This document shows, piece by piece, positions 1 through 64,000 of a stretch of DNA of 64,000 nucleotides; within the stretch, counting starts at the first letter, position 1; each line of letters opens with the position of its first letter. The notes below the pieces were generated by a model. It was given only the letters and a program-made list of their open reading frames with translations. It did no database searches and had not been told where the DNA came from. Made by a program: the position numbers and the translations under genes. The stretch lies in NCBI RefSeq assembly GCF_020520425.1, contig NC_079489.1, positions 80,978,810-81,042,809 of the forward strand, given 5' to 3'. This stretch comes from Spinacia oleracea (Eukaryota > Streptophyta > Magnoliopsida > Caryophyllales > Amaranthaceae).

Positions 1-938
1 CGAAAGAGAGGAAGGGAAGAGAAGGTGGCGGCTGAAGCCTGGGCGGTACGGCGGCGCTAAAGCGCTCCGGCGATGGTGGTTGAGGGCAGTGCGACGGTGA
101 GAGAAAGGAAGGGGGAGCACGAGCAGGGCGGGACAGGGGAGAGAAACAGGGGAGGGGTGTTTCCCGGTCGATTTTGGGCGGCGCAGCAGCAGCTCGTCGG
201 GTCTTGTGAGGCGGAGGTGGTTATAGAAGGTGGTGCGGCAGCGACGAAAAAAAAAGAGGGAGGCAGAGGTGTGCGAAACAGAGAGGAAACAGGGGAATTG
301 GTGGTGGTGACTTGGGGCGGTTCTGGGCGGTCGACGCGGTGGCTGGTGGTTCGTGGGTTGGTGATTGGTGACGGACGGAGTGGTGGTTGAAGGTGGTGGA
401 TAGTGGTTCGAACAGGAAGGGAGCAAGGGAACAAAATTTCAGATTTTGTTAATTTGATTTTTGCATTGAAATAATTCTGAAATTGGTTCAATTTGTAATT
501 AGGTGGATTTCTAGAAGAATAAAAGTTCTTGGGCTCCAAGGAAGTGAATGTAGACTGAAATAAGAGAAGAGAGGAAGGAAAGAATGGCTTCCTTCTTCCA
601 TGTACGTGGAAAGCAAGGGAGGAAGAAGCTAATTGCAAATTTTGTCCTTTAGGGGCATTTTAGTAATTTCAAGTAGTTAGGTCAAATTTCTGAATTTTAA
701 TTGCTATTTTAGGAAATTACTAAAAATAGAAAAGTTTTAATTAAAACAAAGTCTCGTAAAATGTATCGTTAACGAAAAATAAATACATTTTCGTTTATAA
801 ATTTATCGTTTAAAATAAATCGTAGAAACGTTTAAAATAACGAAATTTTTAAATTATTTCTAATAATTAAAACGAAATTACGTTAATAAAATATTATTAA
901 TTTTAATCAATCGAGTTTAAAAATTTCGGGGTATTACA
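1..938 (-). mobile_element. 3' LTR (partial, cut by window edge) of gene-less LTR retrotransposon
   Basis: This stretch repeats the end of the complete LTR at 3310-5876. By eye I count about nine differences over 938 bp, so the pair is young. It ends in ...GGGGTATTACA, so on the minus strand the LTR begins TGTAATACCCCG, the TG...CA form common in Tekay/Del-type Ty3/gypsy elements. The G-rich first 400 bases give long open frames in both directions. These are compositional and are not genes. The other end of this LTR lies outside the window. Confidence 0.85.
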
Positions 939-952
939 TTCTTACCCCCTTA
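939..952 (-). other. Polypurine tract of minus-strand LTR element
   Basis: Read on the minus strand this is TAAGGGGGTAAGAA, directly abutting the TG start of the 3' LTR. A purine run at this place primes plus-strand DNA synthesis in LTR retrotransposons. Just beyond it (957-975) the minus strand reads AAGTTTCGAGGACGAAACTT-like sequence, often seen at the 3' end of Tekay/Del pol regions. Confidence 0.8.
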
Positions 953-3290
953 GAAAAAGTTTCGTCCTCGAAACTTGAATTGATTGTTGAAAGTCGAAAA
1001 TATTTGAATAAAAGTACGATATTTTATTTTAAAACCAAGATCTCACAATTTCATTCCACTTCCGACAATGTCTAGCTTTCATTCCACCATCTTCTTTAAT
1101 GACTCCGCTTCAACTCGAGACCTAGAATCGAAGAGTAAAGAATACAAAAGGGGCAAAATTATATGTTGATCTTAATCGTCATTAAGGTCAATTATATTCC
1201 GCCATCGTCTTTTGTATCTCTACTTTACTTCATAAAATAGGATCGAGGAGCAAGGAACGTAAAAAGGGCAAACTTGTTAGCGTAGACTAGGCTCCCATTT
1301 TTCTTTGTGAGATCCCGTTTGAAAATATTTTCTACCAAAAGTAGTAATGTTTTTAATACAAAATTATAATTCTGAAGATAGATATAATGAAAATAAATAT
1401 TTTCCTAACAATTATAATAGTCAAATAATTTGTAAAAGTCATTTGTTATAATAATCTCGTACTCTGAGCTCAGGAGAACTTTCATCGAAGGCGGCTTCCA
1501 TGTAAAAAGATTAGTTATTACCAATGCAATCATGACATCATAAACATAATCCATAAAGTATATCATAATTCAAAAATTGAAATTTCACTTTCAACATAAG
1601 CATAACATTCATATCATAATCATTTGATCTAACACACGAGCATGGTTGATTCGTAACACGATTACATAAAACATCGCGATTCGTACATTATATCATTCTT
1701 AGGCGACTATTTGGAGATATTGCGTTTTCGTTTGTTCTTGAGCTTCCTTGCTGCAGGAATCTTTTCGTTGACTTTCTTTATTCGATTCGTTTTGATTTCG
1801 ATCTCCGCTCTTTTCTTCTACGTTGAATAACTTCGTTGACTACGTTCGTTGCAGGGGTTCGAGTCAATCACGTGATAGAAAATACATCGTTGGACATACG
1901 ACTTCGATCGTTACTCATTCTTAGTATTTCAGGTAGACAACCCTCGTATTTCGCGGATAATGCTAAGTAATCAAATGTGCCTTTATCAGAAACAATCTAT
2001 CTTCCAGAAAACTTAGTTCAGACTACCTGGTTTTATAGACATGTCATTTTGTCAATTTCCTATTCTCAATTTCATTGCATTCCTCAATCATTCATAACTC
2101 ATTTCGAATTTCATAACATTCATTGATATCATCAACCTGATACACAGACTAATTCTTGATAACTCATTTTGGTAGAATCCTCAAAGCTTTATATATGCAA
2201 ACTCAATTTCGTCTTTTCGATCACCACAAAACATGTTTTCCCATAACATTTTGCAAACCTTAATTTATCTCACTTAGCTTTCTTTATGGAGATTATCAAG
2301 CATACATAAAAACAATCCTTATAAATTATGCGGAATGGTAATCTAAGAATCGATTTCAATCGTAACTTCAATGCTTTAAATCTCGATTTAATTGTTGATT
2401 CGCCACTTACGAAATACAAACTCATGCTCTTTTCGATACTCTATCATTCAATCTTTTGATATACTAATTCCTGATAACTCCTTTTGATAAAATCCTCAAA
2501 ATCTTATTCATATGTCAACTAAAATGGGTCTTCTACCCTAACTCATGTGGTTCATAATATTTATGTATAACTTCTTAGCTTCCTTAATAGAGGCATATCA
2601 ATCATCTTTTAGATACTAGACTTTGTACTTATACACCAAAATATTTATCATGGATAACACGGGAAGGTAACCCTAGAATCAATTTCATTCATAATTTGAA
2701 CACTATAAACCTATAATAACCTTAACTTAATTAGTGATCCACCACTCGTGAAATAAAACCTTATGCTCGTTTGATACTTAAACATTTATACTATCCTTAA
2801 AGATTCCATAACCATAAAAATTCCTCAAAACAATTCATATCCACAAAATCTTTGTGTTCGCACCGTGCTTTAACTTAACTTCTTTCAAGAAAACAGTAAT
2901 GCTTAAACTTTGCCTAGTCTGTCTAGGGTAGGAAACTCATAACATGATAAACATGAAAACATGGGAATTTCGGATCCAAAGCGAGAGAGATAAATTAAAA
3001 TAATACTAATGTTGGCGCCATCGTGAATGTTGCGCTTGTTGTGAGCTTCGCTCATGGCATCGTTAATGCCCTCGACAATCGATATTTCGCATAATATATT
3101 CAATCAGGAAAACATAAATAACAGGAGAATAAATCCCTTTAATCCCGTTCCTACACTCACACTCATTCCATTTTAACTTGAATTGATTTTAAAATATTCT
3201 TTTTAATTTATTCCTTAAAATTCTTGCTTAAAGCCTAATGAATTTTATTTCGTGCAAAACCCGTAAGGTTTAGCACTTATGGTCGCAGAA

Positions 3291-3306
3291 CCTGGCTCTG
3301 ATACCA
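3291..3306 (-). other. Primer-binding site (tRNA-iMet type)
   Basis: On the minus strand this reads TGGTATCAGAGCCAGG, the classic plant PBS complementary to the 3' end of initiator methionine tRNA. It lies three bases inside the 5' LTR boundary. It fixes the element's orientation as minus. Confidence 0.9.
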
Positions 3307-3309
3307 AAC

Positions 3310-5876
3310 TGTAACGCCCCGACTTCTAAACACCATTAATTAGGTTAATTATCTTTAATTAGCAGCGGAAACCTTAATTTAATCGGAGCGTTACTCCCGT
3401 ATCTCCCTCGTGGGAAATACAAGGCGACATAACCTTTTTACATTTACTGACTACTGTTGAGTAACAGTAATTATACTTTACTTCGATTAATTATTCAAAA
3501 TTTACATTGAAACCTAAGTAAACCTTAATAAATATTTCTAACATGTTTAAACATTAATTTAAAAATCTAACTCAAATCGTGAAATCATACTTAGAGTTTA
3601 ATTAATACATCCCTTTATTACTAATGACATAGTTATCTTTATTAAACATCGATCGTGAATTTGATGGTTGCATCCTCACTCTAAGGCATCCCATGATCTT
3701 CTTCGTACCTAAAACAAAAGCAACATCGTGAGCCGAGGCCCAGTAACATACTACCCTAACAGCGTAAACTCATTTCAATTCATTTTATTTACTTTGCAAT
3801 CAGGGAGAATAGAACATAGTAAAACACTTTCATAAATGCATTATAAAATAAACATCATTTATAACTTGAAACTTTGATAGTTCCCATTATCTTTCATAAA
3901 ACCTTCATTTTTACTTGGTAACTGACAAGTTAGCCTTGCGGGACGTCTCCCACCTTGCGATAGTCCTCAAGGAGCACTCTCCCTTGTTGGACATACGACC
4001 GTACCTAAATAGTTTCTCTTTTAGCTTGCGGTAACCCTCAAGGAGCACTCTCCCTTGTTGGGTGTCCCGCGGTACGGCGGTACGTGCACGACCTAGAATT
4101 AGTAACCCCACTAACTGCCAGAACCGATTACACTTTTATTTATCATGTTTCGTATCTTATTCGTAACTCATCAACATCATTCTTATAAAATCATACATAA
4201 ACATGTTTGAATATCATCATGCATAAAACACACTTTATAAACACAATTCATATCCCACAATCCATTAAAACATATCATTATAAACATATTTCATAAATTC
4301 ATAAAACACAGTTCATAAGGGGATTGTGGGTGTTAGCAATAGATGTTACCTCAACCGTAGTTAATATTCCCTGTTCGATGGACCGTTCTTCCTGAGCTCC
4401 GAGTTCGATTTCTTTCAGAATATTAAACCATCCAATTAGTTATTAACGATTAATATTAATACTTTATAGTAAGTTTATAAATAATTATAAATAACGAATT
4501 GTAATAATAAAAATTATAATTTCATAGTTTTATCGTTAATATTATTATTAATCAAAATTTCAATTAAAAACTAAATTTTTATTATATAAATCGATTTACA
4601 TGAAACATATTTATTTTTGTTAATACTAGCTAGTAACTTAATTTTAGTAAAATCGGTAATTTAAATATGTTTTCCTACCTGAAAAATAATGAGTAATTTA
4701 TTAGTAATTTATTATATAAACATATATTGAAACATTTTATCAAATTTATTTAGATAAAAAAAACATGAAGGATAAGTTTATAAATCTGAAAATAGTAATG
4801 GAGAATGAGCTTACCAAAACCCATTAGAATTTGGGCCCATCCCTTTTTATTTTGGGTTAAAGGGAACAATTCACAAGTCAGGAAATTGGTTTCCTGACTT
4901 TGTGAATGTCGAGCAGAGGGGAGGGGCAAGCAACAGGCACGAAAGAGAGGAAGGGAAGAGAAGGTGGCGGCTGAAGCCTGGGCGGTACGGCGGCGCTAAA
5001 GCGCTCCGGCGATGGTGGTTGAGGGCAGTGCGACGGTGAGAGAAAGGAAGGGGGAGCACGAGCAGGGCGGGACAGGGGAGAGAAACAGGGGAGGGGTGTT
5101 TCCCGGTCGATTTTGGGCGGCGTAGCAGCAGCTCGCCGGGTCTTGTGAGGCGGAGGTGGTTATAGAAGGTGGTGCGGCAGCGACGAAAAAAAAGAGGGAG
5201 GCAGAGGTGTGCGAAACAGAGAGGAAACAGGGGAATTGGTGGTGGTGACTTGGGGCGGTTCTGGGCGGTCGACGCGGTGGCTGGTGGTTCGTGGGTTGGT
5301 GATTGGTGACGGACGTAGTGGTGGTTGAAGGTGGTGGATAGTGGTTCGAACAGGAAGGGAGCAAGGGAACAAAATTTCAGATTTTGTTAATTTGATTTTT
5401 GCATTGAAATAATTCTGAAATTGGTTCAATTTGTAATTAGGTGGATTTCTAGAAGAATAAAAGTTCTTGGGCTCCAAGGAAGTGAATGTAGACTGAAATA
5501 AGGGAAGAGAAGAAGGAAAGAATGGCTTCCTTCTTCCATGTACGTGGAAAGCAAGGGAGGAAGAAGCTAATTGCAAATTTTGTCCTTTAGGGGCATTTTA
5601 GTAAATTCAAGTAGTTAGGCCAAATTTCTGAATTTTAATTGCTATTTTAGGAAATTACTAAAAATAGAAAAGTTTTAATTAAAACAAAGTCTCGTAAAAT
5701 GTATCGTTAACGAAAAATAAATACATTTTCGTTTATAAATTTATCGTTTAAAATAAATCGTAGAAACGTTTAAAATAACGAAATTTTTAAATTATTTCTA
5801 ATAATTAAAACGAAATTACGTTAATAAAATATTATTAATTTTAATAAATCGAGTTTAAAAATTTCGGGGTATTACA
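3310..5876 (-). mobile_element. 5' LTR of gene-less LTR retrotransposon (2.57 kb)
   Basis: Begins TGTAACGCCCCG and ends CGGGGTATTACA on the plus strand, so the ends form the short TGT/ACA inverted repeat. Positions 4940-5876 match 1-938 almost base for base. At 2567 bp this LTR is longer than the whole internal region. To its right, 5877 onward is 3'-UTR sequence of a Retand-like element, so the insertion interrupts that older element. The target duplication cannot be checked because the left flank is outside the window. Confidence 0.88.
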
Positions 5877-6424
5877 TCATCAAAGTAGCATACCACCACA
5901 AAGATCGCTCGCACATACGAGCACGATCCCAAACATGATTAAGGACGTTATAAAATACGTACTTCTCTTGGCAAGAAATGACCGTCAAGCACGAGTGCTT
6001 GGGGGCTCGAAAGAAAATATACTTCAACAGAGAGTATGCGAAGTTAAAACCATATTCCCGGACTACGCTCTACGCAGTCCCGTGTTTGGATAATCTCAAA
6101 AGATAAAACCGGATTACGACAAAGGTCGCCGTTGATACTTATACACGGTCCTCTGATCAAAGACCCAAGTAGTGGCAAAATCGAGCCGTAAAAACTAGCT
6201 CAAAACCATGAAAGAGGATGACCACAAGACAATGGTCTGTCTAAGCACGTTGTCAACCCACATTCAGGTTACAACTAAATCCGAGCATCACTCGAAAGAA
6301 TTCGCTCCTACAAGAATGAATAGAAAGAAATTCTCAAAAGAAATCACAATGAACAAAAGAAATAGGGACTTGCCCACCTCAATCGGGCAAGATCGCGCCA
6401 CGAACCACGCGAGTTCCAAATCGA

Positions 6425-6850
6425 AAAAACGAATTCAGGGGCGTCCACCCTCAGCGGACAGGGCTCGCCCACCTTCAGTGGGCGGGGTCTGCGTCACTAG
6501 CCGCGCAAGTCCTCAGTTTTCGAAAAATAGAATCTTCAAAACAAAATAAAATAGGCTCGCCATCTTCAGCCGGCGGGGTCTACGTCACAAACCGCGTAGG
6601 CCCTTATTTTCAAAACATTAAAAACAGATTCGTCCACTTCTATCGGACGGGGTGTCCACCCTTAGCGGACAGGCTCGCCATCTTCAGCCGGCAGGGTCTA
6701 CGTCACAAACCGCGTAGGTCCTTATTTTCAAAATATCAAAACAGATTCGTCCACTTCTATCGGACGGGGTGTCCACCCTCAGCGGACAGTCTCGCCATCT
6801 TCAGTCGGCGGGGTCTGCGCCACTAACCGCGCAGTTCCTTAGTCGCCGCA
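6425..6850 (+). repeat. 3'-UTR minisatellite of element A, about 118-bp unit
   Basis: The unit contains TCGCCATCTTCAGCCGGC, GTCTACGTCACAAACCGCGTAGG, TTATTTTCAAAA and the paired boxes CGTCCACTTCTATCGGACGGGG and TGTCCACCCTCAGCGGACAGG. Copies start near 6554, 6671 and 6790, with a degenerate leader from 6440. Each box is a short hairpin (for example GTCCACC...GGCGGAC-like arms). The same array lies at 58817-59215. Confidence 0.85.
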
Positions 6851-6854
6851 GCGA

Positions 6855-6995
6855 TAACTTTTTCTGGTTTTCCCTTTTTCCAAAAATTAAAGGATTGGTT
6901 TCCCCTTTTTCCAAAAAATAAAGGATTGGTTTTCCCTTTCCCCAAAAATTAAAGGATTGGTTTTTCGTTTTTCCAAAAAAGACCGATGTGCTGGA
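6855..6995 (+). repeat. Second 3'-UTR minisatellite, about 32-bp unit
   Basis: Four to five tandem copies of a unit around GGTTTTCCCTTTTTCC and AAAAATTAAAGGATT. The matching array in element B is at 59233-59375. Confidence 0.85.
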
Positions 6996-7420
6996 TTTTC
7001 CTTCGTTTTACGTCCTATAAAAACAAGGGGGTTTTCTCGTTTAGCTAACCCTGAAAATGAGAATCTTCAAAAACATTTTACCTCGTGATTGGGCTTGGCC
7101 AGGCCCAGTTACACTTTATAGCTTTGATTTCAAAAACATCTTTAGATACTTCCAATGACAAAGTGAGGGAGTTTCTATACATCTTTAGATACTTCCAATG
7201 ACAAAGAGACGGAGTTTCTATACTATCAGTTGACAAATTCCAATGACACTTGAGGGATATGTTAACACTTCAAGTGATGACCCTTAAGTCAAGTGTTATC
7301 ACTCGGGGGCTCGTGAGACCCTCGCAAAATAGGTCACATACACCATGGCTTGTATGATGCACTTCGTCTAGTACTTTGACCATCGTCTCATCTCGAGACT
7401 CAGTCAAAGTGGGGGCTAAC

Positions 7421-8894
7421 TGTAGACACCTACTTTTTTCCCCATTCCCGAAAGGGAAGGTTCGATGATGAGAACATAAATCTCCACTTGGCAACGCATC
7501 TCCTATAAAATAACGAATCTCGATCACCCTTTTCATTTCAGCCGAACCTGCTATTTATAGAAACCTGCTAAAAATAGTAACTTCCATAATGGGTAGTTGT
7601 TAAAAGTGGAAAGTCATAAAAGATAGAAACCTGTCAGAATTAGGTGTTGCACTCCAACATAAATCCTAAAAGAGATAGAATTTACAAAGGAATTATATTC
7701 CTGGTATAATTCGAAATAAAGAGTTACGTATTAATTAAAATCCTAACGAACCTAGAGTTCGTAACGGGCCCAGACGCATTCCGTCATAAAGTTAATACGC
7801 ACTAAAAGACTCGGATAAGTCTCAAAGGCTCCGAATTCTACGAGTCCAAATCTGACAAGGAAACACGGCCCATACCCTATTTTCAACGCCTGGCTCTGGG
7901 CGCCGAAATCTTCGGCGCCCAGCCCTGGGCGCTGAAAATACCTGGGGACGTGTTGTCTCCGAATTCTTCTTGGATTCGTCTTCTAAAAATCTATCTTTCC
8001 ACAAACTCTTCCCTATAAATACAGCCCCATAATCGACGTGAAAACACACAATTCATAATCTGAGTATTGACTCCAACCCTAAGCCTAAGCCTCACGCTGC
8101 GAAATTGATCCCGCGTTCTGTCGCAATCGACCCAAAAGTCGAACATAACGTATCCTGCCCTTTGTAGCTGAAGAATTAAGCCCGGATACTGGAACCTTGC
8201 TTGGAAACTCGAGATTCGTTAAATAAAAGGAGAAATAGCAAAGCCAAAGTGGTTAGTTTTTTGAGAACCACAACACACCTCTCAAAGGTGCGTTGTAATG
8301 TGTCCCTTCGCATGATTTAATCGCTTTCATCACCCTTTTATAAAACTGTTAACTATTAATCTGATTGTTCTATCACGCCTAATAAAGATAATATCTTGGA
8401 CAATTGAACTATCATGCTAGGTACCTTAAATCAATCTAAACAAGATAATCACGATCGATTTAGTATTATGTGTTGCATATTGCTAAAATCAATTCAGAGT
8501 AGTTTAATAGTTAACGCATGTCCCTTCAATTATTTATGCTGAGCTAGTAAGGATAACCTGCCTTTGGAGTTATCGAAGAGCACTCCTCTCGGTAGTTACA
8601 GTCCCCCGAACTCTCAATCTCTGCCCTGCGGGTGTACGTTGAGCGATCCCCACACCAGGGATCACAAGGGAACCTATGGCCGTCGTGGTCAAACATAATT
8701 GCACTCCCTTTATGCCACGATAACCGGGTTTTGTCAGTTTTTCTCATTGTCGTTAAAAACTGAATGGCGACTCCTATATTACTAGTCAATTGGGTGTAAA
8801 CTCACAGAAAATCCAATTACACTTGATCTGACAACGTCACGCCCACGAGGGACGAGGTCACGCATTAGCCTCGTGCTTTTTCGACCCCCTCACA
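7421..8894 (+). mobile_element. 3' LTR of Retand/Tat-like element A
   Basis: Starts TGTAGACACCTACTTTT and ends CGACCCCCTCACA. It is preceded by the purine tract CAAAGTGGGGGCTAAC. It aligns over its length with the 5' LTR of element B (50289-51752) but differs at many sites, so it comes from a different insertion. TATAAATA at 8014-8021 is the likely promoter. It contains one copy of the GC-rich double-hairpin module (7881-7938). The sequence after 8894 is not a primer-binding site, so this is the element's outer end. Confidence 0.88.
7881..7938. repeat. GC-rich double-hairpin module, copy 1 (LTR of element A)
   Basis: Pattern TTTCAACGCC - GGGCGCCGAAAT - TTCGGCGCCC - GGGCGCTGAAA. Two adjacent inverted pairs lie inside an outer TTTCA/TGAAA pair. 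Copies 2-7 are in element B. Confidence 0.85.
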
Positions 8895-9391
8895 CCGACC
8901 GTGGTTGGGTCGAGCTGGAGCAGCGGCGGCTCTGGGTCGCCGGAGCAGGGGATGGTTCGTTTTTTGGAGCAGGGGTCGTGGGCGGCTCTGGAACGTCGGA
9001 GCAGGGGCTGGGCGGCGAGATATGGTTCGTTTTTTGGAGCAGGGGTCATGGGCGAGGGGCTGGGGCTAGCCGACGAGGTGTGAGGTGTGTGCGGTGGACG
9101 GAGTAAGGGAGCAGGGGAGGTGTGAGGTGTATGCAGGGAGCAGGGGAAGGGGCTCTGCGTTGGTGGTTGAGGGTTGTGAGGTGTGTGCAGTGGCGGTGGA
9201 AGGATTAAGGGGTGGTTCACGGTGGAAGGAGTCAAGGAGTGAAAGGTTGAGGTGAGATGGGAGTGAAGGGGGGGGTCACAATTTTTATAAGGGTAGTTTT
9301 GTACTTTTAACATTAAAATGAGGGCATTTTTAGCGGATTAGGACGTCGACACGTCGTTTAAAAACTCCCAAAAAAATCCCCGTCTCCCAAA
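8895..9391. other. GC-rich spacer with an internal direct repeat, no gene recognised
   Basis: The strand is strongly G-biased and gives overlapping open frames on both strands with no recognisable domain. TGGTTCGTTTTTTGGAGCAG followed by GGGTC occurs twice, near 8952 and 9024. The part after 9250 turns AT-rich. I see no gene here. Confidence 0.5.
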
Positions 9392-9600
9392 TTGAGTCAT
9401 TACAACGTCGTGCAGCTCCACACATTCAGAACCAAAGTAGAAAAGGTGAAAAAGAAAATTGAGAATGAATGGCATAGAGAACGCACAGCAGGAGAGGGAG
9501 ATCAAACTATCAAAGAAGCCAGTTTTTGTTTGTGGGTTTCCCCCAACAAATTAATTTGTAATCTTCTTTCTGCTAATTACTTGGAATTACAATTAAAAAA

Positions 9601-9778
9601 TGGCTGCATTTCTGGGTATAGTCCGTCCTGTTCATGTTCTCTAACTAATTTTGCAAATCAAAGACTCAAACTCTTTACGACTTTACCTCCAGATTCCCAG
9701 TTTCAGTTCCAAGAAATGGGTTATCTTTCCATCACCTCCATAAACGAACTTTTCAAATCGTCCCAACTTCTAATAAGA
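9601..9778 (+). pseudogene. Possible transit-peptide first exon of a lost nuclear gene
   Basis: ATG at 9601 opens with MAAFLGIVRPVHVL and hits a stop after 14 codons. Another frame then runs on with composition typical of a plastid transit peptide (Ser/Thr/Arg/Pro-rich, few acidic residues) as far as a possible donor AGTAATTG near 9778. About 180 bases upstream look like an ordinary 5' leader. A coding-like segment at 15585-15715 could be a later exon, with the copia element at 10357-15364 lying in the intron between them. No family was recognised. This is a weak call from codon pattern only. Confidence 0.25.
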
Positions 9779-9844
9779 GTAATTGATTTTTCCTTTTTGT
9801 CGATGCCCAATTATTTTCTTTCTGGTACTTTAATTTACAAGTAG

Positions 9845-10356
9845 TTTGTATTGATATATAAGTTTAATCATATATTAGTAAATTTGTTTTAGTGAATTTA
9901 ACATTTTTGGGTATTTTTGGATTTATGATTTAATTAGTTTTTTTTTTTTTTTAATTTTAACTTTTTAATTAATTAAAATAATTAAAGTATAATTAACGGT
10001 TGATTATAATATGATTAGTGACTAATTGGCCGAAATACGTGTTAAGGTAGCAATTGACAACAATAACTAAAAATCTAGGTAGTAATTGACAACTTTTAAC
10101 AAGCTAGGTAGTAATTCGCAAAGTCATTAAAGACCTAGGTAGTAATTGACAAATTTTCCATTAAAGTATAACAACTTGTATTATATATTTATATGGATTA
10201 TCATATAAAATAACGCTATGGATTTGAAAGCAAAAAAAATTGCCATAGGATTAGTGATTAGCAAATATCATAAGATTTCTATTCCCGATTAAACAATACT
10301 GATTAGTAATTATCATAGAATTTCTATCAGCATGTTCAATTGTTAAGATACAATCC
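9845..10356. repeat. AT-rich spacer with CTAGGTAGTAATTGACAA repeats
   Basis: Imperfect copies of CTAGGTAGTAATTGACAA occur near 10075, 10109 and 10134, about 30 bp apart. Otherwise it is AT-rich with poly-T and poly-A runs and no gene signal. It ends at the 5' boundary of the copia element, with CAATCCT at 10351-10357, the probable target-site duplication. Confidence 0.55.
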
Positions 10357-10539
10357 TAGTCAGTGGCATACTAGGAGTATACTGAATACAGTGTTAGAAT
10401 TAGAGTAGGAATATGGATCCTAGTATTAGACGCAGTAGTATTGTTAGTTTAGAGTCTTTATGTGAAACTCTAATACTGTGCACTATATATTCTTTGCTTT
10501 ATTATCAATAAGAACAACAACTTGATCTTATATTTGTCA
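10357..10539 (+). mobile_element. 5' LTR of the copia element
   Basis: 183 bp, ending ...TATATTTGTCA directly before the PBS. Its first bases read TAGTCAGTGG where the 3' LTR reads TGTTCAGTGG, so the canonical TG start is mutated here. TATATATT near 10485 may serve as the TATA box. The LTR is short, as in Ale/Bianca-like copia groups; lineage not verified. Confidence 0.85.
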
Positions 10540-10551
10540 TGGTATCAGAGC
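10540..10551 (+). other. Primer-binding site of the copia element
   Basis: TGGTATCAGAGC, complementary to the 3' end of initiator methionine tRNA, abuts the 5' LTR with no gap. Confidence 0.93.
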
Positions 10552-10601
10552 AAGGTTAGAGAAAAAATTTCCGCATTATTAAAACAATCACACGTTAAGC
10601 T

Positions 10602-13600
10602 ATGGGCACAGATGATGAAGAACCGAAATCCAAGCCAGGAGATGAGCTTGCTAAGGCATATTATCTGGGTTCAAGCGATGCACCCGGAAACATTATCACG
10701 CCAATTAAATTGCGTGGATCAAAAAATTACGATGAGTGGGCTGCCTCTGTTCGTCGAGCCCTCATATCTAAGAGGAAATTCGGTTTCGTTGAAGGTAAAA
10801 TTACAGAACCTACGGACCCTGACAGGCTTGCGGATTGGATTGCAGTACACTCAATGCTCGTTTCATGGATTTCACACACCCTAGAGGAATCCCTACGATC
10901 CACTGTTGGGGATTTCGATGATGCCGGCGTTATGTGGCTCTATTTGTAAACACGATTTTGCGTGGTAAGTGGCACTCGAATTTGTCAATTAAAGAAGAAA
11001 CTTGGAAACTGTAAACAACAACCCAACGAACCAGTAGCAACCTACTATGGGCGACTCTCGACTTTGTGGAAGGAATTCATTGCCTATGCTCGTGTGCCTA
11101 AGTGTTCATGTGGGGGGTGCAAGTGTGATATTGCTGGCCAAATTACACACATACGGGCTGAGGACTATTTACACTATTTTCTGATCGGATTGGATACTCC
11201 GTACGAGGCTATACGAGCACAGTTGCTCGCTCAATCCCCCCTGCCTAGTGTAGAAGAGGCATACCTGAATGTTTGTAATACCGAAGACTTGCGTGCCGAA
11301 GAGAATCAGGAAGGTCGTGCACCAGTTGTAGCATTCAAGGTTGAAACTCGTTCCCGAAACCGAGATGATGATAACAGCGACAAATTATGTAATCATTGCA
11401 ATCGGATAGGGCACGAAGAAGAAGGGTGCTTTCAGTTAATCGGCTTCCCGGAATGGTGGCCGGCTGATCGGAGGGGAGGCCGTGGCTCCGGCAGGACGGG
11501 AAGCAGGGGCGGTAGAACTGGCCGCGGAGCAAGGGGCAGCAACTATGGCAATGGAACATCTTCTGGAGCAGCGAACAAAAACAATAACACCACTGATAGA
11601 GCAAATAAGGTCCAAGCCCATAATGTCCAACAAACATCCACAAACAATAATGGGCTTGTTGATGGGCTAGCAGGAGTTTCAGCCACTCAAGTTCAGCAAA
11701 TTCTGGACATTCTAACATCTAAGGCAAAACCGAGATTACAGGGTAAGATTAATACTAATTTGCTTTGGATAGTTGATACAGGAGCGTCAAATCACTACAC
11801 ATCTGATCTTTCACTTTTGAAGAATATTCGGACAATCCCGAATTGTCCTATCGGACTCCCGGATGGTCAGACCGCCATTGCAAATCAAAGTGGTTCGGTA
11901 AAGTTGGAAGGCGGTTTTGAGTTAGACAATGTGTTATTTGTACCTCGTTTAAATTGCAACTTAATTTCTGTAACACAATTAAGTGATGAATTAAACTGTG
12001 TTGCTCAATTTACTAACAAAATATGTGTTATACAGGACCGGTCGACGAGGAAGATGATTGGCCTGGGTGTTAGAGAAGATGGACTTTATTTTTTTCGTGG
12101 AATTCCGTTTGGGAAAGTGTGTGCCGTCGAGACAGAATGTGTGGTCGAATTGTGGCATCAACGAATGGGACATCCGTCGGAAAAAATAGTGAAGCTTCTC
12201 CCTCCTGTTAATAGTGCAGTTAGACAAAATAATAAAGTGTGTGATATTTGTCCTCGTGCTAAGCATACTAGAAGTAGTTTTCTCGTTAGTACAAATAAAG
12301 CAAGCAGAGTGTTAGAATTAATACATTTGGATTTATGGGGACCTTACAAGACACGTTCGTCTTGTGGGGCTCGATATTTTTTAACTATTGTAGATGATTT
12401 TTCTAGAGGAACATGGATTTATCTGCTTCGCGATAAAACTGAGGTTGGGTTTACGTTTATGAATTTTGTTGCAATGAGTAAACGACAATTCAATCAAGAC
12501 ATTAAAATCATACGAAGCGATAATGGGACGGAATTTAATTGTTTGCAAGGATATTTTCTTAAGTCTGGCATTTTATTTGAATCTTCATGTGTTGGCACCC
12601 CTCAACAGAATGGTCGAGTAGAACGAAAGCATCAACACCTTTTAAATGTGGCCCGGGCATTGCGTTTTCAAGCAAACTTGCCTAAGAAATTTTGGGGGGA
12701 GTGCGTGTTGGCGGCATGCTATTTAATTAATAGGACACCTACTCCATTGCTTGAAAATAAAACACCATTCGAAATGTTGTTCAAGAAAGTACCGTCATAT
12801 GATTTAATCCGGGTTTTTGGATGCCTTTGCTATGCCCATAATCAACGAAGTAGAGGAGATAAGTTTGATTCCCGTAGTCGAAAGTGCATTCTTATAGGAT
12901 ATCCGTTCGGAAAAAAGGGTGGCAATTGTTTGATTTAGACACACGAGAATTTTTTGTCTCTCGAGATGTTCGTTTTCATGAAAAAGTGTTCCCGTACAAT
13001 GACAAACTCCAAGATATTTCAGAATATTCTAAGGAAAATATGGTGGACTTTGAATCAGATGATGCAGTAGCACTGATTGGCAGTAACACCGCAGGCATGG
13101 CTACAGAATTTGATACTTGCAGTCCTACGTGTAGGCAGGCTGGCGCAGCACCTGCAGCAAGGGGCGAGGCGCAGGAGGCGCACCACAATGTGCAGGAGGC
13201 GCTGCATCATCTGGATGATGCGCTGCCCAGTGTTGAGGCGCAGGTGGAGGCGCATGAAGAAGCGATGCCTGATGCGCTGCATGAGGCGCACCACAAGGCG
13301 AGCGAGGCGCTGCAGCAACAGGGGCAGAATGCGCAGGGCACGAGCAACACTACAGCTATTAACCAACGCAGCAGTGACGAAGCTCGGCAAAATAATAATG
13401 CTGGGCAGACTGCCTTGAGTGAGGAGGAGGAGTTTGGTAGGGGGAAGAGACAAAAATTCCAATCATCAAAACTCCGAGAATTTGTGACACACACTATACG
13501 GAAAAATAAAAGTCCATCTCCGAATTCACCCTCGACATCATCTATCTCAGGTACTCCCTATCCTATAACATATTTTGTTAATTATGAACAGTTTTCTGCA

Positions 13601-15175
13601 AAACACAGACACTTTCTAGCAGCTATTACGGAGGGCAAAGCTCCAAAATCCTTTAAAGAAGCAATGAAGTACAAAGCATGGAGAGAAGCTATGGGGGCAG
13701 AAATCGATGCTCTTGAAGGGCAAGGGACATGGGTCCTAGAGAAATTACCTCCGGGAAAGAAAGCACTTGGGAGCAAGTGGGTGTATACGGAAAAAAGAGA
13801 TGAGGATGGAAACTTGATTCGGAATAAGGCAAGATTGGTCTGCTTAGGAAATCATCAGGTAGAAGGTACGGACTATAATGAAACCTTCGCACCGGTTGCT
13901 AAAATGTCGACAGTACGAACATTTTTAGCAGTCGCAGCTGTGAAAAATTGGGAAGTACATCAAATGGATGTACGCAACGCTTTTCTTCATGGTGATTTAG
14001 AAGAGGAAATTTATATGAAAATCCCTCCTGGCTTTCATAAAAATAATACTGATATGGTCTGTAGGATGAAGAAATCTCTATATGGTTTGAAACAGGCACC
14101 CCGGTGTTGGTTTGAAAAATTGTCTACCGCTCTGGAAAAGTATGGATTCAAGCAATCCTACTCCGATTATTCACTTTTCACTATGTCGAAGGGAGGAGTT
14201 CAATTGAGTGTCTTAATCTACGTTGATGATATGATTATTGCTGGAAATAATGTATTTGCGTTAAATAGTTTTAAAGCATATTTGAGTCAGTGTTTTAAAA
14301 TGAAGGATTTGGGTCATCTGAAATATTTTCTAGGCCTCGAGGTTGCACGTAGCAAGAGTGGTTTTTATGTGTGTCAAAGAAAATATGCACTAGACATTAT
14401 TTCAGAAACAGGTCTATTGGGTGCTAAACCGTCAGATTTTCCGATGGAGCAAAATCACAAATTAGCACTAGCAGACGGTAAGGAGATGGAGGATGGGGAG
14501 AAATACAGACGCCTAGTAGGACGTCTTATTTACTTGGCAGTTACTAGGCCAGACTTGGCATACTCTGTACACATTTTATCTCAATTCATGCAAGCACCAA
14601 AAGAGGAGCATTGGGAAGCAGCATTGCGAGTAGTACGATACCTGAAAAAGTGCCCGGGCCAAGGTATACTTTTACGTTCTGATAGTTCATTACGGCTAGA
14701 GGGATGGTGTGACTCGGACTGGGCTAGTTGCCCATTAACTCGCCGATCCTTAACCGGATGGTTTGTTCTGTTGGGTTATTCTCCTGTATCCTGGAAAACT
14801 AAGAAACAACATACAGTATCGCGATCATCAGCCGAAGCAGAATATCGTTCAATGGCAGCAATTACTTGTGAGTTAAAATGGTTAAAACAGTTGCTCGAAG
14901 ATTTGGGCATCGAACATAAGCAGGGCATGAACGTGTTTTGTGATAGTCAGTCTGCCCTTCACATTGCACAGAATCCAGTGTTTCATGAACGGACAAAACA
15001 TATTGAAGCAGATTGTCACTTTATACGAGATGCAATTAAGGAAGGAGTAATTCGTCCTTCATACGTGTCAACAAAGGTGCAATTAGCAGATATTTTCACC
15101 AAAGCACTAGGAAAAGCACAATTTGAATTTTTTCTTGGCAAGATGGGCATTCGTGATCTTCATGCTCCAACTTGA
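10602..15175 (+). pseudogene. copia gag-pol polyprotein, broken by one stop and one frameshift
   Basis: ATG at 10602 begins a gag with a KLRGSKNYDEWAASVRRAL motif. A TAA at 10947-10949 interrupts it in frame and reading resumes in the same frame. Next come a CX2CX4HX4C zinc knuckle (CNHCNRIGHEEEGC, about 11389), an aspartic protease WIVDTGASNHY (about 11767), a pre-integrase GHPSEKI/CDIC segment (about 12170), and an integrase with a D,D,E layout (LDLWGP, IIRSDNGTEF, GTPQQNGRVERK). At about 12909-12915 a short A-run is one base too short and shifts the frame. The second part (to 15175) holds an Ala/His-rich spacer (13139-13345), RT with MDVRNAFLHG and YVDDMIIAG, and RNase H with WCDSDWA, SRSSAEAEYRSM and CDSQSALHI. 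With only two lesions, inactivation is recent, or the homopolymer change is a sequencing artefact. Confidence 0.92.
13139..13345 (+). repeat. GCGCA/GGAGGCGC-rich coding repeat inside copia pol
   Basis: A degenerate run of GAGGCGCAN and GATGCGCTGC motifs encodes an Ala/Glu/His/Gln-rich linker between integrase and RT. Composition is far more GC-rich than the flanking pol. Units are about 12-18 bp and irregular. A linker of variable length is normal here in copia; the repeat expansion is not part of any catalytic domain. Confidence 0.75.
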
Positions 15176-15181
15176 GGGGGA

Positions 15182-15364
15182 TGTTCAGTGGCATACTAGG
15201 AGTATACTGAATACAGTGTTAGAATTAGAGTAGGAATATGGATCCTAGTATTAGACGCAGTAGTATTGTTAGTTTAGAGTTTTTATGTGAAACTCTAATA
15301 CTGTGCACTATATATTCTTTGCTTTATTATCAATAAGAACAACAACTTGATCTTATATTTGTCA
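15182..15364 (+). mobile_element. 3' LTR of the copia element
   Basis: Starts TGTTCAGTGGCATAC just after the polypurine tract TTGAGGGGGA (15172-15181) and ends TATTTGTCA. Its sequence is nearly identical to 10357-10539. Confidence 0.92.
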
Positions 15365-15537
15365 TCAATCCTTAATTTCTTATGATGTCTTCTAATTTGG
15401 ACGTAATTACTTCGTTTTATAATGCTCAATGTTATATCAAATTTGTATTGTTGGTGGTTTAGTGGAACAGGAAAACAGAAACAAGAATTGTTTTTTTAAT
15501 TTTTATTTTTAATCTTATACGATATGTAAATGTCCTT

Positions 15538-15573
15538 GGTTAATGGTTAATGGTTAATGGTTAATGGTTAATG
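15538..15573 (+). repeat. GGTTAAT microsatellite
   Basis: Five head-to-tail copies of the 7-bp unit GGTTAAT. It is not the plant telomere repeat (TTTAGGG). Confidence 0.9.
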
Positions 15574-15584
15574 ATTACTTTGTG

Positions 15585-15715
15585 CGGATTACAATTCTTT
15601 CTGGGCAAGTGCAACTAATGGAAGGAAAATTAGAGTATTAGAAAACCATGAACTTTTATGGAGCATCGATAATGGTGCCCCCAAGGCCTTGATGCATCCT
15701 TCCTTTACAAGTGAG
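15585..15715 (+). pseudogene. Coding-like remnant, function not recognised
   Basis: One plus frame reads without stop through ATNGRKIRVLENHELLWSID (about 15609-15668) and on to a region ending at a possible donor, AAGTGAGC near 15709. The hydrophobic/charged alternation and codon use look protein-coding. The stretch is too short to name. It may belong with the possible exon at 9601-9778. No gene could be assembled around it. Confidence 0.25.
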
Positions 15716-15762
15716 CATATCTATACCTAGTATTTAAAAAGAAACATCATAGGTTATTAAAA

Positions 15763-16178
15763 CAAAAGCTTTTGTGTAAGACCGTCTAACGGTAAGACCG
15801 TTTTTTTGATACTAACTAAACTAATGTAAAACATAACTATAAGTAATAAAATCATAACTAATTGAATAAAAAAATAATTAAGGTATAAAGACAAATAGTT
15901 AAATTTTGAGTTTAATAGTTATTATTTTCGAACAAACTTATTAGTAACTAAAACTCATAAAATCTTTACTAATTGATCTCATTACTTAACTAAACAGTTT
16001 CATTGTTTAACTAATTGGTTCAGTGCTTAACTAATAGGTTCGGTTGCATAACTAATTGGTTTCGTTGCTTAACTAATTGAATTTCAAACTTAACTAATTG
16101 GTTTAAGCGGTTAACTAATTAGTTAAAGTGCATGCATAAAAGTGGTCTAACAGTTAGAGCGTCTTTCCTAAAAGTTTG
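15763..16178. mobile_element. Candidate MITE with imperfect 35-bp terminal inverted repeats
   Basis: The left end (15763-15801, containing AAGACCGTCTAACGGTAAGACC) and the complement of the right end (16140-16178, AAAGACGCTCTAACTGTTAG) pair over about 35 bases with mismatches. The interior is AT-rich and repeats TTAACTAATTGGTT about six times between 15990 and 16130. I could not fix a target duplication, so the superfamily is open. Confidence 0.45.
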
Positions 16179-16181
16179 TAT

Positions 16182-16256
16182 TATTAGAAGCCATGTGGCA
16201 TCTCATTATTAGAAGTCATGTGACATCTTAATATTAGAAGCCATGTGACATCTCTC
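16182..16256 (+). repeat. Three tandem 25-bp units
   Basis: ATTAGAAGCCATGTGGCATC-type units start at about 16183, 16207 and 16233. Confidence 0.8.
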
Positions 16257-16405
16257 CTTTCATCCATCATTTTATTTTATTTATTTCAATTTTTCTTTAT
16301 TGTTTCTATGATTTACAACTTTTAATGCCTCTTCCACTCCATTTTCTTTATTCAACATCAAGTTATTAATAGTCTAATATACTCATTAGTCTCTTCTACT
16401 CTACC

Positions 16406-17089
16406 TAGGGATGGCAATGGGTCCAGGATCCGACCCAGATCCGGTTGGACCCGATCCATTTATAAGGGTCTGGGTCCAAAATAATTAGACCCTGTGGATC
16501 TGGGGCGGATCTGGGTCTTTGTTCAATGGGGCGAGTCTGGGTCTGGGTCCAAGAATTAAAGATCCAGATCCGGTCCAGATCCGACCCACAGACCCATATA
16601 TATAATTTTTTAAAAAAATTATTAAAATTTAAATATGATTCTATCTTTATGTGCCAAACTTTATTAAGTTCTTATGATGCTAAACTATTTAAATATTGTT
16701 TGACGTGACATATAAATAATAATATTAGAAACTTTAAATACTTATTGTATTACAAGGCTAATATGATTTTTTTTCCTAAACAAAATTAACGAATATTCCA
16801 TATTTAGTGGTTTGATCAAAGCAACGTTACATTTACATACATAAAATGGGCGAAAAAATTACGCAATATATGAAAAATGAGGGACAGATTTTTTTGGAAA
16901 ACAAATACGGTTAGACCCATTTAGGACCCAGATCCGACCCTAGACCCATTAGACCCAGTGGATCTGGGTCTGGATCTGATTTTTTTGGACCCAACGGATC
17001 TGGGTCGGATCTGGATCCACCTCTTAAAAAGCGGGTCTGGGTCTGGATCCTGTCGGACCCGGTCCAGATCCGACCCATTGCCATCCCTA
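16406..17089. mobile_element. hAT-type non-autonomous transposon (684 bp)
   Basis: Terminal inverted repeats TAGGGATGGCAATGGGTC and GACCCATTGCCATCCCTA are perfect over 18 bp. The flanks carry a perfect 8-bp duplication ACTCTACC (16398-16405 and 17090-17097). An 8-bp duplication plus a TAGGGATG end matches Ac-like hAT transposons. The subterminal zones are packed with GGATCTGGGTC-type repeats in both orientations, plausible transposase binding sites. No transposase is encoded, so it depends on a source elsewhere. Confidence 0.92.
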
Positions 17090-17384
17090 ACTCTACCCCT
17101 TAACATCCAATATTTATTCAACATATAATTTTTATATTTTTCCAACCCTCAAATTACACCTCTATTTAATTCATATATTACCAAAAATCACAAGTACTCA
17201 CTAATTAAAACTTCAAAAGACATCTGAACAACCGCTATACTATTTCCCGTTCTATGAACGGGCTCAAAAGCTAGTGTAGTTGAATGTCTTCCTTGAAATT
17301 TTGATAATAGGTATAGAAGAGGGGTTGATAACTATCTTTTCGGATTAATGGAACACATTGTATCGAATCGAAATTAGAAGAATA

Positions 17385-17613
17385 CTTCCTCCGTCCCTTA
17401 ATACTCGACCTGTTTTGACTTTTTGCACTATTCACATAATTCACTTTGACCCTATTTTATTTCTAGTATATGAAAACAAATGTTAGTATATAATATATTG
17501 TTGGCTTCATTTATAAGTTTTTATAATATGTATTTAAAGAAATTGTTGGTCAAAGTTGTGCATTGGCAAGCGTGTTTGGTCAAACAAGGTCGAGTATTAA
17601 GGGACAGAGGGAG
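17385..17613. mobile_element. Stowaway-like MITE (229 bp)
   Basis: The ends CTTCCTCCGTCCCTTAATAC and GTATTAAGGGACAGAGGGAG form inverted repeats of about 25 bp, flanked by TA (17383-17384, 17614-17615). TA duplication and the CTCCxTCCGTCCC end are typical of Tc1/mariner-derived Stowaway MITEs. It lies about 400 bp upstream of the DPE1 start codon. Confidence 0.85.
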
Positions 17614-17615
17614 TA

Positions 17616-18013
17616 TATTAATGTTAATACTTTATAGTGTTTGATTTATTTTAATCTAATACTTAATTAACCTTTTACTAATGTTTCTAAAGATGAAATA
17701 TTTAACTTAATGTTATCCACTCAAAAAAAAATTCAAATATGATAAAGTTTTAAATGGATAAATGTTGATTTATATTATAATTTATATTGTTATATTTTAT
17801 GATTACTTTAACGTACTTTTAAGTTACTATAATACAAAAAGTAAAATTAAAAAAACCTGTTTATACGTAAGTTCTTGATAGGAGTGTCAAAGCTGGAAGA
17901 GCAACCGCCCATACACTTTATTTGCGGTCACACGGCCATTACGGTGAGTTGTGAATCACTGACTCAGTAGTCAGTAGTGATTCGGATATTTTCCATTTTC
18001 TGCAAATTGGACA
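17616..18013. other. DPE1 upstream region and 5' leader
   Basis: The first 250 bases are AT-rich with no clear element. From about 17880 composition becomes leader-like. I could not place a TATA box or transcription start with confidence. Confidence 0.4.
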
Positions 18014-21000
18014 ATGGCAATGATACCGATGACAATGGCGTCGCTCAACTCTTTCTCTCTCCTTCCATCATCACTCATTCCTGCCAAACTCCACCTCCCT
18101 TACTCCTCCTCACTTTCTCCGTCCTCCTCCTCCTCCTCCTCCACCGCCACCTACGTCGCCTCCGTCGCCTCTCAATCTATCTCCGCCGTCACCGCCACCG
18201 GCGTCGGAGAGGATCTCCCGGTCAATTACGACGAGTATATGCCAAAGGCATCCCCCTCGGACCGGCGGAGAGCAGGAATTCTCCTACATCCGACATCATT
18301 GCCTGGACCTCACGGCATTGGTGATCTCGGCGACCAAGCATTTCAATTCATCGATTGGCTTCATTCTGCTGGCTGCTCCCTTTGGCAGGTGGTTTTAATT
18401 TGGTAATTTTGGAGAAATTTAAGATTGAATTATGGTTTTAATTTGGTAATTTTGTTAATTATTTGCTGGAAAAATGGTGGCAGGTTCTTCCTCTGGTCCC
18501 CCCTGGCCGAAAGGCGAATGAAGAAGGCTCGCCGTATTCCGGCCAGGTCTTTTCGTTTACCTTTTTTTTTTAATAGTTGTGACAAAAGAAATTTTCTTAA
18601 GTATTCATCACCAAATCACAACCTCGTTAATTCATTTATTTCAAAACTGGGCTACATTGCTTAATATAGCTCAAACTTTTGATATGTTTGCAATCTTTGA
18701 CACAAATTCAACACCCTGCCAAGAATAACGCGAACTTTTAAATTTATGATTGCCAAATGAATGATGATACTCATTGGTCCCCTGAAAATCTGAAATAATG
18801 GTTATGATACTCATGAATCTTAAAAAAGGTTTGGTTCTATTTCTTTAATCATTAGATAACACTCTTATATTAAAACATATAAATTTGTCTTGAAAAGGAA
18901 AAAGAATCTCAAAACTTTTTTTCTTCCAGTTATTTTTATGCATTACGGAAATGTTTACACAAGGGTTTTGAGCGCAGTGGATCCACATTGCATTACGAAA
19001 CGTAAGTTCCACAAATCAGCAAGAAAAAAAAAAAAAGTAGAATTTAAAAAGCAGAAAAAAGTGGAATATAACGTGACTGTGATGTGATCACGTGATGATG
19101 CTAGACATTTGAATTCACTAAAACTGCTTGTCGGTATGTAGTAAAGCATCACTGTTGTTTTCTTAGGTCTCTTCTGGCCATAATAAACAAGACATTGTTT
19201 TAATCGTGAAAAGCTCGAATTCAGGATGCCAATTGTGGAAACACTCTGCTGATTTCTCTTGAAGAGCTGGTAAAGGACGGTTTATTGTATGATGAAGAAC
19301 TCCCTGAACCTTTGTAAGCCTCGTTACACTACTCGTGAATCCCTGCTCTTTGTACCTAGATTATGTTAGTTTCGCTTCTGTCCTGTATTGTTGCTCATCA
19401 AAGTCACATGTCCTATTGTAGAGATGCAGACAGGGTGAATTATGATACTATTGCCGAGATAAAGGATCCTTTGGTGGAAAAAGTGAGCATCTTCTCGAAT
19501 TTTGATTTCTATTTCTACCTTTACTTTCGTTTTGAAGGAGAGAGATCTTCCATGTGTTTGATTAAGATTCTCATTATCATCAAGTTATACCTATACATCA
19601 GCATACATCTTACTGTGTTTATATTTCAAGCACCGTCGCTATTTGCATTTAATACCTTAGATTTCCTGGTGGTCATTTGGTGTGATTGCTACAATAAGCT
19701 ATTGTGGTGGGTTAATACCACAGGAAACTAGTTTTGAATGCACGGTGATCCTACTCCCTATACCCTTTCACCTTAGCAGTTGATCCTTGAGTTGTATTTC
19801 AGTCATGATGCAAAACATAACTCAATTGTTCCTCATCAAAATCCATAGTATTCATCTGAGAGAAAACATAACAAAAAGTTAGCTAACACTAACTTGGAAA
19901 ATGAGAAAAAACATTAACTTAATTAATGTTAGGAAACTAAATGATAAGTCCAATTTAAACCCCTGTTACAATTGATGGGGAAACGGGATGTGCTACCTAG
20001 TTTTGGTTAAGCAACGAGTAACAATAACAAAGAACAATTAAGCAAGCAAACCAAGTATGAAAATGGAGAGGGAATTTAACGTGGGAACCCGAGTGTCGGG
20101 AGAAATCCACCAATCCATTATGAAGAACATGATGATGATGAACAACAAAGATTTGAAAGCTTTAAGCAAACCATGAAAGTTTTCCCTTCAAACTCTCTTC
20201 CTCACCTAAACCCTAAGTGTATGAGATTCTCAAGAGGCTACATCTTTGCTTTAATTCATCTAACATAACCTAATTACAAGGCTTATAATGGATATAATAT
20301 AGTAAGGGCAACTAAACAATCTAAAGGATCAACATTAAGCCACGACATTGCATTTCTTCTTGAGTTCCTGATCATCCATCTGCGGGCAGCAGCTGCGGGC
20401 TGACCTCAAGTGCTGCATGCGCACCTTCATCTCCCTTGCCTCGCCATCAATCTCATGCATGAGTCCTCCCTTATGCCTCCTTGTGATCTAGCCCTTGAGC
20501 CCATCTCCACACTCGTCAAACGCCAACAACTTGTAAAGAAAAATAAGATGATCAAATACGTCCTCCAGCAGTCGAGCCTACGAACCATTGCCAAGAGATT
20601 TCACACTCAGACTTCTACAGTTGAGCAGGATAAAAATGAGAATTTTCTTTTCAAGGTAGTAAATTTATATACTTATAGATGGATTAGAGTAGTATATTTT
20701 ATCCATGGGTTATTAAAGGAGCAAATGTGTGCAGTCTGGGAAGCGTTTTCTAGTCAGATGAGTGCTCTTATATCTGTGCCAAAGATTAGTGATATTTTGT
20801 TATTTGGGGCAGAGGGAGTAATCACATTATGGATAAGCTATGATGGAGAATTGCTATCGTGCTTAATATCCCACAGGGGATATGCCTCATATTTTGCAAG
20901 AAAGATAAAAACTGTTTCTGGCAGAAGTGAGAGGGAAGACTGCATACATTTATTAACTCCCAAAGGTGTTCCTTGCATTGAGGAAAAAGCTTATAGTCAT

Positions 21001-24000
21001 ATATTAGAACTTGTCCCACTTGTTTCTTTTACATTAAAATGAAGTGCGGCATATGCTATTCTACCCACTTTTCAGGGGTACAATCCGTACAAATTCTGAT
21101 TTTAATTTGTGGATTAATATTTGTTAGTGGCACCTTGTTTGATAGGCTGCAGAGCGACTTATTATGAGTGAAGGGGAACTCAATAGGCAGCTTCAAAATT
21201 TTCGAAGGGATCCTGTTATATTAAGTAAGTCACATTCTTTGATTTACATTTTTTATGATTCTTGTTGTGTTCTAAACTATGTGATAATGTGATATGAGTT
21301 ATGTCTATTGTACTAGATATAAATGCATGCGATGCGTGCTTCACATTTAAAAATAACATGTACGAAAACTTATAATACATTAACACTGAAAATATGAAAT
21401 TTAAAAGAACACATATAAGTAAAGGCGTTTTACGTGGACAACAAACTCCTCGGGAGTTTGCTTGTGTGATAGAGATGTTCAGCTTCCCTGAAAATTTAAA
21501 GTAGGAGCTGCGTGGAATCTCAGGCCTGACTTTTTCTGGCAGCTCCTTTTCCGGATAGGACAGATCAAGGTTTTTGTTTTGTGGTGTGTGTGTTGGGGGG
21601 GGGGGGGGGGGTGGGGCAAGGGAATGAGAAAAGGTATCAGGATTTGAATAGGAAGGAATGGCAGAATAATCTAAACAATGACCAAGCGCTCTGCTGGTTG
21701 TTAACAAACCATGAGTAACTTCCGAAATAGAGTTGGCAAATTAGGGAATAAAGATACTCTTTATCCACGTTGGTGGGTAGGAGTGTAGGATGAAAATTTG
21801 CTAAAACCTCTGCTGATAATGTTTCGACAATCTTCTACTACGCAGGCTGGCTTGAGGATGCAGCATATTTTGCTGCAATTGACAGAGTTTGTAATACTTT
21901 TTCTTGGTATGATTGGCCTGAACCTTTGAAAAATCGCCATCTCTCTGCACTGGTGAAAATTTATGAAAGCGAGAAACACTTTGTAAGATTCTGACAAGCT
22001 TAGACACTTTAGTTAGCATGTACTATTTATGTTACAAATAATTTATTGATGAAGTACTCATACTTTCAGTTGGACAGATTGACTTATTCATCGCCCAGCA
22101 GTTTCTGTTTCAAAGACAATGGAAGAAAGTTCGTGATTATGCACAGCTGAAGGGCATCAAAATCATGGGGGATATGCCAATCTATGTGGGTTATCACAGT
22201 GCAGATGTTTGGGCTAACAAAAAACACTTTTTGCTGGTGGGTTCTAGTTTGATAATTATGTTCCATAACATGACTTGTTGTTTCTGTGTTATGCTATTAG
22301 ATGTTTATTTCAGCATTTGGTGTTGATGTCCTTTTTATTTTTTTTATTTTGCAGAACAGGAAGGGGTTTCCTCTGCTAGTCAGTGGTGTTCCACCTGATG
22401 CTTTTAGTGAAACTGGTCAGTTATGGGGCAGGTTTGTGATTCTGAGCATGAGAAGTTTTTCACATTTTTCAAGTTGTTTAGTGGACTAATATGATGCATC
22501 ATTCCTCCCACTGATGCCTGGGATGCTGCACAGGATGGTCTATTTTCAGTCTTCCTCTTTTTTCTTTATTTCTTTATAGGTCAGCTTAAGTGGGGTGATG
22601 TGTAAATTAGTCAATATATAACCTGGGGAATGCCTTGGCTTCGTTTGACAAACTGGATGAATGGGGAGTTAATGTGTATCCCATGATATCAATCTCTCCT
22701 TAAGAACCCGTCTAAGTATGTTATCTGACACGTCAAATGTCAAAACTGGGGCAATTATGTGTATGAACAATCACCAAATCAGATGCGGGATACAGCCTAG
22801 AATATGGATCAGAATTTGGGGAGAACAATATGGCTCTTTGACATCCCATATGGGCATGAACCATGACCAATTAGCTGAATATCTGTCAGATCCGGTGTTT
22901 ATACTGGATAACCATGAATCTGTAAATAGAGGCGCTAATTGAAGAGGAGCAGATGAGCAATGTTCCAATGACCCATTTGGTGGCCATAAATGGTGGTGAT
23001 GGTTATGTATTTATAGTTTTACATGTAGTTTTGTAAGGAAAGTCTCATGCCAAGGTCCATGGTAATGAAACTCTATCTCCACGCATGTGTTTTTCTTCAT
23101 AAATTTCCATGATAATTCATGGCACTCAATACCACCTCTAGAAGTAAAGAATGGTAATGTAAGTTTATGTTGAAAAAGAGATGCTGGTGGACGAGCATTA
23201 CCGTAGACATTCGCATTAAGCTCTCCTTACAAAATTACAATATAAACCAATTGTCATCATCACTATTTATCACCACTTACCAAGTAGGCTGCAAGAGGTG
23301 TGAATCTACATTTTTTTCCACTATTGATCCCAAGCCTCTATGGTTTGAGGAAGAGAGAGGAGTGGAGTAACAGAGAAGGGAAAGGGATAGGGCCCAAAGG
23401 TTCTGCATTACAAATATTGGACAAGAGAGGGTGAGCTTTCACTAGCTAATGTCATCTTACGAGAAGTTTAACGGCTGGCCCTTGATGGACAAGCGAGTTG
23501 AGGAAGTGAAGGATAAAAGATTGTTTTGTGGGCATGCTTCACCTACCACCCAATGGAGGAAAGGCGTACTTGGCCTATTACGGGAAAAAAAGGCTGAGAA
23601 CAAAATGGCATGGATGACTCTGGAAGAAATATTTTCTTTTGCTCTTTCCTAGTTGTCATCGTTTTTCATAGAAGTTCGACGATATTATTTCCTCTTAGTA
23701 TCTAGCGCACTTTAGTTTCTTGTATTTGGCCTTTTTCCGGTGTTCTCCGTTTCACTTTGTTATGGTGTATGTTACTGTACTGCGGTAGCCTGTAACTTCT
23801 TCCAGTTGTTTCTCAATGTGAACCCACTAATGCTAGTTATTTTGATTGAAGCCCCTTGTATGATTGGAATGCAATGGAGGAAGATGGATTTTCTTGGTGG
23901 ATACGTCGAATTCAACGAGCGACGGATCTGTATGATGAGTTCAGAATTGACCATTTCCGAGGTTTCGCTGGATTTTGGGCTGTTCCATCAGGTATGTGTT

Positions 24001-27000
24001 TTATATTATCAGGCTTATAGTTATAGGCTTATAGCATTTGGTTACAGTGGTACTCACTACTCTCTACCTTAGTCATAATTGTGGGGCCATCATTTATTTG
24101 CAGAAGCTAAAATTGCAACGGTTGGGCGGTGGAAGGTCAGTTTCTCAGGTTGAAATTACTTAATAAAGCTCAAGCTATGGGTTCTGTACATGTTTCACTT
24201 ATTTCTGATGCTGTTTGATGGCAGTAGGCTGGGCCTGGGAAGTCCTTGTTTGATGCAATATTCAAGACTGTTGGCCAGATTGACATTATTGCTGAAGACC
24301 TGGTATGTCAAATTAGATTTTGGCCCATTGTTTTATTTTTCCCGTTGCGCTAATATTGCCTAATGTTTTAGAGTTGAGGGTTGTGTGCTATTCTTTTGTC
24401 AGGATGCCTGTCATTATGATTGGTTTATAAATATCTGTTTACATGCCACTTTTGAGTTTTGACCACATTAGCTCCCCACGAGGAAATGGTAAAAATAAAA
24501 AGGTTAATGGTTAACTGATTTGTATGGGAATTGGTTGTAATTGTTGTTCTCGTGAACATTATTTGCTACTTGGTCTGATGTTCTAATTTTTTTTTAATTT
24601 TACATGCTATTTTGAAATGTACTTATTTTACTTATTCATTTATTTTAAACTTTACTTATTTTTATTATCTCTTACAATATTTCTTTTATAATGTATATAC
24701 ATTTTTCTCTTATCTTACTTTCATTAATTCCACTTTCTCTTCCTTGTTTTTTTCTTTTTACTTCCTGCTCCTTTCTGGTTTGATTGGTGACAATGACGAT
24801 CTCCTACGACGATTCATGTTAGCCGACCCCAAATCATTTTGGGACTAAGGCTTTGTCGTTGTTGTTGTTGTTGTTGGTCTGAAGTTCTAAAACGTGATGT
24901 AATGTATTCTGGATACTTGATTTTACGTCATTGTTATCTTTATTACACTGTAAGGAATCTTTTCACTAAAATTAGATATGGAAAACACAGTAATCTTTGA
25001 TGGAGATGATAAACACTGAAATAAGACAAACAGAGAACCCTTACCCTTGGAAGAAATGGTTAATGTATAGAAGTTTGAAATAAGAGAACAAGATAAATCT
25101 TCCCCTGGGAAGAAGTGGTCAATGTATAGGAATTGTCTCCTTCATGGTGAAGAAAATAATTGTTCCATAATTATATAAGCTGAAAAAGAAAACGAAGGTT
25201 GATTGGAAAGGACTATAGTATAATTCTAATTTTAACTTCTTAATCTAAGCCATAAACTTTTCCATTTCCGATGGAGCCAAATATTCATTTGTTCTTTTGG
25301 CTGTGGAATGTAATGGACTAAATCAAAATGGCTCTTAAAACCTTTTCGCTACCTTTCCATGAAGTAAGAAGATGGTCGTCTCGTTATCGTTGTTGGGTCA
25401 ATTGGAAACAACCTCTCTGCAATTGCAGGGGTAAGGTTGCGTACACCCGATCCCCCCTTACCCCGCTTCTTGCGGGAGCCTGTTTGAGGCAATGGGATAA
25501 TGATAATGATGATAATAATGATAATGATGAATCTGAGCCATAAATTATTGTAAACCTTATTGATGCCCACTATGAAACTTTAGAGAAAGAGAAGATTTTC
25601 CCAGCGAACTTTTAAGGAGGAAAATATGGACCTGTTGCTTTGTTATAGTGGTATCTAAGTGGGAGGAACTGAGGACTAGGAAAGAAAATGATGAGAACAC
25701 AAAAATTATATCACACTCCAATACTAGTGCAGAGCATATAATACTAGAAAATAGAATTGACTGACTGTAGCATATAATCCAAAAGCTGGAGAATTTTATC
25801 TTTTAGGAAAACTTCACTTGGAACCTTTGTTAGATGTTAGGTATTCTAAATTATTTAATGGGTCACCAAATTAAATTTGTCACAACATGACCCGGTCTGA
25901 AATGACATCTTTACTTGTTATAGCTAGCCAAAGCTTTCCAACATTACCACAAATAAGAATAGAAATGCAAGATTTTCGACCTTGATCAGTTACAAGATTG
26001 ATGCAGTTAACCTATTATCTTGGCGTGGAAACTAACCTGACAAGACATGAACAATTGTTACGCTCCACAACAAATACCTAAAAACAAATGCTGGGTCGAA
26101 AACGAGAGAACAATTATTAAAAGAACTGTTGGTCTGGAAGGCCAGATCAAGCAAATTTTCTGAAATCTAATATCATATGATTGAGAATGGTGATATCGAT
26201 GCCTCTATTATTTGGTGGGGGTTAGGTTTAGGAGAGGTACCTATCAATTCTCAAACTTGTTTTGGATGCAAGAAGAGGGGCAATGGCTGTCATGGAATTT
26301 TATTTGGTTCTTCCTGCACTTCAACTGCAAATGCTATTTTTTGCCGAGATCTTCTTTCAGCTTTGCTTTCTCTCAATTGTTCCCTTCACGAGTCTTGCAA
26401 TTAGCCTTTTATTTAGTGGATACTTCTGGTAGCTTAGATTCCAATGACTGAAACAATTTTCTACTAAGGACTATGTATATGTAGATCCCACTACTAGTAT
26501 CAACATGTGTGCATTAGACAATTTTATCAAAAAATTCACATTCTGGTCCAAGTTATTTTTCAAATATCCATATCCACTATGAGAGTGTCAAGTTATCGGC
26601 ATTGACATTTGAGGTGGAAGGTGGAAGGAGGAGTCCATGTAACTGAGGAAGATGTGGTGTTGCTTGGGAAAATGTTATGAGTGCCTTCTGTGTTTCTTCT
26701 TTTCTTGGCTGAGAAACAGATGAATGTTGTTTTTAGTAACATGTACGAAGTACTTCATATATTGTCTTAATTTAGCCAATTTACTTATAACAGGGTGTAA
26801 TCACGGAGGATGTAGTCCAGCTGAGGAACTCCATTGGAGCACCTGGGATGGCTGTCCTGCAATTTGGTATTCACCATTTTTTGCCTTCTGATTTATGTTT
26901 CTGTGTGCTCTTCCTCTCACTCTCCCTCCCCTTCCCTCTTTCTTCCTCGTGATATGTTTTGCAAATTCTCTGTTTCGTAACGATGATGAAAAGGAATGGA

Positions 27001-28719
27001 TGATTTAATGACTATGTTTGGTTATTAAATCTTGGTGCAGGTTTTGGAAGTGATGCAGAAAACCCTCATCTGCCTCATAATCATGAAAGGAATCAAGTAG
27101 TATACGCTGGCACTCATGATAATGACACGGTATAGTTCTTGCTGCACTATTCATAATGGTGCATTTGTTTTCTAGGCATATGGCTTAAAACACCGAGGCT
27201 GCTAATATCATGGACATATAGTGCAATTAGTGCTTCCTTTCATCTGATTTACCTTTTTCAATGGATGTGCTAATGTTCAGGTTCTGGGATGGTGGGATAA
27301 CTTGAAGCAAGATGAGAAACATCATGTAAGTTCTCTTTTTATAGTAACCAGGCATTATATAGGGTATTAGAATAGCAGTTCCATTTGGACTTGTTTTATA
27401 TTTTTCTGGTGTGTTTTTTATTCCTTGGTGTGCTTTCCTGTTATTGATACAGGTGGTTAGATACCTTTCTCTTGACAAAGGAAATGATATCTCATGGGGA
27501 ATCATCCAAGGTGCATTATCATCGGTAGCTAAAACTGCAATCATACCAATGCAAGATGTTCTTCGACTTGGGGGTTCTGCAAGGATGAATATTCCAGCAA
27601 CTCAGGTAATTTGAGGCCATTATAGCAGTAATGTGTAGATAAGATAATAACATTATTTTAATACTCCCTCTGTATTTAATTAAAAGATACACTTTGACCG
27701 GCACGTAGTTTTAGGAGAGAGTTGAATTTATTAAAATAAGATGAAAGTGGGATAGTGGGTGGATTATTTTTATTGTAGTAAAAAGATAATTGGAAGTGGG
27801 GACTATGATATCCCAAAAAAGGAAAGTGGATCTTTTAATTAAATACGGCCGAGTATAGAAATTGATCTTTTAATTAAATACGGATGGAGTATATCGAAAG
27901 TGGTTCTCAACACGCATATGTCAATCACGGATCACGGGTATCATAGAATTGGGATTCCGAATTCCACTGTGTTCCTCTTAGCGTTCTGCACTTCTTTTCT
28001 TTCTCCACGTTGTCAATTTGAACTTTATCAATTAATGTTAATATAGTTGATCGTTAGATGATAGTGATGTGGAAAAATATGAGGTGGGACACTAGATGGG
28101 CCAAATTGTAAGATTCAGGATCTCTAACAGTTAAAGACTTATGATAACAGTTGATCTTTCATATAAATGGTCAATTCTTCACATAGTGATTCCCTTTCTT
28201 TCTTTTTTTTACGGTTTCGAGGGATGGGGGTTTGAAGTGACGTGACACTTCTTCTGCGGACAGCAATTTGCATTTCTTTTTGGCTGCATAACAGCAGTTC
28301 ACATTTGAATCCACCCTTCACCACCTTATCTATGTAGAATGTTGTATATGCATGATAGTGCTGATTTTAAGATATGATTTCCATAGAAGTAATTTAAAGG
28401 CCATAGTTAATTGCATGGAGTTTCCACGTCTCTGTTTCTTGCCCATGCCTTGACTGTCATCCTAAATGTAATGAAGATTAGGTACTTAAACATGTTGTGT
28501 CTGAAAGTTATCTAATGAAGATAGGTACTTGAACCTGTTGTGTCTGAAAGTTATCTCTTTCCTCTTCTCCATGCATTATTGTGCTTTCTTCTAAATTGAC
28601 GGGGTGTTATACAGTTTGGGAACTGGAGCTGGAGAATACCATCTTCTGTGAGTTTCGAAAGCTTGGACACTGAGGCAACGAAATTGCGAGACTTACTGTC
28701 AATGTATGGTCGGCTGTAA
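18014..28719 (+). CDS. DPE1: 4-alpha-glucanotransferase, plastid (disproportionating enzyme 1)
   Basis: Transfers alpha-1,4-glucan segments between malto-oligosaccharides, releasing glucose, in plastid starch breakdown (GH77). Sixteen coding exons with GT-AG introns and consistent phases: 18014-18388, 18484-18546, 19225-19313, 19422-19482, 21146-21224, 21846-21982, 22078-22236, 22355-22431, 23852-23991, 24104-24135, 24228-24302, 26794-26866, 27041-27129, 27281-27325, 27453-27605, 28615-28719. Together 1752 nt, 583 aa, close to known plant DPE1 (about 576). The first 60 residues are Ser-rich and basic, a plastid transit peptide. GH77 motifs include LPGPHGIGDLG; the catalytic residues are Asp380 (RIDHFRGF), Glu427 (IIAEDLG) and Asp480 (THDNDT). 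It ends FGNWSWRIP...YGRL like its orthologues. The start is the first ATG; M at codons 5 and 7 are alternatives. Introns 4, 8 and 11 exceed 1.4 kb and hold repeat sequence. No lesion was seen in the exons. Confidence 0.96.
19483..21145. other. DPE1 intron 4, probable transposon-derived core
   Basis: Around 19950-20560 the sequence changes character. It includes ATTTAACGTGGGAACCCGAG and a GC-richer block near 20380-20500, which look like LTR or leader sequence of an old copia-type element. No matching second LTR or duplication was found. A 210-codon open frame across 20410-21042 has no recognisable domain. Confidence 0.35.
21595..21611 (+). repeat. 17-base poly-G run in DPE1 intron 5
   Basis: Seventeen consecutive G preceded by GTGGTGTGTGTGTT. 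A possible G-quadruplex on the coding strand of the intron, and a likely length-variable site. Confidence 0.85.
22432..23851. other. DPE1 intron 8 (1.4 kb), nothing clearly recognised
   Basis: Two short open frames (22718-22942, 23449-23652) have mixed, protein-like composition but no recognisable domain. They are not continuous with DPE1 exons and carry no splice context I could support. Confidence 0.4.
24803..24876 (+). mobile_element. 3' tail of a (TTG)n-ending SINE or RTE-type LINE
   Basis: GCCGACCCCAAATCATTTTG, GGACTAAGGCTTTGTCG and then (TTG)5. This tail is widespread on plant SINE and RTE-like LINE copies. The 5' part is not recognisable. In DPE1 intron 11, sense orientation. Confidence 0.55.
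25376..25541 (+). mobile_element. SINE fragment (Au/TS-like body) with GAT-rich tail
   Basis: TTGGAAACAACCTCTCTGCA, GGGGTAAGGTTGCGTACACC, CCCTTACCCCGCTTCTTGC and GGGAGCC follow the conserved body of tRNA-derived plant SINEs. It ends in a GATAATGATAATGATGATAA-type tail. The tRNA-like head is degenerate or absent. In DPE1 intron 11. Confidence 0.6.
27664..27889. mobile_element. Stowaway-like MITE in DPE1 intron 15 (226 bp)
   Basis: The ends CTCCCTCTGTATTTAATTAA and the complement of TTAATTAAATACGGATGGAG pair over about 27 bp, flanked by TA (27662-27663, 27890-27891). The right end is partly duplicated: GATCTTTTAATTAAATACGG occurs at about 27831 and again at about 27864, so the terminus appears twice. 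Confidence 0.8.
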
Positions 28720-29150
28720 ATGTTGATAGATGATGAGATTGTGTATTTTACCTGAGCCTCTTCTGCAGTTTTGCGTTGACCCAAGTCAGAAGATATGTTT
28801 AGTTTATCATAAGAGAACTTGGTATCTCAAATAAAACAATGAAGTTGATGAAAACAAAGTGAGTCATGAGTACGATCAAACAAAGGATAAAGCACGTTCC
28901 CACGGCCCACGGGTCTCAAAAGGATCATTGAACACCAAAGGATTTGGGAGTTTGCAGAGTGGGAAGGACAAGCACAAATTCCAGCTACCAAAGATGTTCT
29001 TGGATTCTCTTTAACATTATAGTATTACAATCTTAGTTTTTATGTACTTGACATTGTTTACTTAATAAATAAATGGCTCTGAGTTATTTATAATCTTTAC
29101 ACCAAAAAGATGAAAGAAAAACTATGTAACGACTGTCTTGTTTCTTGAAA
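28720..29150. other. Convergent intergenic region between DPE1 and metalloprotease gene
   Basis: 431 bp holding the 3' UTRs of two convergent genes. AATAAATAAATGG near 29063 could serve as a poly(A) signal for DPE1. No further gene is visible. Confidence 0.5.
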
Positions 29151-32100
29151 TTATGAAGCCATTTCGATAGCTTTGATGCAATCAAGTACAGTTGCCTTGT
29201 TAGACATTTGAGCCATTAGAGCTTCATGAGCGGCTTTATTGTTCTTCAAGAGGGATGCTGCCAACAAAACCTGAACACGGATATCGCACGATGTATTAGG
29301 TCCCTTCCCTTGAGAAAGAGAACTATTGAAGAAGCGATAACTTAACTTACAGCCCATCTAGTGAGGTTCTGTTGCTGGTCTTTGCTGATTTGCGGTGTAC
29401 TCCTATTCATAAATCTCTGTGTAGGGCAGTAGGGGTAACAAACAGAAACTGTAAACCTATAGCTTCAAATTCGAGCAACAGTTAACAAGAAAAACACTAC
29501 AGACCTGTAGACTGAAAAGATCTGCAGATTGACCTATAACCTTGTCGTATGTTAGCCCCTCAGCAGCCAGTCCAGCCATTGACACAACAGCCAACCTGAG
29601 AAAGGACAAGATTAAACCATCTCTGAGTAGATTCAGGAATCAGGAGTTCACCCCTTTTCCTTTCGAAAACGCCCCTAAATTTTCAGGTGTGCCGAAATAT
29701 TGGATAAAATATGAGGCACGAGGCAATGGGAATAGATAGGTTAAAGGCAGAAGATAGACTTGTACGGCACAAATACATTATTTTAAGGTATTCAACACAT
29801 AAATGGCGAGCTAGCCCGAAGAAAATGTGATTTCTAAACCATCAAAGAGCTGTTAGATTAATTACCTGTCAAGTTCCTTGGAATCAAGCTGCCCACTGTA
29901 AATAAGCTTCTCCAACTTGTCACTAACAAGGTTTACATGTTCTTTTCCAATATCCAAGGAATAGCTCAGAATTGGCAAGCCAAGCATATAAGCAACTGTG
30001 AAGAACAGAAATAGTGGCAAGACATGTCAAAGAGCTATTAAGCACAGAGCTGGTAGCCAGTGGAGAGTGGATTTCAGGCAATAGTGACAATTAACGAAAT
30101 AGTGCAGACATAATACCTAGAAAATGAGCCGCTTCATGTCTAGAAATGCGCTCTTGATAATCAGGAAAAACCACAGAGAATCCACCAATGGCTGCCTGGA
30201 GAAGTCTGCAATTAATGACAGACATCAATTTGATCATCCTCTTTTACAGAACAGAACAAGTTAAGGATAGGAAAGGAACATATGAAGTATGAGATATCTG
30301 CATGGACATTATTAAGATAATAAGTACTTACCCAGGTGAAACGCTACCCACGGCCAACACCACTAAAGAGATACTTCCAACCAGGTATGGCACGAAGAAG
30401 CCCCAGTCCTTCAATAAAAGCATGGTTAAATATCTCAAAAGAACCAGAATTCCCCTACTTTAAATTTAGGGGGCGTTTGGTTGGGGGTATTTAGGAAAGG
30501 GAAAGAGAATCAAAAGGAGTGATTCCCTTTGTTGTTGTTTGTAATGTTATTTCAATCATTCTGTTTACCCCTTGATTCCCCCAAATCCCTCTATATTGAT
30601 TCCCCACCCCCCCTAAGGTATTGGCATTCCCTTTCCCTAAGCCACCATATACCCTCAACGCACCACCACATCCACCATGACCAACTCATAACACCACCTC
30701 CCTCCACCTGAGCCACGCTAACTGTCAACCTACCCTCGTCGTCGAACCACCGTTGACCACCCATCGTTCGCAATAGGAGGAGTCGAGAGGGAATCGCGGG
30801 CCAGTGGCTGGTGGACGGGTGGCGTCGATTGGTTGGGAGAGAGGGAGTCGCGGGTCTGGTGTTGGTGGACTGGTCGGCGAGTTTGGGGTTGGTGGGTCGG
30901 CGACGATTGGTTCGGGGGGAGAAGGAGTCGCCGGTCTGCTGTTGGTGGACTGGTCGGCGGCGACTGGTTTGGGAGAGAGGGAGTCGCGGGTTTGGGGTTG
31001 GTGGGTCAGCGGCGATTGGTTCGGGTGAGAGAGGGAGTCGTCGATCTGGGGTTGGTGGACTGGTTGGCGGCAATTGGTGGGGTGGTGGACTGGTTGGCGG
31101 CGATTGGTGTGGGTGGTGGGCTGGTGGTGGACTGGTGGTGAATTTTTTAGGGTTTCCTTGGATTTGTTCAAACAAACAACTCTTGCAATCTAAGGGATTT
31201 ACATTCCATTCCATTCCAAACCCTTTCTTGATTCCATTCCCTTTACCCCGTGTCTACCAAACGGCCCCTTAAGAAATTGTGCACAACTGCCCACATTTAC
31301 TGTCCATCACAACTTCAAAAAGGTTGTTACTTGTTAGTCATGTAAATTATGCAGGAATATTTATCAGTGGACATATGGAGGTTGTAACCTTTTGACACCG
31401 AAGATGCTAATTGTTTTCGTTCTTGACCAAGTAAGTAATGGAGATAAAAGGATGCAATTTACCCCTGGAAGTTGGCCAGCGAGAACTGCCACGAATCCTG
31501 TTGTGCCAACCACCGTAGCCAAAAAAGCTGCCTGCATGACTGAAAATTATCATTTTAAAATCTCCCAACACATAGTTCATTCAATACTAGAACCATCATG
31601 ATGTGCATAGGTAACAATGAGTGAATGACTATAAGCTTCAAGCTAAGAGCCGGACCTAGCCAATGGAAGAAAGAAATTCAAGGCATATAAATTTTTATTT
31701 CTGCTGCAATTCTAAACATAGCATGCCATAAGAATCCCAAAGTACCCTTCTCAAAAGATGGGTGAACCGATTCACTTACATCATTTCTTACGCTTGGTAT
31801 AGCTAGATTCTCAGCATTCTTTATCCCAAGAGTTGTCAGCTCCCTGAGTGAGGTCTGTACATTACAAATGCACAGAATGACTTTTCTTGAAGCAGCATTT
31901 GCTGATTTAGCCATTTATTGAACATAATATACTTACTGAGCGACGAGAGATACGCGGCTGAGAGCTCCACCTTTTGGCCCAACCAACTTCGCTTAACTGA
32001 TCAAGAGCATCCTTCACACCATCACTGTCTTTCTGCATCACAATGTGTTTTTACATCCTTGCAATTTGCAAATACTAATCATCATTCTATCAGGTATAAC

Positions 32101-32641
32101 AACTTGATCATACAAACATGAGAATATTTGATTTGTTGATATTTATACTAGAAATCACCAAACAAGCTGACAAATCGTGACCTTAAGCATAACATTCTTG
32201 AAAGATAAACCCACATAAACAGTGCTCTCATACCCAATTAATATCAGTTCTTAAGGAGTTTAAGACCTCAATTTCAGCCAAATCCATAACCTAAATACAG
32301 AAATTTGAAACCCTAGAGCCAAACCCAGCTAGACAATGTGACTTTGTGAGTAGTAAATCAGTTAAATCACAACAAATTTATACAGACCCAGAAAAATCAG
32401 AGAACAATTTCCGATACTGGGTGATTCTGGAATACATTCAAATTCAATTCAATCGCAAGGATATAGGAGAGAGAGAAGAAGGATGAACCTTATCAAGAGC
32501 GGATTGAAGAGTATTGAAATCAACAGAAGGAAGAGCATTAGCAGTAGAAGAAGAGGATTTGATGATAGTGAGGCGTTTCGTGCAACAAAACCATTTCTTG
32601 CTAACTAATGCAGCAACGCCACCCACTGCAACTGCTGACAT
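29151..32641 (-). CDS. Plastid FtsH-like HEAAH metalloprotease-type protein without AAA domain
   Basis: Ten exons on the minus strand with GT-AG introns: 32489-32641, 31937-32032, 31780-31854, 31463-31531, 30332-30408, 30117-30205, 29866-29995, 29505-29595, 29351-29416, 29151-29270. Together 966 nt, 321 aa. ATG at 32641 is the first in frame. Residues 1-35 look like a plastid transit peptide. Two hydrophobic segments (about 109-126 and 136-152) are probable membrane helices. HEAAHFL at 180-186 has the zinc-protease HEXXH signature (His180, Glu181, His184). It resembles the plant family annotated as ATP-dependent Zn protease-like or stress-regulated protein (VIR3-like relatives). These carry only the peptidase-type region of FtsH, with no ATPase. 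Substrate unknown; activity is inferred from the motif alone. Intron 4 carries an 800-bp transposon. Confidence 0.9.
30469..31268. mobile_element. PIF/Harbinger-like MITE in intron 4 of the metalloprotease gene
   Basis: The ends GGGGGCGTTTGGTTGGGG and the complement of CTACCAAACGGCCCC form a short inverted repeat, flanked by TTA on both sides (30466-30468, 31269-31271). A TTA duplication and a GGGGCGTTTGG-type end suit PIF/Harbinger. Subterminal zones contain mirrored 'CTTTCCC/GGGAAAG' and TTCC-rich tracts. The interior is a GC-rich minisatellite giving long but non-genic open frames on both strands. Confidence 0.75.
30800..31135 (+). repeat. Minisatellite inside the Harbinger-like MITE
   Basis: Degenerate units of about 50-60 bp built from GGTTGGTGGACTGGT, CGGCGACGATTGGTTCGG and GAGAGGGAGTCGCGGGT, five to six times. 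The array encodes Gly/Trp/Arg-rich frames on the plus strand and Pro/Thr/Ser-rich frames on the minus strand, purely from composition. Confidence 0.75.
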
Positions 32642-32937
32642 CCTTGTTTTCACACTGCACTTCAACACCAGACCCTCAGATTTCTCAGATAAGGTTCTGT
32701 TTTCGCGCCACTACTAACTGCTAATCTGCTATAACTCAATTTCACCAACTTTCATTTTATTCTTCTTTTTTTTCCCATTTACTCACTCACTTGATGAACT
32801 CTCGTTATATTCATTCCTCCCTATGTGGATGAAATTAAGTATGTGTAAGTTGATCACCCACGTATTTAAATGGTTAAATCCACGGTTAAAAAATAATAAT
32901 GTCATCAAAACATTCCACGTATTTAAATCAACGGCTA

Positions 32938-33229
32938 AGAGCAACTCCAATGGTGGGCTACAAAGTGATGTAGCTAAGTTTGCCACATCATATTTCTAGC
33001 TACAATTAATTTCAGCTATAAACTTTCACATTGGTGGGCTACACTCTCTTGTAGCTCCCTATAATATTTAATTCATATATTTCCCCTTTTATTTTTTGAG
33101 CTACCTGCCCAAAATAGCTACAATGTTTTAGTGGATGTTGATGTCATTATTACAACAACGGTGGACTACCTGCTCATATATTCTTTTAATTCGTGAGCAG
33201 GTCCATTTTGCAACCATTGGAGTTGCTCT
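32938..33229. mobile_element. MITE with AGAGCAACTCCAATGG ends (292 bp)
   Basis: The inverted repeats AGAGCAACTCCAATGGT and ACCATTGGAGTTGCTCT are perfect over 17 bp. The interior repeats GGGCTAC/GTAGCTA motifs. Flanking bases are TA-like (CTA left, AAA right), so the duplication is unclear and the superfamily is left open. This terminus is common in plant MITEs. It lies 0.3 kb upstream of the metalloprotease start. Confidence 0.75.
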
Positions 33230-34069
33230 AAAGAAGAATAATTATCGTCAAAAAAATATTTCACGTAATCAAGTAATTATAAAATTGACGTTAAAAAAAT
33301 TACGAAGTAAATAAAAATATTTCACGTAATCACAAAAACATAAAATTGTTGTTAAGTACTTCGTATCTTGTTTTTAGTCGAACTTTGTGATAATTAACTT
33401 CTCGAAATTATTTTGTTAAGTATTGTACTCAACTACAGAGCAGAACTTTAATTTCACCAATATTTTAAAAACATCATTAACTTCATTTGTTTAACGAAAA
33501 GTCAATTTTTTTAATATTGACTTTGTTTTCCACCAACATTTTGCGCATGTTGTACACTCCTACGGTCCTACCAAAATTCCCACGCGCCTTTTTTTTGTTT
33601 CTTGTTCCTTTTTTATATATATATATATAATCCACAATATCGGTGGCCTATAGTCCCTTAATTTTTTTTCTCAACATTTTTGCAATCACTAGATTGCGTT
33701 GAAATTGATGCTGAATAATTGGGTAATGCATTCAAATATATTCTTCAATTTCAATGAAATTAATGGTTATAAATAGTATAATCCACCTTACTGTGTTGTG
33801 ACTAGTGATTGAATGATTCTTAAAGAGAACTTCTGAAACTGCAATAGTTCTACCGAATAAGCTATTAGAGAACCTAATTTACGACACAAAGGTGTGAAAT
33901 TTATTGTTTAAACTTGACTTGTTTTAAAAGTCGTTTAGTTGTCATGACTACGCACGAGTATTAATTATTTACAAACATGCATGTAGTTGTTGCTCCCTCC
34001 ATCCCTTTTAAATTTTTACATTCAGTATTTTTTTTTTGGTGCAAACTGGGAGTCAATTTACCATAAAAA
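33230..34069. other. AT-rich intergenic region, no gene
   Basis: Contains a (TA)8 run near 33615 and many poly-T tracts. No coding or transposon signature is supported. Confidence 0.6.
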
Positions 34070-34497
34070 AGAATGTTTAGGGAGGTTTGTCCACCTCAAT
34101 TACAGCAGAAATAAAGTCTGGTGACATATCCCATAAAATAACTTGGTTACACACGACATTAGTAGTTCTACAGTGCTTAGCTAAGCAATCTGCTAATCCG
34201 TTCCCATCTCGCTGTTCATACTCCAGTTTCAAAGATTTATTCCTTCTCATAAGGTCCCTGCAATTTTGTACAATCAATTAAGTAATTAGCATCCCGAGCT
34301 ATTGTATCATTGAGGATCGCATCAATGGCATTTTTTGAGTCTGAACAGATGATGATATTCGTTAAACTTCTTGCTTCAATCTGTTTGCAAACCCATCTGA
34401 ATTGCTCGAATTTCTCCTGTGAGAATGGATTTGATACGTCCCTTAAAGCCATAGCCTCAAATCCAATCTTCCTTTGAGTTTCTACATTCAGTATCAT
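34070..34497 (-). pseudogene. RNase H-like (RVT_3 type) relic, frameshifted
   Basis: Two minus-strand frames join end to end. The first has EAMALRD and IIICSDSKNAIDAI; the second has NCRDLMRRNKSLKLEYEQRD and GNGLADCLAKHCR. This order (Glu, SDS-Asp, then R-x-x-N-xx-AD near the C-terminus) is the plant RVT_3 RNase H fold found downstream of LINE reverse transcriptases and in stand-alone genes. The frame breaks near 34265. There is no start codon context and no RT upstream, so it is a remnant. Confidence 0.7.
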
Positions 34498-35490
34498 GCA
34501 CGCAATTTAACAAAAAATTATGTGAATACAAATTTTATTTCTACTCAAAGAATGCAAATTATATTTATTAATAATGTTATAACTTTTTATCTAAAAGCTG
34601 ATATTGGAAACAAGGTTGTCTCTGGCAATTTGGAGGCCCTGTGCTAAATACAGATATTTGGCCCCTACAAATTTTAAAGGACAATTATTTAATGTAAAAC
34701 CCATAATTATTATATTAACACGGAGTATTATTTTGTTTATATAAAATGCAGATTCAGATTAATAATATGGTTTAACGTTTTATGGGTTTAAGATCAAGAA
34801 TCGAACACTGGTATCAGCTACAACACCTATGACCCGACACCAACTAGGACAAAGATCATACATTGTCTAATATAGCAGCTGTTAATTATATATGGTAAAG
34901 TTCTTTGGGGACAATTTGTTGGGCCTCGAAATTTTATGGCCCGATGATATAGATCCGATTAGACTGCCCTTTATCCGGGCCTAATCGGGAAAGTGCGAGA
35001 GATTAATACTCTGATAGAAAAATGTGAGAGTTTAATGCCCTAATAAAATTGATTGATTAAAATAATCAATTGGTATATCTTTTGACAAAACATTAGGTAC
35101 ATTTAATCATTTATGTTACAATTTCAAAAGGAAATTTCTAAACATAAAAATTAAAAAGAGACCCTCAAAATAAAATATGTAAGAATAAAAAAGGACGATA
35201 AAGTTATTACTCCGTATAAAATTAATTCCACAAATCATTACTCCGTATTAATTAATTTTATATAAAAGGTGCACTTTGTCATGTTCTTCTATCCTTAATT
35301 TGGCTGAATTAAATTGAATCGAAATGAACTTTGAATTAATACTACGAGCTCAAGAACTTAAATTGACAATATCCAATTACTCGTAATAAACAATGTTGGT
35401 GATCGTAGTTTGTGACGTATGAATGTATGATTGTAGAATCCACTTTCTCTCTCGCTCACAGTCACCAGAAATCTGAAACATCCGACAGCC
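34498..35490. other. Intergenic region upstream of the F-box gene
   Basis: AT-rich. Short ACTCCGTATTA/ACTCCGTATAA motifs recur near 34725, 35210 and 35240, a frequent remnant of MITE ends. There is no gene. The last 60 bases are a CT-rich leader (CTTTCTCTCTCGCTCAC). Confidence 0.5.
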
Positions 35491-36624
35491 ATGGCCGATC
35501 AATCCTCATCTTCATCCTCTGATCCCACCGAAACACACCACCATGATCAAACCCTCATCCCAGCCCTCTCAAACGACGTCGCATTGCAGTGCCTAGCTCG
35601 AATTCCTCGCTTCCACCACCCTTTGCTCTCTCTTGTCAGCAAATCATGGCGCTCTGCTCTCCAATCTCCTCTCTTCCACGCAACTCGCCTTGCACTCAAC
35701 ACCACTCAATCATTCCTCTTCCTCAACCTCCGCCTTTTCAACCCCAAAGATTCCTCGTTTTCCTTCAAATGGTACTCTCTACAACCTTGTACATTAGATC
35801 CCCAAATTACCCTCATTCCAAGAATCCTAATCCCAATGAATTCCTCCCCGTGTCACCTAATTGGGGCTTCTTTCGTCTCAATAGGTCGACATTTGTATGT
35901 AATTGGTGGATCAGTCAATGATATCCCTTCCCCTAATATGTGGGTTTTTGATTGCTTGACCAATAAGTGGGAAATGGGTCCAAAAATGAGGGTTGGTAGG
36001 GAGTTTGCTGCTTCTGGGGTGATTAATGGCAAAATTTATGTGTTGGGGGGTTGTGTTGTGGACAATTGGGCTAGGTCTATCAACTGGGCTGAGATGTTTG
36101 ATCCGGTTACCGGGTCATGGAGGGCGATCCCAAGCCCGATTGAGGTCAGGGAGAAGTGGATGCATGCTAGTGCAGTGGTGGGAGGAAGGATTTATGCAAT
36201 GGCTGATAGGAGTGGGGTGATTTTTGACCCAGAGTTGGGGGAGTGGAGTTCAGTGTCAACCGAGCTTGATATGGGGTGGAGAGGGCGGGCGGCGGTTGTG
36301 GACGAGGTATTGTATTGTTATGATTATTTGGGGAAGATAAGAGGGTTTGATGTTGGGGAGAATGAGTGGAAAGAGTTGAAAGGGGTAGATAAGCATTTAC
36401 CCAAGTTCTTGTGTGGTGCAACTATGGCTAATGTAGGTGGGAGGTTGTTTGTTGTGTGGGAAGGCAAAGGGAAAGGGAAGGCAAATATAGAGGTTCTTTG
36501 TGCTGAGATTTTGGTTAGGAAGAATGAATCAGGGGAATTATGGGGATCGATTGTGTGGTCTGATGTGATCATTCTTATTCCCAAAGGTTCCTCTATTGTG
36601 CATTGCTTGGATGTCCATTTGTGA
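35491..36624 (+). CDS. F-box/kelch-repeat protein, SKIP6-like
   Basis: Single exon, 377 aa, first ATG in CAGCCATGG context. Residues 22-66 (LIPALSNDVALQCLARIPRF onward) form the F-box that docks to SKP1/ASK in SCF ubiquitin ligases. Kelch repeats follow. Each has the paired-Gly then Trp pattern: HLYVIGGS (about 134-141) to NKW160, KIYVLGGC (181-188) to GSW210, and GRIYAMAD (232-239) to GEW252, with weaker repeats to about 340. Kelch blades bind the substrate; which one cannot be told. Length and intronless structure fit plant F-box/kelch genes such as SKIP6. The Ser/His-rich N-terminus is unstructured. The coding end is partially copied downstream (36675-36703). Confidence 0.9.
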   Translation: MADQSSSSSSDPTETHHHDQTLIPALSNDVALQCLARIPRFHHPLLSLVSKSWRSALQSPLFHATRLALNTTQSFLFLNLRLFNPKDSSFSFKWYSLQPCTLDPQITLIPRILIPMNSSPCHLIGASFVSIGRHLYVIGGSVNDIPSPNMWVFDCLTNKWEMGPKMRVGREFAASGVINGKIYVLGGCVVDNWARSINWAEMFDPVTGSWRAIPSPIEVREKWMHASAVVGGRIYAMADRSGVIFDPELGEWSSVSTELDMGWRGRAAVVDEVLYCYDYLGKIRGFDVGENEWKELKGVDKHLPKFLCGATMANVGGRLFVVWEGKGKGKANIEVLCAEILVRKNESGELWGSIVWSDVIILIPKGSSIVHCLDVHL

Positions 36625-36703
36625 GTTTCTCTGAGTATGTATTCGTTCACCCTTAGAGCTCTTGAATTCAGCTTTATTGTGCATTGCTTGGATGTCCATT
36701 TGT
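36594..36703 (+). repeat. 29-bp direct repeat of the F-box gene's 3' coding end
   Basis: TATTGTGCATTGCTTGGATG plus TCCATTTGT occurs at 36594-36622, covering the last codons and stop, and again at 36675-36703 in the 3' UTR. The 52 bases between are unrelated. Confidence 0.9.
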
Positions 36704-39700
36704 TAGTGATGCCCTGTTGTATTCTTTTGTCGCGAGCTTCAATTGTTTCATATTACATTGCATATAGGAAATTTCAAAGAAGAACAATGCCGTACTTAGA
36801 CTTCACTTGAAAATACCTTTCATTTGGTATTATCAAACTAAGTTGCTAACCAGAATACAAAATATATTACCATTTCCTTGAATTGGTACCTGATACCACA
36901 TACAATTTTAGGAGAATTCTCATAGTAAATCAAAATATTTGTTAAGTTTTTTTTATGTATTGAGGATGAGATGAGTAGGGCCTTTAAGATAATCTGAATG
37001 TCACTGGTGGTTATGTGAAACCTTAAAGTTTCAGTGAAGTAAGATTTTCAATTTATTCACTTGAGCCATAGATTGTTGAGGCGCCGAGGAAAACTTTGTT
37101 GGTGTTTTTATCATAACCCAATGGCTTCTGATGAGAGTGTACTTATTTTTTCTTTTGAGGCAGTAAAATATCGTTATGGCTGTTTGTTTGTTTGGTGATT
37201 GTACACCATTACACCATTATGGAGTATATCAAAGGGATTTTAATTTGAAAGTTATAACTATGGTAGATATCAAGCTGATGGGTAATTGGGTTTGATGGAG
37301 GTTTTTCATTAAGAGCAATATAATTTCATTCTAAGCACATGGATTACATATGATCTGCACTTGTTACAAGATGAGTTCCGCAATAAACGTATCTTGTTAC
37401 CTAGAAAAGAGATTTTTGAAACGAGTACTTCATAGAATGGATGGCTTGTGTCTCATCATGACTTCTAATCTGAATTTCGGTCTCCAATGATTTTTTTTTT
37501 AATGAGCTTTTATTGTGAGGCCCTCTGCTAAGAATTTTAATGATCCCCTTTCTGGAAAGTTATTGTTTTAATGCCTTTTCTTGTACCTTCCACTTTTTCA
37601 ATTTTGTTTCCTGAGAAGGGAAACTTAAGGCGCATTTTCCAAACATATATGAGCAGGTTAAGCTATTCCATGGGTAACATTTAGGATGGCCGATGGGTTT
37701 CTTATACTTGGTATGAATGTATGATATTACATCATGTTTTAGAATTCCAAAATCCTTGTTTTCTGTAAAATATGGTCGTATACGAAGTAAATAGTAAGAA
37801 AACCATCTGGTTTAAATATTGAGCCAGGAATTGTCACATGGCAGTCAAGCCAGTCATACAACCAACGTCATCTAGCTAAGTATAATGCTTAAATAAATAG
37901 GAACTGCAGTATAATGATGATGTTCGTGTAGTGTAAAAAGATAGATTTGGATGGATTATGTAAAATCAATCTCATACTTCAAATTTCCTTATTAGGATTG
38001 TCATAAGAATCACAATATAGAAGTATATAAATTGTTCAAAAATATAAGCAAATGTTTTTAGTAGGAATTCGTGAGGATTCTATATTTATTTATAATTTTA
38101 GAAAGACGGAGAAACTTTCTGAGTAAGCACACTTCTTAACTTATGATGTCCCATTCCCAAGCTTCTTGTGAATTGAAGTGCTGAATTTTACATCTAGCAT
38201 TAGTTTAGAGGTTCATCACTCTCAATTAGACAGCTGCATTTGGCGTGGATTGGTTTGCATTTTATTAGATACCTCTATTTTTCCTTTCTGCAGTACTCAA
38301 CATCTGCATTTGATTAGGCATTTCAAGGTCAAATGAATTGAAGCAGAAGCGTCTGGCCATGTCTGCATTCACATCCGAAGAAAAAAGTCCAGACCCTATG
38401 TAAATCTGTACGTGTTGTTGCTCTTATTGTCTTTGCTCAAATGATAAACTCCCTTACGAATAATATGGGGGCAGTTTGCAATGTTAAACTAATGTAATCA
38501 AGATTGTTTAAACAAAACTATATTCAGCATTAAAAATTATATGCTGTTAATTGCATAGTTTGCTCTGCCCCCACCCACGCACACGCACACACACAGAAAG
38601 AAATAAAGTTTACAGTTTGTCCAATGATATTATCAACTGAGATAGGCGGTTATTTCTGCCTTACTTCCGCTAGCACTCCAGCAGGGTTGCAATTGGCAAA
38701 TAGAGGTTTCTCTGTTTGCTTCCAGTTATAGCCACTGATCAGAGAAAAAAGTCAGTATCAGCAATGTTCATTATGCTTCCCCGGAAACTTGGTTGCCTTG
38801 TTCTCCTTCCTACTATTATCTGGTAGTCAATTGAGAACAAGTTGCAAACTGCACTACTGTGCGAAGAACCCTTAGCAGTTACTCCGTAGCAGGTTTGTCC
38901 ACGTTTGCAGAACCGGCTTGGAATACTGAAACAACACCCCTGTGAAGCAGATATTGAAAAAGATTCTAATAATGCTACCAACAGACTTTCTTTATCAGAA
39001 ATCATTTGATTGTCATAATGTCCCAACATCTGTTCCTGTAAGATTTAGTTTTATTTTACAAACAAATCCTTTTACATCTGGGCTTTTCTATTGATTCCAG
39101 ATAGAGGGAGTATCTTGCAGCATTGATTATGACAGTGGTTCGAGCCTCAAGGGACCCCATTGTAATAACAAAGTTGTATTTTACGTTTGTATATTTCAAG
39201 CATTACCCCATCTATAATAGCATTAAATTATTTATACTTTTCTTGATACAAATTATTAGTAATACTTTACTTGATACAATCGCATTAATACTTTACAAAG
39301 CATTGAAAGATAAAGAGTTGGGTAAAATTAGCCAAAAATAAAGTTGGCTAATGGACTAGTAGGTGCACGGTGCACCATAAAAGTGATGTACGCAATTTGC
39401 CCCTGAATTGCCACAATTTGGCCGCCTCCAACTTCCCAGCCAGCATTTACCTTGTGCTACGGCCTTTTAGAATCAGAAATATTCTGCAAAAATTAAGACA
39501 GATTTATATAAAATCTTAAAACACCACGTACAGATTGCTGATGAGTGAAGACATAAAATTAGTAGTAAAACTTAGCAATCAGAGTCATTTTACTCTTTTT
39601 TTCTTTTCAGACAAAGTTGTTATTTAACACAGTATTTTTTTTCAATCTTTGCTTCTAATTTTCATTAATTGGCAAATACTTCTTTGAATTCTTCCCCTCG

Positions 39701-40048
39701 TTTTCATTTAACGAGTCAGCAAAGAACAGGAGCAAAATCTTATTAAAAAAAAGTAAAGATAATAGAAACAAATTTTTTGTAGGGCTAGCAAGTAGAAGCA
39801 AAAACGAGGAGGAAAAAGATGATCAAATTCAATGGAAGACGGTTTTGAATGGAGGGAATTCGTTATTCATTAACTTTCAAATACTATTTATGAATGTAGT
39901 AGGCAATAAATTGGCAAGTAATCTTATCTGGGTGGATATAGAAAGAGATGCATTGTTCTCCTTTAGTAGTAGTAATAAACCTTACTAGTTTTCTCCAATA
40001 ATAGAAACCCTTAAGAAAAATTCTCTGCACAAATTCTTATTTACAATG
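36704..40048. other. Intergenic region, no gene recognised
   Basis: About 3.3 kb of AT-rich sequence without a supportable coding region. It contains a CA/CG-rich microsatellite near 38580-38596 (CACACGCACACACACA). A minus-strand 96-codon frame at 38739-39029 is Cys-rich and lacks a recognisable domain. It may be decayed exon sequence, which I cannot support further. Confidence 0.55.
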
Positions 40049-40333
40049 GGTGTACAATAAATATTGTACACCGAAGTAAAAGTTGACTTAAAATGCTTTA
40101 AAGTTACATTTATATATGTAAAAGTTATCTATTTTTTAATGATAAATTTTTTATTTGAATAAAAAATTATTTCTTCAAAATCACTAATAATGTATAAATT
40201 AATCATTTAACCCTTTAAAATGTTTATCTATCAACTTTTTAATTTTATAATATAAAAGTTACAGAAAAATAGGTTAAAGTTACGAAAAACTGCATAAAAG
40301 TTGTCTTGGTGTACAATAAATTTATTGTACACC
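40049..40333. mobile_element. Foldback-type MITE whose two ends are each palindromes
   Basis: The left end GGTGTACAATAAATATTGTACACC (40049-40072) is a 10-bp stem with a 4-base loop. The right end (40308-40333) is a perfect 26-bp palindrome starting GGTGTACAATAAA. Because each is self-complementary the two ends are also near-identical inverted repeats of one another. The 235 bp between are AT-rich and non-coding. I found no convincing target duplication. Confidence 0.6.
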
Positions 40334-40426
40334 TTGTGCGCGCAAGACCTTTTGAATTCTCTGTCAGTAGTAGTTAACCCCATTATGCTCATTACATTTG
40401 TCGAATAATAACATAACCCGAAGCAT

Positions 40427-41404
40427 ACCAGATTCCACAATCTCCCTAAATTACAGTCCTTATTCCTAAACCACAACAAACTCACTGGACTAATACCCAA
40501 ATTCAGTAGGTAAACTTCCTCAATTGCGGGATTTACATCTGAATCATAACAAAATTACTGGAATCATACCAAAAATCTGTAGGTAAAGTTTCCCAATTGC
40601 AGAAATTATACCTCGGCCACTATAGACTCACTAGACCTATTCCTTCTTCCATAGGCGAACTTACATCTTCACAGTTCACAGGTTTTGAATTTGGGTGACA
40701 ATAAATTGACAAGTGTGTTACCATACTCCGTAAGCAATCTTACCTGAATCGAGATGTGATTACAGGAAAGTTGTATGATGTCTTGTTGCCACCGACTATG
40801 GGGCATCTAACTGCATTGTATGATGTCTTGTTCTCAAATAACCAGTTTGTAGGCCAAATGTCTTCAACTTTTGGCAATCTGAAGCACAATAATTTGCACT
40901 TGTCTAACAATCAGCTCATTGGCCCACTCCCTCAGCTTGTTTTCCAGCCAAAAATATATGACAACACCTTCGATTTATCCTATAATCCACTGATCAGGTT
41001 GGAGAAAAATACCTGATTAGTTATTTAAGTTGAACTTATACGAAGTATGATCTTACATTAGCTGGGACAGGGATCAAAGGAAAGTTAACATAATCAATAA
41101 CGACTACTTATACTTCCTACTTCAATTTGAATCACCTTCAAATCCCAGGGAAGTTGCCTTCATGTATAGGAAATATGAGCTATCTACAATCCCTTAAGGC
41201 CTTAACTTATCCATAATAGACTTTCAGGAAGTATTCCTAGGGAGGTGTTGAATTTGGACCATCTGTATGATTTTCATGTCTCATGGAATCAACTCTGTGG
41301 AAGAATACCTCTCCACAAGGCCACAACATAAGTTTTCCTGCTTCTGTATTTTCGGGAAATCTTGGCCTATGTGATTCTCCGCTCCCTCCTTGTAAGCGTT
41401 TGTA
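40427..41404 (+). pseudogene. LRR receptor-like protein pseudogene fragment
   Basis: Successive plus-strand frames carry leucine-rich repeat motifs: LPKLQSLFLNHNKLTGLIP, then a second LHLNHNKITGIIP-like repeat, NLHLSNNQLIGPLPQL (about 40886), and SGSIPREVLNLDHLYDFHVS (about 41227). They finish with GNLGLCDSPLPPCK (about 41356), the capping motif at the end of plant extracellular LRR domains. Frames shift several times. There is no signal peptide, transmembrane segment or kinase. It is a decayed tail of an LRR-RLP or LRR-RLK gene. Confidence 0.85.
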
Positions 41405-41733
41405 GTCGTGTTGTTCTATTTATCAAATTTCTATGTCAAAGTTGAAGTTTATCGGAATTTCCATCCATTACTGTATGCATTTACTCTTTATGTAGTGAAT
41501 TTGTTTTCGTGACAGTAACAGATTGTTTGTTAACCTGTTACTCCTTTTGCAAGTGTCAAATGTAATCCTTTGCTATCTAAATTATCTTCTTATATACTGC
41601 ACTATCTGTGTCTTAATTTTCTAAACATATGGGTTAATCGAGAATATCAAAGGTAGTAAAACAAAATTGAAGATACAACACTGAGAAGGCATGTACAGAA
41701 GCATACTTGTATGCAGGTTTTACGTAAAAGCCA
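41405..41733. other. Convergent spacer between LRR relic and shikimate kinase gene
   Basis: It holds the shikimate kinase 3' UTR on the minus strand. No other gene or repeat is supported. Confidence 0.5.
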
Positions 41734-44700
41734 TCATCCTTTAAGGAAGCTCTCAATTTGTACAAGCACCTGCAAAATTAGATGTGTAATAGATGAATGG
41801 GAAAAAAGAAATGGCAACTTTGAATTCAACAATTACAAAGAAACAGATAATAAGAAGGTATGAAATTTGTAAAAACTTTCTTTTTATATTTTTTCCCCTT
41901 TCATGTACTTCAGATTGGACCATAGCAGAGAGCAAATAACCTACCTCAATTGCAATAGCAGCTGGACTAAGATTATCTACATTTACATGCCCTAGTTTTG
42001 ATGCGATATCTGCAAACAAAATAGTATAGAAGTTATAATGAAGGATATAAAGCCACTGCAAAATAGGTTGTTGTCAGTGTAGCACGAAATTTTTGGATGG
42101 CCAAGGAGATATTGATGCTCAGATTAAATAAATTCAATCTAAAGGTTAGCCCAGAATATACAATGAAATCTAGAACACCCCGTATTCAAGGAAAGAAGGG
42201 GGGAAAGTGAAAAGAAGAGAGAAAAACATTGATGAGGTCATACGTTCAAAAGAAACCCGGGTGTTAGCATTAGCGTATGCTTCACCTCTCTCTTCTAGTA
42301 GGGTGGACAAACGTGTCAAAGCCTGCAGAGTGGTAAATGATTACTTTAACAGATTTTCTTACGAGTATATACTATTAGATTTTCCATCCACTAAGGCAGG
42401 CAAGCAATAAACCTTAGAGTATGCATCTCCTGATTCACCATGCAACAGAGGACGAGAGCCGGTTCCAACTGCCGAAATCCTCCGTGCTAAGCACTCCACT
42501 GGCACATCTAACCAAACACTAATACCACTTCGCATATGTTTCCTGGTCAGTTAATAAAAACATATAATAATATTAACACAAAACATCGTGTAAACTGAAA
42601 AAACAACCTTCAATAACAATTAAGTTACGGAACATGCAAAACAGATACCAATTGATGGGCCTTATAACAGCCCCTCCACCAGTGGAAACAACAAATCGAT
42701 GCATCATAGATAGCTCCTTTAACACCTCAGTCTGCAACGAACAACTAAAATCAGCATTGTTCTAGTACCCCCCGACATAGAAGAACAACTAAGCAGTTAT
42801 AACTTATAACAGAATTCAAGAGTGATCTACTGTACTAGGATACAGCTTCTCCTAATACTGATGTACCATGATTCATCTCGTATAATACTTTCCCTTCATA
42901 GATACCATGAGTAATCAACAATATCCAATTTTTTTTTTTTGAGGGGCTACTGTGAATATCCAATTTTTTTTTTTTGAGGGGCTACTGTGAATATCCAATT
43001 ATTTTTTTCAAGGGGCTACTGTGAATATCTAATGTGTACTTGTGCAGTACATCTTAAGTTTATAAGTATTGTACTATTGTATGACTAAAATTAAAATTAG
43101 CCTCCTAATTACTTACTCAGGAGAGCCCTGCTTCAAATTATATGAATATGTATTTTGTGACTACCAGCAATCTAATCTGATCTCTTTGTTTTTTTCCCTC
43201 CTTTATGGAAAGGGTTATTATTTCCATGCAACAAAATTAGAAACTAAATATGTCGAAGATAACAACATAACGATAGTGAAACTTTAGAGAGAAAGAAGTG
43301 GGGTGGAGGAAGAATCTTTTTTATAAAACAGTAGGCCAATGATTCAATGAACTCCATTGCATATAAGTACATTGGGTCATTGACCCATTAACAAATTTAA
43401 ATTGTTCCACAAATCCTCATTAAATCACTTGTCAACCAAAATTTACAAAATCAGTGAAGTATGACAGAGATAACAGCTTTTACAGTTTACTCACCTCTTT
43501 GTCTCTAAAGAAGCCCTCCCCGTGTTGCTTGAATATTTCTGCAACAGACATTCCCCCCGCTTTCTGCTCCACCAATAAGTCACTGAAGCATGAAGATCCA
43601 CTATCATTAGTATCATGCCAGCAAAATAATTAATCCGAATTATATGATTCATGTTTCATCGAGTCCAAATAACTTAGCTCCTACTTGAGGACAAACACGT
43701 ATAACTGACAGGTGAGTGGTGACACATAGAATATACTGGAAGCCTATCGGAAGTTCTAACTAAAGTACGTCATCTAAAAACATCTATTAAGTGACAACGA
43801 ACAGACCTATCAGAAAACGAATAACTAAGTGCTTCAGACACAACCCTGCCAATAGTTGTTTTCCCAGATCCCATCATTCCTGCATGTAAAATTAGCGAGT
43901 TAATATATAGAGAAAACTATATTTTATGTAACTAAAAAGGGAATGCCAATTAGGAACTAACCAACAAGGTAAATGCAGCGTCCGTTCAGAACACTGTCTA
44001 TCTCTGCTGACTTATTCTGCAATTAAAATTTAAGCATACTAAGATTACATTTTGTGTAAGATGAGACAATCAATTAAGACCCATATATCAGAACTTATCT
44101 TCAACAGTCTAAAAGTTTATACAGCAAGCTGAGGAAACTTTTTAACAGTCTGTGAAACAAAGTGATCTAATGATAGAAAAAGCAATACAATTACCTTCAA
44201 AACCAAGGACTCGTCTAGAGAAGCGGGAAAGCCACCAGACTCCAACAACACCGAACCTGAATAAGAACACAACTTAAAAGCTTGAAAAAAAGGTGATATA
44301 ACCATGATAAGGACTTTAATGAGAGATGACTAGTGCCAAAGTACTTCGCATCCAAAGATCACTGAAAAGTTATAAGAGTTAGTTAAGATAGGGTGAAGGT
44401 CACTAAATTCAAAATTCTTACTCCTAAAAATGAGAGAGAAGGGTATTCTTCAGGCAAAATCTAACTAAATTCCACTATTAAAGGGTCATTGGTTTCATGC
44501 TTGATCCTGACTATAAGGCGAAGGATCACTAACTTCTCAATCTTAACTCGAAATCAAAAGCAAAAAGGAAATTTCTTTCAAGCTTGATCCTATCTAAATT
44601 CAACTACATGGTGAAAGGTCACTGAATTCTCGATCTTACTCGTGAAATTAAAAGCAAAGGACATTTCTTTCAGGCGCGATCCTAACTAAATTGGATTGTA

Positions 44701-45187
44701 CAGGGTGAAGGGTCAATACATTCTCATTATTACTTTTGAAATCAAAAGAGGACATTGCTTTCAGGAATGATCCTGAACAATCTCGAATATAATGCGCGAT
44801 CATACGATGTCAATCTTGTAGTATTTGAAGAATACGAGAATCAGATCATTCTTCAAAGCATCGAGATAACAATAAACCAATAACATACAAAACATAATAT
44901 AACTAATTCAAGAAAACTTCATTGCGGGAAAATTCACCAAACACTTAGTGAACAAAGTTAGAAATTTTACCTGGAGGGTTCTTTAAGGAACTCAAAACCT
45001 TCCGACTAAACCGATTTTGATGAGCTGAAACTCTCTTACTTGATTGTACATTCATGAACATTGACCGGACCCTGGAATTATCCATAGTTTTATGAGAAAC
45101 CCGGATAAATGCGCCGGGTTTTCTCATCAAATTTTCGGTATCCACCCATTTGCAAGGTTGAATGCTTTGAAAAAGTTTGGCCTCCAT
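41734..45187 (-). CDS. SK: Shikimate kinase, plastid
   Basis: Phosphorylates shikimate to shikimate-3-phosphate with ATP in the plastid shikimate pathway. Ten coding exons on the minus strand: 44971-45187, 44195-44256, 43962-44016, 43807-43879, 43495-43582, 42649-42731, 42413-42542, 42244-42322, 41945-42009, 41734-41769. Phases agree throughout: 888 nt, 295 aa, near the usual plant size (about 300). Residues 1-70 are a basic, Ser-rich transit peptide. The Walker A loop GMMGSGKTT is at 112-120, split by an intron after its first Gly codon position. SDSD at 134-137 fills the Mg/shikimate-binding DxD site. FFRDKE (160-165) gives the shikimate-binding Arg162. STGGGAV (181-187) is the Gly-rich Walker B loop, and SRPLL gives lid Arg223. 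A 5'-UTR intron (45212-45818) is predicted from GT-AG signals. Confidence 0.95.
42925..43030. repeat. Three tandem units in shikimate kinase intron 5
   Basis: A unit of about 44 bp, AATATCCAAT then poly-T then GAGGGGCTACTGTG, is repeated three times. The third copy has AAGGGG in place of GAGGGG. Confidence 0.85.
44392..44790. repeat. Four degenerate units of about 110 bp in shikimate kinase intron 1
   Basis: Recurring blocks GGTGAAGGTCACTAAATTC, CTTACTC-TGAAATCAAAAGC, GGACATTTCTTTCAGGC and TTGATCCTAACTAAATTC occur in order near 44392, 44515, 44610 and 44702. The units diverge at roughly one base in five by eye. Confidence 0.7.
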
Positions 45188-45211
45188 AGCTGAGCTCTAA
45201 TAATTCAAATT

Positions 45212-45818
45212 CTGCAAAAATAACAAAGAGGGTGTGAGAAGCTGTATTATTCTGTATTTCATTATTTTTTCAATGTACGGATACTTACAAGCTTTATTTA
45301 TTTAAATATGTTTACAGTTTATGTTCCTAATTTTATCGAACCTCTTTCTTCTGATAAATTCAAGCATCCCAATTGCAAATTGATGGGTGATTCAAAATCA
45401 ATATTTTTATTGCTGAACTTCTATTCATTTAAACTCAAAATATAATCATTTAAACTGGAAAATGTCATGTAATTTGCACTGCACCATTCACAAATCATGG
45501 TTATTTATTTTCAATTTTTCCAAATGGATCACACACACACAAAAAACGATTAGATTTCAAATACTATAATATGAAAATTGACAATTACCCACTTCAATAC
45601 CAACTAACTATGCTATAACCAACAATTATATTGCTGATATGGTATTTGAATTCAAGTAAATTTCATTTTCCAGCTAGCTTTTTAACCAAATAAAAACATA
45701 AAAATATTAAAAGATCAGAAAAATGAACCAAGTTTTTCTTCGCATGAACTAATCATTAGAGATAACTGATTGAAATTTGTATTAAAATGGTAGAAAATGC
45801 TGAGAATGGAGTGCTTAC
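45212..45818 (-). other. Predicted 5'-UTR intron of shikimate kinase
   Basis: On the minus strand CTCAG/GTAAGC (45819/45818) and TTTTGCAG/A (45212/45211) are good donor and acceptor sites. They bracket 607 bp of AT-rich sequence with no ATG-led coding exon. The acceptor is 24 bases upstream of the start codon. 5'-UTR introns are common in plant plastid-enzyme genes. This is a prediction; no transcript was seen. Confidence 0.55.
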
Positions 45819-45932
45819 CTGAGATGAGAGCTGGAACGTAGGAAAATGGAGAGTGTCATGGAGGACTGGGGGGAAGTTGGTGGGGGGAAGAAAATCAAGG
45901 AGAGGAAGTAGTTGGTGGGTCGTCTATGCCTC

Positions 45933-46048
45933 AAATTTTTTTTTTTTTTTGGGTGCAAATGAGTAAGAAGGGCGGGGATGAAAATCGATCTCAGGATCAC
46001 CTGGAATCGGGATGGAAGCTCTAACCAACTGAGCTATCCATCACTCTC
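45933..46048 (-). mobile_element. tRNA-derived SINE with perfect 13-bp target duplication
   Basis: Read on the minus strand it begins with GATGGATAGCTCAGTTGGTT, a Pol III box A, followed by GAGATCGATTTTC, a box-B-like motif, and ends in poly(A). TCGTCTATGCCTC flanks it at 45920-45932 and 46049-46061 without a mismatch. Length is about 116 bp including the tail. It sits about 110 bp upstream of the predicted shikimate kinase 5'-UTR intron, in the same orientation as that gene, so it probably lies in or next to the promoter or leader. Confidence 0.88.
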
Positions 46049-46061
46049 TCGTCTATGCCTC

Positions 46062-46377
46062 TATGGCTCTATGGAAAAAACGGAGGGGAAATTATAACCT
46101 ACTATTTTTTTTTGTTTGTTTTGGTTCTATTACGAAGAGTTTCCACCGTATTCGGCGAGTAGACTAATTTTCTGTGGGAGTTTGTATGGGTACCTCGAGG
46201 AGCGACTTTGGTTAAGGAGTAAGAGGCCCTTAATTACTCATGCTAATATTGTTGTGGGGTTTTTCCAATCTGCTGATAACAAGGAGGTTTCCAGTAGAAT
46301 ACATCACGATCTCAGGTCCGACCTGCAAAACAACAATATTCCTCTCGGAATATTCCCTCCGATGCCTAAGTAAGTAT
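46062..46377. other. Unassigned segment, possible retroelement remnant
   Basis: An 85-codon plus frame (46116-46373) ends NNNIPLGIFPPMPK and has retroelement-like composition, but no domain can be named. It borders the LTR-like segment at 46378. Confidence 0.35.
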
Positions 46378-46795
46378 TGATTTTTAGAGAGAGAAACTAG
46401 AGAGAAGGCAGAGCATAAAATATACGTGGTTGTTATGAATTGAATGTCCTTGTCTCTGTCCTTGGGATTTGGGGCTTTATATAGTACTAGGTTTACAAGA
46501 AGACCTAGAATTCCTTCATATGATTGGCTGAGCTAGGAGGAGAGGACACATGTCCTTCTCTTTTGCAGTCATGTAAATCAAGGACATAAATGGGCTTTTT
46601 GGGCCTTTGTGCCAGGTGAAAGTGTCCAAAAGGCATACATCTTTTGCACAAATAAGGAGGTATTTATCCATGTGTAAGGCAATGATTGGGACATGTCGTT
46701 TCTTCTTCTTTAGACTGAAGACTGCCTACGAGGCATAAATTGTGTCACGTGTCGCCACCTTACTGGTACAAGCTGGCATGGTAATTTTGCCTACA
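46378..46795 (-). mobile_element. Probable 3' LTR of minus-strand element C
   Basis: On the minus strand it begins TGTAGGCAAAATTACC and ends CTCTAAAAATCA (TG...CA, 418 bp), with a TATATAAAGCCCC promoter box (complement of 46471-46483). Immediately before its start the minus strand reads CCTTGAGGGGCAAATAT, a polypurine tract (46796-46815). The flanking five bases on each side do not match, so it is not a simple solo LTR. The internal region should lie at higher coordinates. No partner LTR was found. Confidence 0.5.
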
Positions 46796-47362
46796 ATATT
46801 TGCCCCTCAAGGAGGGTATTTCTGGAAACAATCTTTCAGATGTCCCTTCTTGACTCTTGATGTTCAGTTGACACTTGGGGACTTTTTGTGAGATGATGCC
46901 AAGTGTCAAGAATCTCACTTTTGCCCCTCTATATATATGGGGTAATTTTCTCATTTTTTCACTCTCATTTTATTTTTACAGAGCCCTAGAACAGGAGATT
47001 TCCGGCAAGGAACCAACACCAGTAGGCGATTTCCGGCCACCGTGTGATTCCACCTTGTTCTTCCCAAAACTCAACGTGTTCTTTGCAAACTCAACTTGTT
47101 CTTCAACAAAACTCATCCGATTTCATCTCAAATTCATTAAGGTTAGTGTCTCGTCTCTTCGTATATGTTTTTATTGACTTGTTAATTTTTTAAATATTTT
47201 GAACCTGGTGGGGGGGGGGGGGACGCTGGTCTTGCAATAAACGTCCGTCGGTTAGGCTCTTAGCGCCGTGCGGCTGGTTATTTGCAGAGCGCATACTCGA
47301 CCTCCCTTTTTTCTTTTTCTCGACCTTCTCTATGCCGTATTCTGTTAACCTATGCAGACGAC

Positions 47363-48555
47363 ATGGCGAGAACAAAGCAAACGGCTGATCCGACCCGCTT
47401 ACGCCTAAGGGACGAGGCTGCGGGACCTTCTGAGAGAAACTCATCCACATAACCGACTCCTGAAGATGAATACGCCGACCTCTTTCAAGAGATTGACGAG
47501 TATGTTGGTCAGGGAGCTGAAGGGACTGCCAGTTCTTCTGATCGCACACGTGTGGATGAGGCTTTGCTGGTGGGTCAGGTAGCGCAAGAGGAAGCGTCGG
47601 CCAAGGCTAAGGCATTGACCAAGCCGGGTGGCAAGGAGGAGGCTCACCTTCTTCCGTCAAACATTCACCCAGATCAAGGGTGGATGAAATGGCTAGACAA
47701 GCACGGAGCCGAGCTTAGAGATGGCTTGTGCGTCGGCCCAGGGTATGAAATGAGGGTGCCGGCCGACCTGGACTCCACTGTGAGTCTCCTAGCTGAAGAA
47801 GAGTTCCCTGTATATTCCGCCGCCATTAAACTGGGCATGCGTTTTCCGCCGCATCCTTTTGTGGTGGAGGTGCTTGATGGCTTTAATATTGGGGTGTCCC
47901 AATTGACCCAAATTCCTGGGCCGATGTTTTTGGCTATATCGCCAAGTGCGCGTTGCAGAACGTTCAGCCGTCATTTAACGCTTTCCTTCACTTGGTCTCT
48001 ATTTCTCGGTCTCCTAATGCCGCCAAAGGTTAGTTCACTTTGAGCAGCAGTGGCACCTATCAGACGGTGGTAGGTAAACTATCTAAGTGGCATATGTGGC
48101 GAAAGAGGTGGGTCGTCTTCCACACAGACGACAAGGAAATGTACTATAGGATGGGTCGCTGGAGCGCAGCGGCCAAGTATATGGATATGACGGTGCTTGT
48201 CGCGGAGAACAAGAAGGTTGCGGCTGAAAAGGTGGAGTTCCAAGCCCAACTAGAGGACTATCCTCGGGTTAAAGAATTAGCTGAACAGACCGAGCGTGTG
48301 CAAGAGGAGCTGGAGACTGCCAGGTCGCAGGTTCGTGCTTTAAAGGAGCGTCTGCATGAGTCTTATGACCAGGGGGAGCAGGCTATGAGGGATACTGTCA
48401 AACACGCGTGGGAGAACCATATGGAGGAGTATGACCTCGCCTGGTTCGACCGGCGTTTGGAGCATAGTTCTACTGTCCTTGCTGCTGAACGTCTTGGCCT
48501 GCCGCCTCCAGAGTTCGTGCTGTCAGATTATGAAGATGATGCCCCCGCCACATGA
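47363..48555 (+). pseudogene. 'Putative gypsy type transposon' (PF04195-like) ORF, broken
   Basis: ATG at 47363 (MARTKQTADP) starts a frame with stops at 47450 (TAA) and near 48032 (TAG) and a frameshift near 47905. The central part reads IHPDQGWMKWLDKHGAELRD, VPADLDSTVSLLAEEEFPVY and RFPPHPFVVEVLDGFNIGVS. The last part has LSKWHMWRKRWVVFHTDD followed by a Glu/Lys-rich coiled coil (about 48190-48420). This arrangement is common in plant LTR elements and is usually annotated as a gypsy-type transposon protein of unknown role. It runs opposite to the LTR at 46378-46795, and TATATATATGG at 46931 could be its own promoter. Confidence 0.75.
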
Positions 48556-48825
48556 TGTGCCTTGTTGATGAAAAAAATATTTAGTTTTAGTATTTCTATG
48601 CCTGAGGGAAAAAAACAATTTAAGTTTGTCTATAATTCGCGTCGTTGGCGTGTGTACTTTTGTGCCTTCTGAGCACTAACAATTTAAATTTTTTGCTGTT
48701 TTTGCGCGCCACTTTAGGCGTTCTTGAATGAATAGGGGTGCACCTTGCCTCCCTTGGCTTATATCTGTGTTTTTCATACTTAGCTTTATTCTTAACAATG
48801 ATTCGAATCAATTGGTATGATTGTT

Positions 48826-49445
48826 GAGGCAACATGCCGCAGCTAACAGCGACATAGGGTCGTCAACTTCTCTGACGGGCGTGTCTATGTTTGGATTGAT
48901 TGACGCAAGTCAATCAATAGGTATGTTTGCCGCTAGACATGCTCGCCAGACGAAGATAGACGAAAACATTATGGACGGCACAGAACATCACCGTGGCTCT
49001 AGCTTTCAAGGATACACTTGCCGCAAGGCAAATCAACATGCCGTGGCTAACAACGACATAGGGTCGTCAACTTTTCTGACGAGCGTGTCTATGTTTGGGT
49101 TGATTGACGCAAGTCAATCAATAGGTATGATTGCCGCTAGACATGCTCGTCAGATGAAGATAGACGACAACATTATGGACGGGACGGAACATCACCGTGG
49201 AGCTGTTTAACAAGAAATCCAAGCTTTCAAGGACATACTTGCCGCTAGGCAAATCAACATGCCGCGGCTAACAACGACATGGGGTCGTCAAATTTTCTGA
49301 CGAGCGTGTCTATGTTTGGATTGTTTGACGCAAGTCAATCAATAGGTATGATTGCCGCTAGACATGCTCGTCAGATGAAGGTAGACGACAACATTATGGA
49401 CACAGAACATCGCCGTGGAGCTGTTTGACAAGCAATCCTAGCTTT
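48826..49445 (+). repeat. Three tandem units of 205-220 bp containing a hairpin
   Basis: Units start with CAACATGCCGC-GGCTAACA near 48830, 49036 and 49256. Each contains GGGTCGTCAA, GTGTCTATGTTTGG and the palindrome ATTGATTGACGCAAGTCAAT (10-bp stem, GCAA loop). The palindrome spans 48895-48918 and 49100-49121; the third copy near 49320 has a stem mismatch. Two units read as one open frame (48821-49210), a side effect of the repeat. Confidence 0.88.
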
Positions 49446-49450
49446 CAAGA

Positions 49451-49755
49451 AATAGAACTACTAGTCATCTTGCATTCTAGTCGTCTAACGTTTTCTATGC
49501 GTCCATTTTTATAGAAAACTCCGACCAGGGACCATTTTCAACTTTTGACATTCAAGTTCACTTGATAGACATTTCTTAGTCACAGGACTGGTCCTGACAG
49601 TCTATCTTGAATATATCGTCAAATTGAAGGGACTCATCATTTAATAAACCATAAATTAAATGGAAAAATGAATTCTATTCATTAATGTGAATGGTTAACC
49701 AATAATGTTTTACAAAGTATTAAACTCTAAAACTTTAAAACATTAAATAAGGACA
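49451..49755 (-). mobile_element. 3' UTR and part of the 3' LTR of nested copia element D
   Basis: It follows the stop codon of the RNase H segment on the minus strand and contains TCTATAAAAATGGACGC-like LTR promoter sequence. It stops where the tandem repeats of element C begin, so the LTR is truncated or interrupted near 49450. The exact LTR start was not resolved. Confidence 0.55.
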
Positions 49756-50288
49756 TCAAAGCCATTCTCCAACATGCTTGATTCCCATAGCTGTAGTGTG
49801 CGAGTTGTGCTTCGCCTGCGGCAGAGGTTTATTTAATGGATCTGAGATGTTGTCATCAGTTCCAATCTTGCTTATCTCGACTTCTTTTCTTTCAACAAAC
49901 TCTCGTAGAAGGTGAAATCTACGAAGTACATGCTTTACTCTCTGGTGGTGTCTAGGTTCCTTTGCCTGTGCAATAGCTCCGTTATTATCACAATATAGAG
50001 CTATTGGTCCTTTAATGGAGGGGACTACACCAAGTTCACCTATGAACTTGCTTAGCCAAATAGCTTCTTTTGCTGCTTCATGTGCAGCAATGAACTCCGC
50101 TTCAGTTGTAGAATCCGCAATGGTGCTTCGCTTAGAACTTTTCCAGCTTACTGCACCTCCGTTAAGGCAGAAGAGAAACCCAGACTGTGATCTGAAATCA
50201 TCCTTGTCGGTTTGGAAACTTTCCTCCATATAGCCCTTAACAATTAATTCATCATCTCCACCATAGACCAGGAAATCATCTTTGTGCC
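49756..50288 (-). pseudogene. copia element D, C-terminal RNase H segment
   Basis: Minus-strand frame with FRSQSGFLFCLNGGAVSWKS, TEAEFIAAHEAAKEAIWL, LYCDNNGAIAQAKEPRHHQR and a C-terminal GIKHVGEWL. These are Ty1/copia RNase H motifs. Its first residues (HKDDFLVYGGDDELIVKGY) continue directly from the LKYLKR end at 60472. Element B was therefore inserted inside this gene and split it. Confidence 0.92.
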
Positions 50289-51752
50289 TGTAGACACCTA
50301 CTTTTGTCCCCGTTCCCGCAAGGGAAAGGTTCGATGATGAAAGCATAAAAACTCCACTTGACAACGCATCTCCTATAAAATAAACGAATCTCGATTCCCC
50401 ATTTCATTTCACCCGAAACCTGCTATTTATGGAAACCTGCTAAAAATAGTAATTGCCGTAAAAGGTAGCTTCTAAAAGTGGCAAATCATAAAAAATAGAA
50501 ACCTGTCAGAATTAGGTGTTGCACTCCAACGTAAATCCTAAATGAGATAGAAAACCGCGAGAATCCTATTCCTAATAGGATTCGGAAATAAGAGTTACGT
50601 ATTAATTAAAATCCTAACGAGCCTAGAGTTCGTAACGGGCCCAGACGCATTCCGTCATAAAAGTGATACGCGCTAAAAGACTCGAATTAATCTCAAACTC
50701 TACGGATTTTAGGAATCCGAATCTGACTAAACAAAACTGCCCAGATCCTATTTTCAACGCCTGGCTCTGGGTGCCGAAATCTTCGGCGCCCAGGCCTGGG
50801 CGCTGAAAGTACCTGGGTACGTGTTTTTTCCTAACTCTTTGCGGATTAGAACTCTGCAATTCTATCTTTCCACGAACTCTTCCCTATAAATAGGCCCCTA
50901 GTTTCGACGTGAAAGAACACACAACAACACATAATATATTCTGAGTATTGACTCTAAACCCCTTAGCCTAAGCCTCTCACTGCGAAAATGTTCACGCGTT
51001 CTGTCGCAATCGATACATAAATCGAACAGAATGTATCCTGTCCCATAATTGAGATTCGTTAAATAAAAAGGAGAAATAGCAAAGTCAAAGTGGTTAGTTT
51101 TCTGAGAACCGTGACGCACCTCTCAAGGGTGCGACGTAATGTGTCCCTTTTCGATGATTTAACTGCTTTCCTCGCCCTTTTTATGAACTGTTAAACTAAC
51201 CTAATATGATTGTTCTATCACGCCTAACAAATATAATATTTTTGGGAAATCGGATTATCATGCTAGGTCCCTTAATGTTATTTAAATCAGATAATCACGA
51301 TCGAATTAGTATTATATGTTGCATATTGCTAAAATCAACTCAGATTAGTTTAATAGTTAACGCATGTCCCTTCAATTATTTATGCTGAGCTAGTAAGGAT
51401 ATCCTGCCTCTGGAGTTATCGACGAGCGAATTACTCCTCTCGGTAGTTACAGTCCCCCGAACCCTCAATCTCTACCTTGCGGGTGTATATTGAGAGATCC
51501 CCACACTAGGGATCACAAGGGAACCTACGGCCGTCGTGGTCAAACATAATTGCACTCCCTTTATGTCACGATAACCGGGTTTTGTCAGTTTTTCTCATTG
51601 TTGTTAAAAACTGAATGGCGACTCCTATATTACTAGTCAATTGGGTGTATACTCACAGGAAATCCAATTACACTTGATTGAATAAAAAGAATCGTCACAC
51701 CCACGAGGGACAAGGTCACGCATTAGCCTCGCGCTTTTTCGACCCCCTCACA
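50289..51752 (+). mobile_element. 5' LTR of element B (1464 bp)
   Basis: Starts TGTAGACACCTACTTTTG and ends CGACCCCCTCACA. TATAAATA at 50885-50892 is the likely promoter TATA box. It contains hairpin module copy 2. Its left neighbour GTGCC is copia coding sequence. Confidence 0.92.
50752..50808. repeat. GC-rich double-hairpin module, copy 2 (5' LTR of element B)
   Basis: TTTTCAACGCCTGG - GGGTGCCGAAAT - TTCGGCGCCCAGG - GGGCGCTGAAA. One base breaks the first inner arm (GGTGCC for GGCGCC). Confidence 0.85.
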
Positions 51753-51753
51753 G

Positions 51754-51771
51754 TGGCGACTCCACTGGGGA
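51754..51771 (+). other. Primer-binding site of element B
   Basis: TGGCGACTCCACTGGGGA, one base after the LTR. This is the PBS class reported for Tat/Ogre elements, usually assigned to tRNA-Arg; the assignment is from memory of the family, not a tRNA search. Confidence 0.75.
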
Positions 51772-52981
51772 TAGTGAAGGAAATACTCGTGCTTGTAGGT
51801 AATCAAAATAGCCGAAGGGTGAAACGATCCTACCCCGCGTTTATTTCCCCATCAAGTTGGGACGACCTGAAAATCAGCATATTAATGTGAACGGGCAGAA
51901 CATCATAACGAATCTCGGCTCCCTCGGGAGTTGGGACTAAGGATACCTTTTTTCGCCAATAGGGGGGTGCATACGCCGCGCATGTTTCCCACTCGGTACT
52001 TGTGCAGGTAGTACACCTATCCCGAACCCAATCGCTCGCCCATTAGGTCCCTCTCGCCTGCATGCCCCCTTGGCTTGCACTTGCGGGTTGGCCTCTTGAG
52101 CGAAATTCGTCTGTTGAAGACACTACCTCGACCGGGGCATGTGTTGGATCTACGATAGAAGCGTTACCAAGCCAGGCGCAAAAACTACCCATAGAAGCCT
52201 ATCATAAACTACGTGGCATGTTTAATTTTCAAATCCATGTTTGTAATGTAGTTATGTGTAGCGAAATATGTGATTGTGTGTGACAAACTATCCTAAAAAA
52301 CCAACGACCTTAAAAAATTTCCCAAACATTCATAGACTAATTTGCCAAAGAGTTATACCGAAACACGTGTTCCGCAAACCCGAATGATCGCCACAAAATA
52401 AGTGACGCTCGGGATGGCCTGTAACGAATCCCTCAAACGCTGTTACGCGTAAAGGATGTTATTAGGCAAGCACGTAAATCGAAGTCGCATAAACAGAAAA
52501 CAGAAAACGAGAACCAGCCAGGGACGCATTTTCAACGCCCCTGGCTGGGCGCCAAAATTTCTCACGCCCACTGCTGGGCGCTGAAGTTGCTGCTTGGCTT
52601 TCTGGTCAGGTGCAGCAGCCTCGGTGCCCAAGCAAAAAGAAAGTATGTAGCACAAAAAATGTTCATCAAAAGAATTGCTACGAGGGCGTAAGAAAAGCAC
52701 TCGATTTCAAAAGGCGACTCGCGAAAAATTAATAACTCTTTGTGTCGTCGTTAGGCCTCCTACGACGGCAATGCTCGGCACCAAAACCGAACATGCTAAC
52801 AACTATGAATATCACACAGGCAAGTGTTTCGAAAATCCAAAGAATGACCAAAATAAAAAAAAAACCCCCAAAAAGTGTACCGACAGGAGAAAGAGCGAAA
52901 AAAAAAAACAACAATTTAGAGAGTCGAAGTCTAGACTAAGTAATGCTTGAAACTTTGGGAACCTAAACTTTAGCTTATCTT
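51772..52981 (+). other. Long 5' UTR of element B
   Basis: 1.2 kb between PBS and gag with no convincing coding frame. It carries hairpin module copy 3 (52529-52586). A-rich tracts lie near 52850-52910. Long leaders are typical of Tat/Ogre elements. Confidence 0.7.
52529..52586. repeat. GC-rich double-hairpin module, copy 3 (5' UTR)
   Basis: TTTTCAACGCCCCTGG - GGGCGCCAAAATT - CTCACGCCCACTG - GGGCGCTGAAG. Confidence 0.85.
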
Positions 52982-54791
52982 ATGCCTAGGAATGGTCCTG
53001 CCACTTGGTGCCGATCAGGGAATCAACGGCTAGTGCGTCTCGAAGATACATCACCAACATCAGGTTTAGTAACTCCAAGCTCCGTCCGTCGTCCCTCATT
53101 TCAAGGATCTCCGCTTCCCCAACCTCGATTCGCACCTCCAAATATGTCCATCGAAGATTTGCGAGACCAGATGGTCCAAATGACCCAACTCATGGGCCAA
53201 CTGAAAATTGAAAACGAAGCCTTAGCGGCTGCGCAAGCCAAAAATGACCTTGAAAACGAGAAGAGGATTGAAAAAATGGTCCTACAGCAAACCATGGGGA
53301 GAAAATACTTCTCCCTCGAGCCTGAACCTTTTTCTGGAAAATTACCAGAAAAGTCCAGTTCATCTGACTTACCAAAGTTCAAGGCCACGGACAACCCCCG
53401 TGATCATCTACTGAGCTTTGTGAATACCATGAACTTGAAAGGCGTGGACAAGTCCATGTACCTACCTGCCTTTCCTTTGTCCTTGGAACCTGTGCCGCTC
53501 AAATGGTACTATCACCAGGACCCTAAGCTCTTCCCCACTTGGGAAGACTTTGTCAATGTCTTCATCAAGCAATACTCGTCGAACATGGATTTCCAAGTCA
53601 CCATGCGCGAGCTGGAAGTTCTCTTCCAAAAGAAAAATGAGGGTTTCACAACCTACTTTGCTAGATGGAGGGACTAGGCGGCCCAGCTAATCAATAGGCC
53701 TCCCGAAACAGAATTGGTCCAAAAATTCATTGACAACTTGGACCCGGCTTACAGACAACACCTTAGGTACCTGGGACTCGACACTTTCAAAAGGGTTTAT
53801 GATGTGGGAATAAAAATCGAGGACGACCTCGCCAAAACCATACAGAGCAAATCTGCATATAAGACCAACACCTATAATCGGGGTAACACATCCCAAGCCC
53901 AAGAAGTCCATGCTGTAGAAGAGGCTCCCGCCCGAAGATACCCTGTAAGATGGGTCCGAGACCGAAAGTTTGCCCCACTCGGGTCAACTTTGGTACAAGC
54001 CTTTGAAAGACTAACCAATCAAGGAAAGTTGAGACCTATAGGCCCCACCCGTGACCCTCCTGTCAAAAACAAATATTGGGTCGAAGGTACTTACTGCAAA
54101 TTCCATCAAGGAAATGGGCATGACACTGAAAACTGCTGGAATCTAAAACATACGATCCAGGACATGATAGAGGATGAAGTAATACCTCTCCCTAACGTTG
54201 GCAAACCCAACAACAACAAGAGCCCACTCGGCTCTTGTCACATCTCTCTCGACCAACAGAGAATTTCGACCCCACGGTGTATATTACACCTCAAGGTGCA
54301 CCACTCGCTGTGGTACCTATGGATCGAATCGAGGGGGAAGTGTGCGGTGTGTGGAACGATGATGCTGAAGATATTTACCTATCTCAAGTCTCGGGCCAGG
54401 ACCTCTTCACTGAAACTTGGCCCGGGTATGCTCTCATTGACACCACCCCTCAGGGGCCCGAGGTCGACAACCTCACCCGATCCGGAAGGATATATCAACC
54501 GGATATTCACCCCACCTCACCAAGACTAAAACAGCTGAAATATTGGACAACCAGGCTCTGTGGACATTGTTTAACGAATCGAGGCCTATGGAGGACGAGA
54601 CTGTGATGACTACCCTAGCTTTACAGGATGAAGGTTTCGATCCAACCCGGTTAATCTCTCCTGCATCAACACTAGAAGAGGTCGATAACGGATGGGTGAA
54701 GACATATCAGTGGGTCAACGCAAAAGGACTGGAATTCAAGATGAGTACCAGTGAAGGACCGAAGTTTTATGAGACTAAACCCCAGGCTTGA
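52982..54791 (+). pseudogene. Tat/Ogre-type gag, interrupted
   Basis: ATG at 52982. The frame has a Gln/Glu-rich stretch (about 53150-53290), then the Ty3/gypsy gag core PLKWYYHQDPKLFPTWEDF and MRELEVLFQKKNEGFTTYF. A single TAG at 53675 interrupts it, and the same frame resumes with AAQLINRPPETELVQKFIDN. A zinc knuckle CKFHQGNGHDTENC (CX2HX4HX4C) follows at about 54091. The frame then shifts near 54230 and again near 54540. The tail contains NLTRSGRIYQPDI, a segment that links gag and protease in Tat elements. The reading ends at 54791 with no protease. One stop and two shifts make this copy non-functional. Confidence 0.88.
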
Positions 54792-56087
54792 GCCACATAG
54801 AGCACCATTAGTAAAAAGCGCCTAGTAGTTCTTTAGATTGACAAAAAAATAATAGAGACTTTAGATGGTCCTAAGGCCCTTTAGAATATGGGTCAGTTTT
54901 ATTTTCAGTGTGTTTTCCTTACTTTCCGAATCAATAAAGGCGTAATATTTTTCCTAAAAATTTTATTCTAACACTAAATAAACACCAAATGTACTTGCAA
55001 AATAAAAAAAGCGGCCCACTATAGGCCCAACAAACAAAGCCCACTCGGTTTTGAAATAATGCCATGTGAACCAGTTCCCGAAACCCACAAAATAAACCAC
55101 ACTATCCCATCCTCAAAACCTAAAAAGCCAACCAATGTCATCATAAGAGCCAATCCATGCAACCCAAAATCAAAAGGAAATCAAAAATTTAAAACAAATG
55201 CAAATGTTACCAAAAAAAAATAAATTCATAAAACATAGATTCCATCATACCCTTCACTACCAACCTACCTCCAAAGCCTACACAAAGATCTTCATAATTT
55301 CCGCACCCTAACTCCATTTTCAAAACTGTTTTGAGTCACCAATAGAAATATTTAATCTGGACAAAAATGCGTTTCACGCTAACAGTCAAAAAAGCCTCCA
55401 AAACAGCCTCAAAATTAACTTTAACTACAAAGCAAAATATCAAGGCACAAAAAACGAAATAGAAATAAACGCAAGAACATGTGAAGCAAAACGTCAAAAA
55501 TTGACCGCCCAAGTCATTTTCAGCGCCCAGGGCTGGGCGCCGAAATTTCTGACGCCCCAGGCTGGGCGTTGAAACTCTCTGCCTGCCAAAGGTTCTCTTT
55601 TTCGGAAGTGCTCATCATTTTATCCGCATACAACGGAAAAACAACGAACACTTGGGGGGTACAGTACGTATCCAAATAGGTTTACCAACAAATTGGTCGA
55701 ATTTTACGCAACCTATAAAAAAAACGGCAGATGAAAATAAATGGCAAATACTTCACTCATTTGACCGATTAAGTAATATGTTTCCACTTCAGGACATATC
55801 TACCGAAATCCGGCATACTAGAACTTATTCTAAAGCTAGAACTATGCGCGACCTGATTCTGACAAGATACGTAGGCAATCCTTACCAAGGATTCGGTCCA
55901 AATAAAAAAATATATTCTTTGTGTAAAAAAGTGTTGGACATATAAAAGAGGAGAAACAAAATTAAATGAAAACTAAAATACGCCTTTATTAAAATATAAT
56001 AAGAAGGAAAACAAAGTGCTAGGAATAAAAAAAAAACAAACACAACTGAAATAAATAAAGGGCACCTACACCCTAGCAAGAACTACA
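54792..56087. other. Spacer between gag and antisense ORF, pol absent
   Basis: In an autonomous Tat element several kilobases of pol would follow. Here there are 1.3 kb of A-rich sequence without protease, RT, RNase H or integrase motifs. It contains hairpin module copy 4 (55517-55575). A 97-codon plus frame at 55652 has no recognisable domain. Confidence 0.75.
55517..55575. repeat. GC-rich double-hairpin module, copy 4 (gag/antisense-ORF spacer)
   Basis: TTTTCAGCGCCCAGG - GGGCGCCGAAATT - GACGCCCCAGG - GGGCGTTGAAA. Confidence 0.88.
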
Positions 56088-57897
56088 CTACTCTAGTTCT
56101 TCCGGATCATCGAATAAAGTCTTGTAGAGGGCAATGTTCGCAGGATCCACCCCCATAGTCTTCTGCGCTGCCCCAATATCAATCTCCATAAGAACCGGCT
56201 CCTGGACACTAACTTCCAAAGATGTCAAGGCTTCAGAAACATTCTCAATTATAGCCCGCTCAGCCTCGAAGGCACAGGCAATGGTGGGAGAAGGGTTATT
56301 ATCATCAACTGGGCTAGCCACTGTTTCTACAGGCGGCTGAGCCTTCCTAACCCATACATTGTTCCGGCGACGATCTCCGCGAGAGCTTGCATTTCTTTTA
56401 ACAACAGCAGGCCCCTTCATGTTAGGCATCTTTTTAGGCCTGACACTGGAACGGGGAGGAACTTCCTTTCGCTTTCGATCAGGACGAGCTTTCACAGTCT
56501 TAAAACTATAGGTACGAGGTCTGGCAGAATCAGGACCCTCATACTTAACACGAATACGAGGTATCAAAAGCTCAGCCGGCTCCCCATTTCGAGCCTCGGT
56601 CCTCACATCCTTGTCATCGGAACTCATCCACAACTTATAGTTTGCAGAAAGACCCACAAAGCCATTTGTAGCTACGGTCCAACGCGGGAGACCATCATAA
56701 TACCTAGCCCACGCTAAGACCCGTGTTTGTGAAAAGGCCGCTACCTTAGGTGGTACCGTATCAGAAAAGGGGATAGTCTGCCTTAAACCATATTGACGCA
56801 TGACTCGGTAAGGGAAAATATAAATGGGACAAGATAGCCCCAACAAAGAAACATAAACCGATACATCAGACCCCCCTGTCATAGTAGTCAAACCCCACCA
56901 TGGTACCACCCACTTAATAGAAAAAATGCCATAAGTAAAAAAGGAGGTCCATTCGGCCTCGTCCTGGCCTTGGTGCAAGTATTTTTGGTTACCCAAAGCT
57001 ATAGGGCGATAATGTTTAGGATCGGCAGGAGCTTCCAAAAGTCTAAGCCGTTCCGCAAGCCAAATCTGCAAAAACGGGTACGATCGAATCAAAAGAATGA
57101 AAAGAAAGAAAAAGAGGGTTCCTGGGGCGCAGTTTCAACGCCCAGGACCAGGCGCCGAATATTCCAGCGCCCAGCCCTGGGCGCTGAAACTCAGCCCCAG
57201 GCAAAAAGAAATATATAAAAGTGGCGTATGTGTGCGCAAAGAAAAAATAGATTACCTGCAGTAATAGGGGGCTTCCCTTAAAAATTTTGGATTTGGCATC
57301 CTTCTTCAGCTCATCCGCACTCAGCAAAGTCTCAGCAACAACCAACGGCATAATAGAATAGCAACTTTCCATCTGGGTAATCAAGGGGATCAGCCTTATG
57401 TCACCGAACTCACCATTATTATTCGACAGCAAATAATGATTCAACAAGCAAAATACAAGGGCTCGAATGTTCAATTTTTGTTCGGTCATATTCTTACTAG
57501 GCCTAAAATGATGTTTTACGAGTTTTGCCAAGTTAACCTTATCGTCTACAACAAGTTCAGCAAACATGTTATCATCTAGCCCTAGGAAAGCCCTTATGGT
57601 TGTTTTACCCTCTTCAATAGTGCCAGGGGTAACAGGAGTAACATTAGTAGGATAACCAAGGATCGCAGCAAATTCATCAGGCAAATGACATATTTCATTA
57701 CCCCGAAAGGAAAAAACATGATGATCGGAGTCCCAAAAGTTTAGGGCAGCATGCAGAAAATTATAATCAATATTAATTTGTTGTAAGCCTAAAAGTGCCT
57801 CTAAGTGGTATTCTTTTAACAAAGCTTTTTCTGTGGGAGTAAGAGCTCGTAGCCAACGCCTAACAGTCCGTTGGAGTGAGAAAGTAGGGGTCGACAT
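56088..57897 (-). CDS. Antisense ORF of element B, plant-mobile-domain/DUF7745-like, one predicted intron
   Basis: Minus-strand ATG at 57897 (MSTPTFSLQRTVRRWLRALT). Exon 1 is 57256-57897 (214 codons), then GTAATC...TTTTTGCAG defines a 190-bp intron (57066-57255). Exon 2 is 56088-57065 (325 codons and stop). Joined in phase 0 this gives 539 aa without a stop. The N-terminal part has FLHAALNFWDSDHHVFSFRG and EICHLPDEFAAILGYPTN, resembling plant-mobile-domain or DUF7745-type proteins often found in plant retroelements. The C-terminal part is basic (about 56390-56540) and may be nuclear. No catalytic residues are recognised. It is the most intact gene of the element, while gag is broken. It could act in regulating or mobilising the element; that is speculation. 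Confidence 0.7.
57132..57190. repeat. GC-rich double-hairpin module, copy 5 (inside antisense-ORF intron)
   Basis: GTTTCAACGCCCAGG - AGGCGCCGAATATT - CAGCGCCCAGCC - GGGCGCTGAAAC. It lies wholly within the predicted intron 57066-57255. Confidence 0.88.
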
Positions 57898-58480
57898 GGC
57901 AAAAGCAGTAAATAATTAGAGCACAGCAAAAAGAGAGAAAGAATTTGAGAGTGGTGGAAAATAAGGACGTATCTAGCCCCTATATATAGCTGAACGCACC
58001 CAATAACATCCTGATCCCATTCGGAAACGTGTTTAGAAATCCGAAAATCAAATATTACCAGGAAAGAACTTTCAGCGCCCACCTCTGGGCGCCGAATTTT
58101 TTTAACGCCTGAGCTTGGGCGCTGAAAATGCAGCCCAAGGCCCAGATTTCACAAAACACGGAATAGGAAAGGACTTAAGACCGTGTTGCTAAAACACGAG
58201 GCCCTATTACAAGTAAGATCAAGCCCAAAGCACCTTTAGCTCCCAAATAAGCAAAAAATAATAACATTAAAACTTGGTCGAAACTTAGACTCGTCTCAGA
58301 AACGCTCATGTACACTTTTCAAAAAAAAAAAGCAAGTTAAATATCATGGTCATTCTTCGAAACACCAAAAAAAATATGTGTCGTCAAGTCATTGGTTTTC
58401 CAAATAGGAAATGTCTGTCTGTCAAAGGGTTAATCCGGGCCAAGCTAAAACCGGATGTCGCCTGAAAACTAAAGTCGCAC
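57898..58480. promoter_or_regulatory. Upstream region of the antisense ORF
   Basis: On the minus strand this is upstream of the ORF start. CTATATATAGGGGC (complement at about 57976-57989) is a TATA box about 80-90 bases before the ATG, suggesting an own promoter. Hairpin module copy 6 lies just upstream of it (58069-58129). Confidence 0.6.
58069..58129. repeat. GC-rich double-hairpin module, copy 6 (upstream of antisense ORF)
   Basis: CTTTCAGCGCCCACC - GGGCGCCGAATTT - TTAACGCCTGAGC - GGGCGCTGAAAA. Confidence 0.85.
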
Positions 58481-58816
58481 TCCACGGCTTCACTAAAATA
58501 GCACACTACTATAGGCGGTCGCTCGCACATACGAGCGTGACCCCAAACATGATTACAAGACGCGAAAAACAACCAACGAGCCCCAACACTTGGGGGCTCG
58601 CAAAAAGTGGACTCCAACAAGGAGCGCGCAATCAAAATCACATTCCCAGACTGCGCCACGCACCATATCATGTTTGGACATCTCAAAAAATATATTGTTA
58701 AATATACACAGTGTGGACCCACTTATAGGACACATCTAATAAGGAAATATTACGACCCACCAACAGGTTGTAATCACCAAAAGCTCTTCTACATAGGCAA
58801 AATAAGAAATTCAAAA

Positions 58817-59215
58817 TGGGCTCGCCCACCCTCAGCGGGCGGGGTCTGCGTCACTAGCCGCGCAGGTCCTCAGTTTTCGAAAAATAAAGTCTTCAAATTT
58901 AAAATAGGCTCGCCATCTTCAGCCGGGGGGGTCTACGGTGCAAACCACGTAGGTCCTTATTTTCAAAAAAAAAACAAAAAAAAATTTCAAAACAGATTCG
59001 TCCACTTCTATCGGACGGGGCGTCCACCCTCAGTGGACAGGTTCGCCATCTTCATCTGGCGGGGTCTACGTCACAAACCGCGTAGGTCCTTATTTTCAAA
59101 AACATCAAAACAGATTCGTCCACTTCTATCGGACGGGGGGTCCACCCTCAATGGACAGGCTCGCCCACCTTCAGCGGGCGGGGTCTGCGTCACTAACAGC
59201 GCAGGTCCTTAGTCG
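58817..59215 (+). repeat. 3'-UTR minisatellite of element B, about 120-bp unit
   Basis: Three to four units built as in 6425-6850: TCGCCATCTTCAGCCGG, GGGGTCTACG-CACAAACC-CGTAGGTCC and TCGTCCACTTCTATCGGACG. Units begin near 58911, 59041 and 59160, preceded by a variant at 58820. Confidence 0.87.
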
Positions 59216-59232
59216 CTGCAGCGATAACTTTT

Positions 59233-59375
59233 ATCGGTTTTCCCTTTTTCCGAAAATTAAAGGATCGGTTTTCCCTTTTACCGAAAATTAAAGGATTGGT
59301 TTTCCCTTTTTCCAAAAATTAAAGGATTGGTTTTCCCTTTTTCCAAAAATTAAAGGATTGGTTTTTCGTTTTTCC
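59233..59375 (+). repeat. 3'-UTR minisatellite of element B, about 32-bp unit
   Basis: Five tandem copies around GGTTTTCCCTTTTTCC and AAAATTAAAGGATT. Matches 6855-6995. Confidence 0.87.
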
Positions 59376-59807
59376 AAAAAAGAACGATGTGTTGGATTTT
59401 CCTTCATTTTACGTCCTATAAAAACAAGGGGGTTTTCTCGTTTAGCTAGCCCTGAAAATGAGAATCTTTAAAAACGTTTTACCTCGTGATTGGGCTTGGC
59501 CAGGCCCAATTACACTTTACAGCTTTAATTTCGAAAACATCTGTAGTTACTCCCAATGACAAAGTGAGGGAGTTTCTACGCACCTTTAGATCCTTCCAAT
59601 GACAAAGTGAGGAAGTTTCTATACTATCAGTTGACAAATCCCAATGACACGTGAGGGATATGTGGACACTTCAAGTGATGACCCTTAAGTCAAATGTTAT
59701 CACTCGGGGGCTCGTGAGGCCCTCGCAAAACAGGTCACATACACCATGGCTTGTGTGACGCACTCCGTCTAATACTTTGACCATCGTCTTACTCCAAGAC
59801 TCAGTCA

Positions 59808-59821
59808 AAGTGGGGGCTAAC
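59808..59821 (+). other. Polypurine tract of element B
   Basis: AAAGTGGGGGCTAAC immediately before TGTAGACACC of the 3' LTR. The same sequence precedes the LTR of element A. Confidence 0.8.
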
Positions 59822-60471
59822 TGTAGACACCTACTTTTGTCCCCGTTCCCGCAAGGGAAAGGTTCGATGATGAAAGCATAAAAACTCCACTTGACAACGC
59901 ATCTCCTATAAAATAAACGAATCTTGATTCCCCATTTCATTTCACCCGAAACCTGCTATTTATGGAAACCTGCTAAAAATAGTAATTGCCGTAAAAGGTA
60001 GCTTCTAAAAGTGGCAAATCATAAAAGATAGAAACTTGTCAGAATTAGGTGTTGCACTCCAACGTAAATCCTAAATGAGATAGAAAACCGCGAGAATCCT
60101 ATTCCTAATAGGATCCGGAAATAAGAGTTACGTATTAATTAAAATCCTAACGAGCCTAGAGTTCGTAACGGGCCCAGACGCATTCCGTCATAAAAGTGAT
60201 ACGCGCTAAAAGACTCGAATTAATCTCAAACTCTACGGATTTTAGGAATCCGAATCTGACTAAACAAAACTGCCCAGATCCTATTTTCAACGCCTGGCTC
60301 TGGGCGCTGAAAGTACCTGGGTACGTCTATTTTCCTAATTCTTTGTGGATTAGAACTCTGCAATTCTGTCTTTCCACGAACTCTTCCCTATAAATAGACC
60401 CCTAGTTTCGACGTGAAACAACATACAACAACACATAATATATTCTGAGTATTGACTCTAAACCCCTTAGC
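59822..60471 (+). mobile_element. 3' LTR of element B, truncated
   Basis: Matches 50289-50968 of the 5' LTR with few substitutions, then stops inside the sequence CCCCTTAGCC and continues directly as copia sequence. About 780 bp of LTR are missing. It keeps TATAAATA at 60389-60396. Its hairpin module (about 60283-60312) is reduced to one arm pair by a 29-bp deletion relative to the 5' LTR. Confidence 0.9.
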
Positions 60472-63400
60472 CTTTTCAGGTACTTCAGAATATTCTTGGC
60501 AGCAGTCCAATGTGCCTCTCCTGGGTATGAATGGTATCTGCTCGTAGCACTGAGTGCGTACGCAACATCCGGGCGTGTACATATCATAGCATACATTATT
60601 GAACCAATCAATGATGCATATGGAATCCCACTCATTCGTCTACGCTCATCCAGTGTTTTTGGGCACTGAGTCTTGCTTAGAGTCATTCCATGAGACATGG
60701 GTAGGTAGCCTCACTTGGAGTCTGCCATATTGAACCTTTCAAGCACCTTATTGATATAAGTGCTTTGACTGAGTCCAATCATCTTCTTGGATCTATCTCT
60801 GTAAATCTTGATGCCCAGTATGTACTGTGCTTCTCCTAGATCCTTCATCGAAAAACATTTCCCAAGCCAAATCTTGACAGAGTTTAACATAGGAATGTCA
60901 TTTCCGATAAGTAATATGTCGTCGACATATAATACTAGAAAAGCAATTTTGCTCCCACTGACCTTCTTGTATACACAAGATTCGTCTGCGTTCTTGATGA
61001 AACCAAAGTCACTGACTGCTTCATCAAAACGTATATTCCAGCTCCTTGATGCTTGCTTCAATCCGTAGATTGATTTCTTAAGCTTGCATACCTTTTTAGC
61101 ATTCTTTGGATCCTCAAAACCCTCAGGCTATGTCATAAACGCAGTTTCTGTTAAAACGCCGTTTAAGAAAGCGGTTTTGACATCCATCTGCCATATTTCG
61201 TAATCGTAATATGCAGCGATTGCTAACATTATCCGAATAGACTTTAGCATTGCAACTGGTGAAAAGGTTTCATTGTAATCCACACCGTGGACTTGCCTGT
61301 AACCTTTTGCAACTAATCTCGCTTTGAAAACTTCAAGTTTCCCATCCTTGTCCTTTTTCAGTTTGAAAACCCATTTGCTTCTTATGGCTTGGTAGCCATC
61401 TGGCAAATCGACCAAATCCCAAACTTGGTTTTCAGACATGGAGTCTAATTCAGATTGCATGGCTTCTTGCCATTGCTTGGAACTAGGCCTCGTCATAGCT
61501 TGTTTGTAAGTCGCAGATTCATCACTTTCAAGTAATAGAACTTCATAGCTCTCATTCGTCAAAATACCTAAGTACCTTTCCGGTTGAGATCTATATCTTT
61601 GCGATCTACGTGGGGTTACATTTCTAGATGGTCCTTGATTCTCACCAGATACTTCTAAAGTTCTCTGAGTTTCATCCTAAATGTCATCTTGAGTATTCTC
61701 TAGAGTTTGTTGTTCGACTCGAATTCCTTCGAGGTCTACTTTTCTCCCACTTGTCATTTTGGAAATGTGATCTCTTTCAAAAAAGATACCATCTCGAGCA
61801 ACAAACACCTTGTTCTCAGATGTATTGTAGAAGTAATACCCCTTTGTTTCCTTTGGGTAGCCCACAAGGATACATTTGTCAGATTTTGGTTGAAGTTTGT
61901 TTGAAATTAATCGTTTGACGTATATACTTCACATCCCCAAATCTTAAGAAAAAGACACTTTTGGAGGCTTTCCAAACCATAACTCATATGGAGTCTTTTC
62001 AACAGCTTTAGACGGAGCTCTATTTATAGTGAGTGCAGCTGTGTTTAGTGCATGTCCCCAAAATTCTATTGGAAGTTCGGCCTGACCCATCATTGATCTA
62101 ACCATGTCTAGCAAGGTTCTATTCCTCCGTTCCGACACACCATTCCATTGAGGTGTTCCAGGAGGAGTCAATTCTGATAGAATTCCACATTCTTTCAGAT
62201 GGTCATCAAATTCATAGCTCAGATATTCACCGCCTCTATCAGATCGCAGTGCCTTAATCTTCTTGCCTAATTGATTCTCTACTTCACTCTGAAATTCCTT
62301 GAATTTGTCAAAGGATTCAGACTTATGCTTCATTAGGTAGACATAACCATATCTACTGAAGTCATCAGTGAAAGTGATAAAGTAGCTGAAACCACCTCTA
62401 GCATTTGTGCTCATTGGAACACATACATCTGTATGGATTAAACCCAATAGTTCAGTTGCTCTTTCTCCAACTTTAGAGAAAGGTTGCTTTGTCATTTTGC
62501 CAAGTAAACATGATTCGCACTTCCCATAACCCTCTAAGTCAAATGGTTCTAGAATTTCTTCCTTTTGAAGTCTTTCTATGCGTTTCAAGTTAATATGGCC
62601 TAATCGACAATGCCACAGATAGGTGAGATCTGAATCATTCTTTTTGGCCTTTTTGGTATTTATGTTATAAACTTGTTTGTCGTGATCTAATAAATAAAGT
62701 CCATTGACTAATCTAGCAGATCCATAAAACATCTCTTTAAAATAAAACGAACAACTATTGTCTTTTATTAAAAAGGAAAATCCCTTAGCATCTAAGCAAG
62801 GAACAGAAATGATGTTTTTAGTAAGAATTGGAACATGGAAATAATCTTCCAGTTCCAAAACTAGCCCAGAGGGCAACGACAAATAATAAGTTCCTACAGC
62901 TAATGCAGCAATCCGTGCTCCATTTCCCACTCGTAGGTCGACATCACCCTTGCTTAACCTTTTACTTCTTCTTAGTCCCTGCGATTTGGAACATAAGTGT
63001 GAGCCACAACCTGTATCTAATACCCAAGAAGTTGAATTAGCAAGAATACAGTCTATAACGAAAATACCTGAAGATGGAACGACTGTATCTAATACCCAAG
63101 AAGTTGAATTAGCAAGAATACAGTCCTTAAGCTTCGAGCAATCTCTCTTCCAATGCCCCTTCTTCTTGCAGTAGAAGCATTCAGATTCAGAAGTGGATTG
63201 GCTCACCTTCTTCTTTTCAGATTTGGTGCCGCCAGGTTGCTTAGTTTGGCTGGCCTTGTTGCCACCTTTCTTAGCATTCCTCTTCTTGCTAGATTTCTTG
63301 AACTTGCCTCCACGCACCATAAGCACATCTTGCTTATCACTTTTGAGCGTCTTTTCAGCGGTCTTCAGCATACCGTGAATCTCAGTGAGCGTTTTTTCCA

Positions 63401-63936
63401 GACTATTCATACTGTAGTTCAGCTTGAACTCATCATACCCGTTATGAAGAGACTGGAGGATGGTGTCTACAGCCATTTCCTGAGAGAATTGCTGATCCAG
63501 CCGACTCATGTTCTCAATGAGTCCAATTATTTTGAGAACATGTGGACTTACGGGCTCGCCTTTCTTAAGCTTGGTCTCAAGAATTTGCCTATGAGTCTCG
63601 AATCTTTCGACTCGAGCCAGATCTTGGAATATGTTCTTTAACTCACTGATGATCGTGAAAGCATCTGAGTTGATGAACGTTTTCTGTAGATCTGCACTCA
63701 TGGTTGCAAGCATTAGACATTTCACATCCTTGTTGGCATCAATCCAACGATTGAGGGCTGCCCGAGTGACCCCGTCGCCCGCGGCTTCGGGCATCGCCTC
63801 TTCTAGGACATACTCCTTTTCTTGCTGCATAAGAACTAGCTATTTGCAAGTTCCTTTGCCAGTCAAGGAAGTTTTTCCCGTTCAACTTCTCCTTTTCGAG
63901 AATTGATCGGATGTTGAATGAATTGTTGTTTGCCAT
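60472..63936 (-). pseudogene. copia element D gag-pol, 5' part, multiple lesions
   Basis: ATG at 63936 starts a gag with KLNGKNFLDWQRNLQI. A 4-base insertion near 63830 shifts the frame. A zinc knuckle CFYCKKKGHWKRDC (about 63150-63190) and protease WVLDTGCGSHLC (about 63000-63035) follow. The integrase has HTDVCVP, LRSDRGGEYLS and GTPQWNGVSERRN in D,D,E order. Frames break near 61944, 61680 and 61130. RT then has WQMDVKTAFLNG and YVDDILLIGND, with a stop near 60711. The end at 60472 (KNILKYLKR) continues at 50288. Layout and motifs suggest a Tork-like copia. The 5' LTR is not in the window. Confidence 0.92.
63012..63125 (-). repeat. In-frame 42-bp duplication at the copia D protease site
   Basis: A 42-bp block (starting TGTATCTAATACCCAAGAAG) occurs at 63012-63053 and 63084-63125, offset by exactly 72 bases. 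On the minus strand it encodes ILANSTSWVLDT twice. Only the second (gene order) copy continues into the catalytic DTGCGSH. Confidence 0.9.
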
Positions 63937-64000
63937 AGTAAAACTACAATTGAAAAAGAATAAACAAATAAATAACCATTCACAGTTTCTCTTAATAAAC

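Follow-up and report, generated by a model that had tools for sequence, protein, structure and literature searches.

We found that the element spanning positions 50289 to about 60469 of a 64,000-nt Spinacia oleracea window (the whole stretch of DNA analysed) is a worn copy, one decayed member of a large spinach family that lacks pol. Across copies, the form of this family is an LTR, a primer binding site (PBS), a gag-protease (gag-PROT) ORF, a convergent antisense gene with a plant mobile domain (PMD), tandem repeats, a polypurine tract (PPT) and a second LTR. The reading that we consider probable is that the element belongs to a high-copy, non-autonomous, Ogre-like spinach family of the Tat clade that is mobilised in trans and keeps an intron by virtue of its antisense position.

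Structure of the element and its two genes

The element was inserted into a copia element in the opposite orientation, and an uninterrupted relative of this copia, found at locus L063, shows the empty site ATCTTTGCGCCTTTTCAGG. The far end of the 5' LTR was placed at 51752 because a second copy in the window (5875-8894, 84% similar) has a complete terminal LTR of ~1.47 kb (7420-8894) that fixes it, and both LTRs end in CTCACA. Since the 3' LTR is truncated, breaking off at about 60469, GCC is the sole sequence common to both junctions. Divergence between the LTRs (K2P 0.0188, besides the one 29-bp unit) would correspond to an age of 0.72 or 1.34 million years under two commonly used rates, which we assume here. 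Of 30 gag loci, window included, 29 align at the PBS-like site, and 21 of these carry the identical sequence. Together, the direct-repeat pair, this conserved site, a PPT-like AAAGTGGGGGC and the 31-bp and 87-bp arrays confirm the LTRs, PBS, PPT and 3' minisatellites given in the preliminary description of this DNA (Table 1).

Table 1. Features of the element, in window coordinates
Feature	Position	Strand	Remarks
5' LTR	50289..51752	+	full length 1,464 bp, TG...CA; pairs with 59822-60469
Primer binding site-like TGGCGACTCCACTGGGGA	51754..51771	+	directly after LTR end
gag remnant of gag-PROT ORF	52985..54791	+	homologous intact frame L061:149-3130 (993 aa)
Internal deletion junction	54508..54518	+	1,157 bp relative to L061; 11-bp overlap
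AATAAA	55985..55990	-	97 bp past antisense stop
Antisense exon 2	56088..57065	-	remainder of PMD domain, basic (NLS-like) stretch, stop
Intron, 190 bp, GT-AG	57066..57255	-	carries the element's dispersed palindromic module
Antisense exon 1	57256..57897	-	ATG at 57897; start of PMD/DUF7745 domain
TATA-like TATATATAG	57980..57988	-	91 bp before antisense ATG
3' tandem repeats	58807..59380	+	87-bp and 31-bp units
Polypurine tract-like AAAGTGGGGGC	59807..59817	+	precedes 3' LTR
Truncated 3' LTR	59822..60469	+	differs from 5' LTR by 12 substitutions over the 648 sites compared and by one 29-bp unit

The element had been described as gag-only, with a stop and two shifts in gag. The stop (an in-frame TAG at 53675-53677) and one frame change (near 54250) are present in the window copy, but the second supposed shift is the junction of the internal deletion of ~1.16 kb, through which this copy lost its protease. 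Gag alone is not the family form either. A gag search of the spinach genome gave 150 scored matches at 96-100% out of 8,125 first-look candidates, and the 993-codon gag-PROT frame had its exact open length in 20 of these 150, window included. The 993-aa protein of the sister copy L061 contains a Retrotrans_gag domain, and its residues 126-969 align at 33% identity with a 1,023-aa Ogre-type gag-PROT ORF from Tasmannia (P0020) in an alignment that takes in the stretch between gag and reverse transcriptase (RT), where protease lies; other Ogre-type ORFs of 1,020-1,049 aa align similarly. The protease segment had no match in Pfam, and we take it to be protease from the alignments with Ogre-type ORFs and a sequence motif.

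The antisense gene comprises 539 codons in two exons with one GT-AG intron and no lesion in the window copy, just as first described, and it looks real by its sequence features, with a predicted TATA box, intron and poly(A) signal of its own. The TATA box CTATATATAG was found in 28 of 30 copies and the ATG was kept in 28 of 30 (window included in both counts), while AATAAA was kept in all 25 of the 30 copies that cover it. The spliced protein matched the Pfam families PMD (PF10536; 43 bits, cut-off 34.9, E 4.2e-11) and DUF7745 (PF24924; 30.1 bits, cut-off 26, E 3.5e-7), and on either exon alone both matches were weaker and fell below the Pfam cut-offs. No other domain was found at E<=1, and TRP28 (PF04195) was not among the matches. 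The best protein relatives were Spinacia oleracea models, including a 539-aa NCBI model (P0001) that is 89% alike and aligns ungapped across the splice junction. A basic stretch from about residue 410 would presumably fit nuclear import, judging by its motif. AlphaFold2 on six sequences gave a pLDDT of 30.8, which is unusable, and P0001 had no sequence match in the PDB. A comparison of the antisense proteins with the legume model P0066 by hhalign gave E 0.006 with a probability of only 6% and was not counted. At another locus (L081), an antisense frame downstream of an autonomous pol is interrupted by an 81-nt GT..AG gap close to where the intron would fall; this frame looked PMD-like by eye, from its motif, and we set it aside when Pfam and hhalign gave nothing.

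Intron behaviour and selection across copies

In its variation across copies, the intron resembles non-coding DNA and exon 2 does not. In 30 copies, window included, GT was present in 30/30 and AG in 28 of the 29 covered. The density of shared indel sites, counted without the window and two tandem copies, was 36.8 per kb in the intron, 23.3 upstream and 42.9 downstream of the gene, 2.0 in exon 2 and 0 in exon 1; in the gag set, counted without the window and L061, it was 30.7 in the 5'UTR and 0 in gag-protease. Nucleotide diversity was no lower in exon 2 (0.0195) than in the intron (0.0184), so constraint is visible only in shared variants and indels. Three continuous 539-codon matches (L072-L074) were considered as intronless proof of splicing and rejected, being imprecise deletions that keep the splice donor.

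We judge it unlikely that the 190-bp stretch is instead a retained, exitron-like in-frame insert, or that the antisense frame acts only as RNA (dsRNA or siRNA). Among 80 copies scored with P0001 as the query, the frame stayed open across the 190-bp stretch in every copy except three fused ones, giving lengths of 598-654 aa, as an exitron would predict; however, a full-length query probably favours continuous frames. Searching the spinach genome with antisense exon 1 gave 150 scored matches at 96-100%, out of 6,288 first-look candidates, and here frames of 580 aa or more occurred in only 11 of the 150 (L061 being among the long-frame copies), while the other 139 were shorter. We therefore regard the in-frame introns of P0001-like copies as a selection effect of the full-length query. 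Moreover, 6 of the 7 shared intron indels were not multiples of three.

Action as RNA only is addressed by the pattern of selection. We divided variants into those private to one copy, which are mostly post-insertion, and those shared among copies, which arose mostly in source elements. The sample is enriched in intact copies, since resemblance to the window copy was the basis for choosing them; the choice relied on exon 1 and the initial 690 bp of gag, which were left out of inference. The antisense exon 2 set held 26 copies, after two tandem duplicates (L023, L024) and two copies without most of exon 2 (L018, L025) were dropped, and the gag-protease set held 28, without L061 (the same copy as L034) and without L044 and the window's own L031, which had no coverage. 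In antisense exon 2, omega (dN/dS) was 1.03 for private variants and 0.39, well below 1, for shared variants (p 7e-5 against neutrality), and in the gag-protease part it was 0.84 and 0.35, respectively. Private and shared variants differed in both genes (p 7e-4 for antisense exon 2 and 1e-3 for gag-protease), and the values before the drops were similar (private/shared 1.07/0.40 and 0.87/0.34). Shared omega was 0.96-2.01 in the two remaining forward frames, and a value below 1 in the coding frame but not in these argues for a protein. One reverse frame per gene was also below 1 (0.48 and 0.54), probably because silent positions there coincide with third codon positions. Our findings demonstrate purifying selection on both genes in the source lineages and near-neutral decay after insertion.

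These data also bear on the suggestion, made when the element was first described, that the antisense gene is the part preserved by selection or recent copying, with gag dispensable. The part of this suggestion that stands is that selection preserved the antisense gene in source elements. The further claim that this gene is in better shape than gag did not hold up, and we now find such a reading quite improbable. The window's antisense frame is clean against three lesions in gag, but this contrast is not significant (one-sided p 0.15) and one of the three is the large-deletion junction; likewise, the lower lesion rate in antisense exon 2 (15 in 25.4 kb, or 0.59 per kb, vs 43 in 42.0 kb, or 1.02 per kb, in gag-protease) did not reach significance (p=0.077). 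Shared omega did not differ between the two genes (Fisher p=1.0), and the survival of the whole gag-PROT frame in other copies also speaks against a dispensable gag. Since shared omega is equal and private omega is about 1, both genes were kept alike in source elements, and the antisense gene was not favoured.

Absence of pol and the autonomous frames of spinach

The absence of pol from the window copy was upheld by each search. Six Fagus Tat polyproteins used in tblastn (three of which were domain-scanned, each having gag, RT, aRH and integrase domains) matched gag only; among five other Ogre-type proteins, four matched gag only and the fifth matched nothing; and ten ORFs drawn from the gaps contained no pol domain. 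Against 82 loci at E 1e-5, the Fagus polyproteins found nothing past protease except at L077-L079, three loci retrieved for their RNase H.

The spacing of the two genes indicates that this absence extends to the family. By eye, we picked 69 of the 150 gag places and 64 of the 150 antisense places as likely neighbours, which gave 44 pairs. In 34 of these the distance from gag start to antisense exon 1 was 5,343-5,471 bp, which leaves no room for pol after the 3-kb gag-PROT frame. Nine pairs were wider (6.8-16 kb). Three of the nine (L063, L064 and L071), each read in part, were considered as pol-bearing copies and rejected, as they have a foreign insert between continuous flanks; the insert is copia in L063, those in L064 and L071 gave no identification, and none of the three matched pol with the Fagus Tat polyproteins. 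Six 1-kb probes came from the 15-16-kb spacing class; two had no match, and the matches of the other four were to the L063 insert or to the copia of the window. It is thus extremely improbable that this one element began as an autonomous Ogre copy and that a deletion removed its pol: it does have an internal deletion and the sole such short spacing among the 44 pairs (4,268 bp), but the deletion took protease rather than RT-RH-INT, the 34 regular pairs have no room for pol either, and in L061 the gag-PROT frame ends with no pol after it within 6.4 kb.

Ogre-type RH-aRH frames do occur in spinach. A Tasmannia query retrieved 10,364 candidates, of which 149 were scored at 53-57% identity, and three of the scored matches are open frames of 1,309 codons. 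At one such locus (L082), a match to the gag-PROT tail (residues 913-986; 45%, E 2e-18) lies in the same reading frame as the 1,309-codon pol frame, with the RH-aRH match 1.9 kb downstream. This frame is open to the end of the 601-bp piece, while the pol-less family stops seven residues past the tail match. By this alignment, the family's gag-protease ORF ends where an autonomous Ogre frame would continue towards RT. Autonomous Ogre-type frames thus exist in spinach, but the one examined is not a close parent. We found no autonomous partner with the element's LTR: the gag-PROT tail of the pol-bearing element examined is no more than 45% alike, and in no case did a P0001-like antisense gene (79 places) lie on the opposite strand within 20 kb of the pol places compared (119 entries, one of them twice, of the 149). 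A search with the RVT_3 family gave six loci, of which four resembled Ogre-type proteins weakly (23-31%), and among viral contigs there were four pattern matches and no relative.

Relationship to known elements and proposed mechanism

The element had been called Retand-like. In gag-protease, its nearest relatives by alignment lie in the Ogre branch of Tat and not in Retand: the window's gag part matches Ogre-type proteins, and the gag-PROT ORF is homologous to the Tasmannia ORF over most of its length and to Camellia, Rhododendron and Vicia ORFs over shorter stretches. We presume these relatives to be Ogre on the basis of their aRH, G-patch and DUF7745 domains and Vicia hosts. The PMD/DUF7745-type accessory ORF is shared with Ogre as well. 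On the other hand, the element differs from Ogre in having no RT-RH-INT and in placing its accessory ORF 3' and antisense, whereas in the legume models P0058 and P0066 DUF7745 precedes gag within one protein. PMD is present in 57% of Ogre elements (PMC6317226), Ogre makes up about 10-18% of tabulated Spinacia samples (PMC7840529), and among the Gypsy lineages of spinach Ogre/Tat is the most abundant one (PMC6337768).

With Retand, the element shares an antisense ORF near the 3' end, between gag/pol and the 3' LTR, a large 3' internal region and tandem repeats; the Retand lineage was already known to have such antisense ORFs and 3' repeats and to include non-autonomous members (Vicient 2025, PMC11963269). 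However, TRP28 occurs in 97% of Retand clusters and was not found in our antisense protein, Retand LTRs measure 315-1,194 bp against 1,464 bp for our 5' LTR, and the word "intron" is absent from that paper (PMC11963269). Grande gene23, for which an own promoter and a nuclear protein are reported, and Retand ORF4 are likewise antisense accessory genes, but ORF4 has TRP28, and that source, too, does not contain the word "intron" (PMC7264820). TR-GAG elements are LTR elements that are presumed to be mobilised in trans, with transposition seen in Arabidopsis ddm1, but they have a single Gag-only ORF (PMC8704663), unlike the gag-PROT ORF and second, antisense gene of this family. The antisense protein also resembles the host proteins MAIN and MAIL1 in its plant mobile domain; these PMD-C proteins silence TEs, and PMD-A clades are encoded only by Gypsy retrotransposons (PMC5418596, PMC7156037 for the former; PMC5418596 for the latter). 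In a limited search of open-licence literature, covering titles and the openings of abstracts, we found no report of a plant LTR retrotransposon whose antisense accessory ORF contains an intron; Retand antisense ORFs, Ogre PMD ORFs and pol-less Gag elements of the TR-GAG kind are known.

We propose that sense genomic RNA made from the LTR would encode Gag-protease, while RT and integrase would be supplied in trans by autonomous Ogre elements, as presumed for TR-GAG (PMC8704663). The PMD gene would be transcribed antisense and then spliced. Since the antisense intron would present no splice sites of its own in genomic RNA, it could not be spliced from it and would survive each retrotransposition cycle. 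The PMD product may be a nuclear regulator or an anti-silencing protein, a role that we guess at by analogy. The window copy itself has no protease left, carries a stop and a frameshift in gag and is missing the end of its 3' LTR. A bolder version, which we hold to be rather unlikely, is a two-component system in which the pol-less high-copy partner would give Gag-protease and the intron-bearing PMD protein in trans and autonomous elements would give RT and integrase, with the antisense orientation keeping an intron-containing anti-silencing gene through RNA cycles.

Antisense accessory genes are widespread in Tat elements, and here is one with a full predicted anatomy of TATA box, conserved intron and poly(A) signal and with frame-specific purifying selection across copies. 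Its persistence in a family without RT and integrase suggests that it is of use to the element in its own right and is not simply a passenger of pol. Since its domain is that of host proteins that silence transposons, a test of anti-silencing becomes direct. Reference annotations appear to list such TE genes as spinach proteins. Altogether, these findings suggest that an antisense PMD gene may offer a way for a retroelement to carry an intron.

A palindromic module in both family copies of the window

A GC-rich palindromic module, GCGCCCAG..CTGGGCGC, matched 10 times when the window was searched, where 0.02 matches were expected, and all 10 matches were confined to the two copies of the Ogre-like family. 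The modules are often paired, with a spacing of about 29 bp.

Palindromic modules in the window and loci of the spinach-like genome G000
Feature	Coordinates	Location or content
Palindromic module	50752-50808	LTR of window element
Palindromic module	52530-52586	5'UTR of window element
Palindromic module	55518-55574	behind gag, window element
Palindromic module	57133-57189	intron of antisense gene, window element
Palindromic module	58070-58127	before antisense gene, window element
Palindromic module	7881-7947	second family copy in window
L063	G000:C3:143964800-143974799	Ogre-like family copy with copia insert
L081	G000:C3:108130000-108130700	antisense open frame, 3' of Ogre-type pol frame

The second copy (5875-8894), which is 5'-truncated but has a complete 3' LTR, is 84% similar to the window element. 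Another element seems to cut into this copy: as judged by eye, its LTR pair would be two near-identical stretches of about 1 kb, one at the start of the window and one at about 4.8-5.87 kb.

Family copies and antisense frames elsewhere

In L063, antisense exon 2 is interrupted by a copia element of the family that hosts the window element; compared with the window, the copia and Ogre-like families are nested reciprocally. L072 and L073, tandem copies on contig C2 of G000 spaced 10,368 bp apart, are 99.98% identical, and in both a deletion has left a single fused open frame made up of antisense exon 1, a portion of the intron, and exon 2. L074 carries the same kind of fusion with a different junction. 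The antisense open frame of L081 lies downstream of a 1,309-codon Ogre-type pol frame and contains an 81-nt GT..AG gap; a domain search with it gave no significant match.

Antisense genes among public protein records

Five public protein models (P0001, P0002, P0004, P0005 and P0006), labelled DUF7745 or aminotransferase-like PMD, are antisense genes of the Ogre-like family recorded as ordinary spinach proteins. Their listing as such is likely a transposable element annotation artefact.
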